Assembly: GCF_014653155.1 (NCBI RefSeq)
Contig: NZ_BNAF01000004.1
Span: 1-64,000 of the forward strand
DNA from: Sphingobacterium griseoflavum
GTDB taxonomy: Bacteria > Bacteroidota > Bacteroidia > Sphingobacteriales > Sphingobacteriaceae
DNA length: 64,000 bases
Direction: 5' to 3'
Position 1 is the first letter of the stretch. Every line of letters begins with the position of its first letter. This document shows positions 1 through 64,000 of this stretch, one piece after another. The position numbers were made by a program, and so were the translations under genes. The notes under the pieces are model-generated. The model ran no database searches. It was not told where the DNA came from and saw only the letters and a list, made by a program, of their open reading frames with translations.

Positions 1-1
1 C

Positions 2-268
2 CTGAGAGAAGCCATGGATAAAGGCCGGGCCGAAGGCTTGGAGAAGGGGTTGGAGCAAGGCTTAGAGCAAGGTATGGAAAAGGGTATGGAGAAAGGATTG
101 GAACAAGGCTTAGAGCAAGGATTGGAGCATGGCTTAGAGCAAGGTACACACAGAAAGGCGATTGCGATTGCAACCACCATGAAGAAAAGTGGCATTTCTG
201 CCGAAGATATTGCTATCTATACGGGTCTTTCCCTTGCTGATATCGAGGCACTGAGCAGTGGTAAGTAA
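2..268 (+). CDS. Rpn-family nuclease/putative transposase, 3' end only
   Basis: This is the C-terminal end of a gene that begins before the window; the frame is already open at base 2. The peptide is a run of four-residue G-[LM]-E-[KQH] repeats (about nine) followed by a conserved tail (HRKAIAIATTMKKSGISAED... ending SLADIEALSSGK). The tail is almost identical to the tail of the complete Rpn-family protein at 6093-7139, and the DNA similarity continues past the stop codon into the following repeat. In the complete copy this tail follows a PD-(D/E)XK nuclease domain; that domain is not visible here because of the window edge. The repeat run is three units longer than in the complete copy, consistent with slippage in 12-bp units. 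Whether the upstream part is intact cannot be judged. Confidence 0.8.
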   Translation: MREAMDKGRAEGLEKGLEQGLEQGMEKGMEKGLEQGLEQGLEHGLEQGTHRKAIAIATTMKKSGISAEDIAIYTGLSLADIEALSSGK

Positions 269-295
269 TATGTAGTGCGAGGCATCGCGCTATTT

Positions 296-600
296 GCTTC
301 CGCGGGGTTGCTGCTCGACTCTTCGGTAGCTTCCCCTCCCATAAACCCTTCCGCCGCTCGCCGCGGCAAGGCATCACTTTTGAAGGTCAAAAGTGATCAA
401 AAGCCTTTGTCTCCTTGAGGTGCTCTGTCGCACAGGTCCGCCCTGCGCAAAGCACCCTGTTTGGCCGAAGCCGGAATAACGCCGCCATCGCTTTGTATGC
501 GATGTCGACATGATTCCATGCTTGCCCTGCCCTCGAAAACCCCCAAACATGCTCTTTGCCAGCCAGCACTGTTAAGGAGACCTAAAAGTTCCGTCGCACG
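296..600 (+). repeat. Dispersed repeat A, copy 1
   Basis: First of five similar copies. The core from 351 to 600 is 250 bp. It contains a 10-bp hairpin ATCACTTTTG-N5-CAAAAGTGAT, a GGTGCT...AGCACC inverted repeat enclosing an imperfect GC-rich stem, and the palindrome ATGTCGACAT. It directly follows the Rpn fragment, as copy 5 follows the complete Rpn gene. Open frames on both strands (for example 387-569 and 461-688) recur in other copies but break at different points, so I treat the element as non-coding. Confidence 0.85.
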
Positions 601-605
601 GTATT

Positions 606-736
606 CTTTATATTTCAGTTATCGTTCGCTATCTTACAATAATGCGATAGTCAGCGATACGCTCACTATCGCTTCTGCCTTTTATTAACAGCAATGTCGC
701 ATCATTTTTGTTGCGTCTGTATAAACTTGCCTTTTC
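606..736 (+). repeat. Dispersed repeat B, copy 1 (short form)
   Basis: This follows A1. It has the recurring TATCGTTCGCTAT motif, then the CGCTCACTATCGCTTCTGCC segment, then GCATCATTTTTGTTGCGTCTGT. It lacks the internal TCACTTTATCAC-rich stretch found in longer B copies. No coding potential was recognised. Confidence 0.7.
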
Positions 737-793
737 GCTGACGTGCGCTTGCTGCCTGTGCTATTGGAACTATTCCCCTTCCCGCAAACCCTT

Positions 794-1043
794 CCGCCGC
801 TCGCCGCGGCAGGGCATCACTTTTGAATGCCAAAAGTGATCAAAAGCCTTTGTCTCCTTGAGGTGCTTCGTCGCACAGGTCCGCCCTGCGCAAAGCACCC
901 TGTTTGGCCGAAGCCGGAATAACACCGCCATCGCTTTGGATGCGATGCCGACATGATTCCATGCTTGCCCTGCCCTCGGGAACCCCCAAACATGCTCTTT
1001 GCCAGCCAGCACGGGCAAGGAGACCTAAAAGTTCCGTCGCACG
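794..1043 (+). repeat. Dispersed repeat A, copy 2
   Basis: A 250-bp core in the same orientation as copy 1. The ATCACTTTTG/CAAAAGTGAT stem is intact although its loop differs (AATGC instead of AAGGC or AAGGT). The ATGTCGACAT palindrome is mutated to ATGCCGACAT. Confidence 0.85.
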
Positions 1044-1308
1044 GCGTCTTTTATCAAACGGCTATCGTTCGCTATCTTACAGTATTGCGATCTTAAGAAG
1101 ATACCCCAGTCATTGCACGTCACTTTCTCACCCTCTCACTTTCTCACTTTATCACCTTTTCACTTCTTCACTCAAGGCACAATAGCTTTAGCATAACGCG
1201 AAAATCAGCAATACGCTCACTATCGCTTCTGCCCATCATTAACAGCAATGTCGCATCATTTTTGTTGCGTCTGTATAAACCTGCCTATGCACTGCCCCAT
1301 AAGGATGC
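1044..1308 (+). repeat. Dispersed repeat B, copy 2
   Basis: This begins with GGCTATCGTTCGCTATC, passes AAGAAGATACCCCAG, then a degenerate minisatellite of TCACTTTATCAC-like units (1125-1170), then the CGCTCACTATCGCTTCTGCC segment and GCCCCATAAGGATGCA. The same order of blocks occurs in copies 3 and 4. Confidence 0.8.
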
Positions 1309-1616
1309 ATGTCGCTTCCGCGGGGTTGCTGCTCGACCCTTCGGCAGCATCCCCCCCCCTCAATTCCTTCCGCCGCTCGCCGCGGCAGGGCATCACTTTT
1401 GAAGGCCAAAAGTGATCAAAAGCCTTTGTCTCCTTGAGGTGCTTCGTCGCACAGGTCCGCCCTGCGCAAAGCACCCTGTTTGGCCGAAGCCGGAATAACG
1501 CCGCCATCGCCTTGGATGCGATGTCGACATGATTCCATGCTTGCCCTGCCCGCGGACCCCAAACATGCTCTTTGCCAGCCAGCACTTGCAAGGAGACCTA
1601 AAAGTTCCGTTACACG
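1309..1616 (+). repeat. Dispersed repeat A, copy 3
   Basis: The 5' extension (CTTCCGCGGGGTTGCTGCTCG) is shared with copy 1; the core is 1370-1616. The ATCACTTTTG-AAGGC-CAAAAGTGAT hairpin and the ATGTCGACAT palindrome are intact. Same orientation as all other copies. Confidence 0.85.
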
Positions 1617-1880
1617 ATGTTCTTTATTTTTCAGTTATCGTTCGCTATTTAAACTAATGCGATCTTAAGAATATACCCCAGTTATTGCACGTCACTTTAT
1701 AACGGTGTCACTTCATCACTATATCACCCTTTCACGTCTTCACTCAAGGCACAATAGCCTTAGCATAACGCGATAATCAGCAGCACGCTCACTATCGCTT
1801 CTGCCTTTTATTAACAGCAATGTCGCATCATTTTTGTTGCGTCTGTAGAGACTTGCCTATGCACTACCCCACAAGGATGC
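1617..1880 (+). repeat. Dispersed repeat B, copy 3
   Basis: Full-length B element with an internal stretch of TCACTTTATAAC/TATCACC-like units. It leads directly into tandem array C1, as copy 4 leads into C2. Confidence 0.8.
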
Positions 1881-2214
1881 AACAAAAATAAGCGACGGGG
1901 TTTTGGTTACTTTTGCCCTACAAAAGTAACGCCCCCGTCCCGGGCTTAGGGACAAACCAGTCCCGGCGAGGGACAAAAGATATTAGGGTTAATGAGTATT
2001 GTGGTATTGCGATACGGCAGCCTATTATCTGCGGTGGCAGCAAAACCTTTCAAAAGTAACGCCCCCGTCCCGGGCTTAGGGACAAACCAGTCCCGGCGAG
2101 GGACAAAAGATATTAGGGTTAATGAGTATTGTGGTATTGCGATACGGCAGCCTATTATCTGCGGTGGCAGCAAAACCTTTCAAAAGTAACGCCCCTGTCC
2201 CGGGCTTAGGGACA
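1881..2214 (+). repeat. Tandem repeat array C1, 130-bp period
   Basis: After a leader (ACAAAAATAAGCGACGGGG) comes the hairpin GTTACTTTTG-CCCTA-CAAAAGTAAC (1906-1930). Units start at 1921, 2051 and 2181 (the last partial), a period of 130 bp; the first two units look identical. Each unit opens with CAAAAGTAACGCCCC and carries two adjacent small hairpins, GTCCC-GGGCTTA-GGGAC and GTCCC-GGCGA-GGGAC, then about 75 bp of unique sequence. The array ends about 75 bp before hchA. Confidence 0.9.
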
Positions 2215-2239
2215 ATCCGCTTCCGCTAAAGTTTGGCCA

Positions 2240-2247
2240 TATCTTTG
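2240..2247 (+). promoter_or_regulatory. Possible -7 element of hchA promoter
   Basis: TATCTTTG matches the Bacteroidota TAnnTTTG -7 box and lies 41 bp before the hchA start, just outside repeat array C1. No clear TTTG was found at the -33 position, so the call is weak. Confidence 0.35.
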
Positions 2248-2288
2248 CGTGATAATTAGCGAAATTACATACATTAAAACGAAATATT

Positions 2289-3137
2289 ATGGCACAAGCA
2301 TTAAGCAAAGAACCCGTTTTTGACGGAATAGGCTACGAGCCTTCTCCATTTTCGAGGTCGGAATTCGTTACGGCGAAAACCGATTATGACCACACCGTCT
2401 ATGAAGGGGCGAACACCGATAAGAACAAAAAGATATTGGTTGTATGTACCGAGCAACGCTACATGACCATGCAGAATGGGAAGAAATTCTCGACGGGCAA
2501 CCATCCAGTGGAAACGTTGGTTCCTATGCTGCACCTGCAGGCGGCGGGATTTGATTTTGACATCTACACCCCGACGGGCGCGGCGGTAGCGCTGGAAATG
2601 TGGGCGATGCCCGAAGAAGACGAAGCGGTGAAAAGCATATTGGAGCAGTATCGTTCGCAGTTCGAGCAACCCAAAAGTTTGCACCATTTTGTGGCGAATG
2701 GCTTGCAGTCTGCAGCAGAATATGTCGCCGTATTCCTGCCCGGTGGCCATGGAGCCATGTTGGGACTGCCGGAAAGCGAAGATTTGAACAAAGTAATCCA
2801 TTGGAGCGTGGAGCAGGATATTTACATGTTGGCCATCTGCCACGGTCCTGCCGCTTTGCTGGCTGCGGCGCAGGGGGATTCTGCCAGCTTCCCCTATGCG
2901 GGATATCAGATCACCTCGTTTCCTGATGCCCTCGATAGGCAAACGCCAGCAATCGGTTATGTTCCTGGAGAAATGCCTTGGTTTTATGGCGAAAAGCTGC
3001 AGAAATTAGGCGTCGAAATTTTAAACGAAGATATATCCGGCGCCTGCCACACCGACCGGAAGCTGGTGACCGGCGACAGCCCTTTGGCCGCCAATAATTT
3101 TGGGAAAATGAGCGCGCAGGTTTTGCTGGGCAGCTAA
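2289..3137 (+). CDS. hchA: DJ-1/PfpI superfamily protein Hsp31 (glyoxalase III / protein deglycase)
   Basis: The protein has 282 residues, almost the length of E. coli Hsp31 (283), and aligns with it throughout from memory: STGNHPVETL near residue 68, PGGHGAMLGLPES near 151, the nucleophile elbow AICHGPAA with Cys184-His185, FPDA.DRQTP near 211, and the C-terminal DRKLVTGDSPLAAN. Glu75, Cys184-His185 and Asp213 correspond to the family's catalytic set. Known members are cytosolic, convert methylglyoxal to D-lactate without glutathione and have holdase chaperone activity. The ATG at 2289 follows an A-rich leader. The gene stands alone between repeat array C1 and the convergent DUF4394 gene. 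Assignment to the Hsp31 branch is firm; the physiological role is by homology. Confidence 0.93.
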   Translation: MAQALSKEPVFDGIGYEPSPFSRSEFVTAKTDYDHTVYEGANTDKNKKILVVCTEQRYMTMQNGKKFSTGNHPVETLVPMLHLQAAGFDFDIYTPTGAAVALEMWAMPEEDEAVKSILEQYRSQFEQPKSLHHFVANGLQSAAEYVAVFLPGGHGAMLGLPESEDLNKVIHWSVEQDIYMLAICHGPAALLAAAQGDSASFPYAGYQITSFPDALDRQTPAIGYVPGEMPWFYGEKLQKLGVEILNEDISGACHTDRKLVTGDSPLAANNFGKMSAQVLLGS

Positions 3138-3150
3138 AAATATGCCGCGT

Positions 3151-3196
3151 TGCATAGCGATAAATGAGCGCCCGCGCGTTAACTAATCGCTATGCA
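3151..3196. repeat. Perfect inverted repeat downstream of hchA
   Basis: TGCATAGCGAT (3151-3161) is matched exactly by ATCGCTATGCA (3186-3196) across a 24-nt spacer. There is no T-run after it, so it is not a typical intrinsic terminator. The rest of 3138-3429 shows no convincing gene. Confidence 0.6.
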
Positions 3197-3363
3197 TCTT
3201 GATGTCTGGCAATCTTTTGTCGTGTCGGCGAAGCGGAACATTGCAGCTCGACCCATGCTGTTGGATGTTGACGATGTTTAGGCACCCCACCTAATTTTAA
3301 TAAATGGATATAATTGTCCGATAGTAAGCACAAAAATATCATCCAGGATCTATGTGGGTGGCT

Positions 3364-3400
3364 AGATAAAAAAGGGGACATCTTGACGACGTCCCCTTTT
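3364..3400 (-). terminator. Intrinsic terminator of the DUF4394 gene
   Basis: The stem AAAAGGGGAC/GTCCCCTTTT (3370-3379 with 3391-3400) has an 11-nt loop. On the minus strand it is followed by a T-rich tract, 30 bp after the DUF4394 stop. Confidence 0.85.
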
Positions 3401-3429
3401 GGGATGATTATTTATTAAGAACAAAGCTT

Positions 3430-4941
3430 TTAAAAACCTAAACCCACGCTGAATCCTGTAACGCCTACAGCAATATCACGCATGGCAGTGGCCGCACCGG
3501 TGGTGGTGTTCACTTGGTAAAGTTTAGTGCTAGAGCCCACGGTACCGATTAAATAGGCATGGCCGCTTTTGCTACCGATATCGAAGCCATTGGAAGCGGT
3601 TAGCGTGATGCCAAGCGCGCCAACTGGAGCCAGCGTACCATCATTAGGCGGTACTTGCGTGTAAAGCATACTGGTAGCATGGTCTAGTACAAGTAATGTT
3701 GTGCTGCTTGTGCCGGCCACATTATTGGTGTAGGCCGCTGCGCTTACGGATGGGCTACCTGGATTCAAGATGCCATCGATACCGACTACAAGACCAGTAG
3801 TGGGGTTCACGCGTAGGTTTTGGCCCGTGTTGCTAACCACACGGATAAGATCTACAGCAGGATTGAAGTCGAACCCGAAGCTCGTGCCCGCCAAGACGGG
3901 AAACATAGGAATCGTGCCGATACGCGTTGCGGCGCCCGAGCTTAGATTGATGGTGTACAGACGGCTGCTGCTGCCCAGTGCATATAGTTGTCCCGTTGCC
4001 GGGCGAAAATCGATACCCAACACAGTCTCGCCATCGGCCATGCCTGCAATAGCCTTACTGACCGATCCGTCTTTCATTGGATTCATGATGTGCAGGTTAT
4101 TGCTGGCATCAACTGCATAGGCAACAGGGTCTGTCGGAATAGCCAAATCGATCAAAGGTGCTGCGATCCGACCGATCTTGTCGGCATGGCCACTTTCTAG
4201 ATTAACCATATACAAAGCATGCTCATTTTGGCTATGCGCCGCAATAAGGGCCGCTTTGTTATCTGGGCTGATGTCGAACGCGACCTGTCCGCTAACCGAC
4301 ATGCCTAGGCTGCCCACTTCAACAAGTTTACCGTCATTCGGCGGATCCTGTTTGAAAAGTTTGCCCGAAGTAGCATCGATGTCATAAAGGGTTGTTGCAG
4401 AAGCGCCTGCCACACTATTGGTGTAGGCAACGCCACTGATGCTCACCGCACTGCTATGGTTGATGTCCATATCCTCGGCCGCCAAGGCGCCCGTTTCAGG
4501 ATGCAAGCGTAGGTTTTGCCCGGTGTTGCTGACCAAGCGAACGCGGTCTACCGTAGGATTGAAATCGATGGAGGCAAATGTACCCTCGATAGCAGGAGCG
4601 AAGCTCGCCGAGCCCACAACCTGTGCTTGGGCAGATGTCGTATGTATGCGGTATAGCTTGCTGGCATTGGATAGTGCGTACAGCTCTCCGGTGGCGGGAC
4701 GGAAATCGATGCTCATCAATTTCTCTCCAGAACCGAGTCCTTGGATCGCCGTGGTGCTTTCGAAGCTGCTTGGACGATTGGCGTTGAAGGCTACCAGCTC
4801 GTTGTTGGCTGTTAACCCATACACCATAAGGTCAGGTCCCTGCATGTCGCCGCCCATGTTGTCGTCGTCCGAGCACGAGGAGATGAGTGCCACGGCCGTG
4901 CATGCCAGCATAAATTTTGTTAGTGTTTGTTTTAAATTCAT
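3430..4941 (-). CDS. DUF4394 domain lipoprotein with two tandem DUF4394 halves
   Basis: 503 residues. The N-terminus is a lipoprotein signal with Cys23 (ALISSC) followed by SDDD, an acidic sequence resembling the Bacteroidota surface-export signal, so outer-surface display is likely. The rest is two homologous halves: residues about 40-265 and 275-503 both contain IDFRPATG.LYAL, FDFNP/IDFNP..D..R.VSNTGQNLR, AYTN.VAG.S.TTLY/L and PPNDG.L..VG.LG. This is the DUF4394 signature, thought to form a beta-propeller-like fold. The function is unknown; the repeated hits to "relation to default values" resemble proteins that bind sugars or act as structural surface proteins, but nothing here shows which. 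Single-gene unit with its own terminator at 3364-3400. Confidence 0.85.
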   Translation of the reverse strand: MNLKQTLTKFMLACTAVALISSCSDDDNMGGDMQGPDLMVYGLTANNELVAFNANRPSSFESTTAIQGLGSGEKLMSIDFRPATGELYALSNASKLYRIHTTSAQAQVVGSASFAPAIEGTFASIDFNPTVDRVRLVSNTGQNLRLHPETGALAAEDMDINHSSAVSISGVAYTNSVAGASATTLYDIDATSGKLFKQDPPNDGKLVEVGSLGMSVSGQVAFDISPDNKAALIAAHSQNEHALYMVNLESGHADKIGRIAAPLIDLAIPTDPVAYAVDASNNLHIMNPMKDGSVSKAIAGMADGETVLGIDFRPATGQLYALGSSSRLYTINLSSGAATRIGTIPMFPVLAGTSFGFDFNPAVDLIRVVSNTGQNLRVNPTTGLVVGIDGILNPGSPSVSAAAYTNNVAGTSSTTLLVLDHATSMLYTQVPPNDGTLAPVGALGITLTASNGFDIGSKSGHAYLIGTVGSSTKLYQVNTTTGAATAMRDIAVGVTGFSVGLGF

Positions 4942-5051
4942 AGTTTCAATTTGAAAAATTTATGATTATTAATTTTGTTTTCATTACTAATCGTCTATCT
5001 CACAGATTAGTTTTAAGAAAATGAAATTTAGGTGTTGTAACTTGATTAGTT

Positions 5052-5359
5052 GTGTCGCACTTCGCTGGCGCGAGCTTGCGGCTCGCACCTTCGGGAAGTG
5101 CCATCCCTTCCGCCGCTCGCCGCGGCAGGGCATCACTTTTGAAGGCCAAAAGTGATCAAAAGCCTTTGTCTCCTTGAGGTGCTCTGTCGCACGAGTCCGC
5201 CCTGCGCAAAGCACCCTGTTTGGCCGAAGCCGGAATAACGCCGCCATCGCTTTGGATGCGATGTCGACATGATTCCATGCTTGCCCTGCCCTCGGAAACC
5301 TCCAAACATGTTCTTTGCCAGCCAGCACTTGTAAGGAGACCTAAAAGTTCCGTCACACG
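5052..5359 (+). repeat. Dispersed repeat A, copy 4
   Basis: The 5' extension differs from copies 1 and 3 (GCGCGAGCTTGCGGCTCGCACC, itself a GC-rich inverted repeat); the core is 5110-5359. The ATCACTTTTG-AAGGC-CAAAAGTGAT hairpin and ATGTCGACAT palindrome are intact. It lies upstream of the DUF4394 start. Confidence 0.85.
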
Positions 5360-5610
5360 CTTTCCTTAATTAAAAGGCTATTGTTCGCTATCGTACAGTA
5401 TTGCGATCTTAAGAAGATACCCCAGTTATCGCACGTCACTTTATCACTTTATCACCTTTTCACTTCTTCACCCAACGTGCAATATCTTTAGCATAGTGCG
5501 AAAACCAGCAGCACGCTCACTATCGCTTCTGCCCATCATTAACGGTAATGTCGCATCATTTTTGTTGCGTCTGTAGAGACTTGCCCATGCACTGCCCCAT
5601 AAGGATGCAA
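5360..5610 (+). repeat. Dispersed repeat B, copy 4
   Basis: Same block order as copies 2 and 3: GGCTATTGTTCGCTATC, AAGAAGATACCCCAG, a short TCACTTTATCAC tract, CGCTCACTATCGCTTCTGCC, and GCCCCATAAGGATGCA leading into array C2. Confidence 0.8.
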
Positions 5611-5975
5611 CAAAAATCAGCGACGGGGTTTTGGTTACTTTTGCCCTACAAAAGTAACGCCCCTGTCCCGGGCTTAGGGACGCCCAGTCCCGGCGAGGGA
5701 CATAAGCGTGTTGGTCATGCATATTGGTTATGGCGATATGGCTACCGATTATTTGCGGCGGCAGCTCAACTTTTGCCCCACAAAAGTAACGCCCCTGTCC
5801 CGGGCTTAGGGACGCCCAGTCCCGGCGAGGGACATAAGCGTGTTGGTCATGCATATTGGTTATGGCGATATGGCTACCGATTATTTGCGGCGGCAGCTCA
5901 ACTTTTGCCCCACAAAAGTAACGCCCCTGTCCCGGGCTTAGAGACAAACCAGTCCGGCGAGGGACATAAACGTAT
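5611..5975 (+). repeat. Tandem repeat array C2, 132-bp period
   Basis: Leader ACAAAAATCAGCGACGGGG, then the hairpin GTTACTTTTG-CCCTA-CAAAAGTAAC (5634-5658). Units start at 5649, 5781 and 5913, a period of 132 bp; the first two look identical and the third is partial and diverged. The paired GTCCC/GGGAC hairpins are conserved relative to C1, while the middle of the unit is different sequence. Because 132 is a multiple of three, an artefactual repeated reading frame appears on the minus strand (5468-5947). The array is about 115 bp upstream of the complete Rpn gene. Confidence 0.9.
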
Positions 5976-6092
5976 GGGTCATGGCAACATAACTACCGAT
6001 GATAAACATTTATAATCGTATATAAACATTTAACAACCGACTATTACCGAGCAACCTCTTTAACTTAGCCCCTGAAACCAATTTACACATAC

Positions 6093-7139
6093 ATGGATGC
6101 GCACAGGTACATCGATTTGACGACGGATTTCGGCTTCAAGCGGATCTTCGGGTCGGAGGCCAACAAACCTTTTTTAAAGGCCTTCTTGAACGAGCTGTTC
6201 CAGGGCCGCCTGCAGATCGCGGACCTGCAGTACGGCAGGAACGAGCACGTGGGCGATACGGTGGAGATGGGTACGGTGATCTTCGACCTGCTGTGCAGCA
6301 CGGAGGCGGGCGAGCATTTCCTGATCGAGGTGCAGCGCAGCACGCACCTGAACCTGAAGCGGCGGATGCTGTACTACGGCAGCAAGCTGATCGCCGATTC
6401 GGCACCCCGCGGCCAGCGCCGGAGCTGGGACTACGCGATCAGCGCGGTATACGTGGTCGTGCTGCTGGACGGCTTCCCGATCCCCGGCGGAGGGAGCGGC
6501 GCGGATTACCTGCAGGAGATCTGCCTGTGCAACCGTCGCACGGGCGAAGTTTTTTACGAGGAGATGGCGTACCTGTACGTGGAATTGGTTAAATTTGTGA
6601 AGCAAGGGGCTGATCTGCAGAGCGATCTGGACCGTTGGCTGTACGTGCTGAAGAACATGTCCAAGCTGGACGGTCTTCCGGTGCACCTGCGGCAGCCCAT
6701 CTTTGAGCAGCTGTTCGAGATAGCTGCCTACACGCAACTGAACAAGGAGGAACGCCATATGTATGATGTAAGTTTGAAACGCAAGTGGGATGCCGCAGTC
6801 GTGCGGAAATACCAGGAACAGGAGCAGGCAAAAACCAGGGAGGCCCTGAAAGCTGCGGAAGCCGCCCTAAAAGCTGCCGAGGCTGCCGAAGAAGCCCTCG
6901 TAACAGGCCTGAAAGAAGCCATGGATAAAGGCTTGATCGAAGGATTGGAAAAGGGTTTAGAAAAGGGTTTAGAACAGGGTTTGGAGCAAGGATTGGAGCA
7001 TGGCTTAGAGCAAGGTGCACACAGAAAGGCGATTGCTATTGCCACCACCATGAAGAAAAGTGGCATTTCTGCCGAAGATATTGCTATCTATACGGGTCTA
7101 TCCCTTGCTGATATCGAGGCGCTGAGCACTAGCAAGTAA
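6093..7139 (+). CDS. Rpn-family recombination-promoting nuclease / putative transposase
   Basis: 348 residues. Residues 1-230 match the Rpn/PDDEXK_2 family, starting with the typical TDFGFKRIFG; candidate catalytic residues are Asp65 (VIFDLL) and Glu79/Gln81 (LIEVQ). A heptad-like Ala/Glu coiled segment follows (about 240-275), then six G-L-E-[KQH] tetrapeptides and a conserved tail. Known Rpn proteins are cytoplasmic DNA endonucleases that stimulate recA-independent recombination; their C-terminal low-complexity and tail regions vary rapidly and have been linked to phage defence. The first 500 bp use mostly G/C-ending codons, then composition drops to the local level near 6580, suggesting a mosaic or transferred N-terminal half. 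Flanked by array C2 and repeat A5. Confidence 0.9.
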   Translation: MDAHRYIDLTTDFGFKRIFGSEANKPFLKAFLNELFQGRLQIADLQYGRNEHVGDTVEMGTVIFDLLCSTEAGEHFLIEVQRSTHLNLKRRMLYYGSKLIADSAPRGQRRSWDYAISAVYVVVLLDGFPIPGGGSGADYLQEICLCNRRTGEVFYEEMAYLYVELVKFVKQGADLQSDLDRWLYVLKNMSKLDGLPVHLRQPIFEQLFEIAAYTQLNKEERHMYDVSLKRKWDAAVVRKYQEQEQAKTREALKAAEAALKAAEAAEEALVTGLKEAMDKGLIEGLEKGLEKGLEQGLEQGLEHGLEQGAHRKAIAIATTMKKSGISAEDIAIYTGLSLADIEALSTSK

Positions 7140-7149
7140 TATGTAGTGC

Positions 7150-7467
7150 GAGGCATCGCGCTACTCGCTTCCGCGGGGATGCGGCTCGCACCTTCGGGGG
7201 CTTCCTTCCCCAATCCCTTTCGCCGCTCGCCGCGGCAGGGCACCACTTTTGAAGGCCAAAAGTGATCAAAAGCCTTTGTCTCCTTGAGGTGCTCTGTCGC
7301 ACAGGTCGCCCTGCGCAAAGCACCCTGTTTGGCCGAAGCCGGAATAACGCCGCCATCGCTTTGGATGCGATGTCGACATGATTCCATGCTTGCCCTGCCC
7401 TCGAGACCCCCAAACATGCTCTTTGCCAGCCAGCACTTGCAAGGAGACCTAAGAGTTCCGTCACACG
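7150..7467 (+). repeat. Dispersed repeat A, copy 5
   Basis: This follows the complete Rpn gene exactly as copy 1 follows the Rpn fragment at the window start; similarity between the two loci runs from the Rpn tail through this core (7220-7467). The hairpin and ATGTCGACAT palindrome are intact. Confidence 0.85.
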
Positions 7468-7690
7468 CTATCCCTTATCTAAAAGGTTATACGTTCGCTA
7501 TCGTACAGTATTGCGATCTCAAGAAGATACCCCAGTTATTAGTCACTTTATAACGTTGTCACTTTATGACCTTATCACTTTATAACGGTGTCACTTTATA
7601 ACGGTGTCACTTTATCACGGTGTCACTTTATCACCATATCACCATATCACCTTATCACTTTATAACGGTGTCCCTTTATCACTTAACCTT
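7468..7690 (+). repeat. Repeat B, copy 5, expanded into a degenerate minisatellite
   Basis: It begins like the other B copies (GTTCGCTATCGTACAGTATTGCGATC, AAGAAGATACCCC), but from about 7544 it becomes a run of 10-14 bp units of the form GGTGTCACTTTAT[AC]AC and CATATCACC. The other end of a B element is missing. The run stops a few bases before the stop codon of the DUF3857 gene. Confidence 0.8.
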
Positions 7691-7696
7691 TAATGG

Positions 7697-10345
7697 CTAT
7701 ATTTCGCTATCGGCTTTGCTTTTCTCGGATTCCGCCTTTGAGGTGCTTTCCTGCCAATCCGGGTTGCTTTCCTGCCAATGCGTAACGGCGGGCATTGCAT
7801 CTTCGCCATACTTGCGCACGAAGGTGCCTTTGACCCGGGTAGATTTCAAGACGTACAGTATCCAGATGATTGCGAACAGAACAGACCTAATCATCTCCGA
7901 CGGATCCGATTCAAAGTCGGGCTGGCCGCTAAATAGCAAGGACGCGACTGCCGTATCCAGGATCACCGTAACGAGTTGGAAGATAAACATCAAAAACACC
8001 GTTTGGGGAAAGAGATCACGTTTTTTAAGAAACAAATACAGGCAATAGCCGGAAAGGAATATGATAACCGTATTGGTGACAAACTCGAACGCTATAAACG
8101 GCAGATAAAACGCAGCGAGCGGACCCTGGAAGGTTTCTGTAGCCGACCATACCTGCGCGCTAAACCCGTAGGGCAGCATGGCCATCAAGAACACCCGTAT
8201 AGGGGTAAAAAACAAACCCAGCCCAAGGAAGATCAGCCAACCGCCAATGTTTTCATGGCTTGCATGGTCATAGATCCAGATCAGCGAGGATGCCTGCGTG
8301 CGGTTGTAGTAGCGGAAGGTAATCCACGTGAAGAGCGAGAGCAAGCCGAAGAAAGCCAGCACCGACCACCAATTTGTTACATCTTGCGTATTGGAACCCG
8401 TAACGAATCCATCATCATCGAGGAAGATCGCAGCGCTGAAGTATTGGTCTTTTCGACCAAAATCAGTGACATAATCCGCCAATTGGTTTGCGGGAACATG
8501 CGTATCATGAAAGCCTAAGCGAAAAGATACCTTCAGCGTATCGCGATCCGTCTTGATACTTTTTCCGAAGTAATAGCTTTCACGATCTACGAAGCTATTC
8601 TCACCTGTGAAGGGAACCTCCTTGCCGTCGGGGTTGATGATATAGATATCATGTTCCAAACTTAGCGGATAGGGCAGTGCAATAGGAGCGACGCGTGTTT
8701 CCAGCACTTGGGGCAGCGAGCCGCTGAGGTTGAGCGCATAGATGGACACGGCCTGCCGCGGGTCTGATAGGTCCCGTTCGGCAAGCTTATCCACCGTGTA
8801 GTATTCTTTCACGGAGAGCACGTTGTTCGCGATATCGTCCTCGTAGGTCAGCGAAGCACGTTTTTTTGCATGTTTGTACAATTTTTGGTAGTAGGTCAAA
8901 TACGATTTCTCCACTTGGTTCTTCGCATTTTGCTTGAAATAGCTGCGCATGTTATCCGCGTTGCAACCCTTGTATACGGTCAAGACATCCACCTTGGCCG
9001 TTCCGTCCTTGCTCAGGAAAAAGCGCTCTTCGATCCGCGTGTTTCCAGCTACGATTTTATACGTATCAGCAATCTTGGCGTTTGGTTCTGCAGCGAGCAC
9101 CTTGCCGTAGAAGGGAAAATAACGATCGCGAAACGGACCACCCTGATCGGTGATGGTGGGATCAATATATTGACCGCGGCCATCGATACTAAAATAAAGA
9201 ACCATATGGTTGAAGGCCGTAGGCGCGGGAAGGTAATCTTCCAAGCTATATTCCTCCATCGAGTTGACGAGGATCAGCTTGCTGAAAATACCTTTGTGTT
9301 TAAGAAGCGCTGCGAGCAGCACCGATTTATCTTTGCAATCGCCATACCGTTGGGCAAATACTTTCTCTGGACTGTTGGCGCGGTGGGAATATTCGCCCAC
9401 CTCGACGCCCATGTACCGGATGTCGTTCTGTACAAAATCCGCGATGTGCTGGGCATAGCGCATGGAATCGCCCTTTGCTTTCGTCCACATTTGATCGGCA
9501 AATAACCGCAGTTTACCAGAAGGCTGTAAGGCTGGTATAGGGTTGACATCGTGCGCCCATTGGCCGATATCGGCCCATTTTTTAAATTCCGAGCATTCAA
9601 TGCGCTGACGTGAGGCATGCCAAAGCGGGGCATCAGGCTCGTAGTCTACCTTTTCGCAGTCCGTTATATCCCAATAATACGCAAGGGCCGATCCGATGTT
9701 TTCTTTTTTTGCCTCGGGTGCCCCTAAAAAGCTTTTGAACTGCAGGTTGCGATCTTTTGGCACGATATAGTTGACCAAGAGCTGACCGACGGGCTCGAAG
9801 CCCTGTAAAAAAAACGTATCGAAAAAATGGCCTGCAAACACAGGATTGAAGCCCTTGATCGAGTAGGAGCATATGATTTTATCGTCCTTCCGGAGATCTT
9901 CCAACAATAAATAGGCGGCATAAGAGCCGTTGTAGATCGACCGGGATAGCTCGGTCTCCAAGGGTATAAGTTCGAATTTGCGGAGATCTAGGCGCTCCAT
10001 ACGTTTGCCGTCGCGCAGCACGTGCAGCTCGTGCAGGACCAGTTTTTGGTATTGCGGATTGAACGAGAGCTGAATCTGCCCGGCATTGCTCGCCCCCGCG
10101 TTTTCCGTCAACACTTTGATGTTTCTGTAAAAACGGGTTTGCGTGGCGATATCTACTTGATACTCGATACGCTCGAAGTAATAGCCATCGCTGATATCAG
10201 CCAGGTTGGGTGCCGAGGGTTTCTGCTGGGATGTGCGTGTCCAGCTGGGAACCATGCCCGTCGTCAATGTGGGGGCGGCCGCAAAGGTCGCCACCTGGGC
10301 GAGTAGCATAAGTAGCAGTATGCTAAGGAAAGTACGTAATTTCAT
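7697..10345 (-). CDS. DUF3857 / transglutaminase-like / DUF2569 membrane protein
   Basis: 882 residues with a signal peptide (about 1-24). An N-terminal DUF3857 beta-sandwich (about 55-215) is followed by a transglutaminase-like cysteine-protease fold with a plausible triad: Cys337 (RYGDCKDKS), His380 (FNHMVLYF) and Asp395 (YIDPT). A second beta region follows (about 410-640). The C-terminal third is membrane-embedded: one helix near 660 and then a DUF2569-type multi-helix domain (about 695-840, starting NIGGWLIFLGLGL). The tail is rich in Ser, Glu and Lys. Such proteins are common in Bacteroidota and are predicted to act in the periplasm, but substrates are unknown. The upstream end is 83 bp from the HTCS gene, same strand, so co-transcription from the HTCS side is possible but not shown. 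Confidence 0.88.
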   Translation of the reverse strand: MKLRTFLSILLLMLLAQVATFAAAPTLTTGMVPSWTRTSQQKPSAPNLADISDGYYFERIEYQVDIATQTRFYRNIKVLTENAGASNAGQIQLSFNPQYQKLVLHELHVLRDGKRMERLDLRKFELIPLETELSRSIYNGSYAAYLLLEDLRKDDKIICSYSIKGFNPVFAGHFFDTFFLQGFEPVGQLLVNYIVPKDRNLQFKSFLGAPEAKKENIGSALAYYWDITDCEKVDYEPDAPLWHASRQRIECSEFKKWADIGQWAHDVNPIPALQPSGKLRLFADQMWTKAKGDSMRYAQHIADFVQNDIRYMGVEVGEYSHRANSPEKVFAQRYGDCKDKSVLLAALLKHKGIFSKLILVNSMEEYSLEDYLPAPTAFNHMVLYFSIDGRGQYIDPTITDQGGPFRDRYFPFYGKVLAAEPNAKIADTYKIVAGNTRIEERFFLSKDGTAKVDVLTVYKGCNADNMRSYFKQNAKNQVEKSYLTYYQKLYKHAKKRASLTYEDDIANNVLSVKEYYTVDKLAERDLSDPRQAVSIYALNLSGSLPQVLETRVAPIALPYPLSLEHDIYIINPDGKEVPFTGENSFVDRESYYFGKSIKTDRDTLKVSFRLGFHDTHVPANQLADYVTDFGRKDQYFSAAIFLDDDGFVTGSNTQDVTNWWSVLAFFGLLSLFTWITFRYYNRTQASSLIWIYDHASHENIGGWLIFLGLGLFFTPIRVFLMAMLPYGFSAQVWSATETFQGPLAAFYLPFIAFEFVTNTVIIFLSGYCLYLFLKKRDLFPQTVFLMFIFQLVTVILDTAVASLLFSGQPDFESDPSEMIRSVLFAIIWILYVLKSTRVKGTFVRKYGEDAMPAVTHWQESNPDWQESTSKAESEKSKADSEI

Positions 10346-10428
10346 GCAGTTAATAATCTGGATCGAAGATAACGAATGCTTGAAATATATGAAAATATTT
10401 TTTCTCTATTCGCGAAAATAATTTGAGA

Positions 10429-13400
10429 TCATTCTTTCTCCACCCGGTATTTATTTTTTAAGTGCGCATAGCGCTTGCGGTATGCGGAAGGGGTGCAACC
10501 GAAAAGTTTGGAAAATTGCTGCCTGAAGTGCTTGATATCATTGAAGCCGGCCTTAAAGGCCGCTTCGTTGATATTGGCCTTGGTGTCTACGAGCAGCTGT
10601 GCGACCTTGCGCAGCCGAATGTAGCGGATAAATTCATTGGCGGATTTTCCCGAAATCGATTTAATTCGTCGGTACAGGTTGGAATGGCTCATGCCTAAAG
10701 ATTCGGCTAGGCTGCCGACGGTGAAATCACTGTCGAGCAGATTGAGCTCTACCGCCTGGATGGCCTGTTGCAGAAATTCCTTGTATTCGGCCGGTATTTT
10801 ATAGTCGTTGGCCTGCAGGGTTATTTCGCTGTGGAAATACTGGTGGAGGCGTTGTCGGTTTTGGATCAGGTTGTGCACCCTCGCTTGGAGAATATCCTTG
10901 TCAAACGGTTTGGTGATATAATCGTCTGCACCACCTTCAATGCCTTTCAGCTTAACGTCGGCCGAGAAGCTCGCCGTCAGGAGAATAACCGGGACCTGGC
11001 TTAAATGTATATTGGTCTTGATTTTCTCGCAGAGGTCGATACCCGACACATCCTTCATCACCACATCGCTGATCACGATGTCGGGCTCCGTTTTCTGCAG
11101 TATTTCTAAGGCCTTTTCGCCGCTGTCCGCTTGCAGGATATCAAACTCCTGCTCGAAGATCTTGCAGATATATTGGCGGATATCGACATTGTCGTCGACG
11201 AGCAGCATGACCGGCCGCTCGCTGGCCATCTCCACGATCTTTGCCGACTTTTCGTCTTGGTAAATGCCTGTTTTGGCAGGAGGTTGCGGCTCTTCTTCCA
11301 GCAGCTCCTGTATAAAGAGTGATTGCTCGGACAGGTCTTCAAAGATCAGCTTGTCTTTGAGCTGTGCCGGCTGGCAAGGTAAGGTTAACGTAAACGTTTG
11401 GCCCCCCATGTCGTTTTGTTGGAAATCGACCTGCCCTTCGTGTGCCAGCGCAAACTTCCGCACGAGAAAAAGACCGATGCCAAAACCTTCTTTGGATCTG
11501 CCCTTGCGGGCATAGTCGCGATGAAAAGGTTGAAAAATCTGATCCGATAGGGGAGCTGATACACCATTGCCCGAATCGCGGACATGGATACTGACCTGCT
11601 GGGCGTCTGCCTGCACATAAACCTGCACTTTCCCACTGTTTTCGGTAAATTTTAGCGCATTTTGGAGCAAATTGAAAAGGCATATCTCCAGTTTTTCACG
11701 GTCTGCGTAGAGCAGATGCGTGGCTACGCTGCCCTGAAATTGATAATCGATCTGTCGGGCGTGTGCAAGCTGTTGGAAGCAGTAGAACACCTCGCGTGTT
11801 AAGGCAACGATGTCCAGTTTCACGAAGCGCAGCTCATCAAAGTCGCTGTCGGCCTTGCGAAACAGCAGCAGCTTGTCGACCAGGCTCAGCAGGCGTTTGG
11901 CATGCGTATAAACATGCTGCAATTCTGCCGATGTATCGACGGCTTCTTCCTTTTCCGGATAAAGCATCTCCTTGATCGGGTTGACGATCAGCGTTAACGG
12001 CGTGCGGAACTCGTGGGCGATATGTGTGAAAAAAGTTATTTTTTTCTCATGGAGCTCGTGCTCTTTGTCCCGTTCGAATTCGCTGCTCCTGAGTTGGTAA
12101 AGCAGCGACTGTTTGTTTTTGATATACCGGCTATACAGGTAAAAGGCTCCAACGAGCAGCAGGACGTAGAGCGCATAAGCCCCATTGGACCGCCACCAAG
12201 GGGGCAGGATGCGGATGGACATGATATGCTCCTTGCTATTCCATACGCCGTTGGCATCCGTCGATTTGATGCGCAACGTGTAGTTGCCCTCCTTCAAATG
12301 GGAATAATGGGCTGCGCGTTGCTTTTCCACGTAATTCCAGTCTTTATCCCAGCCCTCCAAAAAGTAGGCGTATTTTATCTTTTCGGGAAAGGAGTATTCT
12401 AAGGCTGCAAACGAGAAGGACAGCACCGCTTTGTCATACGGTATGACCATGGATGACAGGCTGGCGAGCGAAGAATCGGCATAGGCATCGTATGCGCTGT
12501 ATGGCGTGTTGTCGATCTGAAACTGCGTCAGCATCAAAGGCGGAAATTTGACCGGAATCTGGGTGGATTTGGGCTGGAATATATTGAGGCCGCGGATACC
12601 GCCGAAGGCCATCTCCCCGCTTTTTAGCAACAGGGCGGCATTGTAGTTGAACTGGTTGCTCTGCAGGCCATCTGACTTGTAGAAATTTTGGAAGTGCAGA
12701 CGCTGCGGATCAAATTTGCACAGGCCATTGTAGGTGGAAATCCAAAGGTTGCCCTGTTGATCTTTCAAGGCATTGAGCAGGCTGTTGCTGGGCAAACCGT
12801 CTTTTTCGGTATACCGCTTGAATTGACCGGACTGTATGTTGAAATGTAGCAGCCCACCACCTTCGGTGCCCAGCCACAGGTGATGCTTATCGGCCTGCAG
12901 CATAAACCGCACCGGCGTACCGATCGGGAATTTGGTGTACTGACGCGTGCGCACATCCAGTCGCGTCAGATCAGACCAAGAACCCATCCACAGCCGGTCG
13001 GTGTCATCTTCGAAAAAGCTGAGCACATCGTAAATAGGCAGCTCCAGTGGCTGAAACTTATCGTGCTGCCTATCCAGCACATACACCTGTCCGCCGTTTA
13101 GCGTAGCGACCCACAGGCGTTTGCTGCTGTCCTCGAAAATACGCCATATAGCCTTGTTGAAATAGGTGGTGTGCGGGTAAATGCAGTCGTAGGAGCGGAG
13201 CGTTCCCGTTTTTTCGTCCAGCCTGAAGATACCCCGATCGTAGGTGGCAATCCACAGCTGCTGCCCGGGCCCCTGCTGCAAGTCGGTGACGAATGCCTGC
13301 TGAAGGGCCGTTTTATCGCCGATGGCGTAATCCATATACTGTTTTTGCCGTTTATCCCATTTGAGCAGGCCAGCACCGTCGGTGCCTATCCAAAGGTTGC

Positions 13401-14502
13401 TATCAGAGCTTTCCTCCAGTGCGAGCACAAAATTTTCTGCGCGGATCTGTTGGCCTGTGGCGGGCTTGCGGATTAGTTCAAATTTCCCTTTGTTTGGATC
13501 GATCAAGTTGATCCCCCCACGCCAGGTGCCGATCCACTGCCGCTGCTGCGCATCTTCATAAACGGTGAAAACAGATTTGCTGGTCAGCTGTTCAACATCA
13601 AAATCGTTTGCGTTTGCTATCGCTCCTGTAGCGATGTCTATCTTCTGTATACCGTCGCCGTCCGAACAGGCCCAAATCTTATGATCCTTGCCGTAATGTA
13701 GGTGCACGATGCGTTTGCTGGACAGTCCATTTGCTGCGGTATAGTACGTAAACTGCTTTGTTGCTGGGCGATAACGGGTAATGCCCCAGTTGGTCGAAAA
13801 CCAGATGTCACCATCTTGGGAACAGGCTACCGTGGAAGCATTATAATTGCCCGCCGTATGGACGATGACCCGATTTAGGTTAGGATCGTAATAGCAAACC
13901 CCGACGTTATGGACGAGGAGCCAAAGGGTGCCATCGGGTGTTTTGCCCATGCCGCTTACATTATAGGCGCTATTGGAGCCTTGCCCAGCCAGTAGCAAAG
14001 GTACCGACGTTGCGATATAACCTTCCTTCGTTTTTTCGATGGCTAGCAAACCCGCATCGCCGCTGCCGGCAAACAGGCGTTTGTTGCAATCGGTCTCTAA
14101 CTGGTGGATGGAAAACGCAATGGAATCTAGCTTGCCGCTGCCAGAACGATAGAGAAATCTGGAAAATGTCTCCTGATCGGCGTGAAGTACCGCTGCGCCA
14201 ACTTTTGTGGCAACGAACAGATGTCCTTGGCTATCCTCTAGAACGTCGGTGATCCGGTTGTCCGGAAGCGATGTTTTATCCAAAGGGATATTTTTGTACA
14301 CCTTATAGGCGTAGCCATCATAACGATTCAATCCATTGGATGTGCCAAACCACATGAAGCCTTTATGATCTTGGTAGATATCCGTTACGTAATCGTTGGA
14401 TAGACCCTGATCTATACCCAAATAGGCAATCGATTGCTGCGCAAACAGTGTATTGAGCGCAGAAAGATAGCATAGCAGCATATATAGGGCTAGTCTCATC
14501 AT
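10429..14502 (-). CDS. Hybrid two-component system sensor/regulator (HTCS) of the PUL
   Basis: 1357 residues. A signal peptide (1-21) is followed by two-component-regulator propeller repeats in the periplasm (about 25-700), a Y_Y_Y domain (about 710-771) and one membrane helix (about 774-791). Next are HisKA with phospho-His830 (HEFRTP), HATPase_c (N box near 944-952, DSGNG near 976), a receiver domain (about 1097-1210; DD 1103-1104, phospho-Asp1146, Lys1198) and an AraC-type DNA-binding domain (about 1236-1345). HTCS proteins bind a breakdown oligosaccharide in the periplasm and activate the neighbouring susC/susD operon. It is divergent from susC with a 343-bp intergenic region holding the candidate operator at 14731-14767. 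All catalytic motifs look intact. Confidence 0.96.
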   Translation of the reverse strand: MMRLALYMLLCYLSALNTLFAQQSIAYLGIDQGLSNDYVTDIYQDHKGFMWFGTSNGLNRYDGYAYKVYKNIPLDKTSLPDNRITDVLEDSQGHLFVATKVGAAVLHADQETFSRFLYRSGSGKLDSIAFSIHQLETDCNKRLFAGSGDAGLLAIEKTKEGYIATSVPLLLAGQGSNSAYNVSGMGKTPDGTLWLLVHNVGVCYYDPNLNRVIVHTAGNYNASTVACSQDGDIWFSTNWGITRYRPATKQFTYYTAANGLSSKRIVHLHYGKDHKIWACSDGDGIQKIDIATGAIANANDFDVEQLTSKSVFTVYEDAQQRQWIGTWRGGINLIDPNKGKFELIRKPATGQQIRAENFVLALEESSDSNLWIGTDGAGLLKWDKRQKQYMDYAIGDKTALQQAFVTDLQQGPGQQLWIATYDRGIFRLDEKTGTLRSYDCIYPHTTYFNKAIWRIFEDSSKRLWVATLNGGQVYVLDRQHDKFQPLELPIYDVLSFFEDDTDRLWMGSWSDLTRLDVRTRQYTKFPIGTPVRFMLQADKHHLWLGTEGGGLLHFNIQSGQFKRYTEKDGLPSNSLLNALKDQQGNLWISTYNGLCKFDPQRLHFQNFYKSDGLQSNQFNYNAALLLKSGEMAFGGIRGLNIFQPKSTQIPVKFPPLMLTQFQIDNTPYSAYDAYADSSLASLSSMVIPYDKAVLSFSFAALEYSFPEKIKYAYFLEGWDKDWNYVEKQRAAHYSHLKEGNYTLRIKSTDANGVWNSKEHIMSIRILPPWWRSNGAYALYVLLLVGAFYLYSRYIKNKQSLLYQLRSSEFERDKEHELHEKKITFFTHIAHEFRTPLTLIVNPIKEMLYPEKEEAVDTSAELQHVYTHAKRLLSLVDKLLLFRKADSDFDELRFVKLDIVALTREVFYCFQQLAHARQIDYQFQGSVATHLLYADREKLEICLFNLLQNALKFTENSGKVQVYVQADAQQVSIHVRDSGNGVSAPLSDQIFQPFHRDYARKGRSKEGFGIGLFLVRKFALAHEGQVDFQQNDMGGQTFTLTLPCQPAQLKDKLIFEDLSEQSLFIQELLEEEPQPPAKTGIYQDEKSAKIVEMASERPVMLLVDDNVDIRQYICKIFEQEFDILQADSGEKALEILQKTEPDIVISDVVMKDVSGIDLCEKIKTNIHLSQVPVILLTASFSADVKLKGIEGGADDYITKPFDKDILQARVHNLIQNRQRLHQYFHSEITLQANDYKIPAEYKEFLQQAIQAVELNLLDSDFTVGSLAESLGMSHSNLYRRIKSISGKSANEFIRYIRLRKVAQLLVDTKANINEAAFKAGFNDIKHFRQQFSKLFGCTPSAYRKRYAHLKNKYRVEKE

Positions 14503-14730
14503 AAATAGGCTGAATTTGGTTCTCTATTTGTGTTTGCTAAAATTAGCAAAAAGCACAAATTTTTGCAAATGTTAATTTGACGTTTGTTTTATTTTTCGCG
14601 TAGCGTCGTCTAAATGTGGGTGAAAGGCTAAACAGGAGGCGGGCCTAATTGGATGTATGCTAAAATACGGTGAATACTTGCTAAAATATAAGCATGTAGT
14701 CTAGCCGTCTGCCAGCATAGGCAGCTTTAT

Positions 14731-14767
14731 GCTGATTTACCCCCCTCTTTTTGACCAAATCCCCCCT
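14731..14767 (+). promoter_or_regulatory. Candidate HTCS operator upstream of susC
   Basis: GCTGATTTA, a run of six C, then TCTTTTTGACC and AAATCCCCCCT. A related sequence (GCTGA, C5, TTTTTGACC) lies upstream of the GH16-GH43 gene at 24330-24353. Shared only by these two promoter regions of the PUL as far as I can see. The remainder of 14503-14845 is AT-rich with no gene. Confidence 0.5.
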
Positions 14768-14845
14768 AAAAAATATGGGTCTTAGTAGCGATAATTGCAA
14801 AGCAGGTTCATATAACCGTGCGATTTACTAACCAAAATAAATATA

Positions 14846-17800
14846 ATGAAAACATGTAAAATGCTTAAACGGCGTCTGGGGATATTTTTATTCCTGATGA
14901 CGATGAGTTGTTATTTGGCTGTCGCCCAGACTGTCTCAGTGACAGGAAAGGTGTCGAGCGGAGGTGTGGCCATTCAGGGGGTTACCGTGGCCGTATCGGG
15001 CACGGAAACGAGAGCGATCACCGATGCGCAGGGGACATACCAAATCAATGCCGCACCTACGGCCACCTTGATCTTTAGCAGTGTGGGCTATTTGCGGCAG
15101 GAGATCGCGTTGGCCGGTAGGCAGGCCACCAACGGTGCGCTCGTGCTGCATGTGGCGCTGGAGGAAGATGATAGCGTGATCGAGGATGTCGTGGTAACCG
15201 GTTTCGGGCAGCGCGAAAAAAGAGCATCGGTCGTAGGGTCGATCACAACGATTAATCCAAAAGAACTGAAGGGGCCCACGAGCAATTTGACGACGATGCT
15301 GGCCGGCCGTGTGGCAGGGATGATCGCTTTCCAGCGCAGTGGCGAACCCGGATCTGACAATGCCAATTTCTTTATCCGTGGCTTGGGTACCTTCGGAACG
15401 GGCAAGCAAGATCCATTGATCCTCATCGATAACGTAGAGTCTACGCCGACCGATATGGCGCGCTTACAGCCGGATGACATCGCCAGCTTTTCGGTGTTGC
15501 GCGATGCAAATGCCGCGGCCATGTATGGCGCCCGCGGTGCAAACGGTGTGGTTTTGGTGACCACCAAACTAGGTGCCGAGGGGCAGACAAGATTCGAGTT
15601 CCGTTCGGAAAACAATATTTCGACAAACACGCGCAATTTCCGATTTGCCGATAACATTACCTACATGGAGATGGCCAATGAGGCTTACCTGACCCGGCCC
15701 GTCGATGCGGCCAGTGGCCAAGGGCTGCCGTATTGGCAAAGTAAAATAGACCATACGAAAGCAGGCGATAACCCCTTGCTGTATCCCAACAACAACTGGA
15801 TCGACCAGCTGATAAAGGACTATACCCTGAACCAGCGGAACAACCTCAATATTTCTGGGGGTGGTGCAAAAGCACGATACTATCTCGCCGGAACCTATAA
15901 TATTGACAACGGGATCCTTAAAGTGGATGGCATCAATAATTTCAACAATAATATCAAGTTGAAAAACTACTCGGTTCGCTCCAATGTGGATATCAACTTC
16001 ACACCATCGACGACGGGGATCGTGCGCGTGTATGCACAGTTCGACGATTATACCGGGCCGATCGGTGGTTTCGATGACAATGGAAACCGGATAAACGGCG
16101 GTGCGGTAACATTTCGCAGGGCGATATGGTCCAATCCGGTGATGTTTCCGGCGGTCTATCCATCGTCTTACTTGCCCTACATGAACCATCCCTTGTTTGG
16201 TAACGCCATCAACCGCAACGGAGGCTTGTTCATAAACCCCTATGCCGAGATGGTGCGTGGCTACCAGGAGTACAATACCTCGACGATTATGCCGCAGATA
16301 GAGCTGCGCCAGAATCTCAATGCGCTCTTGCCCGGATTGAATTTTACGGCGATGACCTACCTCAAGCGCTATGCCTATTTCGAAGTAAGCCGCGCCTATA
16401 GGCCTTTTTACTACACCGGATCATCTAGCCCAGACGGCGATTTGATGCTGCGCGTGATGAACGATGGCGGATTGGGATCTATTGGTTTGGTGGGCACCGA
16501 GTACCTGGACTATGCCGAATCTGGAAAAGAAGTCAACTCCATGTTCTATGCACATGGTATTGCAAACTACAGCCAGGCTTTTGGAAAGCATAACGTGAGC
16601 GGTACGCTGATCGGGCTGATACAGAATTCGTTGAATGGTAACGCCGGAAGTTTGCAGCTATCGCTGCCTGCGCGGAACATCGGTTTGTCTGGCCGATTTA
16701 CGTACAACTTCGGCGACCGCTATATCGCCGAGTTTAATTTCGGTTACAATGGTTCGGAGCGCTTTGCGCGCGACCGCAGGATGGGCTTCTTTCCGTCTTT
16801 TGGCTTGTCGTACAACCTATCTAACGAATCCTTCTTCGAGCCTCTTCGTGATGTCGTGACCAACTTAAAAATCCGGGCTACGCACGGCTATGCCGGGAAC
16901 GATCAAATTGGTCGTTCACAGGATCGTTTTTTCTATCTTTCCGAGGTCAATATGAATGCTCCGGAGCTGAGCTTTGGTGAGCTTAGCGGTTATCGCCGCC
17001 CTACCATTGCGGTGACTCGGTATGCCAACGATGGCATTACCTGGGAGCGATCCAAACAAACCAACTTGGGATTGGATTTCAGCTTGTTCAATGCCCTGGA
17101 GGTGAATGTGGATGTTTACCGGCAGATTCGTAGCAATATCCTGACCGCACGCTCTTATATTCCGAGCACGATGGGACTGCGCGCAAATATTGTGGCCAAT
17201 ACCAACAAGGCCGAAAGTAAAGGGGTGGACCTGACGGTAAACTACAACAAAAATTTCGCGAGCGGCTGGTACCTGCAGGGTCGGGGAACCATGACCTATG
17301 CCCTGAGCAAGCGACTGATCGTGGACGAGCCGGCCTATGCGGAGCCCTGGCGTTATACCGTAGGGTCCTCTGCTGCGCAAGAGTTTGGCTACATCGCCGA
17401 ACGCCTCTTTGTGGATGACCAGGAAACGCTAAACTCGCCGGTGCAATTTGGTACGCCGGGATTGGACTATCTCGGTGGTGACATTAAATACCGTGATTTA
17501 AACGGAGATGGACAGATCACCGATCTGGACCGCGTAGCCCTCGGGTATCCGACAACACCAGAGATGATCTATGGCTTTGGCGGAACGGTGGGCGGAAAAG
17601 GCGTGGATTTTAGCTTCTATTTCCAAGGTTCGGCGCGCTCTTCCTTCTTTATCAATTCGGAAAATATTTCTCCCTTCTATTTAAATGGCGGTTCGCAGAA
17701 TGGGTTGCTACAGGCCGTGGCCGACAGTTACTGGAGTGAAGACAATCGCGACCTCTATGCATTTTGGCCGAGGTTGAGTGAGGGCGTGGTGGCCAACAAC

Positions 17801-18046
17801 AACCAGCGGTCTACCTGGTGGATGCGGGATGGCGCCTTCCTGCGCTTGAAAACCGTGGAATTGGGATATACCTTCAAACAAAGCCTGATGGATCGCATCC
17901 GGGCAAAAAATCTGCGCATCTACGCCAATGGTATGAACCTGTTTGCGATCAGTCGCTTCAAGATGTGGGATGTGGAAATGGGCGGAAACGGAATAGGGTA
18001 TCCTATCCAAGCAGCTTATAATATTGGAATACAGCTAGGTTTCTAA
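14846..18046 (+). CDS. SusC/RagA family TonB-linked outer membrane transporter
   Basis: 1066 residues. After a signal peptide (about 1-27, ending AVAQ) there is a carboxypeptidase-regulatory-like domain (about 30-115). The SusC motif EDVVVTGFGQREKRASVVGS follows, then the plug domain with TTMLAGRVAGM, FFIRGLGTFG and NAAAMYGARGANGVVLVTTK, and a 22-strand-type barrel ending in an aromatic residue (IGIQLGF). It works with SusD as a lid-covered channel importing large oligosaccharides, energised by TonB. First gene of the PUL operon, divergent from the HTCS; SusD follows after 11 bp. The substrate cannot be read from SusC itself. An ATG start with a good signal peptide supports 14846. Confidence 0.96.
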   Translation: MKTCKMLKRRLGIFLFLMTMSCYLAVAQTVSVTGKVSSGGVAIQGVTVAVSGTETRAITDAQGTYQINAAPTATLIFSSVGYLRQEIALAGRQATNGALVLHVALEEDDSVIEDVVVTGFGQREKRASVVGSITTINPKELKGPTSNLTTMLAGRVAGMIAFQRSGEPGSDNANFFIRGLGTFGTGKQDPLILIDNVESTPTDMARLQPDDIASFSVLRDANAAAMYGARGANGVVLVTTKLGAEGQTRFEFRSENNISTNTRNFRFADNITYMEMANEAYLTRPVDAASGQGLPYWQSKIDHTKAGDNPLLYPNNNWIDQLIKDYTLNQRNNLNISGGGAKARYYLAGTYNIDNGILKVDGINNFNNNIKLKNYSVRSNVDINFTPSTTGIVRVYAQFDDYTGPIGGFDDNGNRINGGAVTFRRAIWSNPVMFPAVYPSSYLPYMNHPLFGNAINRNGGLFINPYAEMVRGYQEYNTSTIMPQIELRQNLNALLPGLNFTAMTYLKRYAYFEVSRAYRPFYYTGSSSPDGDLMLRVMNDGGLGSIGLVGTEYLDYAESGKEVNSMFYAHGIANYSQAFGKHNVSGTLIGLIQNSLNGNAGSLQLSLPARNIGLSGRFTYNFGDRYIAEFNFGYNGSERFARDRRMGFFPSFGLSYNLSNESFFEPLRDVVTNLKIRATHGYAGNDQIGRSQDRFFYLSEVNMNAPELSFGELSGYRRPTIAVTRYANDGITWERSKQTNLGLDFSLFNALEVNVDVYRQIRSNILTARSYIPSTMGLRANIVANTNKAESKGVDLTVNYNKNFASGWYLQGRGTMTYALSKRLIVDEPAYAEPWRYTVGSSAAQEFGYIAERLFVDDQETLNSPVQFGTPGLDYLGGDIKYRDLNGDGQITDLDRVALGYPTTPEMIYGFGGTVGGKGVDFSFYFQGSARSSFFINSENISPFYLNGGSQNGLLQAVADSYWSEDNRDLYAFWPRLSEGVVANNNQRSTWWMRDGAFLRLKTVELGYTFKQSLMDRIRAKNLRIYANGMNLFAISRFKMWDVEMGGNGIGYPIQAAYNIGIQLGF

Positions 18047-18057
18047 AGTGTCTTAAA

Positions 18058-20001
18058 ATGTTAGAAAAAATGAAAAAATTGAATGTTAGAAGAGGAGTAG
18101 GGCGCTATATGGCTTATCTTTTTCTAGGAAGCATGGGCTTTTCAGCCTGCGCAGATTATATCGACGTGGTGCCCGACAATGTGGCGACCATTGACAATGC
18201 TTTTTCCTTGCGCAATGAAGCGGAGAAGTTTTTGTTTACCTGCTATGCATGGTTGCCAAATAATGCGGATGCCCAAAGCAATACGGGCTTCTTGGCGGGC
18301 GACGAGGTATGGATACCGGTGGCGCAGCGCGAGATCTTTCCGGCGGATAACTGGCGGATTGCGCGCGGCGGGCAAAACGTCAACGCACCGCTCGTCGATC
18401 GCTGGAGAAGCGGCATGTGGACTGCCATCCGCGACTGCAACATTTTCTTGGAAAATGTGTCCAACCCTTCGAAGGTGCCCGATCTTTCCAGCAACGACCG
18501 ATCGCGCTGGCTGGGCGAGGTTATGTTCTTGAAGGCCTATTACCACTATATATTGATGCGCCAATACGGACCTATCCCCTTGATGCGCGAGAACCTTTCG
18601 CTTGACGCGACACAGAACGAGGTACGGGTGGTGCAACGGCCAGTCGATGAGGTCGTGGATTATATCGTATCCCTGCTCGACTCGGCAGCGGGTACAGCCG
18701 TTCCGCTGATCATTCCTGACCAGGCCTCCGAATTGGGACGGATAACCAAACCGATTATCCAAGCAGTGAAAGCGGAGGTTTTGTTGACCGCCGCCAGTCC
18801 GTTGTTCAACGGCAATGCCGACTATCAGCAGGTGCGCAATAGCTTGGGAGAGCCCCTGTTTAACCCTACCTATAGCGAACAGAAGTGGACACGCGCCGCA
18901 GCGGCAGCAAAAGATGCCATTACCGCAGCAGAATCTGCCGGTTTTCGGTTTTTCCCGTTCAACAAAGCGGAGTATGGACAATTCAAAATGAGCGACTCTA
19001 CCGCGAGAATATTGGGCATCGGTCTCGGTTTCAACGAGCGCTGGTCGTCAGAGCATATCTGGGCCAACCCCAATCATCAGGCATGGAATATCCAACGTGA
19101 CGCCATGCCGCTGTTGAACAGTGCCGCCGTTGTTGGAACGGCTAGACAGCACCTGAGCGCGCCGATCAAGATTGCCGAAATGTTTTATACGAAAAACGGT
19201 GTTCCGCTAAACGAAGACAAAACACTGGATTTCAATAACCGCTATACCTTGCGGACAGCGACAGCTGCCGAACGCTTCTACATCAAAGAGGGATACACCA
19301 CAGCACGCCTGAATTTTGACAGGGAACCCCGGTTTTACGCCTCGCTAGGATTTGACGGTGGTACTTGGTTCAAGTTTGATACGCAGAGCTTATCCGATGA
19401 AGACAGCTACTATGTGCAGGCGAAACTCAACCAGCCAGCCGGAGCGAACAACCACGGCTGGATCAATGAAACGGGCTATTTCTTAAAGAAGCTGGTGAAC
19501 TGGGAGCAGGCTTTTGCTACCAGTGGGGTGAGCTACAAGGGATATCCTTGGCCGAATATGCGTTTGAGCGACGTGTATCTGATGTATGCAGAAGCGCTCA
19601 ACGAATCTGCAGGACCATCGGAAGAGGTGTTTATGTATCTGGATCGTATCCGTGAACGTGCCGGCCTTGCTGGTGTGGTCGAAACATGGGCGGCTTTCTC
19701 TAACAATCCTGCGAAGCCCAATACGAAAGATGGCCTTCGGGAAATTATCCAGCGGGAGCGCATGATCGAGCTGGCTTTCGAAGGGAAGCGCTATTGGGAT
19801 CTTCGCCGATGGAAATTAGCGGTCAACTATTTTAATCAGAATATAACAGGATGGAGTGTCAACCAAGAAGTGACAAGCGACTACTACCGCCTGCGGACAC
19901 TTTTTGCGCAAACATTTGTAGCACCTCGCGATTATTTTTGGCCTATTGCCCAGGGTGAATTGGTGGTAAACCCGTCCTTGACGCAGACATTAGGTTGGTA
20001 A
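18058..20001 (+). CDS. SusD/RagB family nutrient-binding outer membrane lipoprotein
   Basis: 647 residues. A lipoprotein signal (GSMGFSAC) precedes ADYIDVVPDN, typical of SusD. Typical RagB/SusD features are FLKAYYHYILMRQYGPIP near residue 160 and the C-terminal block PNMRLSDVYLMYAEALNE, LDRIRERAGL, IIQRERMIELAFEGKRYWDLRRW. It forms the surface-exposed lid of the SusC transporter and binds glycan. It starts 11 bp after susC; a second in-frame ATG at 18070 (MKKLNVRR) gives a more compact signal peptide and may be the true start. At 647 residues it is longer than the family average of about 550, suggesting extra loops. Confidence 0.95.
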   Translation: MLEKMKKLNVRRGVGRYMAYLFLGSMGFSACADYIDVVPDNVATIDNAFSLRNEAEKFLFTCYAWLPNNADAQSNTGFLAGDEVWIPVAQREIFPADNWRIARGGQNVNAPLVDRWRSGMWTAIRDCNIFLENVSNPSKVPDLSSNDRSRWLGEVMFLKAYYHYILMRQYGPIPLMRENLSLDATQNEVRVVQRPVDEVVDYIVSLLDSAAGTAVPLIIPDQASELGRITKPIIQAVKAEVLLTAASPLFNGNADYQQVRNSLGEPLFNPTYSEQKWTRAAAAAKDAITAAESAGFRFFPFNKAEYGQFKMSDSTARILGIGLGFNERWSSEHIWANPNHQAWNIQRDAMPLLNSAAVVGTARQHLSAPIKIAEMFYTKNGVPLNEDKTLDFNNRYTLRTATAAERFYIKEGYTTARLNFDREPRFYASLGFDGGTWFKFDTQSLSDEDSYYVQAKLNQPAGANNHGWINETGYFLKKLVNWEQAFATSGVSYKGYPWPNMRLSDVYLMYAEALNESAGPSEEVFMYLDRIRERAGLAGVVETWAAFSNNPAKPNTKDGLREIIQRERMIELAFEGKRYWDLRRWKLAVNYFNQNITGWSVNQEVTSDYYRLRTLFAQTFVAPRDYFWPIAQGELVVNPSLTQTLGW

Positions 20002-20029
20002 TCTTCGTGTATTTTTTAAGCAATAAATT

Positions 20030-21232
20030 ATGAAAACGAATTCAATAAAATCCGGTATTGTGGCTTTGCTGGCGATCCTGTTGCTATGCAGCGGTTGCGC
20101 AGAAGAACTGAAGCAAGCGACGGTGGTAAACGCTAACCCGCCCGGCCAGGTGAGCAATATTCAAGTAGAAAACCTGCCCGGTGCGGCCCGAATAAGGTAT
20201 GCCTTGCCCAGCGACCAGGACCTGCTTTATGTTAAAGCCGTTTATACACTGGCCTCTGGCCGCGAAATGGTCGTAAAATCTTCCTATTACAATAACTCCG
20301 TATTGGTGGAAGGCTTTGCGGATGAAAAGCCTTATAGCATCCAACTGTTTGCCGTAAACCGGAGCGAAGTGAGCTCTGCACCGGTGAACGTAACCGTGGA
20401 ACCGTTGGAAAACCCGATATGGGAAACCTATCGAAGCTTGGAAGCCATTGCCGCTTTCGGCGGTATTCGCGTCACGGCGGAAAATGCCAAGGAGAAAGAA
20501 CTGACCATCATGGTGATGGTCGATTCGCTTGGCGAATGGGTGCCCTCGATCGATAACATCTATACGTCGGCAAAAGAAATCAACCGTACCATTCGCGGTT
20601 TGGACACCATCCCGAAACAATTTGCCATCACCGTGCGGGATCAATATATGAACTTCACCGATACGTTGGTGACGAAGATCACCCCATTGTTTGAAACGGC
20701 ACTGCCCAAGTCGAGGTATAATGCGATCAGTTTGCCGACGGATGCCAAACAGACCTATTCGTCTACGGGATTGGCAAAGATGTGGGATAACGATATTATC
20801 AACTGGCCCAACATCTCGCTAACCGACGTCACGATAAACGGGCCCCAATGGATCACGTTTGACACGGGCGTGTTGGCCAAGATGAGTCGTATCGTGGTTT
20901 GGGATTATCCAGAATATACCAATAGCGGGCGGATGTACTACTATGGGGGCAACCTTCGGTTTTTTGAGATATGGGGATCGGATAATCCGCCATCGGATGG
21001 CAGCTGGAATAACTGGACCCTACTGGGAACCTTCGAAAGCAAAAAGCCCTCTGGGCTGCCGATGGGACAGCAAACCGATGAGGACTACCAGTTGGCGAAC
21101 TCTGGGTTGAGCTTTGACTTTGATGTTGCAGCCCCAAAAGTGCGATACATCCGCATCAAAACGACCAAGAATTGGCAGGGTACATCTTTTATGTCCATCG
21201 CAGAACTGCAGGTATATGGCGATCCACGGTAG
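20030..21232 (+). CDS. DUF4959/DUF5126/DUF5000 surface lipoprotein of the PUL
   Basis: 400 residues with a lipoprotein signal (LLLCSGC, Cys23). Three predicted beta domains: a DUF4959-like Fn3 fold (about 40-130, NPPGQVSNIQVENLPGAARI), a DUF5126-like domain (about 135-235) and a C-terminal DUF5000 domain (about 245-398) with the discoidin/CBM32-like pattern W.TFDTG....SRIVVWDY and VRYIRIKTTKNWQGTSFMSIAELQVYG. Proteins of this architecture lie directly after susD in many PULs and are regarded as surface glycan-binding proteins. It is 28 bp after susD and 10 bp before the next gene, hence the same operon. Binding specificity is unknown. Confidence 0.88.
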   Translation: MKTNSIKSGIVALLAILLLCSGCAEELKQATVVNANPPGQVSNIQVENLPGAARIRYALPSDQDLLYVKAVYTLASGREMVVKSSYYNNSVLVEGFADEKPYSIQLFAVNRSEVSSAPVNVTVEPLENPIWETYRSLEAIAAFGGIRVTAENAKEKELTIMVMVDSLGEWVPSIDNIYTSAKEINRTIRGLDTIPKQFAITVRDQYMNFTDTLVTKITPLFETALPKSRYNAISLPTDAKQTYSSTGLAKMWDNDIINWPNISLTDVTINGPQWITFDTGVLAKMSRIVVWDYPEYTNSGRMYYYGGNLRFFEIWGSDNPPSDGSWNNWTLLGTFESKKPSGLPMGQQTDEDYQLANSGLSFDFDVAAPKVRYIRIKTTKNWQGTSFMSIAELQVYGDPR

Positions 21233-21266
21233 AAAACAGAGGATGAACGATTTGAAAAAAAATATC

Positions 21267-22505
21267 ATGAAAATACAACATAGGAAAAACTTGCTTTACG
21301 GACTACTGATCACCTTAATTGGTTTTTGCATCAGTAGTTGTTCCAAGAGCGACGATTATAAAAAATACCTAGAGGGCGGAGAAATTACCTACCCCGGGAA
21401 GATAGATTCTGTTATCGTCTACTCGGGCAAAGAGCGCGTGTATGTAACGGGCTTGTTTATAGCAGATCCAAAGGTGGCAAAGCTGAAGGTGTTCTGGAAC
21501 AACAGGCAGGATTCAACCGAGTTTGCGATCAATAGGACGCAAGGTGTGGACACGCTGAAATTGATGATACCGGTCATTGAAGGGGTGCACAATTTTGAGT
21601 TCATAACCTTCGATAACCAGGGTAACAAGTCGCTAAGCGTCTATAAAACCGGGGTGTCCTATGGCGCGCGTTATTTTTCTGGACTCATTAACCGGCCGTA
21701 CTATACGGCAGACTACTTTGCCGGCGATGAAAATACCACGATCTCTTGGGGGGGCATCGATCTGACAAGTGGCGCTACGTTTACCGAGGTGGAATACACG
21801 AATACCGAAGGGAAATTGGTCACGCAAAGAGACTCCATTGGTTTTGGAGAAAGTGTACTGAAAAATTATCTGCCCGGCGAACCATTGCGGTACCGTACCG
21901 TATTTGTGCCGGATACGTTAAGTATAGATACATTTTACACCAATTACGTATCGAATGTGCTGCCAAAAGTGGCTTATTTGAAAAATATGAATTTCCCATT
22001 TCAAACAGCTGCTATGGCAGGTAGTCGATGGGGGACGCCAGCAAACTGGATTTTGAATGATGCCGCGAAGAACTTTAAGCATACCGATAATAATTTCTAT
22101 GGTGGAATCGAGATACGCTCTAATCAAGCCTGTCTATCGCTCGAAGCGGGATGGTGGCAATGGGCTTCACCATCGCCCAATTTAGCGCCGATTGTAAATG
22201 GGAAAATGTATCAGACGACGAACCTGCAGCCCGGTAGGTATCGGTTTACGATCACGCGGCTAGATAAGGGTGCTGCCGGAACTGTACATTTAGTAGCGGC
22301 TAAGGGATCACAATTGCCGGATCAGGCCAATCTAGCCGCGGAAAGCTTGGCCTATCTCACGATTTCAGGCACACAGGCCGTGCTCGAATTTGATCTGACG
22401 GAAGCAAGTGCAGTAACGCTCGGGCTCTTGGGTAATATGCCTGGTACAGCGACGGATGGATCCTATATCAAGATAACAGGTAATATGACTTTCGAAGCGT
22501 TGTAA
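21267..22505 (+). CDS. DUF4998/DUF5013 domain lipoprotein of the PUL
   Basis: About 412 residues from the ATG at 21267 (MKIQHRKNLLYGL...). The ATG at 21243 is an alternative that adds eight residues; the longest open frame reaches back into the previous gene and is not credible. The lipoprotein signal ends CISSC. An N-terminal DUF4998-like region (YLEGGEITYPGKIDSV, about 20-215) is followed by a DUF5013-like region (RWGTPANWILNDAAKN onward, about 265-412), both known mainly from accessory surface proteins of Bacteroidota PULs. Probably a second glycan-binding protein. It is followed after 4 bp by the HExxH gene, so the operon continues. Confidence 0.82.
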   Translation: MKIQHRKNLLYGLLITLIGFCISSCSKSDDYKKYLEGGEITYPGKIDSVIVYSGKERVYVTGLFIADPKVAKLKVFWNNRQDSTEFAINRTQGVDTLKLMIPVIEGVHNFEFITFDNQGNKSLSVYKTGVSYGARYFSGLINRPYYTADYFAGDENTTISWGGIDLTSGATFTEVEYTNTEGKLVTQRDSIGFGESVLKNYLPGEPLRYRTVFVPDTLSIDTFYTNYVSNVLPKVAYLKNMNFPFQTAAMAGSRWGTPANWILNDAAKNFKHTDNNFYGGIEIRSNQACLSLEAGWWQWASPSPNLAPIVNGKMYQTTNLQPGRYRFTITRLDKGAAGTVHLVAAKGSQLPDQANLAAESLAYLTISGTQAVLEFDLTEASAVTLGLLGNMPGTATDGSYIKITGNMTFEAL

Positions 22506-22509
22506 CGGT

Positions 22510-23754
22510 ATGGATAGCTTAAGAAGAAATATGATTACGTTGCTGACAGCTTTTTGTTTAATGATGTATAGCTGTAGCAAGGCCGACGCCGGAAATAGCG
22601 CAGAAACTCCGGAGGAGCCTGCCGGCAATATTGCTGTTCCGCAATTAGGAACGCTAGCGTTTTCTGAGATTACGACAACAGGCGCGCATGCCATTGGACA
22701 TATCTTGAACAACGGGGGAGGTTTTGTGCTGGAACGTGGTGTCTGTTGGAGCAAAGAAGAGATGCCTACGGTGGATGGCGATCATCGCGAGGCCACTTCC
22801 GCAAAAGGATCGGGCGAGTTTGGCTTGCAGCTTACCGGTCTCGTTCCCTCCACATCGTACTATGTGCGTGCCTATGCGAAAAACAAAGGCGGGGTAGCCT
22901 ACGGCGATCAAGTGGTATTGCGCACAGCAGATATACAATCGGTGGATTTTGCTTCGACACCGCTATTTATCATCGGATCCAGCAGGGCTTCCTATGATGT
23001 AGAGATCGTGGGCAGTGGTGGTGGCGCCATTACCGAGCGCGGCATTTGTTGGGGCACGGCGGAAAATCCAACCGTGGCCGATCATAAAGTAGCCCATGGC
23101 TCAACGGGCGTCGGTAAATTTCGCGCTAACCTGACGGGGCTCACCGAACGCACAAATTACCACCTGCGCGCTTATGCCGTAAACGAAACCGGTGTAAGCT
23201 ATGGTGCAAATGTGCCGTTTCGAACGATCGGTAAAGGTAATGTGACCTACACCTTTAATAAAGTGAGCAACCCGAATGCCGAGCAGCTCGCTGCCTATGA
23301 ACGTCTGCAAGTTGCTATTGACAGTGCCGTATGGTATGCAAACAACTATACCTCTGCCACAAAGCATGTTTGGTTAAACTATGATGCTGGCGTGCCAACA
23401 GCCGATGCCAACAACGAAGGTTGGATGCGCTTTGGTGCCAACGCATCCTACCAGAATATCAGGACCATGCTACATGAGATGAACCATACCTTTGGCACAG
23501 GAACTACCTCGTGGTGGTCTAACCAGGCCATATCAGGGGGGAAATATCAGCTTGCCCAGGTAAACACGGTACTGAAATGGATTACCGCCGACAATAATGC
23601 GGTGTTAAATGGTGATGGCATGCATTGGTGGCCATACGGTCTAAACCAAAATTCGGAAGTGACCTCCAGTTGGGATTTTGTATACAATTGCCTGATTATC
23701 GAGGCTATGCGTAGAGATGGTATGACGAGCCACAGCGGTAGCTACCAACCTTAA
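22510..23754 (+). CDS. PUL lipoprotein with two Fn3-like repeats and an HExxH (zinc-peptidase-like) domain
   Basis: 414 residues. Lipobox MMYSC with Cys22. Two similar beta repeats (about 45-140 and 147-240) share ERG[VI]CW....NPT and YYVRAYA/YHLRAYA.N..G..YG, a pattern found in many Bacteroidota surface proteins. The C-terminal domain (about 245-414) contains LHEMNHTFGTG with His322-Glu323-His326, a canonical HExxH zinc site, and a conserved-looking DGMHWWPYGLN segment (His372 could be a third ligand). I recognise this domain only as a family of secreted proteins with HExxH; activity is unproven. It is last in the operon, before the terminator at 23762. An alternative start at 22534 (MITLLTAF) would also give a signal peptide. 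Confidence 0.78.
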   Translation: MDSLRRNMITLLTAFCLMMYSCSKADAGNSAETPEEPAGNIAVPQLGTLAFSEITTTGAHAIGHILNNGGGFVLERGVCWSKEEMPTVDGDHREATSAKGSGEFGLQLTGLVPSTSYYVRAYAKNKGGVAYGDQVVLRTADIQSVDFASTPLFIIGSSRASYDVEIVGSGGGAITERGICWGTAENPTVADHKVAHGSTGVGKFRANLTGLTERTNYHLRAYAVNETGVSYGANVPFRTIGKGNVTYTFNKVSNPNAEQLAAYERLQVAIDSAVWYANNYTSATKHVWLNYDAGVPTADANNEGWMRFGANASYQNIRTMLHEMNHTFGTGTTSWWSNQAISGGKYQLAQVNTVLKWITADNNAVLNGDGMHWWPYGLNQNSEVTSSWDFVYNCLIIEAMRRDGMTSHSGSYQP

Positions 23755-23761
23755 AAGCTGT

Positions 23762-23798
23762 GCCCCCCATCGGGTTTCCCGATGGGGGGCTATTCATT
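23762..23798 (+). terminator. Strong intrinsic terminator ending the susC-to-HExxH operon
   Basis: Perfect 13-bp stem GCCCCCCATCGGG/CCCGATGGGGGGC (23762-23774 and 23778-23790) with a TTT loop, followed by TATTCATT. The T-run is weak but the stem is very stable. Confidence 0.85.
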
Positions 23799-23819
23799 AC
23801 TGCATATAGAAAATAAAAA

Positions 23820-24260
23820 ATGAAAAAAATAAAGATCATATTGACACAGTTGCTTCTTTTGGCTTGCTGTGCTGCTGTCGCGGTGATACCGCCCAGCTCT
23901 AAGAAAAAGATAACAAGTCGGTTTATCGGCGTTTGGGAGCTGGCTTCTATGGAAGGGCCAGATGGACAAACGTATCATGCACATGCGGGACAGCTGAAAT
24001 GCTTTGAGACGAATGGCAACTATCGGTTTTTGTTTGTGAGCAACGGCGGGACCGTCGTTACGCAACAGGGATCGTTCAAGGTGGTGTCCGATAAGATGTA
24101 CGCGGAAAATATCGAGTTTTCTACCAACCCAAACCTACGAAACGTGTCTTCTCCCGTTACCTTTGCATTTGTCAACGAGGATACCTTGCAGTTGAGCGGT
24201 TCGGTCAATAATGTGCCGTTTCAGGAAAAATGGGTACGGGTGAAAATGCCCGCTATGTAG
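23820..24260 (+). CDS. Small secreted DUF4488-like (lipocalin-like) protein
   Basis: 146 residues. The N-terminus is hydrophobic (LLLLACCAAVAVIPP), a signal peptide or possibly a lipoprotein signal with Cys16/Cys17. Then IGVWEL...EGPDG....H.GQLKCFETNGNYRFLFV is the start of a small beta-barrel of the DUF4488/lipocalin-like type, ending with SGSVNNVPFQEKWVRVK. Such proteins are frequent next to PUL enzymes; the role is unknown. It lies between the operon terminator and the GH16-GH43 promoter region, so it may be expressed by read-through or separately. Confidence 0.65.
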   Translation: MKKIKIILTQLLLLACCAAVAVIPPSSKKKITSRFIGVWELASMEGPDGQTYHAHAGQLKCFETNGNYRFLFVSNGGTVVTQQGSFKVVSDKMYAENIEFSTNPNLRNVSSPVTFAFVNEDTLQLSGSVNNVPFQEKWVRVKMPAM

Positions 24261-24329
24261 AATCTGGCTGCAGAAGTAATGAATTTGTGACAGGAGGAAG
24301 GGGCGAATCCCGATATGCCCAACTTTTTT

Positions 24330-24373
24330 GCTGAAAATGCCCCCTTTTTGACCTGTTTTATGCGATAGCTTTG
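24330..24373 (+). promoter_or_regulatory. Candidate second HTCS operator and promoter, upstream of the GH16-GH43 gene
   Basis: GCTGAAAATG, a run of five C and TTTTTGACC (24330-24353) match the motif before susC. TAGCTTTG at 24366-24373 fits the TAnnTTTG -7 box; the TTTG within the motif is 15 bp upstream, slightly shorter than usual for the -33 box. Confidence 0.45.
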
Positions 24374-24423
24374 TTATTGTTATATATTTAATCACTGTAA
24401 AAGCTGCTACAGCAGTCATATGT

Positions 24424-26175
24424 ATGAATAGACTCTTGATATTTACTTTCTTTTTTTTGTTTGTGGTCATCACTATGGGGCAGACAGCGGGCCAAACGAC
24501 TTACAAATTAGTTTGGGCTGACGAGTTTGACCAAGATGGTATGCCCGATTCGACATATTGGACTTTCGAAGAGGGCTATAAGCGCAATCGAGAAGATCAA
24601 TGGTACCAGCGCGAAAATGCCGTCTGTAGAGATGGTATATTACGGATCGAGTTGCGGAAGGAAAGAAAAGCGAATCCGACATACCAAAAAGGTAGCAAGG
24701 ATTGGGCGCAATCCCGTAAAGAAGTGCAATATACCTCGTCTTCCATCAACACATGGGGAAAAAAAGCTTGGCAATATGGCCGATTCGAGATCAGGGCCAA
24801 GATTCCTGTTGGTTCAGGCTTATGGCCCGCCTTTTGGACGCTCGGCACAGAAGGTGAGTGGCCCGCCAATGGCGAAATTGATATCATGGAATACTACCGT
24901 GGAGACATTTTGGCCAATATTGCTACCGGTACGAAAGAGCGATGGAAAGCCAAATGGTTTAGCCAGACCAAGTCGGTGCATGAACTTGGTGGCCAAGCGT
25001 GGGCGGATAAGTTCCACCTGTGGCGCATGGACTGGGACGAACGTGACATAGCGCTGTACGTGGACGACAGCTTGATGATCAGCGTGCCATTGGACCAGTT
25101 GACAAATGCGGACGGAACCAATCCTTTTCAACAACCGCATTATATCCTGCTCAATTTGGCGTTAGGCGGTATCAATGGCGGTAAGATCGATGAAAAGCTG
25201 CTGCCCGCAACCTATGAGATAGATTACGTTCGGGTTTATCAAAAAGAAGATGCTAGCTCGCAGGATGCCCAGACTTTTACACCCGGAGCACGGTGGGAAG
25301 ATCAGCATGGCGAGCATATCAATGCGCATGGTGGCGGTATATTACACCATGAAGGTATATACTATTGGTATGGCGAGAAGCGAGGCGGCAAAACCTCTTT
25401 GGGTGTCAACGTGTATTCATCGAAAGACCTATATAACTGGACCTTCGAAAAATTAGCCTTTGCGCCGGCCGATGATCCCAACAGCGACATTACCTGGGGC
25501 TGCATTATGGAAAGGCCGAAAGTAATCTATAACGAGCAAACCAAAAAATTTGTGCTGTGGTTCCATTTGGAGCTCAAAGGACAGGGCTACGCGGCAGCGC
25601 GCGCGGCCGTTGCGGTCAGCGACACGCCCATCGGTCCTTTCACGTTTGTGGCGAGCTTTCGTCCCAATGGCAACATGTCGAGGGATATGGGGCTCTTTGT
25701 CGACGATGATGGTCAAGCCTACCATATTTATTCCTCGGATGAGAATTATGCCCTCCGCCTGGCGCGCCTCAGCGCGGATTACCTTCGTCCCACGGAAGAA
25801 GACAAGTTGCTGTTCCGCAACCACCGGGAAGCGCCGGCTTTGTTCAAGCATGCAGGTAAATATTACCTATTTACCAGTGGCTGTACAGGTTGGGCGCCCA
25901 ATAGAGCAGAGCTGCATGTGGCCGACAAGCTGTTTGGACCTTGGACATCCCTGGGTGACCCGATGCAGGGCCCGCAGGCACAGCTTACCTTCGACGGGCA
26001 GAGCACTTACGTGTTGCCTGTAGCAGGCAAAAAAGATGCATTTATCTTTATGGCCGACCGATGGAAGCCTAACCAACTGCTGGATAGCCGTTACATTTGG
26101 CTTCCGGTCGACTTGCAGGACGGTAAGGTTTCTGTTTCCTGGAAAGATACATGGGATCTATCTGTATTCAACTAA
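24424..26175 (+). CDS. GH16-GH43 two-domain glycoside hydrolase
   Basis: 583 residues with a signal peptide (about 1-23). Residues 25-274 form a GH16 domain with the catalytic motif GEIDIMEYY (Glu151 nucleophile, Asp153, Glu156 acid/base), preceded by YGRFEIRAKIP and SGLWPAFWTLG. Residues about 284-575 form a GH43 domain related to subfamilies 24/34: HINAHGGGILHHEGIYYWYGE, MERPKVIYN, NHREAPALF (Glu469, probable acid), SGCTGWAPN and FDGQSTYVLP. Gln526 occupies the place where exo-beta-1,3-galactanases of this group use Gln instead of an Asp base. The fusion would combine endo-cleavage of a beta-glycan with exo-release of galactose. Probably periplasmic. The GH2 gene follows after 60 bp. Confidence 0.88.
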   Translation: MNRLLIFTFFFLFVVITMGQTAGQTTYKLVWADEFDQDGMPDSTYWTFEEGYKRNREDQWYQRENAVCRDGILRIELRKERKANPTYQKGSKDWAQSRKEVQYTSSSINTWGKKAWQYGRFEIRAKIPVGSGLWPAFWTLGTEGEWPANGEIDIMEYYRGDILANIATGTKERWKAKWFSQTKSVHELGGQAWADKFHLWRMDWDERDIALYVDDSLMISVPLDQLTNADGTNPFQQPHYILLNLALGGINGGKIDEKLLPATYEIDYVRVYQKEDASSQDAQTFTPGARWEDQHGEHINAHGGGILHHEGIYYWYGEKRGGKTSLGVNVYSSKDLYNWTFEKLAFAPADDPNSDITWGCIMERPKVIYNEQTKKFVLWFHLELKGQGYAAARAAVAVSDTPIGPFTFVASFRPNGNMSRDMGLFVDDDGQAYHIYSSDENYALRLARLSADYLRPTEEDKLLFRNHREAPALFKHAGKYYLFTSGCTGWAPNRAELHVADKLFGPWTSLGDPMQGPQAQLTFDGQSTYVLPVAGKKDAFIFMADRWKPNQLLDSRYIWLPVDLQDGKVSVSWKDTWDLSVFN

Positions 26176-26205
26176 AAACCAAGCACCGATCAACGACAAA
26201 TTTAA

Positions 26206-29436
<3,231 letters not shown>

Positions 29437-29553
29437 TTGCTGCCAACAAACGAATCGCGCCGGTAGGACAGCACACGAAGGAAGCAATAAAGCATGGGAG
29501 GGAAAGTTTTCCCTTCCGTTTCGGTAACGGTTGCACAGATCTTAAAATATGTT

Positions 29554-29586
29554 AATGATCCGCCTTATGTGCGGATCATTTTTTAT
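29554..29586 (+). terminator. Intrinsic terminator after the GH2 gene
   Basis: Perfect 10-bp stem AATGATCCGC/GCGGATCATT with a CTTATGT loop, then TTTTATATTT. A weaker GGGAA/TTCCC hairpin lies just upstream near 29497. This marks the end of the PUL. Confidence 0.9.
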
Positions 29587-29606
29587 ATTTAGCTATTGCT
29601 TGCCCG

Positions 29607-30962
29607 ATGTTCAAAACAGATCAACAGACACTGACCGATATCAACGCCCTAGACTGGAATTCCAGAAGTTTACTGCATTTTTTCGACCATACACTGACCT
29701 TGGGCGGCCGCGATGTGCTATACGGTTGCCTATTGCTGCCCCTTTGTGAGAAAGATGAGATCGTGAAGCGGCAGGAGACTATCGCCTATTTGGCGAAGCT
29801 GAAGATCGACCAGCTTTTTGATAAGTACATGATGGTCGATTTAGAAAGCTACCTGCAGATGCCCCAATCCTCTTATTCCCCAAGTTTGTTTATCCACTTC
29901 GCTGATAAATTATCGACAAACTTTCTATCGCTTGCATATCAAAAAGAAAGGTTGTTCATTCGCCAGTCTGTGCGGGAAATAGCCACGCTACTGATTGGGA
30001 TACGGGACCTATTGGCCTCGTGTGTGCCATCCAGTCGACACACGGGAATACTGGCGACTTATGCAGAACAATTAGTTTTATTTTGGAAAGATCTTGATGA
30101 AAAAGAACTACATCGGCTAAGCAAGTCCAAGAGCCCATTGCGCTTGGTTTTAAAATACGACTATATTTTCCGAAGTGTAAAAAAGAACATCGTACAGGAG
30201 GTTTTTAAGATGTTGTATACGCTTGATGCGCTGTATGCCGTATCAAAGGTATGGAATAAAGGAGGACTTTGCTTTCCACGTATAAGGATGCACAGCGATC
30301 CCCACGAATTGTTGACCATAAAGGGGATGTACAACCTTGGACTGGATGAACCGATAAAAAATGACATACATATCCATGCCTCACAGAATATTTGGTTTTT
30401 GACCGGAGCCAATATGACCGGCAAGTCGACCTTATTGAGAAGTATTGCCAGCTGCATGCATTTGGCACATGCGGGCTTTCCAGTGCCAGCCCTGTCTATG
30501 GGTACCGTACTCTTTAAGGGCATGATGACGAGCATAAATTTGGCAGATAGTCTCGGTGCAGGCTATAGCCACTTTTTCGCCGAGGTGAACCGGCTGAAGA
30601 CCATGGCCGACAATATGGCAACACATGGCCCCATGATCATTATGTTGGACGAGATCTTTAAGGGAACCAATTATCGAGACGCTTACGAAGCCACATCGCA
30701 GTTGATCGACCATATCAGTGGAATCGACCATAGCATATTTTTCATATCGACCCATATGACCGATTTGGGAACCGCATTGAAAGGCAATGCGCGTATAGCA
30801 CCAAAATACCTGGCAACGAAAATAGACGCCAAGGAAGGCATATCCTTTACCTATACATTAACCGACGGCATAGCAACAGATAAGCTGGGTATGTGGTTTT
30901 TAAAGCGGGAAGGTGTTTTCCAACGCTTCCAAACATTGCAATCTAAATCTGATAAGGCGTAG
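29607..30962 (+). CDS. MutS-like ATPase lacking the mismatch-recognition domain
   Basis: 451 residues. Residues about 1-240 are helical and resemble the MutS core/clamp (domain III) region. Residues about 245-445 are the MutS ABC-type ATPase: Walker A TGANMTGKST (266-275), IVRIGADDS-equivalent SINLADSLGAGYSHFFAE, Walker B IIMLDEIFKGTN (344-355) and a switch FISTHMTDLG. It lacks the N-terminal mismatch-binding and connector domains, so it is not canonical MutS (about 850 residues) nor MutS2 (no Smr domain). Short MutS-related ATPases of this type are common in Bacteroidota with no assigned role. Monocistronic, between the PUL terminator and a TonB receptor. Confidence 0.85.
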   Translation: MFKTDQQTLTDINALDWNSRSLLHFFDHTLTLGGRDVLYGCLLLPLCEKDEIVKRQETIAYLAKLKIDQLFDKYMMVDLESYLQMPQSSYSPSLFIHFADKLSTNFLSLAYQKERLFIRQSVREIATLLIGIRDLLASCVPSSRHTGILATYAEQLVLFWKDLDEKELHRLSKSKSPLRLVLKYDYIFRSVKKNIVQEVFKMLYTLDALYAVSKVWNKGGLCFPRIRMHSDPHELLTIKGMYNLGLDEPIKNDIHIHASQNIWFLTGANMTGKSTLLRSIASCMHLAHAGFPVPALSMGTVLFKGMMTSINLADSLGAGYSHFFAEVNRLKTMADNMATHGPMIIMLDEIFKGTNYRDAYEATSQLIDHISGIDHSIFFISTHMTDLGTALKGNARIAPKYLATKIDAKEGISFTYTLTDGIATDKLGMWFLKREGVFQRFQTLQSKSDKA

Positions 30963-31152
30963 TAACAGGGATTGCTCTGCCTCCAAATAACCGGCATACG
31001 TTAGGAGCTATCAGCACGCCGTACACGCTTATACATGGAAAGCCGGTAACTTTTCCAAAGCCCTTTTCAAATAATTCTTTGCAAAACTTCAGCTTCATCC
31101 TATGTTGTCTATCGTGTCGCTTAGCGTGACAATCGCTCAAATTCCCCACCAT
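30943..31152 (-). CDS. Doubtful small ORF overlapping the MutS-like gene end
   Basis: 69 codons on the opposite strand, overlapping the 3' end of the MutS-like gene by 20 bp. The C-terminal part (GFPCISVYGVLIAPN, FGGRAIPVTTPYQI) reads like protein rather than random sequence, but I recognise no family and see no clear ribosome-binding site. It could be a small gene, a remnant, or chance. The rest of 31153-31314 holds only the promoter-like TATATTTG at 31244-31251 before the TonB receptor. Confidence 0.25.
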   Translation of the reverse strand: MVGNLSDCHAKRHDRQHRMKLKFCKELFEKGFGKVTGFPCISVYGVLIAPNVCRLFGGRAIPVTTPYQI

Positions 31153-31243
31153 TTATGCGTTTAGATCCCCCCCGGGATAGACATCCAATAAAAATAATAT
31201 TAATAAAATCTATAGAATTAGTAGTCTTTTTAATTGTTATGTA

Positions 31244-31251
31244 TATATTTG
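31244..31251 (+). promoter_or_regulatory. Probable -7 element of the TonB receptor promoter
   Basis: TATATTTG, an exact TAnnTTTG match, 64 bp upstream of the receptor start. The region 17-21 bp upstream is T-rich but has no TTTG. Confidence 0.4.
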
Positions 31252-31314
31252 CGCTGTCATGTGCTGATTATGATCGGTAACATGGTTTAGAAACACGATT
31301 AACAAGTTGTATTT

Positions 31315-33906
31315 ATGAAAAGAAAAAACCTGTGCCTCGCAGTACATCTGCTTTTAGCTGTCCTGTTCAATTTCCTTCTTGTACCTGTGCATGCGCAGGT
31401 AGAAACCCGACCTATCATCAACGCATCTTTGGAAGGCACCGTAGTGGATGCAGATACCCGAGAACCTATCGAGGGAGTAACGGTACAGCTTGAGGCGGTT
31501 ACGCACAGCGTGCGAACCAATCGGGACGGGAAATTCCAGTTCGTAACGGGGCAAAAGCTGCCGTTCACGGTCATTCTCTCGTATGTGGGATATGAAAAGA
31601 AAACGGTTGTCGTATCATCTTCGCCGACCGTCATTGAGTTGAAGCCTATCACCGAGAACCTAAGCGAAGTGATCGTGACATCTAGAAGGCGCCGGGAACA
31701 ATTGCAGGACATTCCGATTCCTGTTTCGTTGATCCGGGGATCGGCTATAGAAGATGCCGGTGCATTTAATGTCAACCGCTTGAAGGAATTGGTGCCCACG
31801 GTGCAGTTATATACGTCGAATGCAAGAAATACCACATTGAATATTCGCGGTTTGGGATCTACATATGGTTTAACAAACGATGGTATCGATCCTGGTGTTG
31901 GATTTTATTTGGATGGGGTGTATATCGCGCGCCCGGCCGCTACTTGGCTAGACTTTATCGATATCGAGCAGATCGAAGTTTTGCGGGGTCCACAAGGGAC
32001 GCTTTTTGGAAAGAATACCACGGCGGGTGCATTCAATATAACAACACGCCTGCCGCAATTTAGTCCCGAAGCCAACTTCGAGCTAAGCTACGGTAATTAT
32101 GGCTTCATACAAGCCAAAACATCCCTTACCGGCCCAATATCTAAAAAATTGGCCGCTCGGGTTTCGTTTTCTGGAACGCAACGCAACGGTACGCTGTATA
32201 ATGTGCATACCAACAGGGATATCAATAATATCAATAACCTTGGCTTCCGTGGACAGTTGCTTTACACCCCTACAGAAGATATTAAAATTGTCGTTGCAGG
32301 GGATGTTTCGAAACAGAAACCAGATGGTTATGGCTGGGGGATTGCGGGCGTGGTGCAAACGCAACGTGCGGATTATCGTCAGTTCGACAGGATCATTGCA
32401 GACCTGAATTATACCGTTCCCTACACGAGTGCCTTCGAGCGTAAGGTGGATTTGGATACCCAATCGAAAGCCGATAATGAATTGGGGGGGATATCGGTGA
32501 ACGCCGATATCAAGATTGGTAACGGCACGTTAACATCCACCTCTGCTTGGCGCTATTGGGACTGGGTGCCGCTGAACGATCGGGACTACCTCGGCCTGCC
32601 AGTGTTTACCGTCTCTGCCGGAAACTCCGTTCACGACCAATGGTCGCAGGAATTTAGGTACTCGGGGAAAATCAGTGAGAAAGTGAGTGGGGTGGTGGGC
32701 TTATATGGTTTATGGCAGGATCTGCGGACGGATCCAGTACATACCGAGGAAGCAGGATCCGCATTATGGCGTTTTGCACAGAGCTCGACGAGCGATCTAT
32801 GGCAAACACCCGGCCTCTTCGACAATTATGGTATCCGTACCACCTACGGCATCAAGTCTACCAGTTTAGCAGCCTATTCGCAAGTTGACTGGTCTGTTAC
32901 CGATAAATTGCATATCCTTCCCGGATTGCGTTATAACTATGATAAGAAAGTCGCAAACTATGATCGCCAGCGCTATGGCGGTTTGGAAACCTCCGATCCG
33001 GCATTACTGGCCTTGAAAAATGGCGTCTATACCGATCAATCTTTCGATACCGATGCCTCGGCCGGCAACTGGTCTGGTCAGCTATCTGCGCAGTATAAAT
33101 TTACCCCGCGCTTGAATACATTCGCTACGTATTCTGTGAGCTACAAGCCTATCGGTATTAACGTAGGTGGGCTTCCTACGGCCAATGGCGAGGTGCTATT
33201 GGATTTGGCGCGTGTAAAACCAGAAGCGGTGCACCATAAAGAGCTTGGCATTAAGACGATCCCTACACGCCATGCGATCTTAAATCTGACCATCTATCAA
33301 ACCGATATCCGCGATTATCAAACCTTGGTACAAACGCCAGATCCGGGTGTCAACCGGGGCTACTTGGCGAATGCTGAAAGGGTTCGCGTCCGAGGATTGG
33401 AGTTAGATGGTAGCATCCGTTTGTTCAATACCTTGCTGTTGAACGGCGCATTAGCCTACACGGACGGAAAATACGTGCGCTTCACCAATGCGCCAGTACC
33501 TTTGGAGGAAGTGGGCGGACCGGAGGCTTTTAAAGATGTCTCTGGAGGCGAATTGCCCGGTATCTCCAAGTGGGCAGGCTCTTTCGGCGCGGAGGTTACG
33601 CGCAAAGGAAAATTCCTTGCTTTGACAGGTAGCTACTTTCTAGGAACTGATGTGTTCTACCGATCGACGTTCTCATCAAGCCCTTCACCATCGGCATACC
33701 TCAATATTGATGGATATAGCCTGTTGAATGCCCGGGTAGGATTTAGAGCATCCAATGGTCTCTCGGTACTCATCTGGGGCCGTAACATCGCGAACACCGA
33801 TTATTACGAACAGCTGCTTGCGGCCCCAGGAAGCTACGGGCAGTATGCAGGTGTGGTCGGCGATCCAAGAACATATGGCGTAACATTACGGTATAACCTG
33901 AAATAA
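31315..33906 (+). CDS. TonB-dependent outer membrane receptor (non-SusC type)
   Basis: 863 residues. A signal peptide (about 1-27, ending HAQ) is followed by a carboxypeptidase-regulatory-like domain (about 40-110), a TonB box-like segment LSEVIVTSRRRREQLQDIP, a plug with LNIRGLGS.. and QIEVLRGPQGTLFGKNTTAGAFNITTR, and a barrel ending YGVTLRYNLK. Shape and length fit TonB receptors for siderophores, vitamins or small organic molecules rather than SusC; there is no SusD partner. The next genes (LVIVD lipoprotein and a small barrel) follow after 304 bp behind a terminator, so a functional link is only suggested. The ligand is unknown. Confidence 0.9.
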   Translation: MKRKNLCLAVHLLLAVLFNFLLVPVHAQVETRPIINASLEGTVVDADTREPIEGVTVQLEAVTHSVRTNRDGKFQFVTGQKLPFTVILSYVGYEKKTVVVSSSPTVIELKPITENLSEVIVTSRRRREQLQDIPIPVSLIRGSAIEDAGAFNVNRLKELVPTVQLYTSNARNTTLNIRGLGSTYGLTNDGIDPGVGFYLDGVYIARPAATWLDFIDIEQIEVLRGPQGTLFGKNTTAGAFNITTRLPQFSPEANFELSYGNYGFIQAKTSLTGPISKKLAARVSFSGTQRNGTLYNVHTNRDINNINNLGFRGQLLYTPTEDIKIVVAGDVSKQKPDGYGWGIAGVVQTQRADYRQFDRIIADLNYTVPYTSAFERKVDLDTQSKADNELGGISVNADIKIGNGTLTSTSAWRYWDWVPLNDRDYLGLPVFTVSAGNSVHDQWSQEFRYSGKISEKVSGVVGLYGLWQDLRTDPVHTEEAGSALWRFAQSSTSDLWQTPGLFDNYGIRTTYGIKSTSLAAYSQVDWSVTDKLHILPGLRYNYDKKVANYDRQRYGGLETSDPALLALKNGVYTDQSFDTDASAGNWSGQLSAQYKFTPRLNTFATYSVSYKPIGINVGGLPTANGEVLLDLARVKPEAVHHKELGIKTIPTRHAILNLTIYQTDIRDYQTLVQTPDPGVNRGYLANAERVRVRGLELDGSIRLFNTLLLNGALAYTDGKYVRFTNAPVPLEEVGGPEAFKDVSGGELPGISKWAGSFGAEVTRKGKFLALTGSYFLGTDVFYRSTFSSSPSPSAYLNIDGYSLLNARVGFRASNGLSVLIWGRNIANTDYYEQLLAAPGSYGQYAGVVGDPRTYGVTLRYNLK

Positions 33907-33929
33907 AGATTTTCTCTCTCTCTTTTAGG

Positions 33930-33964
33930 TCCGTTGGTACAGCATTTGTCCAACGGATTTTTTT
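33930..33964 (+). terminator. Intrinsic terminator after the TonB receptor
   Basis: Stem TCCGTTGG/CCAACGGA (33930-33937 and 33950-33957) with a 12-nt loop and seven T. Confidence 0.9.
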
Positions 33965-33975
33965 ATGGGAGCATA

Positions 33976-34004
33976 TTGGATGCACATAGTTCGCCATATC
34001 TTTG
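33976..34004 (+). promoter_or_regulatory. Candidate promoter of the LVIVD lipoprotein operon
   Basis: TTG at 33976-33978 and TATCTTTG at 33997-34004 with an 18-bp spacer, close to the Bacteroidota housekeeping consensus. It implies a leader of about 200 nt. The remainder of the 33907-34210 gap shows nothing else. Confidence 0.5.
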
Positions 34005-34210
34005 ATTTGATACCACAGCTTTTTTGACCAACAGGTGCTACTGTTTATAACGCTATTCCTTGCAGCTTGAACTTGGCATGCAGTAATAAACTAGTTGAAT
34101 ATGCCTAGGCCGACCGCTGCCTTCCAAAGAATTGTTAAAATAATCTTTCCCGCTGTAGCATTTTAGATCTTCACTCGTTTTAGAATTAAAAGCTATTAAA
34201 TTATTAAATT

Positions 34211-35458
34211 ATGAAATTTTTGAAGAACGCTTGGCTGTTTTTGCTAGCGGCACTCCTATTTTACGGTTGCGACAAAGTGACGACCGAGCGTACCTACGCG
34301 GTGCGCCTACCCACGTTTGTTTCCATGTCTACGCTGCGGCTGCAGGCGGAACAAATGGTTGTGCTACCTCAGCCCTTGGAATCTACCGGTAAGATATATG
34401 TCTATGGAGATTACCTATTTATCAACGAGCCCATGAAAGGGATACATATTTACAACAACGCTGACCCTAAAAGCCCTGTTCCGCTGACTTTTCTTAAGGT
34501 GCCGGGAAATGTGGATATGGCCATCAACGCCGGGATGCTATATGTAGACAGCTATGTGGATCTGTTGACCTTCGATCTAGCTGATCCCGCAAAACCGACG
34601 TTGGTACACAGAAATGAAGATGTTTTCGTATCCTTATATCAGCGCGATTATACCAATGCGGGTTCCGATAAGCTAATGGTTGTTTCCGGATACCGGGATA
34701 CCGTTATAAGCGCCAGCGACGAGCGGATCTACAAACCCTATATCAAGGAAGTGGATTTGGTTTACGATAATGTCAACGCGGGAGGCAATTATGGGCAGGG
34801 GGGGTCTATGGCTCGTTTCACCCTTTCCATGGAACATCTATACGCGGTGGATCACTACAAGTTACATCTTTTTCAGGTAAGCGATAAGCGTAAGCCTGCC
34901 TATATTAAAGATATCGAGCTGGGCTGGGGTATCGAGACGATCTTTCCTTATAAAGACCATTTGTTTATCGGTTCGAATACGGGCATGTTTATTTACGATG
35001 TGACCACGCCGGGCGAGCCTGAACAGGTTTCCCGATACCAACACATGCGTGCATGCGATCCGGTCGTTGTAAACGATGATTACGCTTTTGTTACGCTGCG
35101 CACTGGCGTGGCCTGCGGAGGGGCACAAAATGTACTGGAAGTGGTGGATATCAAAGATCTAACAAATCCGCGGCTCGTGAAATCATATCCCATGAAAAAT
35201 CCGCATGGTTTGGGCCTAGCGGATGATGTCTTGTATCTATGTGAGGGAGCATTTGGTTTCAAAAGTTTTAGGGTTTCCGATGTCCACAATGTCGCAAACA
35301 ATGCGCTGGAAAGCTTCGAAAATTTGGTCAGCACCGACGTGATCGTCGCGCCCAAATCGCTGGTCGTCATTGGGGAAAACGGCGTGAGCCAATACGATTA
35401 TACGGATAAGGCACAGCTCAAGTTGTTAAGCAAAATTCAGTTAGCCAAAAGCAAGTAG
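34211..35458 (+). CDS. LVIVD-repeat surface lipoprotein
   Basis: 415 residues with a lipoprotein signal (LLFYGC, Cys20). From about residue 55 there are recurring beta-propeller-like units: Y.YGDYLFINEPMKGIHIYNNADPKSP, LYVDSYVDLLTFDLADPAKP, LYAVDHYKLHLFQVSDKRKP, LFIGSNTGMFIYDVTTPGEP and LYLCEGAFGFKSFRVSDV. This is the pattern of LVIVD repeat proteins, found on the surface of Bacteroidota and predicted to form seven-bladed propellers. The stop is 2 bp from the next start, so it is translated with the barrel protein that follows. A role in binding an extracellular polymer is plausible but not shown. Confidence 0.82.
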   Translation: MKFLKNAWLFLLAALLFYGCDKVTTERTYAVRLPTFVSMSTLRLQAEQMVVLPQPLESTGKIYVYGDYLFINEPMKGIHIYNNADPKSPVPLTFLKVPGNVDMAINAGMLYVDSYVDLLTFDLADPAKPTLVHRNEDVFVSLYQRDYTNAGSDKLMVVSGYRDTVISASDERIYKPYIKEVDLVYDNVNAGGNYGQGGSMARFTLSMEHLYAVDHYKLHLFQVSDKRKPAYIKDIELGWGIETIFPYKDHLFIGSNTGMFIYDVTTPGEPEQVSRYQHMRACDPVVVNDDYAFVTLRTGVACGGAQNVLEVVDIKDLTNPRLVKSYPMKNPHGLGLADDVLYLCEGAFGFKSFRVSDVHNVANNALESFENLVSTDVIVAPKSLVVIGENGVSQYDYTDKAQLKLLSKIQLAKSK

Positions 35459-35460
35459 CG

Positions 35461-36078
35461 ATGAAAAGAATCTTCCTAATCGTGCTAGTGATCATGGCCG
35501 TTCAGCAACTGCTCCATGCGCAGCACATTTCCTACCGCAATCAACAGGAGGTAGGCCTTGTTAGCTATGGCCCAATGCCATTAGAGATCGGTTTTGCGGC
35601 ACGCAGCTTCCATGGTGTTGCGATCGGTGATGCGCACACGTTGGGCGTCAACGTTGGCGTAAACCGTTTTCCTATAGAAGGGAAAAGCACAATCTGGACC
35701 GTTCCCCTTACGATAAAGAACAGGTATGTGCTTAGCCCACGGCGTAAAGCTGCTTTTTTCACCGATCTTGATGTGGGATATGCGTTGGCCTCGCTTAATA
35801 AAGAAAGAAAAGCGGTCCCGGTTTGGTCTACCTACGATGGGGGAGTCGTGATGAACCCCCAGATCGGACTGAAGCTTGCAAGCCCCTCGCAAAATTTTTT
35901 TTGGACGATCACGGGCGGTTATTTATACCAACGGCTCGCCATAACGACGTACAGCAACTATGATCCGAATTTCAATTCAAGGGATCCATCAACAGTAGAC
36001 TGGATAGGCGATTTTAATCGAGAAAGGAATCGCTATGCTGTACATCGCTTAACATTTATGCTAGGCTTCGGCTTTTAA
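35461..36078 (+). CDS. Small outer-membrane beta-barrel-like protein
   Basis: 205 residues with a signal peptide (about 1-20, ending LHAQ). The mature part has alternating hydrophobic and polar strands (LVSYGPMPLEIGFAARSF, LGVNVGVNRFP, WTVPLTIKNRYVL, FFTDLDVGYAL, FWTITGGYLYQRLA) and ends with RLTFMLGFGF; a terminal Phe is typical of outer-membrane barrels. I recognise no named family. It is 2 bp downstream of the LVIVD lipoprotein, suggesting a surface pair. The terminator follows at 36095. Confidence 0.7.
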   Translation: MKRIFLIVLVIMAVQQLLHAQHISYRNQQEVGLVSYGPMPLEIGFAARSFHGVAIGDAHTLGVNVGVNRFPIEGKSTIWTVPLTIKNRYVLSPRRKAAFFTDLDVGYALASLNKERKAVPVWSTYDGGVVMNPQIGLKLASPSQNFFWTITGGYLYQRLAITTYSNYDPNFNSRDPSTVDWIGDFNRERNRYAVHRLTFMLGFGF

Positions 36079-36094
36079 TGAAACCCTACAGTAT

Positions 36095-36141
36095 CCCGCC
36101 AGAACAAGGAGTAGCTATGCCTTGAACTGGCGGGTAACTTT
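36095..36141 (+). terminator. Probable terminator of the LVIVD operon
   Basis: CCCGCCAG (36095-36102) pairs with CTGGCGGG (36127-36134), and inside it CAAGG pairs with CCTTG across AA/AA internal mismatches, giving one long stem. TAACTTTTCT follows. Confidence 0.7.
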
Positions 36142-36179
36142 TCTGCTGCCAATTGCGTGCAATGCCGCGTCACATTAAC

Positions 36180-36297
36180 TTTTTAGCCCTATAACTCTCT
36201 AACTTGCTAACCTTCTAACCCTTTAACCTTCTAACCCCTTAACCTTCTAACCTTATAACCTCTTAACCTTCCAACCCTTTAACCTTCTTCGATCTCC
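36180..36297 (+). repeat. Telomere-like degenerate repeat of TTCTAACC/TTTAACC units
   Basis: About 118 bp made of 8-9 bp units such as CTAACCTTC, TAACCCTTT and TAACCTTA. The G residue is nearly absent from this strand, giving extreme strand asymmetry. It lies between two transcription units with no coding role. Confidence 0.85.
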
Positions 36298-36349
36298 AGC
36301 ATATTTCCCCACCCCAATTGCGAGCATTGTTTTTTTTTTATTAAAATAT

Positions 36350-36379
36350 TTTGATTAGTCTTTTCATTATTTATATTTG
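36350..36379 (+). promoter_or_regulatory. Promoter of the siderophore receptor gene
   Basis: TTTG (36350-36353), an 18-bp spacer and TATATTTG (36372-36379): a perfect match to the Bacteroidota TTTG-(17 to 23)-TAnnTTTG promoter, 37 bp before the ATG. Confidence 0.75.
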
Positions 36380-36415
36380 GTCTAAATTAATACATAATGA
36401 ATTTTTTCCAATCAA

Positions 36416-38800
36416 ATGAAAACAAAAAATAAGGCGTTGCTGGTTCCATTGTTGGGGCTGGCGCTAAGCGGCTACGCGCAAACAGGAGTTATTCGCGGTG
36501 TCGTGCGCACCAATGACAACCAATTTGCCAGCGATTTGACGGTTGTTTTGAATGATAGTTTGCGCACCAAAGTGGACCATGCCGGAACCTATACTTTTCG
36601 CAACCTAAAACCTGGACGTTACATCATCTCGACCAATCACATCAGCCTACGTTCGCAACGGGATACGTTGGTACTGCAAGATGCGGAGACCCGACAATTT
36701 GACTTTACACTCCGTGTGGACAAGCATATTCTGCAAGAAGTGGTGGTGGATGGACATTTGCCCATCGCGGAAACCTTTGTATCTCCTACGCTTCGCGTGG
36801 AGACACCCTTGGTGGAGCTTCCGCAAAACGTGCAGATTGTCAATGCCGATCTGATGGCCAAGCAACAGATCTTTAATATGGCCGATGGACTGATGCGTAA
36901 TGTCAGTGGTGTGAGCCGTTTGACGCATTGGAACGACATGTATGTGAACCTAAATATGCGCGGCTCACAGATTCAGGCATTTCGTAACGGGATGAATGTC
37001 GTCTCTTCGTTCTGGAGCCCCTTATCAGAGGATATGTCGGTGGTGGAACGCGTGGAAATTGTAAAGGGCCCAGCGGGTTTTATGATGTCCAGTGGTGATC
37101 CTGCGGGGATATACAATGTCGTGACGAAGAAGCCTACCGGTGTCGAAAAAGGAGAAGTTACCTTTTCTTTGGGCAGCTTTTCAAGCTACCGCTCCACCGT
37201 GGATTTGGATGGAAAGCTCTCCAAAGATAACAGGTTGTTGTACCGGCTGAATATCGCAGGGGATACCAAGGGATCTCTCCGGCCATTTGAAGAAAACAAA
37301 CGCTTGGTCATTGCCCCGGTGTTGTCCTACCAGTTGGATAGCAAGACCAAAGCTACCTTTGAATATACCTATCAGCGGGCGCAGATGTCGGATGTAGGAT
37401 CGGCTTACGTTTTCTCGCCGTTCGGATACAAGTCGCTTCCCCGTGAAACGACGTTTTCCTCGCCAGGGTTAGAACCGATGAAGGTCAACGACCAAAATGC
37501 ATACCTTACCATCGACCATCAGTTGAGCAATAATTGGAAAGTTACGGCCCAGGGCGCTTACTTTGCCTACGAGCAGACCGGGGCAAGCAGCTGGCCAGCT
37601 GATGTACTTGCCGACGGACGCGTGGTGCGGAAGTCGGATATTTGGGATGCAACAAGCCGGATGACCTTGGGTCAGGTTTTTGTGAATGGCAACGTGCAGA
37701 CTGGTGCCGTCAAACACCGTATCTTGGCAGGCTTGGACTTTGGCAAAAAGAATTATTATGCCGATTGGAACCAGTCCTTTGTGCTTGACTCCTTAAATGG
37801 TGGCGAATTTGATCCGGGCAATCCGGTGTACGGTTTCGACTTTCCATACCAACCTTTCGACCGCTCCATACCGCTTAAAATTCGTGCGACAACGGGTGGT
37901 GGTGTAATGGAATCCAACTATTCATCGGGATACATCCAGGATGAGCTTGCATTTTTCGATAACCAGCTGCGGCTTACCCTTGCCGCGCGGTACACGTCAA
38001 TGTCGCAGGCTTCTTGGGGCGGCGAACCCGTCGTCAGCAAGAAGGTAACACCACGCGTGGCGCTTTCATACTCCATCGATCGCTATACGTCGGCCTATGC
38101 CCTGTACGACCAATCCTTCATTCCGCAAAACGGAACCTTGAACACCGGTGGTGCGGTGCAGCCTTTAACCGGCGATATTACCGAGCTAGGCTTGAAGAGG
38201 GAGTGGTTTGCCGGTCGGTTGAATACCTCGTTGAGCGCCTATCAAATTAAAAAAAACAACGAGGTAACGGCCTATGGTCCGCGACCGGGAGAAAGCATTG
38301 AAATTGGTCAAAAACGTGTGCGCGGTGTCGAGCTGGACATCATTGGCCGTCTGGCGCCAGGATTGAATGCGGTGGCGAATTATGCCTTTACCGATGCCGA
38401 GATCACTGAGGTGAATGCGGAAGTAGAAGGATTTTATGTAGGCCAGCGGTTGACCGGTGCGGATAGACATATTGCGAATCTGTGGTTGGATTACAACCTG
38501 CAGCGTGGCCTCCTGCAAGGGCTAAGTTTCCGAGCTGGGATGACAACCAATGTGGATCGTACAACAGCTTTCTACTCGGACGAACATCCCGAGTGGAACC
38601 TGCCGGACTATCTGCGTTTCGATGCGGGTTTAGGGTACCATAAGGACCACTTTACCGTGACGTTGAACGTGCAAAATCTAGCCGATAGCTATCTGCTCGC
38701 TGGTGGGTCGCATTACACAAACTACTTCCCGACCGAGGTCTATTCCTGGCAGGCCGAAATGCCGCGCAATTTCCGCTTGACATTTGGTTATAAATTCTAG
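36416..38800 (+). CDS. TonB-dependent siderophore receptor
   Basis: 794 residues. A short signal peptide (about 1-21, GYAQ) is followed by an N-terminal carboxypeptidase-regulatory-like domain (about 25-100), then the plug with LVELPQNVQIVNADLM, LMRNVSGVSRL, LNMRGSQIQAFRNGMN, VERVEIVKGPAGFMMSSGDPAGIYNVVTKKP, and a barrel ending NFRLTFGYKF. The motifs are those of the FhuA/FpvA siderophore-receptor family. It imports a ferric siderophore with TonB energy. Monocistronic, with a consensus promoter and a strong terminator. Fur control is expected from the family but I found no clear Fur-type palindrome. Confidence 0.9.
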   Translation: MKTKNKALLVPLLGLALSGYAQTGVIRGVVRTNDNQFASDLTVVLNDSLRTKVDHAGTYTFRNLKPGRYIISTNHISLRSQRDTLVLQDAETRQFDFTLRVDKHILQEVVVDGHLPIAETFVSPTLRVETPLVELPQNVQIVNADLMAKQQIFNMADGLMRNVSGVSRLTHWNDMYVNLNMRGSQIQAFRNGMNVVSSFWSPLSEDMSVVERVEIVKGPAGFMMSSGDPAGIYNVVTKKPTGVEKGEVTFSLGSFSSYRSTVDLDGKLSKDNRLLYRLNIAGDTKGSLRPFEENKRLVIAPVLSYQLDSKTKATFEYTYQRAQMSDVGSAYVFSPFGYKSLPRETTFSSPGLEPMKVNDQNAYLTIDHQLSNNWKVTAQGAYFAYEQTGASSWPADVLADGRVVRKSDIWDATSRMTLGQVFVNGNVQTGAVKHRILAGLDFGKKNYYADWNQSFVLDSLNGGEFDPGNPVYGFDFPYQPFDRSIPLKIRATTGGGVMESNYSSGYIQDELAFFDNQLRLTLAARYTSMSQASWGGEPVVSKKVTPRVALSYSIDRYTSAYALYDQSFIPQNGTLNTGGAVQPLTGDITELGLKREWFAGRLNTSLSAYQIKKNNEVTAYGPRPGESIEIGQKRVRGVELDIIGRLAPGLNAVANYAFTDAEITEVNAEVEGFYVGQRLTGADRHIANLWLDYNLQRGLLQGLSFRAGMTTNVDRTTAFYSDEHPEWNLPDYLRFDAGLGYHKDHFTVTLNVQNLADSYLLAGGSHYTNYFPTEVYSWQAEMPRNFRLTFGYKF

Positions 38801-38833
38801 GCTTTAGCTATTTTTTGCATAGCATACATGGTT

Positions 38834-38879
38834 TCCTAGGATCTTGAACGCGTAGGCACAAGATCCTAGGATTTTTTTT
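38834..38879 (+). terminator. Strong terminator after the siderophore receptor
   Basis: Perfect 13-bp stem TCCTAGGATCTTG/CAAGATCCTAGGA with a 12-nt loop and eight T, on the boundary with the convergent RidA gene. Confidence 0.93.
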
Positions 38880-38894
38880 ACAGGCTTTATCCCG

Positions 38895-39284
38895 CTACTT
38901 AACGACCGTTGCCTCCAATTCGACTTGCAAAGTTTCGAATAGTCCTTTTACTTCGATCAGGGAGGTGCTCTGTTGGATGCCATGCTTGTTGAGCCAGGCT
39001 TGTAGCACATCAAAGTTTTCCATCAACGCAGCCTCAGAAACGGTGTACACGTTTAGGCGTACAATGCCTGCGGAGGCAAAACCCGCGTGCTCGATTACTT
39101 TTTCTAGATTGGCGATCGCAATCACCAGTTGCTCCCGCATACCGGCTTTGCTGGAGATCCCGTCGGCGTCTACGGCGGCCTGTCCCGCGCAGTAGAGCGT
39201 GCTTTCCACCTGTTTCACTTCCACCGCCTGTACATAACTTCGGGCATCCTGCCAAGTCCAAGGACTGCTTGCTATTTTTTCCAT
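38895..39284 (-). CDS. RidA/YjgF/YER057c/UK114 family protein
   Basis: 129 residues, the standard length of the family. Recognisable blocks are ARSYVQAVEV...LYCAGQAAVDADG, QLVIAIANLEKVIEHAGF, IVRLNVYTV, and the C-terminal TSLIEVKGLFETLQVELEATVV. The Arg that contacts the substrate carboxylate in deaminating RidA members, normally in an ...R..V.V.. context near residue 105, is replaced here by the SLIEVKGL segment, so enamine/imine deaminase activity is uncertain. Same strand as the Crp-family regulator and DUF4202 gene upstream (90 bp gap). Confidence 0.88.
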   Translation of the reverse strand: MEKIASSPWTWQDARSYVQAVEVKQVESTLYCAGQAAVDADGISSKAGMREQLVIAIANLEKVIEHAGFASAGIVRLNVYTVSEAALMENFDVLQAWLNKHGIQQSTSLIEVKGLFETLQVELEATVVK

Positions 39285-39374
39285 TGTTTTATTGTATTTG
39301 TTTCCTGCCTACAAAGTTGAGGAAAAGAGGAGCTTTTGGCCTGTGACATACCGCACAAAATGGGGCTGCTGCAG

Positions 39375-39956
39375 CTACGTGCTGCTATATAGTCGGCTTA
39401 GCGTTTCACGCGTCACGCCGAGGTAGGCTGCCAGTTGCCCTTTGGGGAGCCGTTGTACCAGCTTTGGAAACTGCTTCACCAGCAGTTCATAGCGTTCCTT
39501 GGCTTGGTTGGTGAGCAGGGATAGTATGCGTTTCTGCGAAGCAATGTGGCCTGCAATGGATTTTTGGAAAAGAAAACGTTCGAATGTAGGTAGCTCCTTG
39601 CACAGCAGGAGATAGTTCTCTAGGGAGAGCTGAAAAAGCTGACAGTTTTCGAGGCAGTGTAGGGAAAGGGCAGTAGGCGTTTGCTCATAGAAGGCTTGGA
39701 AATCTGTTTCCCACCACTGTTCCATCGCGAAGGATAGGATATGCTCTTTAGCGACATCGTCATGATAAACAAGCTTGAGCAAACCCTTGGCAACGAAAAA
39801 AATATGTTTTACGCGTTCGCCTTCCCGAAAAAGGGCTTCGCCTTTGCAGCATTGTCGCTGTTGGAAATGGACGAGCACCTGCTCCAGTTCCTGACCGGAT
39901 AGGTTTCCCGTTATTGCCAAATGTGCGCGAAGTATCGTATTAGCCGTTGCTTTCAT
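39375..39956 (-). CDS. Crp/Fnr family transcriptional regulator
   Basis: 193 residues. A cNMP-binding fold (about 15-110) has FREGERVKHIFFVAKGLLKLVY; a helical linker follows, then a C-terminal winged-helix region (about 140-193) with RLPKGQLAAYLGVTRETLSRL as the recognition helix. The usual phosphate-binding Arg-Ser/Thr of true cAMP receptors is not evident, so it probably responds to another signal or to none, as in many Bacteroidota homologs. It lies between the RidA gene (90 bp downstream) and DUF4202 (9 bp upstream), all on one strand. Confidence 0.88.
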   Translation of the reverse strand: MKATANTILRAHLAITGNLSGQELEQVLVHFQQRQCCKGEALFREGERVKHIFFVAKGLLKLVYHDDVAKEHILSFAMEQWWETDFQAFYEQTPTALSLHCLENCQLFQLSLENYLLLCKELPTFERFLFQKSIAGHIASQKRILSLLTNQAKERYELLVKQFPKLVQRLPKGQLAAYLGVTRETLSRLYSST

Positions 39957-39965
39957 TGTTTGGCT

Positions 39966-40565
39966 TTATTGGCCTTTGGCTGCGAGTAGTGCCAAAGCGG
40001 CCTGTATATGGGCTAAACCTGCTTCAGAATATGGCAACTGCAGGGCGAATTGATGACCATGAGCATCCATCTTTAAGAGCGACTTGCGCAGGATATCCAC
40101 AATTTTATCTTCGTGTTTCGGAAAGAAGTCGGCATACTGAAATTGTAGAAAAACAAGACAAAGCGCGTTTTCCATAGTCTGTACATCGGCTTCTACTTTA
40201 ATCTTCCTTTTAAGGATGATCTGCTGGGTGGCTAGCATAGTCGTTTCGTCGTAGCCCAGCTCCCGCAATATCTTGCCAGCTGTCGTAGCATGGTGCTGTG
40301 CCAGCTCTTTTCTCCACAACAAATAGCCGCTTCGGTCCATCGGATAGTTTTTTCTAGGGCTCTCCCAGCGTCCGATGTGCTGGCTACGTGAGGCTAGCAA
40401 CAGCTGTTGGCTGGCCTGTGGATCCAATTTTCGCACCCATTCGTGTAGTTTTAAGGCCAAAAAATATTCTTGGGGATAATCCTGTCCTTTCCAAGTAAAT
40501 CGATTTGGGTCGTTTTTATTGTAGGCATCAAATCGTTCGAATGCTTGTTGCAGTTTCTCGCTCAT
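39966..40565 (-). CDS. DUF4202 domain protein
   Basis: 199 residues from the ATG at 40565 (MSEKLQQAFERFDAYN). The longer frame beginning at 40610 overlaps the promoter zone of the divergent gene and is less likely. Conserved-looking DUF4202 blocks: A..RFDAYN..DPN, LALKLHEWVRKLDP, LLLASRSQHIGRWESPRKNYPMDRSGYLLWRKELAQHHA and MENALCLVFLQFQYADF. The histidines in SQHIGRW and AQHHA, with a later Glu/Asp, resemble an HD-like metal site, but this is inference. The function is unknown. Only 9 bp from the Crp-family gene, so co-transcribed. Confidence 0.85.
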   Translation of the reverse strand: MSEKLQQAFERFDAYNKNDPNRFTWKGQDYPQEYFLALKLHEWVRKLDPQASQQLLLASRSQHIGRWESPRKNYPMDRSGYLLWRKELAQHHATTAGKILRELGYDETTMLATQQIILKRKIKVEADVQTMENALCLVFLQFQYADFFPKHEDKIVDILRKSLLKMDAHGHQFALQLPYSEAGLAHIQAALALLAAKGQ

Positions 40566-40689
40566 GTCTATTGTTTTCCCTAAATAAAGGTTTTTAAATG
40601 AAAAAGCCATGCATAATGTTACAGCATATAGCTTTACTATTTCGTTTGCAAGCAGACGAGTTGTCGACCCGAATGTTTACATTAGGGGT

Positions 40690-41538
40690 ATGAAACATGT
40701 ATTTTTTATCATGCTGATTTTAATAAGCCTTTTCGCGAAGGCACAAAAAACAGGTGAGCTTGTTGAAATTTCGAATCAATTTTCGTTTACGGAAGGGCCT
40801 ACGCCAGATGCCGACGGAAATATTTATTTTACCGATCAGCCTAACAACAGCATTTGGCGGTACGGTGTGGACGGTAGATTGACTTTATTTATGCAGCCTG
40901 CCGGCCGTTCCAATGGTCTTTATTTTGACAGCAAGGGGCAGATCATAGCCTGTGCCGATGAGCAAAACAAGCTATGGCGAATTGATACGGAAACGAAGCA
41001 TGTAGAAAATCTTGTGCACGGCTTTGAAGGCAAGCTGTTGAATGGCCCCAATGATATTTGGATATCGCCAGCAGGAGCGATGTATTTTACCGATCCGTTC
41101 TACGAACGCGATTATTGGAACCGTTCGGGCAGTGAACTGGCAGAAGCGCTTTATTGCTTGCGCAACGGCCAGCTTACTCAGGTGGATGCAGATTTCGTAA
41201 AACCAAATGGAATAGTCGGCAGTGCAGATGGCAAACTACTTTTTGTAGCAGACATCGGAGCGGATCGCACCTATGTATATGATATAGACGAGCAAGGAAA
41301 TGTGGTCAACAAACGCGTATTCTGTGAAAAAGGATCTGACGGAATGACTTTGGATCGTGCTGGCAATTTGTATCTGACCGGTAAAGGTGTTTTCGTGTAC
41401 AATGCGTATGGTGAATTTATCCGGCACATTCCAGTACCGGCGGGATGGACAGCAAACGTTTGTTTCGGAGGAGCAGCGCATGAATATCTTTTTATTACAG
41501 CCTCGGAAAAAATTTTCAAGATTTACCCTAATTGGTAG
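40690..41538 (+). CDS. SMP-30/gluconolactonase/LRE family protein, secreted
   Basis: 282 residues from the ATG at 40690 (MKHVFFIMLILISLFAKAQ), which gives a clean signal peptide; the open frame extends 27 codons further upstream without one. A six-bladed propeller pattern: FTEGPTPDADGNIYFTDQPNNSIW (metal-ligand Glu in EGP), LLNGPNDIWISPAGAMYFTDP (Asn/Asp ligands), FVKPNGIVGSADGKLLFVAD and GSDGMTLDRAGNLYLT (Asp ligand). Family members hydrolyse sugar lactones with a divalent cation. It is divergent from DUF4202 and followed, after a 372-bp gap, by a FucP-type transporter, so a sugar-oxidation role is reasonable but unproven. Confidence 0.88.
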   Translation: MKHVFFIMLILISLFAKAQKTGELVEISNQFSFTEGPTPDADGNIYFTDQPNNSIWRYGVDGRLTLFMQPAGRSNGLYFDSKGQIIACADEQNKLWRIDTETKHVENLVHGFEGKLLNGPNDIWISPAGAMYFTDPFYERDYWNRSGSELAEALYCLRNGQLTQVDADFVKPNGIVGSADGKLLFVADIGADRTYVYDIDEQGNVVNKRVFCEKGSDGMTLDRAGNLYLTGKGVFVYNAYGEFIRHIPVPAGWTANVCFGGAAHEYLFITASEKIFKIYPNW

Positions 41539-41910
41539 TCTCTGCATATGGCAATTGCAGCAACGTGTAAAGTGTGCACTTACTTTTTGTGCCAAGTTTT
41601 TTGCTGTCGATTTGGAAATTCGCCGAATTCGATGTACAATTGCATCGCTCCTTTTCTGCAATTAAATGGTTTTAGCTTTTTTGTAGAAGGGAAATCGATG
41701 AGGGAATGACTTGCAGCTATGTAAAGTATATCAAGCCTAATGGTTAAACCGTATGAAAGCATAGGTATATGCTTACTCTTCGATTTGATGTATGTTAACG
41801 AAACAAACGGATGCTTTTTCGCGGATCAAAAACAGTGTTATGCGTAGGTCAGGGTGGCGTGCACATTGCTGTAAGGTTGGTAGAAAGCGTTTATTACAGC
41901 TATAAAAAAA
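41539..41910. other. Intergenic region, no gene seen
   Basis: 372 bp between the lactonase and the sugar transporter. It contains a weak CTGCA/TGCAG inverted repeat near 41548-41566 but no clear terminator, promoter or coding frame. Confidence 0.5.
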
Positions 41911-43329
41911 ATGCAAACAACAACGACGACCAAGCAGAATTATCTGGTTCCCTTGATTACGATTACGGCACTCTTTTTTATGTGGGGATTTATCACCTGC
42001 ATGAACGATATCCTGATCCCTTACTTAAAGCAGCTTTTTTCCCTTACATTTTTCGAATCCATGCTGGTGCAGTTTTGCTTCTTTGGCGCATATTTCATCG
42101 GTTCGTTGATTTACTTTCTTTTTTCGACTATGGTGGAAGATCCTATCAACAAGGTAGGATATAAGAAAGGGATTCTTTTCGGGATATTTTTGGCAGCAGC
42201 CGGATGCGTATTGTTCTATCCTGCCGCCAGCCTGTCTTCGTATCCACTATTTCTAGGTGCGTTGTTTGTACTGGGACTTGGCTTCACGGTGTTGCAGATC
42301 ACGGCCAACGCGTATGTCTCTCTATTGGGCCCCGAAGAATCGGCTTCCAGCCGTCTGAATATGACGCAGGCTTTTAATGCTTTCGGAACCACGATCGCAC
42401 CGGTCTTGGGGGGGCATTTGATATTCGAATTGTTCTCTTCTCCGGATGGTAGCTTTAGTGCGGTTGCTACACGATTGCCTTATTTGATCTTTGGGGCGAT
42501 CTTATTGTTGGTGGCTTTGATGATCTCGCGCGTAAAACTCCCGTCTTTCCAGACAGACGATACCGAGCCGGTAAAAGGTTGGGGCGCATTGAAATACAAG
42601 CATTTGCTGTATGGTGTGGGCACCATGTTCTGTTATGTCGGGGGCGAAGTTGCCGTCGGTAGCTTTATCATCAGCTTTTTGGAGCTTCCAGAAGTGATGG
42701 GATTCAATGAGGCAGTAAGCAAAAACTATTTAGCACTCTATTGGGGAGGCGCAATGATCGGGCGTTTCCTGGGAGCAATATCCCTGAATCAGGAGTTGCC
42801 TAACGGTAAAAAAATGCTGTATATGGTGTTTACGGCCCTAGCAGTGTTCCTAGTGATCTACGGTGTAGTCAGTCTGACGTTTTCGCAGATATCGTTCTTC
42901 CTCGGTTTTATAGCCCTTAACTTTGTTGCATTCATGATCGGCAAATCTGCACCGGCGCGTACGCTTGTGGTTTTTGCGACCATTAATGTGGCGCTATTGG
43001 CATCGACAATCTTGAATACGGGTGTTTGGGCCATGTACAGCGTATTGGGAGTCGGTATATTCAATTCCATCATGTTTTCCAATATCTATACCTTGTCTAT
43101 CGCTGGTTTGGGTAAATACACTAGCCAAGGATCTTCTTTGGTAGTGATGGCTATACTGGGGGGTGCCATTGTACCGATCGTGCAGGGTTATCTGGCAGAT
43201 AATATCGGCGTACAGGACTCTTTTTTGGTTCCGGCTTTATGCTACGTTGTTATCCTCATATTCGGGGTTTACTGCTTACGAACGCTGAGCCAAGTAAAGA
43301 TGGACGGATCGGCAAAATCGGGTCACTAA
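41911..43329 (+). CDS. FucP/GluP-type sugar MFS transporter
   Basis: 472 residues with about 12 membrane helices. The N-terminal LITITALFFMWGFITCMNDILIPYLKQLF is diagnostic for the FHS/FucP family (glucose, galactose or fucose:H+ symporters). Further family features are LGLGFTVLQITANAYVSLLGPEESASSRLNMTQAFNAFGTTIAPVLGG near residue 125 and YWGGAMIGRF near 290. It imports a hexose across the inner membrane. The A-rich stretch before ATG 41911 is a typical start. The terminator at 43339 follows. Galactose from the PUL upstream is a possible substrate, but the distance of 12 kb makes that only a suggestion. Confidence 0.92.
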   Translation: MQTTTTTKQNYLVPLITITALFFMWGFITCMNDILIPYLKQLFSLTFFESMLVQFCFFGAYFIGSLIYFLFSTMVEDPINKVGYKKGILFGIFLAAAGCVLFYPAASLSSYPLFLGALFVLGLGFTVLQITANAYVSLLGPEESASSRLNMTQAFNAFGTTIAPVLGGHLIFELFSSPDGSFSAVATRLPYLIFGAILLLVALMISRVKLPSFQTDDTEPVKGWGALKYKHLLYGVGTMFCYVGGEVAVGSFIISFLELPEVMGFNEAVSKNYLALYWGGAMIGRFLGAISLNQELPNGKKMLYMVFTALAVFLVIYGVVSLTFSQISFFLGFIALNFVAFMIGKSAPARTLVVFATINVALLASTILNTGVWAMYSVLGVGIFNSIMFSNIYTLSIAGLGKYTSQGSSLVVMAILGGAIVPIVQGYLADNIGVQDSFLVPALCYVVILIFGVYCLRTLSQVKMDGSAKSGH

Positions 43330-43338
43330 AGAAAAAGC

Positions 43339-43370
43339 AAAAGATAGCGTCAGGCTATCTTTTTTTCTTT
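43339..43370 (+). terminator. Terminator after the sugar transporter
   Basis: Stem AAAAGATAGC/GCTATCTTTT with a GTCAG loop and T-rich tail (TTTTTCTTTT). Only about 30 bp before the next ATG, so it may partly attenuate read-through. Confidence 0.85.
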
Positions 43371-43399
43371 TATGATATATAAATAATCTAAAGACTACC

Positions 43400-45274
43400 A
43401 TGGGCCTCCAAAAGATCCTTACTTTTCCTCAATATGCTTGTTTATCGCCACGCTTGCGGGTGTTTTTTCTTTTTGTAGCCTTTTGTGCGGCGACGGGCTG
43501 CTCGAGCAGCAGGGAGTTCGCTTTTCTTCAGGAACGCGATCGGCTGCAGGGTCTGTCTGACAGTGTTTTATCTGCGCATATTGACGAATTTAATCGCTAC
43601 GAAGGGCGGCCAGCGTCGGACGGTCCATTTGACAGCAGCAACAACAAAGCATTTCTACGCAATAATGTACCCCTATTTATGAGCTCAGATGATGCCATGA
43701 ATAAGGTATACAATTATCGCTGGTGGATGGTGAGTAAACATCTAAAGGAATATGAAGATCCGGAAGACCAACAAAAATACTGGGTGGTGACCGAGTTTTT
43801 CGGTGTCAAGCCTTGGGCATCTTTAAGTGGGGCCATAACGTGTCCTGCGGGACATCAATTCTATGATGTTCGTTGGCTTCGAGATCCAACATACTTAAAA
43901 TCGTATGCCGACTACTTCATCAAAGGATCTGCATCACGATTGAACCAACGAGAAAACGACAACTTTTTAACATACTTGAGCAGGCCTGAAAGCCACCATT
44001 TTTCGAGTTGGATGTTGGATGGCATTGATGCGTATTTACGTATCCATCCAGATTCAGCATGGTTGCATGGCATACTGCCCGATATGGAGCGACACCAAGC
44101 CGTGTGGGATAGCTTATTCACCGTTCAGAAAACCGGCGCCAAGACATCTGGTCTCTACAAAATTCTGGATCTATACGATGGCATGGAATTTAGTCTATCG
44201 GCCGTTTTGGGGCTTATCGCTAGCGAGGGTGCATATGATCTCTATACGGCAGAAAATTGGCGTGATTATTACTTGGGTTGGGAAACAACGGCTAACGCTG
44301 CGCGGTCCACGCAAGCGGTACAATATCCGCATGCTTATCGTAAAGGCTATCCGGATCTTTATTTGGTTCGCCCTTCCGTGAACAGCTATGCGTATGGCAA
44401 TATCCGTGCGCTGCGTGATCTATACGGACTGGATGAGCGCAACTACCAGCAAACCGGAGCAATCAAAAAGTCGACGTTTTACCGAGACCGGGCTTCGAAC
44501 CTTCAACAAAAGGCGATGGATGTGCTGTGGAATGATGATGACCATTTTTTTTACAGTTACACCGCTGGTGATAACGCATTTGGTGCACGCGACTTTCAGG
44601 CGCGTGTGCGAGAGTCCGTTGGCTATACACCATGGTATTTCAACATGATTCCGAAGGATAAAGCGAGGGACTACGCGGAAGCTTGGTTTTTTTTCACGTC
44701 GGATAAGGGCTTTGACAATACTAATGGCATGACGACGGCGGAGCGGCAACATCCCTACTATAACGAACAGGCCTACGCGTGGAATGGTCGGGGCTGGCCC
44801 TTCCAAAATTCGGTGGTCTATAAGGCATACGCCAACTATTTGCGGCATTACAAGCAGGAGATCACCGAAGCGGATCGACATGCTCTCTTTGCACAAATCA
44901 AAAAATTAACGACACTGCACGATCCGGAAAAACCGAATATTGGAGAGTGGTACATTCCTAGCGATGGGAAAACCTTCGGGGGTGAACAAGATTACTTTCA
45001 TTCCACGTTTCCTGATATAATCATCGAGGATTTAGTAGGTTTTAAAGGGCAGCACGAGCGAAAGTTTGACCTTCAACCGCTGCTGCCGGAAAACGAATGG
45101 GATTACTTTTACTTGGGTCGCCTTCGCTACCACAGCCATGATGTGGATATCATTTGGAAAAAAGATTGGGATAAAACCCGACCGGGCGATCAGTCAATGT
45201 TAGGGGTGTGGGTGGATGGCAAACTAGTCGCTCAGGCGCCGGACTTGCAGACCAAACTCACCGTAGAGCTTTAG
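43400..45274 (+). CDS. Lipoprotein resembling MGH1-like / GH63-type (alpha/alpha)6 glycosidases
   Basis: 624 residues. Lipobox CAATGC near residue 34. The body has the (alpha/alpha)-barrel look of MGH1-like and GH63/GH65 enzymes: MDVLWNDDDHFFYSYTAGD, VRESVGYTPWYFNMIP, YYNEQAYAWNGRGWPFQNSVVYKAYANYLRHY, and LYKILDLYDGMEFSLSA for the other half of the cleft. Candidate acids are Asp/Glu in these blocks; I cannot fix the catalytic pair. The C-terminus (DYFYLGRLRYHSHDVDIIWKKDWD...) resembles the beta-sandwich C-cap of GH65/MGH1 proteins. Predicted to act on an alpha-linked sugar at the cell envelope. The terminator between it and the FucP gene makes it a separate or weakly coupled unit. Confidence 0.72.
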   Translation: MGLQKILTFPQYACLSPRLRVFFLFVAFCAATGCSSSREFAFLQERDRLQGLSDSVLSAHIDEFNRYEGRPASDGPFDSSNNKAFLRNNVPLFMSSDDAMNKVYNYRWWMVSKHLKEYEDPEDQQKYWVVTEFFGVKPWASLSGAITCPAGHQFYDVRWLRDPTYLKSYADYFIKGSASRLNQRENDNFLTYLSRPESHHFSSWMLDGIDAYLRIHPDSAWLHGILPDMERHQAVWDSLFTVQKTGAKTSGLYKILDLYDGMEFSLSAVLGLIASEGAYDLYTAENWRDYYLGWETTANAARSTQAVQYPHAYRKGYPDLYLVRPSVNSYAYGNIRALRDLYGLDERNYQQTGAIKKSTFYRDRASNLQQKAMDVLWNDDDHFFYSYTAGDNAFGARDFQARVRESVGYTPWYFNMIPKDKARDYAEAWFFFTSDKGFDNTNGMTTAERQHPYYNEQAYAWNGRGWPFQNSVVYKAYANYLRHYKQEITEADRHALFAQIKKLTTLHDPEKPNIGEWYIPSDGKTFGGEQDYFHSTFPDIIIEDLVGFKGQHERKFDLQPLLPENEWDYFYLGRLRYHSHDVDIIWKKDWDKTRPGDQSMLGVWVDGKLVAQAPDLQTKLTVEL

Positions 45275-45283
45275 CAAAGCAAT

Positions 45284-45312
45284 AAAAAAGGATAGGGCGC
45301 CCTATCCTTTTC
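45284..45312. terminator. Bidirectional terminator
   Basis: The perfect palindrome AAAAGGATAGGGC/GCCCTATCCTTTT has T-runs on both strands. It ends the 43400-45274 gene and, on the other strand, the 45335-45718 gene. Confidence 0.9.
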
Positions 45313-45334
45313 TACATAACTTATTGTGGACCTT

Positions 45335-45718
45335 TTATCGTTCACAGTTGGCAGTCCATGTTCTACCGTCTCTATTGAACAAGATACGTAGTGTAGATTC
45401 CGTTACGGTAATGGATCCAATGGCTTCATCGCTAAACACGATCGTGTTGTTGTCATTTTTGCGCATTTGGATATCATTCAACGTCGGAATGCTATTGGAG
45501 AAGTTAAAGCTATAGTTGTCGCCAACTTTTACAACCCGTACAGACCCGCTGGTGGACGTGACATCGGCTTCACCGTCATTCGAGCTGCTGAATGCTACAG
45601 ATCCGTTGTACGTACCCACAAATAGGTCGTTATCTGCAGGATCATCGTCTTTACTACAGGCGCCGAACATAAAAACCGATACCATGATCAAAGCCAAGAT
45701 TTTAATTGCTGCTTTCAT
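45335..45718 (-). CDS. Small uncharacterised lipoprotein
   Basis: 127 residues. The signal ends FMFGAC (Cys21) and is followed by SKDDDPADND, matching the acidic surface-export type. The remaining ~95 residues are beta-rich (YNGSVAFSSSN, GSVRVVKVGDNYSFNFSN, NTIVFSDEAIGSITVTESTLRILF), reminiscent of small lipocalin-like or DUF-type barrels. I recognise no named family. Monocistronic, ended by the shared palindrome terminator. Confidence 0.75.
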   Translation of the reverse strand: MKAAIKILALIMVSVFMFGACSKDDDPADNDLFVGTYNGSVAFSSSNDGEADVTSTSGSVRVVKVGDNYSFNFSNSIPTLNDIQMRKNDNNTIVFSDEAIGSITVTESTLRILFNRDGRTWTANCER

Positions 45719-45947
45719 AAAAATAATGTTAAATTTTTGTTCTGTTACCCTTATTAGACGTACATCGTAAAGATAAAGTTTTTAAAAAAAGCAGTTTTTG
45801 GTTATTTAACGTGATTTCGAGACAGGTGCGGGATTTTTCAAAAATATCCATAACAACGCGATGTAGAGAATTAATAATTATTTAATCTTTTAAGTAATCA
45901 AATTAACTTTTTACTAGTTATATTAGAGGGTGTTAAACAATACGACT

Positions 45948-46145
45948 ATGGATTCCGTAAATACCACTGCAAGTAAACGAAGCGTCCACTTGCTGTCCTT
46001 GGCACAAATGCCGTATGAGGTTGATGATATAGAGGCGTTACGCAAACGATCTTGTGCATTGTTAAATAAGTTTCGAACAGTTTGGAACGAATCGGAATAT
46101 CAGGAATGGTGTGCAATTCAGCGCGTGCTGTATAAAATAACATGA
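45948..46145 (+). CDS. Possible small protein, unknown
   Basis: 65 codons from the ATG at 45948 (MDSVNTTASKRSV); the open frame begins at a GTG 18 bp earlier. No signal peptide or known motif; charged and helical toward the end (ALRKRSCALLNKF, NESEYQEWCAIQRV). It sits alone in a 520-bp gap between genes. Codon use looks acceptable but evidence is thin. Confidence 0.4.
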   Translation: MDSVNTTASKRSVHLLSLAQMPYEVDDIEALRKRSCALLNKFRTVWNESEYQEWCAIQRVLYKIT

Positions 46146-46240
46146 GCCATTGGCTCACTGACATGTAGGGATGCAAGCACATTTCGTTTGTTGCATAGCG
46201 CAGATTTTACAGGATGAACCTATACTGATTTGACTGAAGC

Positions 46241-46675
46241 ATGATGAATCGATTCCTTATACTTTTTATGGCGGCAAGTGTTTTCGGCTGTGGTAACCCG
46301 CGTTATGAACCGGTCAGCAATAGTTGGACAGACAATGAAGAGCTGCAGGCAGAGCTCGAGCACACCTTGCTTGCCGACATGCAAGAGGTCTCGAAAACCT
46401 TGCACGGGACGGAAGTCAAAATTCGCGGAAAGCTCGTGTATGAATATGATGATGCTGCTATTTATCCGTTTGACGATTGCTCCGATTACAAGCCGATTTG
46501 GATCCATGTAGATCACGAATCGGATCTACATTCTTTTCTATTGCAAAACGACGATGCATTGGTAACCATTGTAGGCGTCGTTGATACGATGGCCTATTTT
46601 GATAGGCGGCAGTACGGAAGCGCTATAAAAGATATTGCCCGCGTGGACGTCCGTTATAGCTTAGCACAACAATAG
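46241..46675 (+). CDS. Small uncharacterised lipoprotein
   Basis: 144 residues (the next ATG at 46244 is equally good). Lipobox ASVFGC with Cys17. The mature part has alternating strands (VKIRGKLVYEYDDAAIYPF, KPIWIHVD, ALVTIVGVVDTMAYF, IKDIARVDVRY) and could form an OB-like or small barrel fold. No recognised family. A terminator follows 15 bp after the stop. Confidence 0.65.
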   Translation: MMNRFLILFMAASVFGCGNPRYEPVSNSWTDNEELQAELEHTLLADMQEVSKTLHGTEVKIRGKLVYEYDDAAIYPFDDCSDYKPIWIHVDHESDLHSFLLQNDDALVTIVGVVDTMAYFDRRQYGSAIKDIARVDVRYSLAQQ

Positions 46676-46690
46676 TCCCACCTAGGAATG

Positions 46691-46717
46691 AACCCCCGTT
46701 TATAAAAACGAGGGTTT
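46691..46717 (+). terminator. Intrinsic terminator
   Basis: AACCCCCGTTT and AAACGAGGGTT form a 10-of-11 bp stem (one C-A mismatch) with a short loop and TTT tail, between two convergent genes. Confidence 0.7.
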
Positions 46718-46730
46718 CGAGTTTCCAATT

Positions 46731-47246
46731 TTATTCCAGTTCAATCTGTATGGCATCGCCATTGGAAATGCCGCTGATAGCGCCGCTATTATACTGTATG
46801 GTATAGGTTCCCGATTTTTCAAAACGATATCCTTTGGATACATTGAATCGGATACTGTCCTGCTTCCCCGGTGCTACGATACGATAAGTGTCCGCTGGCG
46901 GTGGCATCACCCGTCTGGTCATTGCGCCCATATAGGGTACTTCTTGACCTTCCGCATGGGTGATGGTTAAAAAATTGCTCAAGAATCCTTCAAAAGGCGT
47001 ATGATATTGTGTAAAGCGGAGGGTATCCTCGGTTGGGTTATATACTTTGAAAAGGATCGAAATGCTATCTGTTAATTTGTAGGTAGCGTTTGCCTCGAGC
47101 GAGGCCACAAGCATGGTATCGATGGTTGGTGCTGTACTCCCGGATGAGGTCAATGTGGTATGCTTTGTGTTGCCTGTTTGCTGACAGCTTGCATTTAACA
47201 GCAGTGCTGCTGCCAGAGCTGCCGTAGCATAGATTGATGTGTTCAT
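46731..47246 (-). CDS. Lipoprotein with a deuterolysin-propeptide-like Ig domain (tentative)
   Basis: 171 residues. Lipobox LLLNASC with Cys21. Residues about 50-170 form a beta-sandwich: ATYKLTDSISILFKVYNPTEDTLRF, YHTPFEGFLSNFLTITHAEGQEVPYMG, RRVMPPPADTYRIVAPGKQDSIRFNVSKGYRFEKSGTYTIQYN. This order (NPT, TP.EG, VPY.G, RR..P, L.PG, Y....G.Y..QY) resembles the domain preceding the catalytic part of M35-type peptidases and some standalone inhibitor-like proteins. No catalytic domain is attached here. The resemblance is from memory and needs a profile search; the function is unknown. Confidence 0.55.
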   Translation of the reverse strand: MNTSIYATAALAAALLLNASCQQTGNTKHTTLTSSGSTAPTIDTMLVASLEANATYKLTDSISILFKVYNPTEDTLRFTQYHTPFEGFLSNFLTITHAEGQEVPYMGAMTRRVMPPPADTYRIVAPGKQDSIRFNVSKGYRFEKSGTYTIQYNSGAISGISNGDAIQIELE

Positions 47247-47335
47247 TGTGTATAGATTGTTTGGTGTAGCAAACGGCCTTGGTCGGTATTTGGCTACAGG
47301 TTGTCATAAAAATAGTGTTCTAATGTATTAGTGTT

Positions 47336-48214
47336 CTATTTGGATTGCGGGAGACGGTTGAAGCCTTTGCCGTTCCAAAGGAATTTTTCCTGCTTTTTCT
47401 TGATGTCATAGCTGAGCTCTGCGAGATCTTCAACCTCTTCGTGCGCCTCGCCCTCTTCAATAAGTTTGTAGATCACATTAGCCTCTTTCCTATGTTCAGA
47501 GGGAAAGAGCATGGACTCTTCATAATAATAGACACCGGCATCGCTGACAGTGTAACGCATGGGCAGTTCTATAAACATCGCCCCATTCCAGCCTGCATAA
47601 TAATGATTGGAAGGGATGCCGCATGCCTCGCCCAAGAATGATATGCGAAAAATCTGTTTCAGCTCGCGAAGGCCCATGCTGGGTAATAATTTGCTTTCGG
47701 TAAAGCTTTGCCCGGCATAGTCGAACCCAAACGTGTACTTACTGCGCAGGCGCTGCTGCTTGTCGAAAAGTTTTATGGAGCAAAGGTACCGATCGGGGCT
47801 TTCTTTAGTAGAGGGTATAAACCGATCGAAGCCATAGATAAAAAGTTGCCCTGAGGCATCCTTCTGCTTTCCGAGCGCCAGTAGACCTATCCAGATAAAT
47901 GCTCTTTTTATTGTATTGTCCTTGTTGTAAGCAACCTGTTGCCACGGCGCGTGGAAACCTTTGATCTTATTTCCGCCGTAGGCAGGGCTAACAATCTGCA
48001 CCATTGCCCCCGCTGCTAACGAATCCACCACGCGCCCGTTCAAACTGGGCTGATCCCTTAGGTAAGCGACATCCGCATGGACGTAGGCGGTGTCACGAGA
48101 GGATAGATTCCACATCGTAAATTCGTCCGAAACGGCATAGGCCGCGGGCTCATCTTGGCCGTAGCCGCAGAAAGGGATCAAAAGCAGCAGCGTATAGATC
48201 AATCGTTGTACCAT
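47336..48214 (-). CDS. Secreted SH3-domain protein
   Basis: 292 residues from the ATG at 48214 (MVQRLIYTLLLLIPFCGYGQ), which yields a clean signal peptide; the frame extends nine codons further without one. A bacterial SH3 domain lies at about 37-95 (DTAYVHADVAYLRDQPSLNGRVVDSLAAGAMVQIVS...WQQVAYN), a fold that often binds cell-wall peptides. The remainder (FDRFIPSTKESPDRYLCSIKLFD..., SYDIKKKQEKFLWNGKGF) has no recognised domain. It is upstream of, and on the same strand as, the lipoprotein at 46731 (89-bp gap). Confidence 0.75.
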   Translation of the reverse strand: MVQRLIYTLLLLIPFCGYGQDEPAAYAVSDEFTMWNLSSRDTAYVHADVAYLRDQPSLNGRVVDSLAAGAMVQIVSPAYGGNKIKGFHAPWQQVAYNKDNTIKRAFIWIGLLALGKQKDASGQLFIYGFDRFIPSTKESPDRYLCSIKLFDKQQRLRSKYTFGFDYAGQSFTESKLLPSMGLRELKQIFRISFLGEACGIPSNHYYAGWNGAMFIELPMRYTVSDAGVYYYEESMLFPSEHRKEANVIYKLIEEGEAHEEVEDLAELSYDIKKKQEKFLWNGKGFNRLPQSK

Positions 48215-48332
48215 TATGTTATCTTGTTTTTTGTTAAACAACCCTACAAAGGTAATGTTTCGTTGTCGAAGCGGATTCCCTGAAAACGGGGATATTTATG
48301 TCCTGGAAGATGGTTTTGGTTCGTGCTAGGCA

Positions 48333-48399
48333 TAAAAAAAAGGTTTTCAAACGGGGAGAATGAAAACCTTTAGCTAACCAATTATAAACCTAAATTATG
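48333..48399 (-). ncRNA. Candidate small RNA, about 65 nt, with its own promoter and terminator
   Basis: On the minus strand a promoter (TTTG 48438-48435, 21-bp spacer, TATATTTG 48413-48406) is followed about 7 bp later by a short transcript region. It ends in a perfect 11-bp terminator stem AAAGGTTTTCA/TGAAAACCTTT (48371-48361 with 48349-48339), with loop TTCTCCCCGTT and at least five T. No open frame of useful length fits within it. The loop (CCCC) and the unpaired 5' region (AATTTAGGTTTATAATTGG) would be free for base pairing. It lies between two divergent genes. Confidence 0.6.
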
Positions 48400-48405
48400 A
48401 TGATA

Positions 48406-48438
48406 CAAATATAGTGTATTTTATACACTAAGTGCAAA
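48406..48438 (-). promoter_or_regulatory. Promoter of the candidate small RNA, with an operator-like palindrome in its spacer
   Basis: TTTG, 21-bp spacer and TATATTTG on the minus strand. The inverted repeat TAGTGTAT-TTT-ATACACTA (48412-48430) fills most of the spacer and touches the -7 box, the position expected for a repressor site. It also lies 64 bp before the DUF1398 start on the plus strand, so it could control both directions. Confidence 0.55.
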
Positions 48439-48493
48439 TTTATTTTATTTTTTTTTGTATCTTCATTAATTATGCAAAATAAGGAGAGCAGGT

Positions 48494-48883
48494 ATGTTTA
48501 CTATTCAGGATATTAAAGCGGCACATAGCCGCGTAAAGTCGGGAGTTGATTTTCCGCGCTACATACAGGATTTACGTCAATTGGGTGTGCATGCCTATGA
48601 AACTTTTGTATCTGACGGGCATGCGCTTTATATCGGAGAAGCCGACCATAAGCTGTTCAGTGAAGCTCTTTATGCACCACTGGAAGTGCTTGCTGTTTAT
48701 CAAAAGGCGGAGTTTGCTGCAGCACTCCATCTTCACCAGCATGGAGGAACCGACTATCTGCAGTTTTGCAAAGACTGCGCCGTAAACGGTGTATATAGCT
48801 GGGTCACTGACCTAGAAGCCCTAACCTGCACGTATTATGATGCGGAAAAGAAAGAGGTCTTGACCGAACGTATACCGAGCTAA
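48494..48883 (+). CDS. DUF1398 family protein
   Basis: 129 residues. A clear AAGGAG ribosome-binding site 8 bp before the ATG supports the start. Whole length matches DUF1398 (E. coli YbcV-like): MFTIQDIKAAHSRVKSGVDFPRYIQDLRQLGVHAYETFV..., F....ALHLHQHGGTDYLQFCKDCAVNGVYSWVTDLEALTCTYYD and EVLTERIP at the end. Cytosolic, of unknown function; members are often single genes gained by transfer. Divergent from the small-RNA candidate with a shared control region. Confidence 0.88.
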   Translation: MFTIQDIKAAHSRVKSGVDFPRYIQDLRQLGVHAYETFVSDGHALYIGEADHKLFSEALYAPLEVLAVYQKAEFAAALHLHQHGGTDYLQFCKDCAVNGVYSWVTDLEALTCTYYDAEKKEVLTERIPS

Positions 48884-49163
48884 AGCGAAGGTGCCTATGT
48901 GCTTCGCGGTCCGAAAAACAGCTTTTTTGTTTGTTTCAATTGGCATTCTACATGGAGTGTTTGCGCAAGTTTAGCTTGATGTTTTTTGAAGTTTTGCATA
49001 CTATTGTGTAGGGCTTTGCGTGGTAAGGCCCTTCATAACGCTTTCTCTTTGGGGGATTGCTATCAACCCTTACGGTGTTTCGTTCATGTTTCGCATGATG
49101 CATCCGGCGGCAGCCTTGAAGAGAAAGCATAGAGATGATATATTTTTACGTTAAACAATCTAT

Positions 49164-50075
49164 ATGAAAATCAAATTTTTAGTGGCATCCCTTTTCTTCG
49201 CTGGTATGAACGTGGTGGGGGGAGCGGGTTATGCTCAACAGGCGAAGGCGAAGAAGGATATCGGGCTGCAGCTCTATTCTGTCCGGGATTTGATGGGTAG
49301 TCATTCGGATCCTGACGCCTATAATACCAGCTATTCGCCTGTGTTGGATAAACTTGCCAAAATGGGATATACCACGATTGAAGCAGCGGGTTATCGCGAT
49401 GGTAAGTTTTATGGTAGCAGTCCGGAAGATTTTAAAAAGAATGTGGAGAAGGCGGGATTAAAAGTGCTCTCATCGCATGCTACCAAAACACTATCCGAGG
49501 ATGAGCTTGCCTCGGGCAATTTTTCTGCCTCATTGGCTTGGTGGGAGACGACGATCTTGGCGCATAAGGCAGCGGGCATGAAATATATCGTGACGCCTTG
49601 GCTTGATCTTCCCAAAAGCCTGTCTGATCTAGCTACCGAATGCCGTTACTTGGACGAAGTGGGTAAGCTATGTCGTAAGCACGGTATCAAATATGGATAC
49701 CACAATCATGCGCACGAGTTCCAAAAGGTGGAAGATAAAGCGGTGATGTTGGATTACATGATCGAGCATACCAACCCGGAAAATGTCTTCTTCGAAATGG
49801 ATGTATACTGGACGGTGATCGGGAAAGCGAGCCCAGTGGATTATTTCCATAAGTATCCGGGACGTTTTACCACCTTGCATATCAAAGACCACCGTGAGAT
49901 CGGTCAAAGTGGAATGGTGGGTTTTGACGCTATTTTTGACAATACCGACGTCGCCGGTGTAAAACACATCTTTGTCGAAGTAGAGGAGGTTTCGGGAGAT
50001 TTGGAGACCGCCTTGAAGCAAAGCATAGATTATCTATTGGCAGCACCTTTCGTTAAGGCTTCTTACGCAAAATAG
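49164..50075 (+). CDS. Secreted sugar phosphate isomerase/epimerase-like TIM barrel
   Basis: 303 residues. A signal peptide (about 1-25, ending YAQ) is followed by a xylose-isomerase-like TIM barrel (about 30-295): IGLQLYSVRDLM, LAKMGYTTIEAAGY, LKVLSSHATKT, KYIVTPWL, KYGYHNHAHEFQK, VFFEMDVYWT, FTTLHIKDH and IFVEVEE. The metal ligands expected in the AP2Ec family are present as Glu (VFFEMDVYW) and His (YHNHAHEF, LHIKDH) plus a final Glu. Such exported members are common in Bacteroidota PULs and sugar operons; the substrate is unknown. The intrinsic terminator at 50133 follows. Confidence 0.88.
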   Translation: MKIKFLVASLFFAGMNVVGGAGYAQQAKAKKDIGLQLYSVRDLMGSHSDPDAYNTSYSPVLDKLAKMGYTTIEAAGYRDGKFYGSSPEDFKKNVEKAGLKVLSSHATKTLSEDELASGNFSASLAWWETTILAHKAAGMKYIVTPWLDLPKSLSDLATECRYLDEVGKLCRKHGIKYGYHNHAHEFQKVEDKAVMLDYMIEHTNPENVFFEMDVYWTVIGKASPVDYFHKYPGRFTTLHIKDHREIGQSGMVGFDAIFDNTDVAGVKHIFVEVEEVSGDLETALKQSIDYLLAAPFVKASYAK

Positions 50076-50132
50076 ATCTATTAAGCCATCCGACAGATTT
50101 TTTTTAAAGTGGTGGAGATAAAATTAATAGGA

Positions 50133-50167
50133 GGGTGTGCTAGACGACTAGCGTACCCATCTTTTTT
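50133..50167 (+). terminator. Intrinsic terminator after the isomerase-like gene
   Basis: GGGT-GT-GCTAG pairs with CTAGC-GT-ACCC around an ACGA loop, followed by ATCTTTTTTG. Confidence 0.75.
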
Positions 50168-50182
50168 GCATTGCTTGCTACA

Positions 50183-51217
50183 TTACCGCCACCATTTCGG
50201 CCATATTGTCTTTATGGACGTTAGATTGACCTCTTCGCCGATCTTCGGTGTGACAATAGGTATCGATGCTTGCTCGGCCAGTGTCGTCACCTGTTCGAGC
50301 GGTTCATACCAAGGATGTTGCGCCAGTTTGAATTTTGAATGGTGGACCGGCAATAAAGCCTTTGCGTGCAATTCCTTCACTTCTTGGACTATTTCTTTTG
50401 GTAGCGAATGAATGTAGGGCCACCGTTCATTATACTGCCCACATTCTAAGATAGCTAGGTCAAAAGGACCATATTTTTCGCCAATCTCTTTGAAATGCGG
50501 ACCGTAGCCGCTATCTCCTCCGAGAAATAGCTTTTTGGTGGGAGTCTGCAAGATAAATGAGGTCCAAAGGGAGATATTCCGGCTCAAAAATCGACCTGAA
50601 AAATGCCGCGCAGGAGTGAGGGTTATTTGTATGCTATCCGCTAGCGTTACGGTTTCATACCAGTTTTTTTCGATGATTTTATCTTCTGGCCAACCCCAAA
50701 ATAGGAAATGCTGTGCGACGCCGAGTCCGCAGACTACCTGCTTAGTCTTATTTTCCAGCAACCGTATGGTGCCGTAATCTAAATGATCCCAGTGGTCGTG
50801 GCTGATCAGTAGCACGTCAATGTCGGGCATGTCGCTCGCTTGGTAACCGTTGCTTCCGGGAAATGCTTTGACCGATCCGAAAACGGGTGAAGCGTTACCA
50901 CTGAAAACGGGATCCACTAAAAATCGCTTGCCATCGATTTGCATAAAATAGGAACTGTGTCCGAACCAAACAAGGACATCTTTATCGTTCTGCAAATGAA
51001 GGAGATCGGTTTTGATCGCGGGAATCGGTGAAGTTGGCGTAGTATCTTTATGGCGACCAAAAAATTCTAAGAGCAACTTTGCCATGCTCTCGCCCTCCAA
51101 TAGGGCCGGGGTGGGTATCTGGTTTTGGAACTGTCCGTCTTGATAGTTGGGTAAGGTTTTGAAATAGGCCTTCCGTTTTTGATCGGGAAACTGCCCAAAC
51201 ATTTTTTTTAACTTCAT
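50183..51217 (-). CDS. MBL-fold metallo-hydrolase (NAPE-PLD / UlaG-like)
   Basis: About 344 residues from the ATG at 51217 (MKLKKMFGQFPDQKRKAYFKTLPNYQDGQF), chosen because homologs begin with this block; the open frame extends 21 codons upstream. Metal-site motifs: SHDHWDHLD (about residue 140), GGDSGYGP, and a final H in LLPVHHSKF. WFGHSSYFMQIDGKRFLVDPVFSG and ARHFSGRFL are typical of the NAPE-phospholipase D / UlaG branch. It likely hydrolyses a phosphodiester or lactone; the substrate is unknown. Convergent with the isomerase gene. Confidence 0.88.
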   Translation of the reverse strand: MKLKKMFGQFPDQKRKAYFKTLPNYQDGQFQNQIPTPALLEGESMAKLLLEFFGRHKDTTPTSPIPAIKTDLLHLQNDKDVLVWFGHSSYFMQIDGKRFLVDPVFSGNASPVFGSVKAFPGSNGYQASDMPDIDVLLISHDHWDHLDYGTIRLLENKTKQVVCGLGVAQHFLFWGWPEDKIIEKNWYETVTLADSIQITLTPARHFSGRFLSRNISLWTSFILQTPTKKLFLGGDSGYGPHFKEIGEKYGPFDLAILECGQYNERWPYIHSLPKEIVQEVKELHAKALLPVHHSKFKLAQHPWYEPLEQVTTLAEQASIPIVTPKIGEEVNLTSIKTIWPKWWR

Positions 51218-51377
51218 CTTTTGCGATCTGTATTTCTTAAATAGACGTGTACCATTCGATTTTACTTTATACATCCTCATACAGCAAGCAGATGTCCGGG
51301 CCTAATGTTGTATGACGGTTAAACAAAACGTAGGGAAGAAGCTTATCTCTGCATACGGTGCTATATTGCAAGGGCCA

Positions 51378-52532
51378 CTACGTACCTTTCGTTTCCAGGA
51401 TCCGGTAAGCGTGGTCGATAAATTTGTAGAACGAGGAGCCAGCCTTATTTTTGGGTTTGTTGTCAAACTGGTGTCCAAGACGAACAATGATGAGATCGTC
51501 GCTGGGCACCACGATGACAAATTGCCCTAGATGTCCATCCATGTAGAAGTAGGGCTTCCCCTTAAAATCGCCAATCCACCAGCCATAGCCGTAGTTTTCG
51601 CCATTTTTGAACCTCGGTCTTAACGATGCCGAGATATAGTCTTCCGCGAGCAATTGCTTGCCTTTCCACCGTCCGTGCTGCAGGTACAGTTTTCCGAACC
51701 GGGCAAAATCGAGGGCGTTACTGGCAAGGCAGCAATAGGCTTTCTCTATACCATGTTCCTTACTGTCTACCTGCCATAAAGCCTCCTGCTCCGCTCCCAT
51801 AGGCTTCCAAAAATATTCGGAAAGCAGTTGGCTTAAAGATGAACCTGTCGCACGCTGTAGCGCAATACCCAGCAATTGGGTGTCTCCACTTTGGTAGCTG
51901 AATTGCTGTCCAGGTTTATGCGCGATGGGAAGTTTATCTAGCATGGCCTCGATGCTCTTGTCGAAATAAAGTTGGGTAACAACCGAAAACGGACTGTAGT
52001 AGTCTTCTTCCCATTTCATACCCGAACTCATACTTACTAAATCTCTAAAGGTGACATCCGCTGCATATTTTCCGGCTATTTCGGGAACAAAATCCACAAT
52101 CTTTTGATCGAGGCCCTTAATCTTTCCGCTCTCCACTGCCTTTCCCAAGATCGCGGAAACGACACTTTTTGCCATTGAAAACGAATTGGATTTGGAGTGG
52201 CGGCCATATCCATCAAAATAATGTTCTAGTACGACGCTATCGCGGTGGATAATGACATAGGCCACGGACCGTTCACGCCCGTGGAATTGCATGATGCTAT
52301 CTGGAAGCTGCGCCTTTTTGGTGTATTCAGCCCAAGGTTGTGGATTGGATGTCGCCACGGTGTTGTTGTCAAAGTATTTGTAATCCGACAAGTAGGCGGT
52401 CGTGTGTCCGGTGAAATAGGTGACTCGGATAGCTTTTAAAATGTAATCGGCATGGAATATGTAGGCGAAGGCGATGATAGCGAGGGAAATACCTGCTATA
52501 TAGGCTAGAATTTTTGCGAATAGTTTCATCAT
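51378..52532 (-). CDS. Serine hydrolase, class C beta-lactamase/DD-peptidase family
   Basis: 384 residues from the double ATG at 52532 (a start seven codons upstream is also open). An N-terminal membrane helix (about 5-27) anchors it. The active-site motif S-M-A-K (Ser119-Lys122, in SNSFSMAKS) is followed by FSYQSGDTQL (Tyr of the second motif) and GHLGQFVIVVPSDDLIIVRLG with the HxG third motif. VSMSSGMKWEEDYYSPFS and ARFGKLYLQHGRWKGKQLL are typical of family S12 proteins. It could be an esterase or peptidase; beta-lactam resistance should not be assumed. Confidence 0.88.
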   Translation of the reverse strand: MMKLFAKILAYIAGISLAIIAFAYIFHADYILKAIRVTYFTGHTTAYLSDYKYFDNNTVATSNPQPWAEYTKKAQLPDSIMQFHGRERSVAYVIIHRDSVVLEHYFDGYGRHSKSNSFSMAKSVVSAILGKAVESGKIKGLDQKIVDFVPEIAGKYAADVTFRDLVSMSSGMKWEEDYYSPFSVVTQLYFDKSIEAMLDKLPIAHKPGQQFSYQSGDTQLLGIALQRATGSSLSQLLSEYFWKPMGAEQEALWQVDSKEHGIEKAYCCLASNALDFARFGKLYLQHGRWKGKQLLAEDYISASLRPRFKNGENYGYGWWIGDFKGKPYFYMDGHLGQFVIVVPSDDLIIVRLGHQFDNKPKNKAGSSFYKFIDHAYRILETKGT

Positions 52533-52553
52533 GCTATCATTCGTATGTGTCAA

Positions 52554-53179
52554 GGCTTATCCTGCTGTTCCGCCCGCTTCGGGAAGGCTGTGATTCTTTA
52601 AAAGCCCTTCCGCTTGCCTGCGCTAACGCCATTTATGGTAATGAGCAGGTAAGCAGCAGTTTTTTCTCAGAAGCTAATTTATAAAAATAGCTAAAATCTT
52701 CCTAATAATTGTCGTATTGGACTTGCCAACATGGCAAACACAATTTACCTGCTTTTGTGCTCTAGAAGGTTTACCTAAATATGGTATGCGCCTGCGCTGA
52801 TCTATATGCAACAGGTGCTGCCGCACCCTCACTCTTGCCTGTAGCATCAGGCCAGGCCAACAGTTGGCAGATAGACTCGGCCTAACTCTTGTTTTTAGTT
52901 TTCATGAGCAAGGTTTAATTATGCTTTATCATGAAATAGGCTATACGTAAATTCCAAAATAGTCCTAAAAATATACCCACTATTCCGACATTCTAATTAT
53001 TTTCTAACCATTACCGTGCATAAGGTTAATACATCTTGAGTACCTTTGCGGGTAGAAAAATCTACGAAGGTTGCAGGTCGAAGGCATACGATGTCGAGGG
53101 GAGGATTGGTTGATTTTAAATGAAATAGGTATGCTTTAAAATCTGGCTTACATTTCTACCAGAATAATTATTGTAAAAT
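52554..53179. other. Intergenic region with a possible promoter near its right end
   Basis: About 620 bp without a gene. TACCTTTG at 53041-53048 fits the TAnnTTTG -7 box for the exporter gene, giving a leader of about 130 nt. No clear TTTG partner was found. The left part shows nothing recognisable. Confidence 0.45.
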
Positions 53180-54016
53180 ATGACAGTTATTGTATTTGTT
53201 GCGTTACTGCTTTTAGGCGCCATTATGGCCGGAATTATTGGGTCGCTTTCTGGTCTTGGGGGTGGGATCGTGCTCATTCCGCTGCTAACACTCGTACTGG
53301 ACGTCGATATACATTATGCAATCGGCGCTGCACTTGTTTCGGTTATAGCAACATCCTCGGGTTCGGCCGCTGCCTATGTTAAATCGGGCGTTGCCAACAT
53401 TCGTTTGGGTATGTTTTTGGAAATTGCGACGACCGCCGGTGCCGTAGCGGGTGCGATACTATCGGCCTATGCTCCCACATCCTACATATCTATTTTATTT
53501 GGTATGGCGCTTATATTTTCCGCGGCAAATTCGTTGCGCAAAAAGCAGGAGGGTATATTGGAGGAATCCAGTTTGCTTGCACAAAAGCTAAAACTGGACG
53601 CTACTTATCCGGATGGACCGAATACACAGATTGCATATGGAGTCAAAAATGTGATCGGCGGTTTTAGCATGATGGGGCTAGCAGGCCTACTCTCCGGAAT
53701 TTTGGGTATAGGTTCTGGGGCATTCAAGGTTATTGCCATGGATAGCATCATGCGCATTCCGTTTAAAGTATCCACGACAACCAGTAACTTTATGATGGGC
53801 GTCACGGCGCTGGCGAGTTCGGTAATTTACATCCAAAAGGGTTATATCATTCCTACGATCTGCCTACCGGTGCTTGTGGGGGTTTTGATTGGTGCCATGG
53901 TGGGATCAAAAATATTGATGGCCACAGATCCTAAAAAGCTGCGGTTCTTTTTTGCATTTGTGATCGTGTTTCTTGCACTGAACATGATTTACAGCGGAAT
54001 TAAAGGGAGGATATAA
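53180..54016 (+). CDS. Sulfite exporter TauE/SafE family membrane protein
   Basis: 278 residues with about eight membrane helices. Two halves carry the family repeats: IMAGIIGSLSGLGGGIVLIPLLTLVLDVDIHYAIGAALVSVIATSSGSAAAYVKSG and GLAGLLSGILGIGSGAFKVIAMDSIMRIPFKVSTTTSNFMMGVTALAS. TauE/SafE proteins export sulfite, sulfoacetate or other small organic acids. The start of the next gene overlaps the stop by one base (TAATG), so the two are translationally coupled; this pairing with DUF1634 is common in bacteria. Confidence 0.93.
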   Translation: MTVIVFVALLLLGAIMAGIIGSLSGLGGGIVLIPLLTLVLDVDIHYAIGAALVSVIATSSGSAAAYVKSGVANIRLGMFLEIATTAGAVAGAILSAYAPTSYISILFGMALIFSAANSLRKKQEGILEESSLLAQKLKLDATYPDGPNTQIAYGVKNVIGGFSMMGLAGLLSGILGIGSGAFKVIAMDSIMRIPFKVSTTTSNFMMGVTALASSVIYIQKGYIIPTICLPVLVGVLIGAMVGSKILMATDPKKLRFFFAFVIVFLALNMIYSGIKGRI

Positions 54017-54396
54017 TGAAAATAACAGATAAAACGATACAGTACATCATCGGTAATCTCCTGAAATATAGCGTATGGATTGTATTGGGAATTGGTATAC
54101 TGGGAGGTGCACTTTTTTTAATCAATAATAAAGACGCTACGGTTGACTACCGGAATTTTATCGCGCATGACCAAAGTCTGTTGGAGGTACTCGATGACGT
54201 ATTTAGCGGGATTGCCAATTTTGATGGAGCTGCAGTCATCTACTTAGCAGTCATTCTATTGTTTTTGACACCCCTCATTCGATTGCTGCTGTCCCTTGTT
54301 GGCTTTATGCTCGAAAAAGATGGTTTGTATGTCGCTATTACGTTAACCGTGCTCGCTATAGTATCTTTCAGTGTCTATTTTGGTTTTGCACATTAA
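54016..54396 (+). CDS. DUF1634 membrane protein, partner of the TauE-type exporter
   Basis: 126 residues with three predicted membrane helices (about 18-40, 75-95 and 100-122). Characteristic DUF1634 segments: YSVWIVLGIGILGGALFLI and AVIYLAVILLFLTPLIRLLLSLVGFMLEKDGLYVAITLTVLAIVSFSV. Usually encoded directly after a TauE/SafE exporter; probably a subunit or modulator. The start codon overlaps the exporter stop codon. Confidence 0.88.
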   Translation: MKITDKTIQYIIGNLLKYSVWIVLGIGILGGALFLINNKDATVDYRNFIAHDQSLLEVLDDVFSGIANFDGAAVIYLAVILLFLTPLIRLLLSLVGFMLEKDGLYVAITLTVLAIVSFSVYFGFAH

Positions 54397-54453
54397 AGCC
54401 TCCAACTAAAATATCTGCAACGTTGACCCTTCTCTTCAAAAGCCAGCCAGGGA

Positions 54454-54490
54454 CACAAAAAAAGCCCAATCTTTCGATTGAGCTTTTTTG
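54454..54490 (-). terminator. Terminator of the first tRNA-Lys gene
   Basis: On the minus strand the tRNA is followed by AGCTCAATC-GAAA-GATTGGGCT and TTTTTTTG. A second copy of this terminator lies at 59284-59320. Confidence 0.85.
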
Positions 54491-54563
54491 TGATCCCGCT
54501 GGGATTCGAACCCAGGACCCATACATTAAAAGTGTATTGCTCTACCAGCTGAGCTACGGAATC
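54491..54563 (-). tRNA. tRNA-Lys (UUU), first copy
   Basis: 73 nt. Acceptor GATTCCG/CGGGATC, D arm AGCTCAGCTGGTAGAGC, anticodon loop CTTTTAA (anticodon UUU), variable loop, T arm CTGGG-TTCGAAT-CCCAG and discriminator A. CCA is not encoded. All stems pair. Confidence 0.95.
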
Positions 54564-54873
54564 TTTTAAACATATACGCTTACGCTGTTTGTTTAAAGTG
54601 ATGCAAAGGTAAAAAAAATGTTTAGTATGTCAAGCGGAAAAAATGATGTTTTAGTGTTTGTTTCCGTATTTGCTGATTATCAGTGTAATAAAATTTAAGG
54701 AATTCGCCAAGCGGATTATTTGATCCGACCGTACTTGCAACATCAAGATAGGTTCGCCTTTGTACATCATTTCCGGAACAAAGGCAATAGCCGAAGCGGA
54801 CACTAGTGCATTGCAATAACAGTTTCCGAAGATTGAAATTGATATATCCTCTAAAAAAATGCTGATCAGGACT

Positions 54874-55773
54874 TTAATTAAACGATTGTCGAAACTCAAT
54901 CGGCGAAAGGCTGGTTTTTTTCTTAAACAGTGTGCTGAAGGATTGCGCATGCTCGAAGCCCAACCCATAAGCAATTTCGTTGATGGATAAATTTGTTGTC
55001 GACAGCTGTTCTTTTGCCTTTTCAATCATGCGCCGGTGTATATGCTGTTGGGTATTTTGTCCGGTATGCAAACGCAGCAGATCACTTAAATAGTTTGGTG
55101 ACAAATTCATGATTTCGGCAACGCGATGTACCGTTAATAGTTCTCTTCGCGTTTTGGCGCCTCTTTCAAAAAAATCGTTCATGACACCTTCGAATTTTAC
55201 CAGCAACTGATGATTTTGGCTTTTGCGGGTTATGAATTGCCGTTCATAAAACCGATTGGAGTAATTAAGCAGCAACTCGATTTGTGACAGGATAATGTCC
55301 TGCGTGTATTTGTCGATGCGCGAACATTCCTTATCGATCTTATTCAAGACCGTAACCAAATCAGCTTCCTCGTCAGCCGAGAGGTGCAATGCCTCATTTA
55401 CGGCATAAGAGAAGAAGCTATAATGGTTAATGTGGCGAGCTAGAGGATGCGAAAGTAAAAAATCTGGGTGGAAAATGAGTAGGTAGCCTGATCCACATTC
55501 CACATCACTTACGTCCAGATATTGAACTTGGTTAGGCGCGGTAAAACTTAGCACACCCTTGTCGTAATCATAATGCTGCTGCCCATACCGAATCTTGCCT
55601 TTGGTATCCCTTTTGAGGGCCACGCAGTAAAAACTATTAACGAAGCCATTCCATATAGCATCCTCTAAAAAGATGCTTTCAGCAAGATCGATGACACTTA
55701 CCAATGGATGTTTCGGTTCGGTCAACGAGAGTAATCGATGGAATTCGGAGACTGATCGAATAGTATTCATCAT
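54874..55773 (-). CDS. AraC-family transcriptional regulator
   Basis: About 299 residues from the ATG at 55773 (MMNTIRSVSEF); 55797 is an alternative. The longest frame overlaps the aldo/keto reductase gene and is not credible. The N-terminal ligand-binding cupin-like part (about 1-150) has LSFTAPNQVQYLD and GYLLIFHPDFL. The C-terminal AraC HTH (about 195-295) has VHRVAEIMNLSPNYLSDLLRLHTGQNTQQHIHRRMIEKAKEQL and INEIAYGLGFEHAQSFSTLFKKKTSLSPIEFR. It follows the aldo/keto reductase gene on the same strand by about 68 bp and probably regulates it. Confidence 0.9.
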   Translation of the reverse strand: MMNTIRSVSEFHRLLSLTEPKHPLVSVIDLAESIFLEDAIWNGFVNSFYCVALKRDTKGKIRYGQQHYDYDKGVLSFTAPNQVQYLDVSDVECGSGYLLIFHPDFLLSHPLARHINHYSFFSYAVNEALHLSADEEADLVTVLNKIDKECSRIDKYTQDIILSQIELLLNYSNRFYERQFITRKSQNHQLLVKFEGVMNDFFERGAKTRRELLTVHRVAEIMNLSPNYLSDLLRLHTGQNTQQHIHRRMIEKAKEQLSTTNLSINEIAYGLGFEHAQSFSTLFKKKTSLSPIEFRQSFN

Positions 55774-55840
55774 ACTAATGTATATATTTTTATTCATATC
55801 ATAGCGGTTGGCAGTTAAAATGCCAACCGCGACCAATAGG

Positions 55841-56839
55841 TTAGTCGATAAGACCCATACTAAACGTATCGTATGGGTTGCCCGTATCGGTACCCAAGGG
55901 CACAATGCTTTCGAGTTTTGATAGCTCTGCATCCGTCAAAACGATGTCGGCTGCCGCTATATTCTGCGTTAGGTATTTTCTTCTTTTGGTACCTGGGATA
56001 GGTAGGATACCTTTATTTATAATCCATGCAAGTGCCAGTTGACTTGTAGTGATGCCTTTCTCTAACGCCATTGTTTCGATAGCTTTAACAAGCTCGATGT
56101 TCTTGTAAAAATGGGGCTCTTGGAAGCGTGGAATGGCACGTCGGAAATCATCTGCCGGAAGGTCATCCAATGTTTGTATTTGACCCGATAGAAATCCGCG
56201 GCCTAAAGGAGAATATGCCACAAACCCTATCCCCAGCTTTCGCAATGTATCTAGTATACCGCGCGATTCCGTCGTCCGCTCAAACAAGGAATATTCACTT
56301 TGCACAGCCGTGATGGGATGGATCGCGTGAGCCCGCTCGATTGTCGATGATGACACTTCAGATAGACCGATAAATCCAACTTTTCCTGCCTTTACAAGTT
56401 CGCTCATGGCGGCCACCGTTTCTTCGATGGGTGTATTTTTGTCAAGCCGGTGCATATAGTACAGATCGATGTAATCTGTGTGAAGGTTTTTTAGCGACCG
56501 CTCTACGGCTTTTTTAACATATTCTTTTTTCCCATTTATGGCCCAGGTCACTTTGTGGTTGTCGTCTATTTCCCAGCCAAATTTCGTCGCGATAATACAA
56601 TCGTTTCGGCGGCCTTTTATTGCTTTCGCAATCAATTGCTCATTCTTGAACGGGCCATACAAATCGGCTGTGTCCAAAAAATTACCACCCAATTCTAGCG
56701 ATTGGTGAATCGTGGCGATAGCTTCTCGCTCGTCTGCTTCCCCGTACATGTGTCCTTCTTCAAAACCTGTCATGCCCATGCAGCCCAAGCCTACACTTGG
56801 AACAATCAACCCCTCGCTTCCTAAATTTATTTTTTTCAT
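55841..56839 (-). CDS. Aldo/keto reductase
   Basis: 332 residues from the ATG at 56839 (MKKINLGSEGLIVPSVGLGCMGMTG). Catalytic tetrad visible: Asp and Tyr in FLDTADLYGP, Lys in IIATKFG, His in YYMHRLD. GFIGLSEVSSSTI, AVQSEYSLFER, GFVAYSPLGRGFLSG and IPGTKRRKYLTQNI are typical of the YajO/AKR13 group. An NADPH-dependent carbonyl reductase in the cytosol. First gene of a two-gene operon with an AraC regulator, in the cassette between the 52-bp direct repeats. Confidence 0.92.
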   Translation of the reverse strand: MKKINLGSEGLIVPSVGLGCMGMTGFEEGHMYGEADEREAIATIHQSLELGGNFLDTADLYGPFKNEQLIAKAIKGRRNDCIIATKFGWEIDDNHKVTWAINGKKEYVKKAVERSLKNLHTDYIDLYYMHRLDKNTPIEETVAAMSELVKAGKVGFIGLSEVSSSTIERAHAIHPITAVQSEYSLFERTTESRGILDTLRKLGIGFVAYSPLGRGFLSGQIQTLDDLPADDFRRAIPRFQEPHFYKNIELVKAIETMALEKGITTSQLALAWIINKGILPIPGTKRRKYLTQNIAAADIVLTDAELSKLESIVPLGTDTGNPYDTFSMGLID

Positions 56840-57220
56840 TTTTGCCTTTATTAGTATGAAACAAAGTTCGCGAAGCATGCGATACCTGTTGTATGCGGAA
56901 CCCTGAAAGTTCTAAGCAAATCAAGGGTTTGTGCTAAAGTTTAGTCCCTAAACGTTCATGCTGAGCAATCTACCCATTGCATTGTTGGGTCTGCATAAGA
57001 TAAAAAATAGGTAAACCTACCTTAGCAACCCATTATTTGAATCGAAGGGATCTCGTTGTGCAAGGCATCAAAAAAATATTACATTTGTAGAGAGGGGCTT
57101 GACGATGACAATCTTTTTTGCTTCCTTTCCGATTTACCTTTGTGGTAACAGATGGTTTTCCTAAACAGGGAAGTGCAGGTAGTATGTGGGAAACAGCTTT
57201 TATTAATTGCCGAAAGACGA
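56840..57220. other. Intergenic region between divergent genes, with candidate promoters
   Basis: 381 bp. On the plus strand TTG (57056-57058), 21 bp and TACATTTG (57080-57087) fit the Bacteroidota promoter; TACCTTTG at 57135-57142 is a second -7-like box. Neither is certain. Confidence 0.4.
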
Positions 57221-57961
57221 ATGCCAATGGAATACAACATCGTTAAACCTAGGGAAGGATTAGCTGCCTTTATCCATTTTTATTGGGAATTGAAAGGCAA
57301 CCAAAACGGAGAAGCTTGGGAACGTGTTTTTCCCGACGGCTGCGCGGGGATCATGCTGAATTTGGGAAATAAATGTCTCACAGATAATGGCAGGTTTACG
57401 ATGGAATTTGGGAAAACTTATGTGGTTGGTGCAATGAATTCGTTTAAAGACAGTTTGATAACTGTCGATACGCATATAGTAGGAGTGTGCCTGAAGCCCG
57501 CAACTTTTGCCAATTTTTACAGTTATGCGCCCCAGGATGAATTAACCAATCATACTGTCGAATTGGAAAAGTCCAACTGTTTCGTTGTCGGTCATGCCTT
57601 GGACAGTCCATTCCGTTACTTTGATCGCTTTTATGCTGGAAGAATGCAATCCAAAACGAATCAATTGCATTCCGTTATTCAGGATATCCATGACGCGAAC
57701 GGACTGACTCGTATAGGCGAGCTCGCCAAAAGAAATTGCACGACGGTACGCCAGCTAGAGAGGGATTTTAAGAGGCTTATCGGTCTGTCACCAAAGGAGT
57801 ATGCCAACATTATCCGTTTCCAACGTGCTTTATTTCTCATCAAGCGTTCGGATCAAAACCGCAGTTTGCTGGACATAGCTTTTGAGTGTGGCTATTATGA
57901 CCATGCCCATCTCTGTCTCGATGTCAAACGGAATACGGGACTTTCTCCCTCTTTACTTTAA
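57221..57961 (+). CDS. AraC-family transcriptional regulator (DUF6597-like N-terminus)
   Basis: 246 residues from the ATG at 57221 (MPMEYNIVKPREGLAAFI); a second ATG at 57227 is as likely. The open frame starts earlier at 57152 without support. N-terminal sensing domain (about 1-130): HFYWELKGNQ, RVFPDGCAGIMLNLGNKC and GVCLKPATFANFY, typical of the DUF6597-type group. C-terminal HTH (about 150-246): IGELAKRNCTTVRQLERDFKRLIGLSPKEYANIIRFQRAL and LLDIAFECGYYDHAHLCLDVKRNTGLSPS. It probably controls the DHFR-like gene 73 bp downstream. Confidence 0.88.
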   Translation: MPMEYNIVKPREGLAAFIHFYWELKGNQNGEAWERVFPDGCAGIMLNLGNKCLTDNGRFTMEFGKTYVVGAMNSFKDSLITVDTHIVGVCLKPATFANFYSYAPQDELTNHTVELEKSNCFVVGHALDSPFRYFDRFYAGRMQSKTNQLHSVIQDIHDANGLTRIGELAKRNCTTVRQLERDFKRLIGLSPKEYANIIRFQRALFLIKRSDQNRSLLDIAFECGYYDHAHLCLDVKRNTGLSPSLL

Positions 57962-58034
57962 TTTTGTCGCATTTTTACAAAGTGTGGTTTATCGCGTAGG
58001 CGTAAATTTGCAGAAACATTAAAATCAAGAACAA

Positions 58035-58601
58035 ATGCGAAAAATCTCACTTTTCATTGCTATGAGCCTAGATGGTTATATTGCCAAACCGAACGACGAT
58101 CTTAGCTTTTTAAAACTGGTAGAAAAAGAAGGAGAAGACTATGGCTATGCGGAATTTACATCGCGTATTGATACCTTAATTATTGGCCGAAAAACCTATG
58201 ACTATGTGGTTCGTGAAATTGGAACTTCTCACTACGACAACGGGCAACGAGATATTTATGTCATTACAAGAAACGAGCGACCACAAGTTGGTAGGACGAT
58301 TTTTTATACCGACGACTTAACCAAACTGGTGGACCGCTTGAAATCGGAAAATGGTAAACACATCTATTGTGACGGCGGAGCTGAAGTGATCAACGAACTA
58401 CTAAGGCGCGATGCCATAGACGAAATTATTATCTCCGTTGTTCCTGTTTTGCTAGGTAATGGAACACGACTGTTCAACGCAGGAAGACCGGAGCAAACAC
58501 TGGAATTTGTGATGGCAAAAACTTTTGATAGCGGATTGATACAATTGCATTACGAGCGTAAAATTGAAAGACAAACGGCCGAGCACGAGATTTTTTTTTA
58601 A
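58035..58601 (+). CDS. Dihydrofolate reductase-like / RibD C-terminal domain reductase
   Basis: 188 residues. MRKISLFIAMSLDGYIAKPNDDLSFL is the hallmark N-terminus of YwjB/YyaP-type reductases, followed by LIIGRKTYDYV, IYCDGGAEVINELLRRDAIDEIIISVVPVLLGNGTRLF. It is a cytosolic NADPH-dependent reductase of unknown substrate; these genes frequently accompany AraC-family regulators. TAAATTTG at 58003-58010 is a -7-like box close before the ATG. Confidence 0.9.
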   Translation: MRKISLFIAMSLDGYIAKPNDDLSFLKLVEKEGEDYGYAEFTSRIDTLIIGRKTYDYVVREIGTSHYDNGQRDIYVITRNERPQVGRTIFYTDDLTKLVDRLKSENGKHIYCDGGAEVINELLRRDAIDEIIISVVPVLLGNGTRLFNAGRPEQTLEFVMAKTFDSGLIQLHYERKIERQTAEHEIFF

Positions 58602-58820
58602 GCCGCACCCCTAGGTATGTCCCCTGTTGCAATTCTTGGCGACAAGAAGATATACGCTGTCGTGCAAACTTCTTGCCATGGAGTCGAAGAATATATAGCT
58701 GCTGTTTTTAGATCGTAGAACATAATATGTTCCGGTTTATCTTGCGCTTTTGAATTTGGATACTGCTACAGACGACGCAAAGAGGCGTACGATGAAAAAG
58801 TAATATTAATTAAACAAGCT

Positions 58821-59195
58821 ATGAAAAATAAAAGTAGAATTATTTATTGGATCGCAACTATTTGGCTAAGCTTAGGGATGGTTTCCACAGGAATAGTGCA
58901 GTTAATTCAAATGGACGAAGAAGTCCAAAAAATGGATGCGCTGGGTTATCCGTCTTATCTTCTAACCATTATTGGAGTATGGAAAATTTTAGGTGTGCTG
59001 ACCATATTGCTTCCAAGATTTCCGCTTGTAAAAGAATGGGCCTACGCAGGCTTTTTCTTCCTGCTATCAGGCGCTGTTTTTACGCACGTTGCCATGGCCG
59101 ACGGCCCAATGGAATATGTTGGACCGGCACTACTGCTATTGTTAACTGGACTGTCATGGTATTTTAGGCCGCCAAACCGAAAGTTAAGTTGCTAA
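58821..59195 (+). CDS. DoxX-family membrane protein
   Basis: 124 residues, four predicted helices: IIYWIATIWLSLGMVSTGIVQLI, YLLTIIGVWKILGVLTILLPRF, WAYAGFFFLLSGAVFTHVAM, YVGPALLLLLTGLSWYF. The pattern, including the LG.P.YL..I.G.WK.LG motif, is DoxX-like. An inner-membrane protein with an uncertain redox or quinone-related role. Last gene of the cassette before the right-hand direct repeat. Confidence 0.85.
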   Translation: MKNKSRIIYWIATIWLSLGMVSTGIVQLIQMDEEVQKMDALGYPSYLLTIIGVWKILGVLTILLPRFPLVKEWAYAGFFFLLSGAVFTHVAMADGPMEYVGPALLLLLTGLSWYFRPPNRKLSC

Positions 59196-59283
59196 CCGTG
59201 ACATTTAAAATCCATCGACTGGGTAATGGATAACAGGTACGCTATTGAAACGAGCTTCGCTATGTTCTAATCCCAGCTTGCTG

Positions 59284-59335
59284 CACAAAAAAAGCCCAAT
59301 CTTTCGATTGAGCTTTTTTGTGATCCCGCTGGGAT
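59284..59335. repeat. Right-hand 52-bp direct repeat: terminator copy plus truncated tRNA-Lys 3' end
   Basis: Identical to 54454-54505. It includes the complete terminator hairpin of the first tRNA-Lys and the last 15 nt of that tRNA, then diverges at 59336. Sequence 59336-59420 contains two GTTCGAA T-loop-like motifs. Together these look like tRNA remnants at an old recombination or integration junction. Confidence 0.85.
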
Positions 59336-59422
59336 ATGTTCCGTCTCACCACCCCGCACACAAGCCCGGAACGAGGGCGTTCGAACCCATCCCAACCCTT
59401 CTGTTCGAATCCCTTAAATAGC

Positions 59423-59448
59423 AAAAAAGGCACAATTTCTTGTGCCTT
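59423..59448 (-). terminator. Terminator of the second tRNA-Lys gene
   Basis: Stem AAGGCACAA/TTGTGCCTT with TTTC/GAAA loop; T-run on the minus strand. It differs in sequence from the first tRNA's terminator. Confidence 0.85.
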
Positions 59449-59451
59449 CCG

Positions 59452-59524
59452 TGATCCCGCTGGGATTCGAACCCAGGACCCATACATTAAAAGTGTATTG
59501 CTCTACCAGCTGAGCTACGGAATC
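59452..59524 (-). tRNA. tRNA-Lys (UUU), second copy
   Basis: 73 nt, identical to the copy at 54491-54563 along its whole length, with the same anticodon loop CTTTTAA. It has its own distinct terminator. Confidence 0.95.
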
Positions 59525-59662
59525 TTACTTCTATCGTTTCGAAGCAACCTTCGTTGTTTGAAGTGATGCAAAGGTATAAAAAATGTTGATTTGAGCCAAA
59601 CCAAAGCGGTTTTATTTTTTATTGATACTTTTAAATGCTTGTTTTTCAGTTTGAAAAAATGG

Positions 59663-60526
59663 TTAGAGAATCTGTTTTGCGGAGATCATGCGGGCTGCGT
59701 GGTTGAGATCTTTTCGTAAGCGTAGCCTCCCGAATCCTTTTTTGCGAAGCAAATCCACCGTTTGTTCGGCAAGGTATTGGTTTATCTCGAAAAATAAAGC
59801 ACCGTGAGATTCCATATGTTTTTTAGCAAGGTCTGCGGCTACGTCGTAAAAAAGGAGTGGGTTATGTTCCTCGACAAATAAGGCCAAATGCGGTTCGTAT
59901 TGCAACACGTTGCTATGCATCCCAGCTTGCTCTTTGGGCGTGATATAAGGTGGGTTGCTAACCACAACGGTGTAACGTTGGCTGTCCTGCATAAAACTAT
60001 CCCATTCCAAGATATCCGCCTGTATAAAATTGACCGGAACGCCCAGTTGGACCGCGTTTTCACGCGCCACAGCTATAGCCTCTTTGGAGATGTCCAGCGC
60101 ATCGACGCGCGCGTTGGGAAGGTGCTTCGCCAGGCTGATAGCGATGCACCCAGAACCTGTGCCAATGTCCAGTATGGTCAGATCGCGTATATCTGCATAT
60201 TCTTGGATGATCCAATCGACAAGTTCTTCCGTTTCGGGTCTCGGAATGAGCGTATGCTCGTTAACCTTAAAACGCAGGCCATAAAAATCAGCTTCGCCAA
60301 TAATGTGTTGGATTGGTCGACCCCGCTGCAATTCCTGCAACATATGCAAGAACTGGATGGATGCACCGTCTTCTACCAACGTATGGCGCTCCAATGCATA
60401 ATGTACGGCTTTCTTATTGCGGATGAAGCTATAGGCCAACAGAAAAATCTGCCTGCTTTCGTCTGCATCATAGAGCGAGGCAAGTTGCTTGCTATATTCA
60501 TCTGCCCAAGATTTGTAATCTTTCAT
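59663..60526 (-). CDS. prmC: Peptide chain release factor N5-glutamine methyltransferase
   Basis: 287 residues, normal family length. An N-terminal helical domain (about 1-75) is followed by a Rossmann methyltransferase domain: FYGLRFKVNEHTLIPRPETEELVDW, SAM site ILDIGTGSGCIAI (118-130), VDALDISKEAI, and the catalytic NPPY (191-194) that binds the glutamine amide. It methylates the GGQ glutamine of RF1/RF2 in the cytosol. Divergent from ribD with 63 bp between the starts; this neighbour pair is common in Bacteroidota. Confidence 0.95.
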   Translation of the reverse strand: MKDYKSWADEYSKQLASLYDADESRQIFLLAYSFIRNKKAVHYALERHTLVEDGASIQFLHMLQELQRGRPIQHIIGEADFYGLRFKVNEHTLIPRPETEELVDWIIQEYADIRDLTILDIGTGSGCIAISLAKHLPNARVDALDISKEAIAVARENAVQLGVPVNFIQADILEWDSFMQDSQRYTVVVSNPPYITPKEQAGMHSNVLQYEPHLALFVEEHNPLLFYDVAADLAKKHMESHGALFFEINQYLAEQTVDLLRKKGFGRLRLRKDLNHAARMISAKQIL

Positions 60527-60589
60527 GTTGCAAACTTACAAAAGCGGCCCGCACTTTTTATATTCTTTGCTAAATACTAAGTTTGTATC

Positions 60590-61642
60590 ATGGTACATGA
60601 TGAAGCATATATGCGTCGCTGCCTTGATTTGGCCGCGTTAGGTGCAGGAACGGTAAGTCCGAATCCAATGGTGGGCGCTGTAATCGTTTGCGACGGACGG
60701 ATTATTGGAGAGGGCTACACATCCCCCTATGGAGGACCACATGCCGAGGTCAATGCGGTGCAGGACGCCATGCGCGTTTTAGGGGAGGAGCTTGCTAAGC
60801 AGCTGTTTAAAAGGTCAACGATATATGTCAGCCTAGAGCCCTGCGCTCATCATGGAAATACACCTCCATGTGCGGATATGCTTGTACGCCATCGCTTTGC
60901 ACGCGTGGTGATCGGCTGCTTGGATCCTTTTGCGAAGGTAAATGGTCAAGGTTTGCAGAAATTGCAAGCTAGCGGAATGGTGACGGAGGTAGGTGTTCTG
61001 GAATCGGAATGCCGCTTTATGAACCGCCGTTTCTTTACGCGGATCACGCAACAAAGACCCTATGTGATTTTGAAATGGGCAGAAACCAATAATGGCATGT
61101 TTGCGCCTGTTGAACCCGGACAGGCCTGGATAAGTAATAAGGCAAGTAAGCAATTGGTGCATAAATGGCGTTCGGAAGAAGATGCGGTCTTGGTTGGAAC
61201 GGCCACAGCGCTACTCGATAATCCATCGCTGACCGTCAGGCTTTGGAAAGGCCGTAATCCGAAACGGGTGCTTATCGACCGGGATTTGGTGGTTCCTGCA
61301 GATGCCGCCCTCTATGACGAGGCAGCCGAGACCATCGTGTTCAATGCCATAAAAACCGATTGGCACGCTAAGCTGAAACTGATCGCCTTAGAAAATTTTC
61401 CGCTTTATTTACCACAAAATATTTTGTACCAGCTTTACCTGATGGATGTGCAGTCAATTATCATTGAAGGTGGAGTTAAAACGTTGCAACAGTTTATCCA
61501 TGCGGGCATATGGGATGAAGCGCGGGTTTTTGTGTCTCCAACTACTTGGACGAACGGTATAGCATCCCCAGTGCTGAACCAAGATCCCGCGTCTTCCATA
61601 GCAGTTGGCAGCGATACCTTATCGTTTTATTTCAATACGTAA
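60590..61642 (+). CDS. ribD: Bifunctional riboflavin biosynthesis deaminase/reductase
   Basis: 350 residues. N-terminal deaminase (about 5-145): TVSPNPMVGAVIV, zinc motif HAEVNA (His51, Glu53) and PCAHHGNTPPC (Cys85, Cys94). C-terminal reductase (about 148-345): RPYVILKWAETNNGMF, WISNKAS..LVHKWRSEEDAVLVGTATALLDNPSLTVR, and IIEGGVKTLQQFI. It performs the second and third steps of riboflavin synthesis in the cytosol. It ends 4 bp before the convergent hypothetical gene. Confidence 0.95.
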   Translation: MVHDEAYMRRCLDLAALGAGTVSPNPMVGAVIVCDGRIIGEGYTSPYGGPHAEVNAVQDAMRVLGEELAKQLFKRSTIYVSLEPCAHHGNTPPCADMLVRHRFARVVIGCLDPFAKVNGQGLQKLQASGMVTEVGVLESECRFMNRRFFTRITQQRPYVILKWAETNNGMFAPVEPGQAWISNKASKQLVHKWRSEEDAVLVGTATALLDNPSLTVRLWKGRNPKRVLIDRDLVVPADAALYDEAAETIVFNAIKTDWHAKLKLIALENFPLYLPQNILYQLYLMDVQSIIIEGGVKTLQQFIHAGIWDEARVFVSPTTWTNGIASPVLNQDPASSIAVGSDTLSFYFNT

Positions 61643-61645
61643 ATG

Positions 61646-62026
61646 CTAGTAGACCTTAGGGCTGTCCAAAAGATCGGCGACGTAGCCAAGGACTTCTTGT
61701 TCTTGATGTCCATCTTCCAGCATAGAAAACGTCAAATACGCCGCATAGATTTCTGCGCTAAAAACCACGTGTTTGTCCGCGATGATATTATCGATCACTT
61801 CCTCGTTTACCGCGATGCCAATATGATGCAGCTCGTTGTGTAGGTTGGTTGATATGCTACAATGATCTTCTCCAGACGCAAAAGCGACAATAATGTGTAA
61901 GACGAGTTTGTCCATAATTTCTGGACTTATCTTGGCAGCTTTCTCTCCGTAAGTGTTGAAATCAATTCTGTTCTTAGCACTATGGACAATTTTATCCCAT
62001 ATCAGGTATTCTGTTTTCGTGTGCAT
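61646..62026 (-). CDS. Uncharacterised 126-residue cytosolic protein
   Basis: 126 residues, no signal peptide or membrane helix, mostly helical. Blocks such as KISPEIMDKLVLHIIVAFASGEDHCSIS and VIDNIIADKHVVFSAEIYAAYLTFSMLEDG look conserved in style, but I recognise no family. The stop lies 4 bp from the ribD stop on the other strand. A real gene is likely from its length, codon use and position. Confidence 0.65.
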   Translation of the reverse strand: MHTKTEYLIWDKIVHSAKNRIDFNTYGEKAAKISPEIMDKLVLHIIVAFASGEDHCSISTNLHNELHHIGIAVNEEVIDNIIADKHVVFSAEIYAAYLTFSMLEDGHQEQEVLGYVADLLDSPKVY

Positions 62027-62160
62027 AATAAAAGAAGTTTATAATCTACTCTAAAGTTACTAAAAAGAAGGCATATGCAAAACAGCAATCTAAATTTTAT
62101 AAAACTAGGTGCGACTCGAAATTGTTATAGCTGTAGTTTACATGAAAAAAAGGAGGAAAT

Positions 62161-62541
62161 ATGCTACCAGAATCAGGTAATAGCAAAATGGATAAACGAG
62201 AAGAAGCCACAGCGAAACCGTCAGACGATTTGATCTACGATGCAGAAAAATCGTCATATGTATATGATGTCGCCAATGGAGATCCCGATTACGAGCATCC
62301 AGCAGATTATCCGACGCTGAGCGAAGGCGCCGAAGACGATGACTCTAGCTACGACGAAGCAAATCCTTTCGTAGGTGATGAATATGCTGAGAAGGACGAA
62401 CTTAAGGGTGAAAATCTAGAAAATTCAAATATGCATATCGTAGGAGAAGAAGATTTGAAAGTAAGCCCTTATGACAAGAAGCTGGCGGAAGATATGGAAG
62501 ACTATCGCGATGATTTGGACGAAGAGGGATATCCTAAATAA
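62161..62541 (+). CDS. Very acidic small protein, unknown
   Basis: 126 residues, about one-third Asp and Glu, low in hydrophobics, and probably largely disordered. Tyr recurs in acidic settings (LIYDAEKSSYVYDVANGDPDYE, DDSSYDEANPF). An AGGAGG ribosome-binding site is 4 bp before the ATG at 62161, an unusually strong Shine-Dalgarno for this genome; an ATG at 62188 is an alternative. No signal peptide. A strong terminator follows. I recognise no family; stress-related acidic proteins of similar composition exist, but that is only an analogy. Confidence 0.7.
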   Translation: MLPESGNSKMDKREEATAKPSDDLIYDAEKSSYVYDVANGDPDYEHPADYPTLSEGAEDDDSSYDEANPFVGDEYAEKDELKGENLENSNMHIVGEEDLKVSPYDKKLAEDMEDYRDDLDEEGYPK

Positions 62542-62570
62542 ATTAAAGTATCTGATTTCTAATTATTTAA

Positions 62571-62604
62571 AAAGAGTGAAGTTAAAAACTTCACTCTTTT
62601 TGTT
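62571..62604 (+). terminator. Strong intrinsic terminator
   Basis: AAAGAGTGAAGTT/AACTTCACTCTTT stem with a three-base A loop and T-rich tail, 30 bp after the acidic-protein gene. Confidence 0.92.
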
Positions 62605-63004
62605 TTTAATTCCTATTTTTATCTGACAACTATAAACTACTTTTAATCGACTGTAAACTACTATTCTTATGACTACTTACATGTGCTTATTTCCTGTGTT
62701 TCTGAAGTACAAAAAATCTACAAGGCCGCGCTAATACATCGCCTTCTTTTGGCCTTTTATTCGGTATCCAAAACGTGTGATCCTATGAGAATACCTGGAT
62801 CGACCTAACGGTCGCAGCCTTTTCTTATGGCTATTGCCTTTTCGGAAAATACGTTTTGTGTTCAAGCTCAGCTATCATTTGGACGCGTGGCACTGCCGTG
62901 TCTGGATTAACCGTATTCGATTGCCAAGATCTTTCAACCCCCGGCACCATGCTGCTGGAGGGGCTATTTCATTACTTTTTTCTAATCATCATAAACTCAT
63001 ACTT
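62605..63004. other. Intergenic region before the second susC
   Basis: About 400 bp with no credible gene. No HTCS-type C-run/TTTTTGACC motif and no exact TTTG/TAnnTTTG pair were seen; a loose TTTTG...TATCATTTG lies near 62848-62877. Confidence 0.4.
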
Positions 63005-64000
63005 ATGCGAACAACACAAAGCTACAAGAAAGATTTTCGAAAGTTTCTGTATGTAGGAACATCAATCTTCACTTGTTTTGGTTATTCCCTGCCAAGTCAA
63101 TGTGTGTATGCCACGGGAGACCACCACCTCCTTTACATGCATCTCCAGCAGGAAAAAATTACGGTAAAGGGTGTGGTACGGAACCAAGAAAACGGGGAGG
63201 GCGTTCCGGGCGTAACCGTTACCGTTGTTGGAGGTAGCCTAGCCACAACAACGGACGCCAAGGGATACTACGAACTACCGGAAGTGCCTTCCAACGGACA
63301 GTTGCGCTTCAATATGGTGGGAATGGACCCCGTAACCGAAGAGGTGAACGGACGAACCGCGATCGATGTGCTTTTGCTGACGTCGAATGCCAGTATTGAC
63401 GAGGTCGTCGTTGTTGGATATGGAACACAGAAGCGGGAGACGGTAACAGGAGCCGTGGTAGCGGTAAAAGGAGAAGAATTGCAAAAATCGCCCGCGTTAA
63501 ATGTTTCCAATGCGATTGCTGGGCGTGTTCCCGGCGTTATAGCAACCAACGGCAGTGCCGAGCCTGGCTACGATGGATCGGCAATCCGGATCCGTGGATC
63601 CAACACCCTAGGAGACAGCGGACCATTAATTGTGATCGATGGTATCCCTGCCCGGCAGGGAGGCTTTGAAAGGCTGAACCCAGCCGATATCGAAAACATA
63701 TCGGTGCTAAAAGATGCTTCAGCGGCAATTTATGGTGCCCGGGCCGCCAATGGTGTTATTTTGGTCACGACTAAGCGCGGTAAAACCGGTAAACCAAAGC
63801 TATCCTACACCTTCAATCAAGGCTATTCGCAGCCCACGGTGATCCCCAAATTGGCCGATGCGAATCAATATGCAGAAATGCGGAATGAGTTGGAAATATT
63901 CAAGCTTCCGGTTTCAGAATGGTCTAGCGCGTTAAATGGTTTCAATACCAATGGAAGCTATTTGCGTCCCAACGGAACAACACTTGAAGCCCCCTTTACG
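63005..64000 (+). CDS. SusC/RagA family TonB-linked outer membrane protein, 5' part
   Basis: The frame is open from the ATG at 63005 to the window end (332 codons), so the gene is truncated by the window edge. The N-terminus has an atypical long hydrophobic leader (about 13-37). A carboxypeptidase-regulatory-like domain (ITVKGVVRNQENGEGVPGV onward, about 52-125) is followed by the SusC motif DEVVVVGYGTQKRETVTGAV, then plug motifs NAIAGRVPGVI, IRIRGSNTLG, PLIVIDGIPA and AAIYGARAANGVILVTTKRG. A susD partner is expected just beyond the window. The longer leader and the promoter region lacking the operator motif suggest a separate PUL from the one at 14846. Confidence 0.93.
   Translation, partial: MRTTQSYKKDFRKFLYVGTSIFTCFGYSLPSQCVYATGDHHLLYMHLQQEKITVKGVVRNQENGEGVPGVTVTVVGGSLATTTDAKGYYELPEVPSNGQLRFNMVGMDPVTEEVNGRTAIDVLLLTSNASIDEVVVVGYGTQKRETVTGAVVAVKGEELQKSPALNVSNAIAGRVPGVIATNGSAEPGYDGSAIRIRGSNTLGDSGPLIVIDGIPARQGGFERLNPADIENISVLKDASAAIYGARAANGVILVTTKRGKTGKPKLSYTFNQGYSQPTVIPKLADANQYAEMRNELEIFKLPVSEWSSALNGFNTNGSYLRPNGTTLEAPFT

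Follow-up and report, generated by a model that had tools for sequence, protein, structure and literature searches.

Pneumococcal BOX elements are built from the modules boxA, boxB and boxC. In the portions of PMC2817692 that deal with BIMEs and REPs, these are extragenic palindromic units that alternate in orientation within tandem arrays, with a transposase gene often flanked by such arrays, and the REP unit measures 20-40 bp according to a part of PMC3733652. ERIC sequences are long imperfect palindromes of ~127 bp with copies in E. coli and Y. pestis (PMC2267715), and the BrickBuilt MITE of Porphyromonas gingivalis appears in sections of PMC4596501 as an intergenic, modular element of ~19 copies with tandem units and inverted ends. 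PMC10327210 describes rpn genes as multi-copy, with four-residue repeats close to the C-terminus that vary in number; it reports that inverted terminal repeats could not be identified next to rpn, and explains the arrays by tandem duplication. The phylum Bacteroidota is absent from the searched text of some repeat surveys, and REPs in this phylum are noted in a part of PMC3733652.

The window analysed here is a 64,000-nucleotide stretch at the start of a contig of Sphingobacterium griseoflavum (genome G000). Its first 7.7 kb (positions 1-7690) carries five copies of an element A, four of a 116-bp element B and two C arrays, on one strand and in the order A-B(-A-B)-C. The features are given below, with bit scores from R1, a covariance model of A.

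1..268, + strand: Rpn (PDDEXK_2) gene, 3' end only; BLAST match to the complete copy at 6093-7139; TIGR01784 C-terminus E 1.4e-6, under the model cut-off
346..598, + strand: A copy 1, rod-hairpin repeat, 96% to the 5100 copy; 205 bits
789..1041, + strand: A copy 2; 202 bits
1363..1614, + strand: A copy 3; 204 bits
5100..5357, + strand: A copy 4 (reference); 207.5 bits
7213..7465, + strand: A copy 5; 198 bits
639..731, + strand: B copy 1
1186..1300, + strand: B copy 2
1760..1871, + strand: B copy 3
5485..5600, + strand: B copy 4
623, 1066, 1638, 5382 (5382..5430) and 7492, + strand: 49-bp box between A and B (family D12)
1873..2213, + strand: C array 1, period 130
5600..5983, + strand: C array 2, period 132
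1813..1932, - strand: apparent inverted, internally deleted A relative over the B/C border; 31.7 bits, E 9e-8
5600..5660, - strand: apparent inverted A relative, 5' end, within C; 28.6 bits, E 6.7e-7
2289..3137, + strand: glyoxalase III HchA gene, cargo between modules; NCBIfam NF003168 E 1.5e-114, above cut-off
3430..4941, - strand: DUF4394 gene between modules; Pfam PF14339, 87% to G006:4438742
6093..7139, + strand: complete Rpn gene, 348 aa; PF12784 E 3.2e-60, TIGR01784 above its cut-off
7542..7679, + strand: 16-bp TCAC-rich tandem repeat, in the place where B-C would follow

Because the window begins where the contig does, the first Rpn gene is represented by its last 88 codons only. The counterpart of the DUF4394 gene in a second genome, G006, likewise lies between modules (L174 map). 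A copies 1, 2, 3 and 5 share 94-96% identity with copy 4, and genome-wide S. griseoflavum has 24 A copies of at least 240 bp, far beyond chance. The original prediction had counted five A, five B and two C arrays: the A copies and both C arrays were recovered, but the 116-bp B occurs four times, and a count of five fits only the 49-bp D12 box, two of whose five copies in the window are merely 63 and 69% alike. The predicted order of Rpn-A-B and A-B-C held as A-B(-A-B)-C on one strand, except that the fifth A is followed by a D12 box and the TCAC-rich repeat and has no B-C. It had also been stated that the copies have no shared open frame; for A, to which our count was confined, only 8 stop-free copy-frame combinations were found in 24 copies with six frames summed. 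We rejected a coding role for A, since stops interrupt the reading frames and the indels frequently shift them.

A is a ~220-nt element made up of short hairpins and a long imperfect rod hairpin; its alignment spans ~255 bp over 24 copies, and R1 has 218 positions. Run with no structure supplied on 16 copies from six genomes, RNAalifold returned 43 pairs, 20 of them with compensatory changes, and a consensus energy of -28.3 against a column-shuffle mean of -1.8 (sd 1.6, 60 shuffles); the opposite strand gave -33.2 against -4.7 (sd 2.7, 60 shuffles). In a second alignment (A4; 17 copies from four genomes, including L053, a poor partial copy), 92% of cells pair, compared with 36-48% in slid controls, and in 17 of 66 pairs both partners vary, compared with 4-7 in the controls; further pair types in this alignment were not above chance by shuffling (104/500). 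Copies of A are 90-97% alike within G000 and 90-95% alike within G006, and copies of the one genome are 80-83% alike to those of the other.

Across the family, R1 found matches in 60 of 301 Sphingobacteriaceae genomes and none in the other 241; 45 of the 60 belong to other genera. The scan scored the best seven candidates per genome with rough E-values, so that copy numbers are lower bounds. Beyond the genus, in five genomes from four genera, the best matches have sequence motifs as well as the fold in common. A scan of named genomes with a degenerate A pattern picked up four Sphingobacterium records, from S. paludis and S. deserti, and six further records from other phyla that are probably due to chance. 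If the rod of A were a functional RNA, or a cis-regulatory element of neighbouring genes, under selection, the strong covariation and the module sites common to G000 and G006 would both follow, and selection for RNA function could also explain the structure. We consider this unlikely: A occurs by eye in convergent, tandem and divergent gaps with no consistent placement relative to neighbouring genes, wobble counts (34 G-U and 51 A-C cells) single out neither strand for folding, and most of the family gave no detection. No Rfam 15 family covers the element either, as only two tRNAs reached the gathering score in the whole window and none of 14 element-bearing loci did so (best E 0.043, outside the element).

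Both C arrays in the window carry minus-strand R1 matches, and C together with the end of B looks like a deleted, inverted relative of A, for which reason we read A-B-C as a probable degenerate inverted dimer; the B copies at 639 and 1186 gave no R1 match showing an inverted A. Complete inverted partners of A are present in G006, and their ends are the same hairpins as in C. G019 also has inverted pairs of the A element. A units of a tandem array in G177 (L235) alternate fully in orientation, a pattern present only in degenerate form in the window, and in G028 one locus (L205) is nearly alternating while two others (L204 and L206) are of mixed orientation.

These arrangements resemble BIME/REP in that palindromic extragenic units alternate in orientation in tandem (in G177 and in part of G028), but the unit is ~220 nt rather than 20-40 bp and forms a covarying rod. 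The general plan, a long imperfect palindrome, is also that of ERIC, from which A is set apart by description through its length (~220 versus ~127 bp), its inverted pairs and its tandem arrays. BrickBuilt, as far as sections of its report describe it, shares the phylum, the intergenic position and the modular make-up with tandem units, but has a tandem unit of 23 nt and was found in one species, and is likewise set apart by description. With BOX, a repeat treated in PMC3049150, our locus has in common a modular A-B-C intergenic repeat; it is distinguished by description in that C and the end of B in the window resemble an inverted A. The claim that no described element has this layout stood, in that none was found in the literature or Rfam as far as searched. 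The work adds to the Bacteroidota an apparently undescribed, BIME/ERIC-like repeat family that is conserved in structure and present in 8 of the 25 Sphingobacteriaceae genera sampled.

Our preferred explanation, to which we assign a probability of roughly 0.65, is that a ~220-nt Sphingobacteriaceae repeat forms inverted pairs that grow into arrays, decays to A-B-C, offers homology for recombination and carries Rpn as a passenger. A would be one copy of an intergenic repeat family whose hairpins and rod are under selection, and inverted pairs of A would expand into tandem arrays. In G000 the second member of a pair may have degenerated to C and the terminal part of B, giving the A-B-C layout, and the near-identical modules would provide homology for ordinary recombination, moving the intervening gene blocks, Rpn included. 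The origin of new copies, too, we infer rather than observe.

A non-autonomous MITE- or BIME-like transposon, whose hairpins would be recognised by a putative transposase, is a tentative alternative; it is compatible with the preferred explanation and would provide the step that the latter lacks. It is consistent with the scatter of intergenic copies in either orientation, with the inverted pairs and with singletons of A at unrelated sites (G049, G050, G108 and G131). Y1_Tnp genes were found in 8 of 15 element-bearing versus 15 of 78 other genus genomes (p 0.009), or in 4 of 15 versus 8 of 78 when only strong matches are taken (p 0.10). Against it, a Y1_Tnp gene is lacking in G000, which has 24 copies, and in six further genus genomes that bear the element, and the strict hairpin motif was absent from 30 Y1_Tnp loci in a table that left out ten loci, eight of them repeats of places already covered. 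Nine Y1_Tnp loci of element-bearing genomes likewise had no full copy, giving one 15-bit match. No target duplication was evident by eye in the flanks of 13 copies, no empty site was seen, and one query each of plasmids, phages and viral contigs (the last with an exact pattern) found no A. A RAYT/REP mover was rejected for G000, as the genome has no Y1_Tnp gene and no repeat lies beside the Y1_Tnp genes of its relatives, although in some relatives a RAYT may act from elsewhere in the genome. A further difference from REP/RAYT is that the embedded gene is Rpn, which is dispensable across the family.

In G000, 7 of 15 clusters adjoin Rpn and all five Rpn genes or fragments lie in arrays, and in G006 four of six do so; Rpn beside modules in the two genomes always has the orientation of A. 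The spacer after the Rpn stop also recurs partly before A copies that have no Rpn. From these observations one might propose that Rpn drives the arrays, cutting in or beside modules and so causing their amplification and movement, as for REPs around RAYT genes, and overexpressed E. coli Rpn proteins raise RecA-independent recombination, according to a part of PMC5350276 whose authors leave open specific RpnA sites in vivo. We find this improbable. PF12784-type Rpn, which the count covers, was found in only 10 of 60 element-bearing genomes, and arrays are present in G028 and G177, both among the 50 without it. Within the genus, Rpn occurs in 5 of 8 genomes with the element versus 37 of 52 others (Fisher p 0.69, no association). 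Here and in the Y1_Tnp counts the element-negative genomes are those found neither in the genus copy search nor among the R1 positives, the R1-scan coverage of each being uncertain; G007, which gave a weak match, is left out of the positives. Moreover, in vitro RpnA has little, if any, sequence specificity in the portion of PMC5350276 that treats it; E. coli RpnA, being a PF04754 member, is only a relative. Rpn inside modules was seen only in G000 and G006, and in G049, G108 and G131 the single Rpn gene has no A copy within 5 kb. At the N-glycanase/DoxX site the array parts of G006 include Rpn, and the array of G000 does not. For the G000/G006 clade, it is highly improbable that Rpn takes the role of RAYT and, from within the arrays, cuts the folded modules or close to them, thereby multiplying arrays and moving the intervening gene blocks, with cassette exchange proceeding without an integrase.

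The tie to Rpn is not supported as a rule. Wide spread without Rpn and random orientation had been named as outcomes that would remove it; 50 of 60 element-bearing genomes have no PF12784 gene, and clusters lie both ways. The Rpn interpretation of the repeats mostly fails, and the repeat itself is independent of Rpn. The predicted single orientation is true within a cluster but does not extend genome-wide: G000 clusters lie in both orientations on contigs C8 (four plus, two minus) and C20, and G006 has opposite-orientation clusters within ~4 kb (L171). A replication-strand bias of clusters is unlikely because clusters of opposite orientation lie so close together; G000 is a draft, and the ORFs of at least 250 aa in the opening 6 kb of the G006 contig, inspected by eye, included no recognisable dnaA.

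Gene order between G000 and G006 was lost in 4 of 6 module gaps versus 2 of 116 other gaps (Fisher p 2.5e-5), a comparison of one genome pair in G006 stretches chosen near modules. The count excluded ORFs <130 aa and gaps >12 kb, together with the Rpn gene, duplicate claims and hits whose identity fell below 60% or whose coverage was less than half. The four breaks at modules are not independent: a single inserted block accounts for two of them, one at each end, and another is a ~13-kb block that G006 alone has at that place. The remaining two module gaps are colinear; one of the two breaks without a module, a 198-bp gap at C8:110951-111147, holds no clear remnant. These counts support that modules lie at recombination junctions more often than expected. 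Of the suggestion that the repeats are substrates of Rpn, or products of recombination that it promoted, the excess at junctions is upheld and the dependence on Rpn is not, given the 50 of 60 genomes without PF12784.

At this locus gene-block rearrangement naturally coincides with palindromic arrays and with an anti-phage nuclease family, and as all are combined in one case, the question of site-particular recombination by Rpn can be tested by gene deletion. In Sphingobacterium drafts the arrays may distort contig ends and Rpn copy numbers. Contigs C4, C7, C8, C19 and C20 of G000 end within, or at most 100 bp from, Rpn or a module, making copy numbers at those ends unsafe; that the layout itself is an assembly artefact or a collapsed repeat is nevertheless barely credible, as the same architecture is found in G006, a single-contig genome.

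Like the described rpn arrays, Rpn of the window type is multi-copy with C-terminal four-residue repeats that vary in number, those being of the EKGL/EQGL type and differing in number by eye among three translated copies. In contrast to the arrays as described in sections of PMC10327210, Rpn in G000 sits between repeat modules.

The window opens contig C4 (345 kb) of a draft genome (4.42 Mb in 26 contigs), in which we found 24 copies of the rod-hairpin repeat A measuring 240 bp or more, along with shorter pieces, and 29 matches each to B and C. By our count these form 15 module clusters, seven with a gene or gene fragment for the Rpn nuclease (PF12784) within 500 bp. The single orientation claimed by the original prediction held inside every cluster but not across the genome, as contig C8 carries four plus-strand and two minus-strand clusters and contig C20 has both orientations. 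The ends of five contigs fall inside or next to Rpn or a module, so the array at the window start is cut. Tandem repeats resembling TCACTTTATAACGGT, with periods of 8, 16 and 24, lie downstream of A copies at 7542-7679 and 1120-1172.

The rod was predicted from the 24 own-genome copies, in which both-side changes occur in 1 of 68 pairs, too little variation for a test. When this own-genome structure was scored on an alignment of 17 copies from four genomes, pairing was kept in 92% of cells (36-48% in slid controls), with both-side changes in 17 of 66 pairs versus 4-7 in slid controls; one of five shuffle measures on this alignment was not above chance. RNAalifold, given no structure and a second alignment (16 copies, six genomes), predicted 43 pairs, 20 of them with compensatory changes, and the folding energy was far below column-shuffled energies on both strands. 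With copies from other genomes included, these alignments constitute a strong test in favor of the predicted structure; the wobble counts (34 G-U, 51 A-C) do not indicate the relevant strand. Coding capacity was also considered and rejected, as A is not coding.

BLAST found A in 7 of 93 genus genomes, S. griseoflavum counted, and a covariance model built from A copies (R1) had hits in 60 of 301 genomes of the family and 8 of 25 genera: 15 genomes in the genus, including the six used to build the model, and 45 in seven other genera. Matches in other genera, among those listed, scored ~35-59 bits, almost all of them covering 190-280 nt; in the five other-genus genomes checked one by one, alignments have in common the fold and motifs such as ACUUUUG-AGG-CAAAAGU-aUCAAAA, while parts of the rod match loosely. 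An Rfam search of the window and element-bearing loci returned no family matching A, and sequence searches of plasmids, phages and viral contigs did not find it. In two related genomes without PF12784 (G121 and G029, loci L237-L250) the element is part of longer repeated segments, among which one region that is shared (L238:1-1525 and L244:5466-6988, 93%) is in opposite orientation relative to it.

R1 also matched the minus strand of the window at 1813-1932 and 5600-5660, with no match to the B copies that begin at 639 and 1186. Inverted pairing recurs elsewhere: in the relative G006, complete inverted partners adjoin A at four loci (L165, L167, L168 and L173; 72-80 bits with R1), copies alternate with a period of ~555-600 bp at L205 (G028) and L235 (G177), other G028 arrays are of mixed orientation, and G019 has inverted pairs. 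The end hairpins of the G006 partners are those of C, and the inner hairpin is of a different subtype. C and the end of B thus appear to be an inverted A relative, and the best reading of A-B-C is an inverted dimer whose second half has decayed, a reading that covers the end of B and not its first part.

The proposed tie between repeats and Rpn genes was not supported as a rule. PF12784 was found in 46 of 99 genomes (S. griseoflavum counted) and in 10 of the 60 element-bearing genomes, nine of them in the genus, where Rpn occurred in 5 of 8 element-bearing versus 37 of 52 other genomes, so that presence of the two is unrelated. Adjacency stood in S. griseoflavum, where each of the five Rpn genes or fragments (one of just 27 bp, at a contig end) lies within an array and is oriented as A, and in G006 (4 of 6, likewise oriented), but not in G049, G108 and G131, whose single Rpn genes have no A copy within 5 kb. 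Roughly 5-7 kb from the Rpn gene lie a C fragment in G049, and B-C pieces plus one full-length, lower-scoring copy (84.8 bits) in G108. Three Rpn copies from a single genome are almost identical save for the number of short repeats:

Window 6093-7139: Rpn copy, complete gene
L035:7028-8134: Rpn copy
L036:9883-10455: Rpn copy
Near the Rpn C-terminus: EKGL/EQGL-type four-residue repeats, copy number varying between the three copies

Such variation is of a kind reported for Rpn C-terminal domains (PMC10327210).

Modules coincide with breaks in gene order. We compared contigs C8, C19, C20 and parts of C4 and C7 with stretches of G006; among 122 neighbouring mapped pairs from this one genome pair, the G006 stretches being chosen near modules, order was broken in four of six gaps with a module versus two of 116 without (Fisher p 2.5e-5). 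Across a 3.9-kb module-bearing gap in C8, order leaps from 3.12 Mb to 4.42 Mb of G006. One block, comprising an OmpA-domain gene, PorP/SprF and a gene of 1955 aa, differs in position: in S. griseoflavum it separates a glutaminase-A-like gene, which is accompanied by modules and an Rpn gene, from that gene's next neighbour, and in G006 it adjoins CpsB/CapC, with an Rpn fragment beside it. Of the four broken module gaps, two mark the two ends of this block, and the one at C8:44.5 kb corresponds to its position in G006; as these all concern one block, the rearrangement events behind the four breaks are few and linked. The module-less break at C8:110.9 kb shows no clear remnant, and the other has a ~12 kb additional stretch in G006. 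At an N-glycanase/DoxX site, Rpn lies between array parts in G006 and the array is without Rpn in S. griseoflavum, a pattern that fits an Rpn gene carried along by exchange between modules. We infer that near-identical modules may exchange by RecA-type recombination, with Rpn probably travelling as a passenger, and that copy likeness would be upheld by conversion or by renewed spread.

A RAYT transposase acting from a distance could conceivably move the element in some relatives, as element-bearing genus genomes have Y1_Tnp genes more often than the other genus genomes (8/15 versus 15/78, p 0.009; strong matches only, 4/15 versus 8/78, p 0.10); however, S. griseoflavum has no Y1_Tnp gene, and at the examined loci of relatives no full element copy lies beside one. 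BIMEs (PMC2817692) and ERIC (PMC2267715) are the nearest known kinds to the A family, and the BrickBuilt MITE (PMC4596501) is the nearest within the phylum. The suggestion of an undescribed element holds for the literature searched, in which we found no description of the A family, most subscription papers being outside reach. Elsewhere in the window, 8/24-bp units resembling CTAACCTT form an intergenic-looking array of telomere-like appearance (36187-36288), and two tRNA-Lys (TTT) genes lie on the same strand ~5 kb apart (54490-54563 and 59451-59524).
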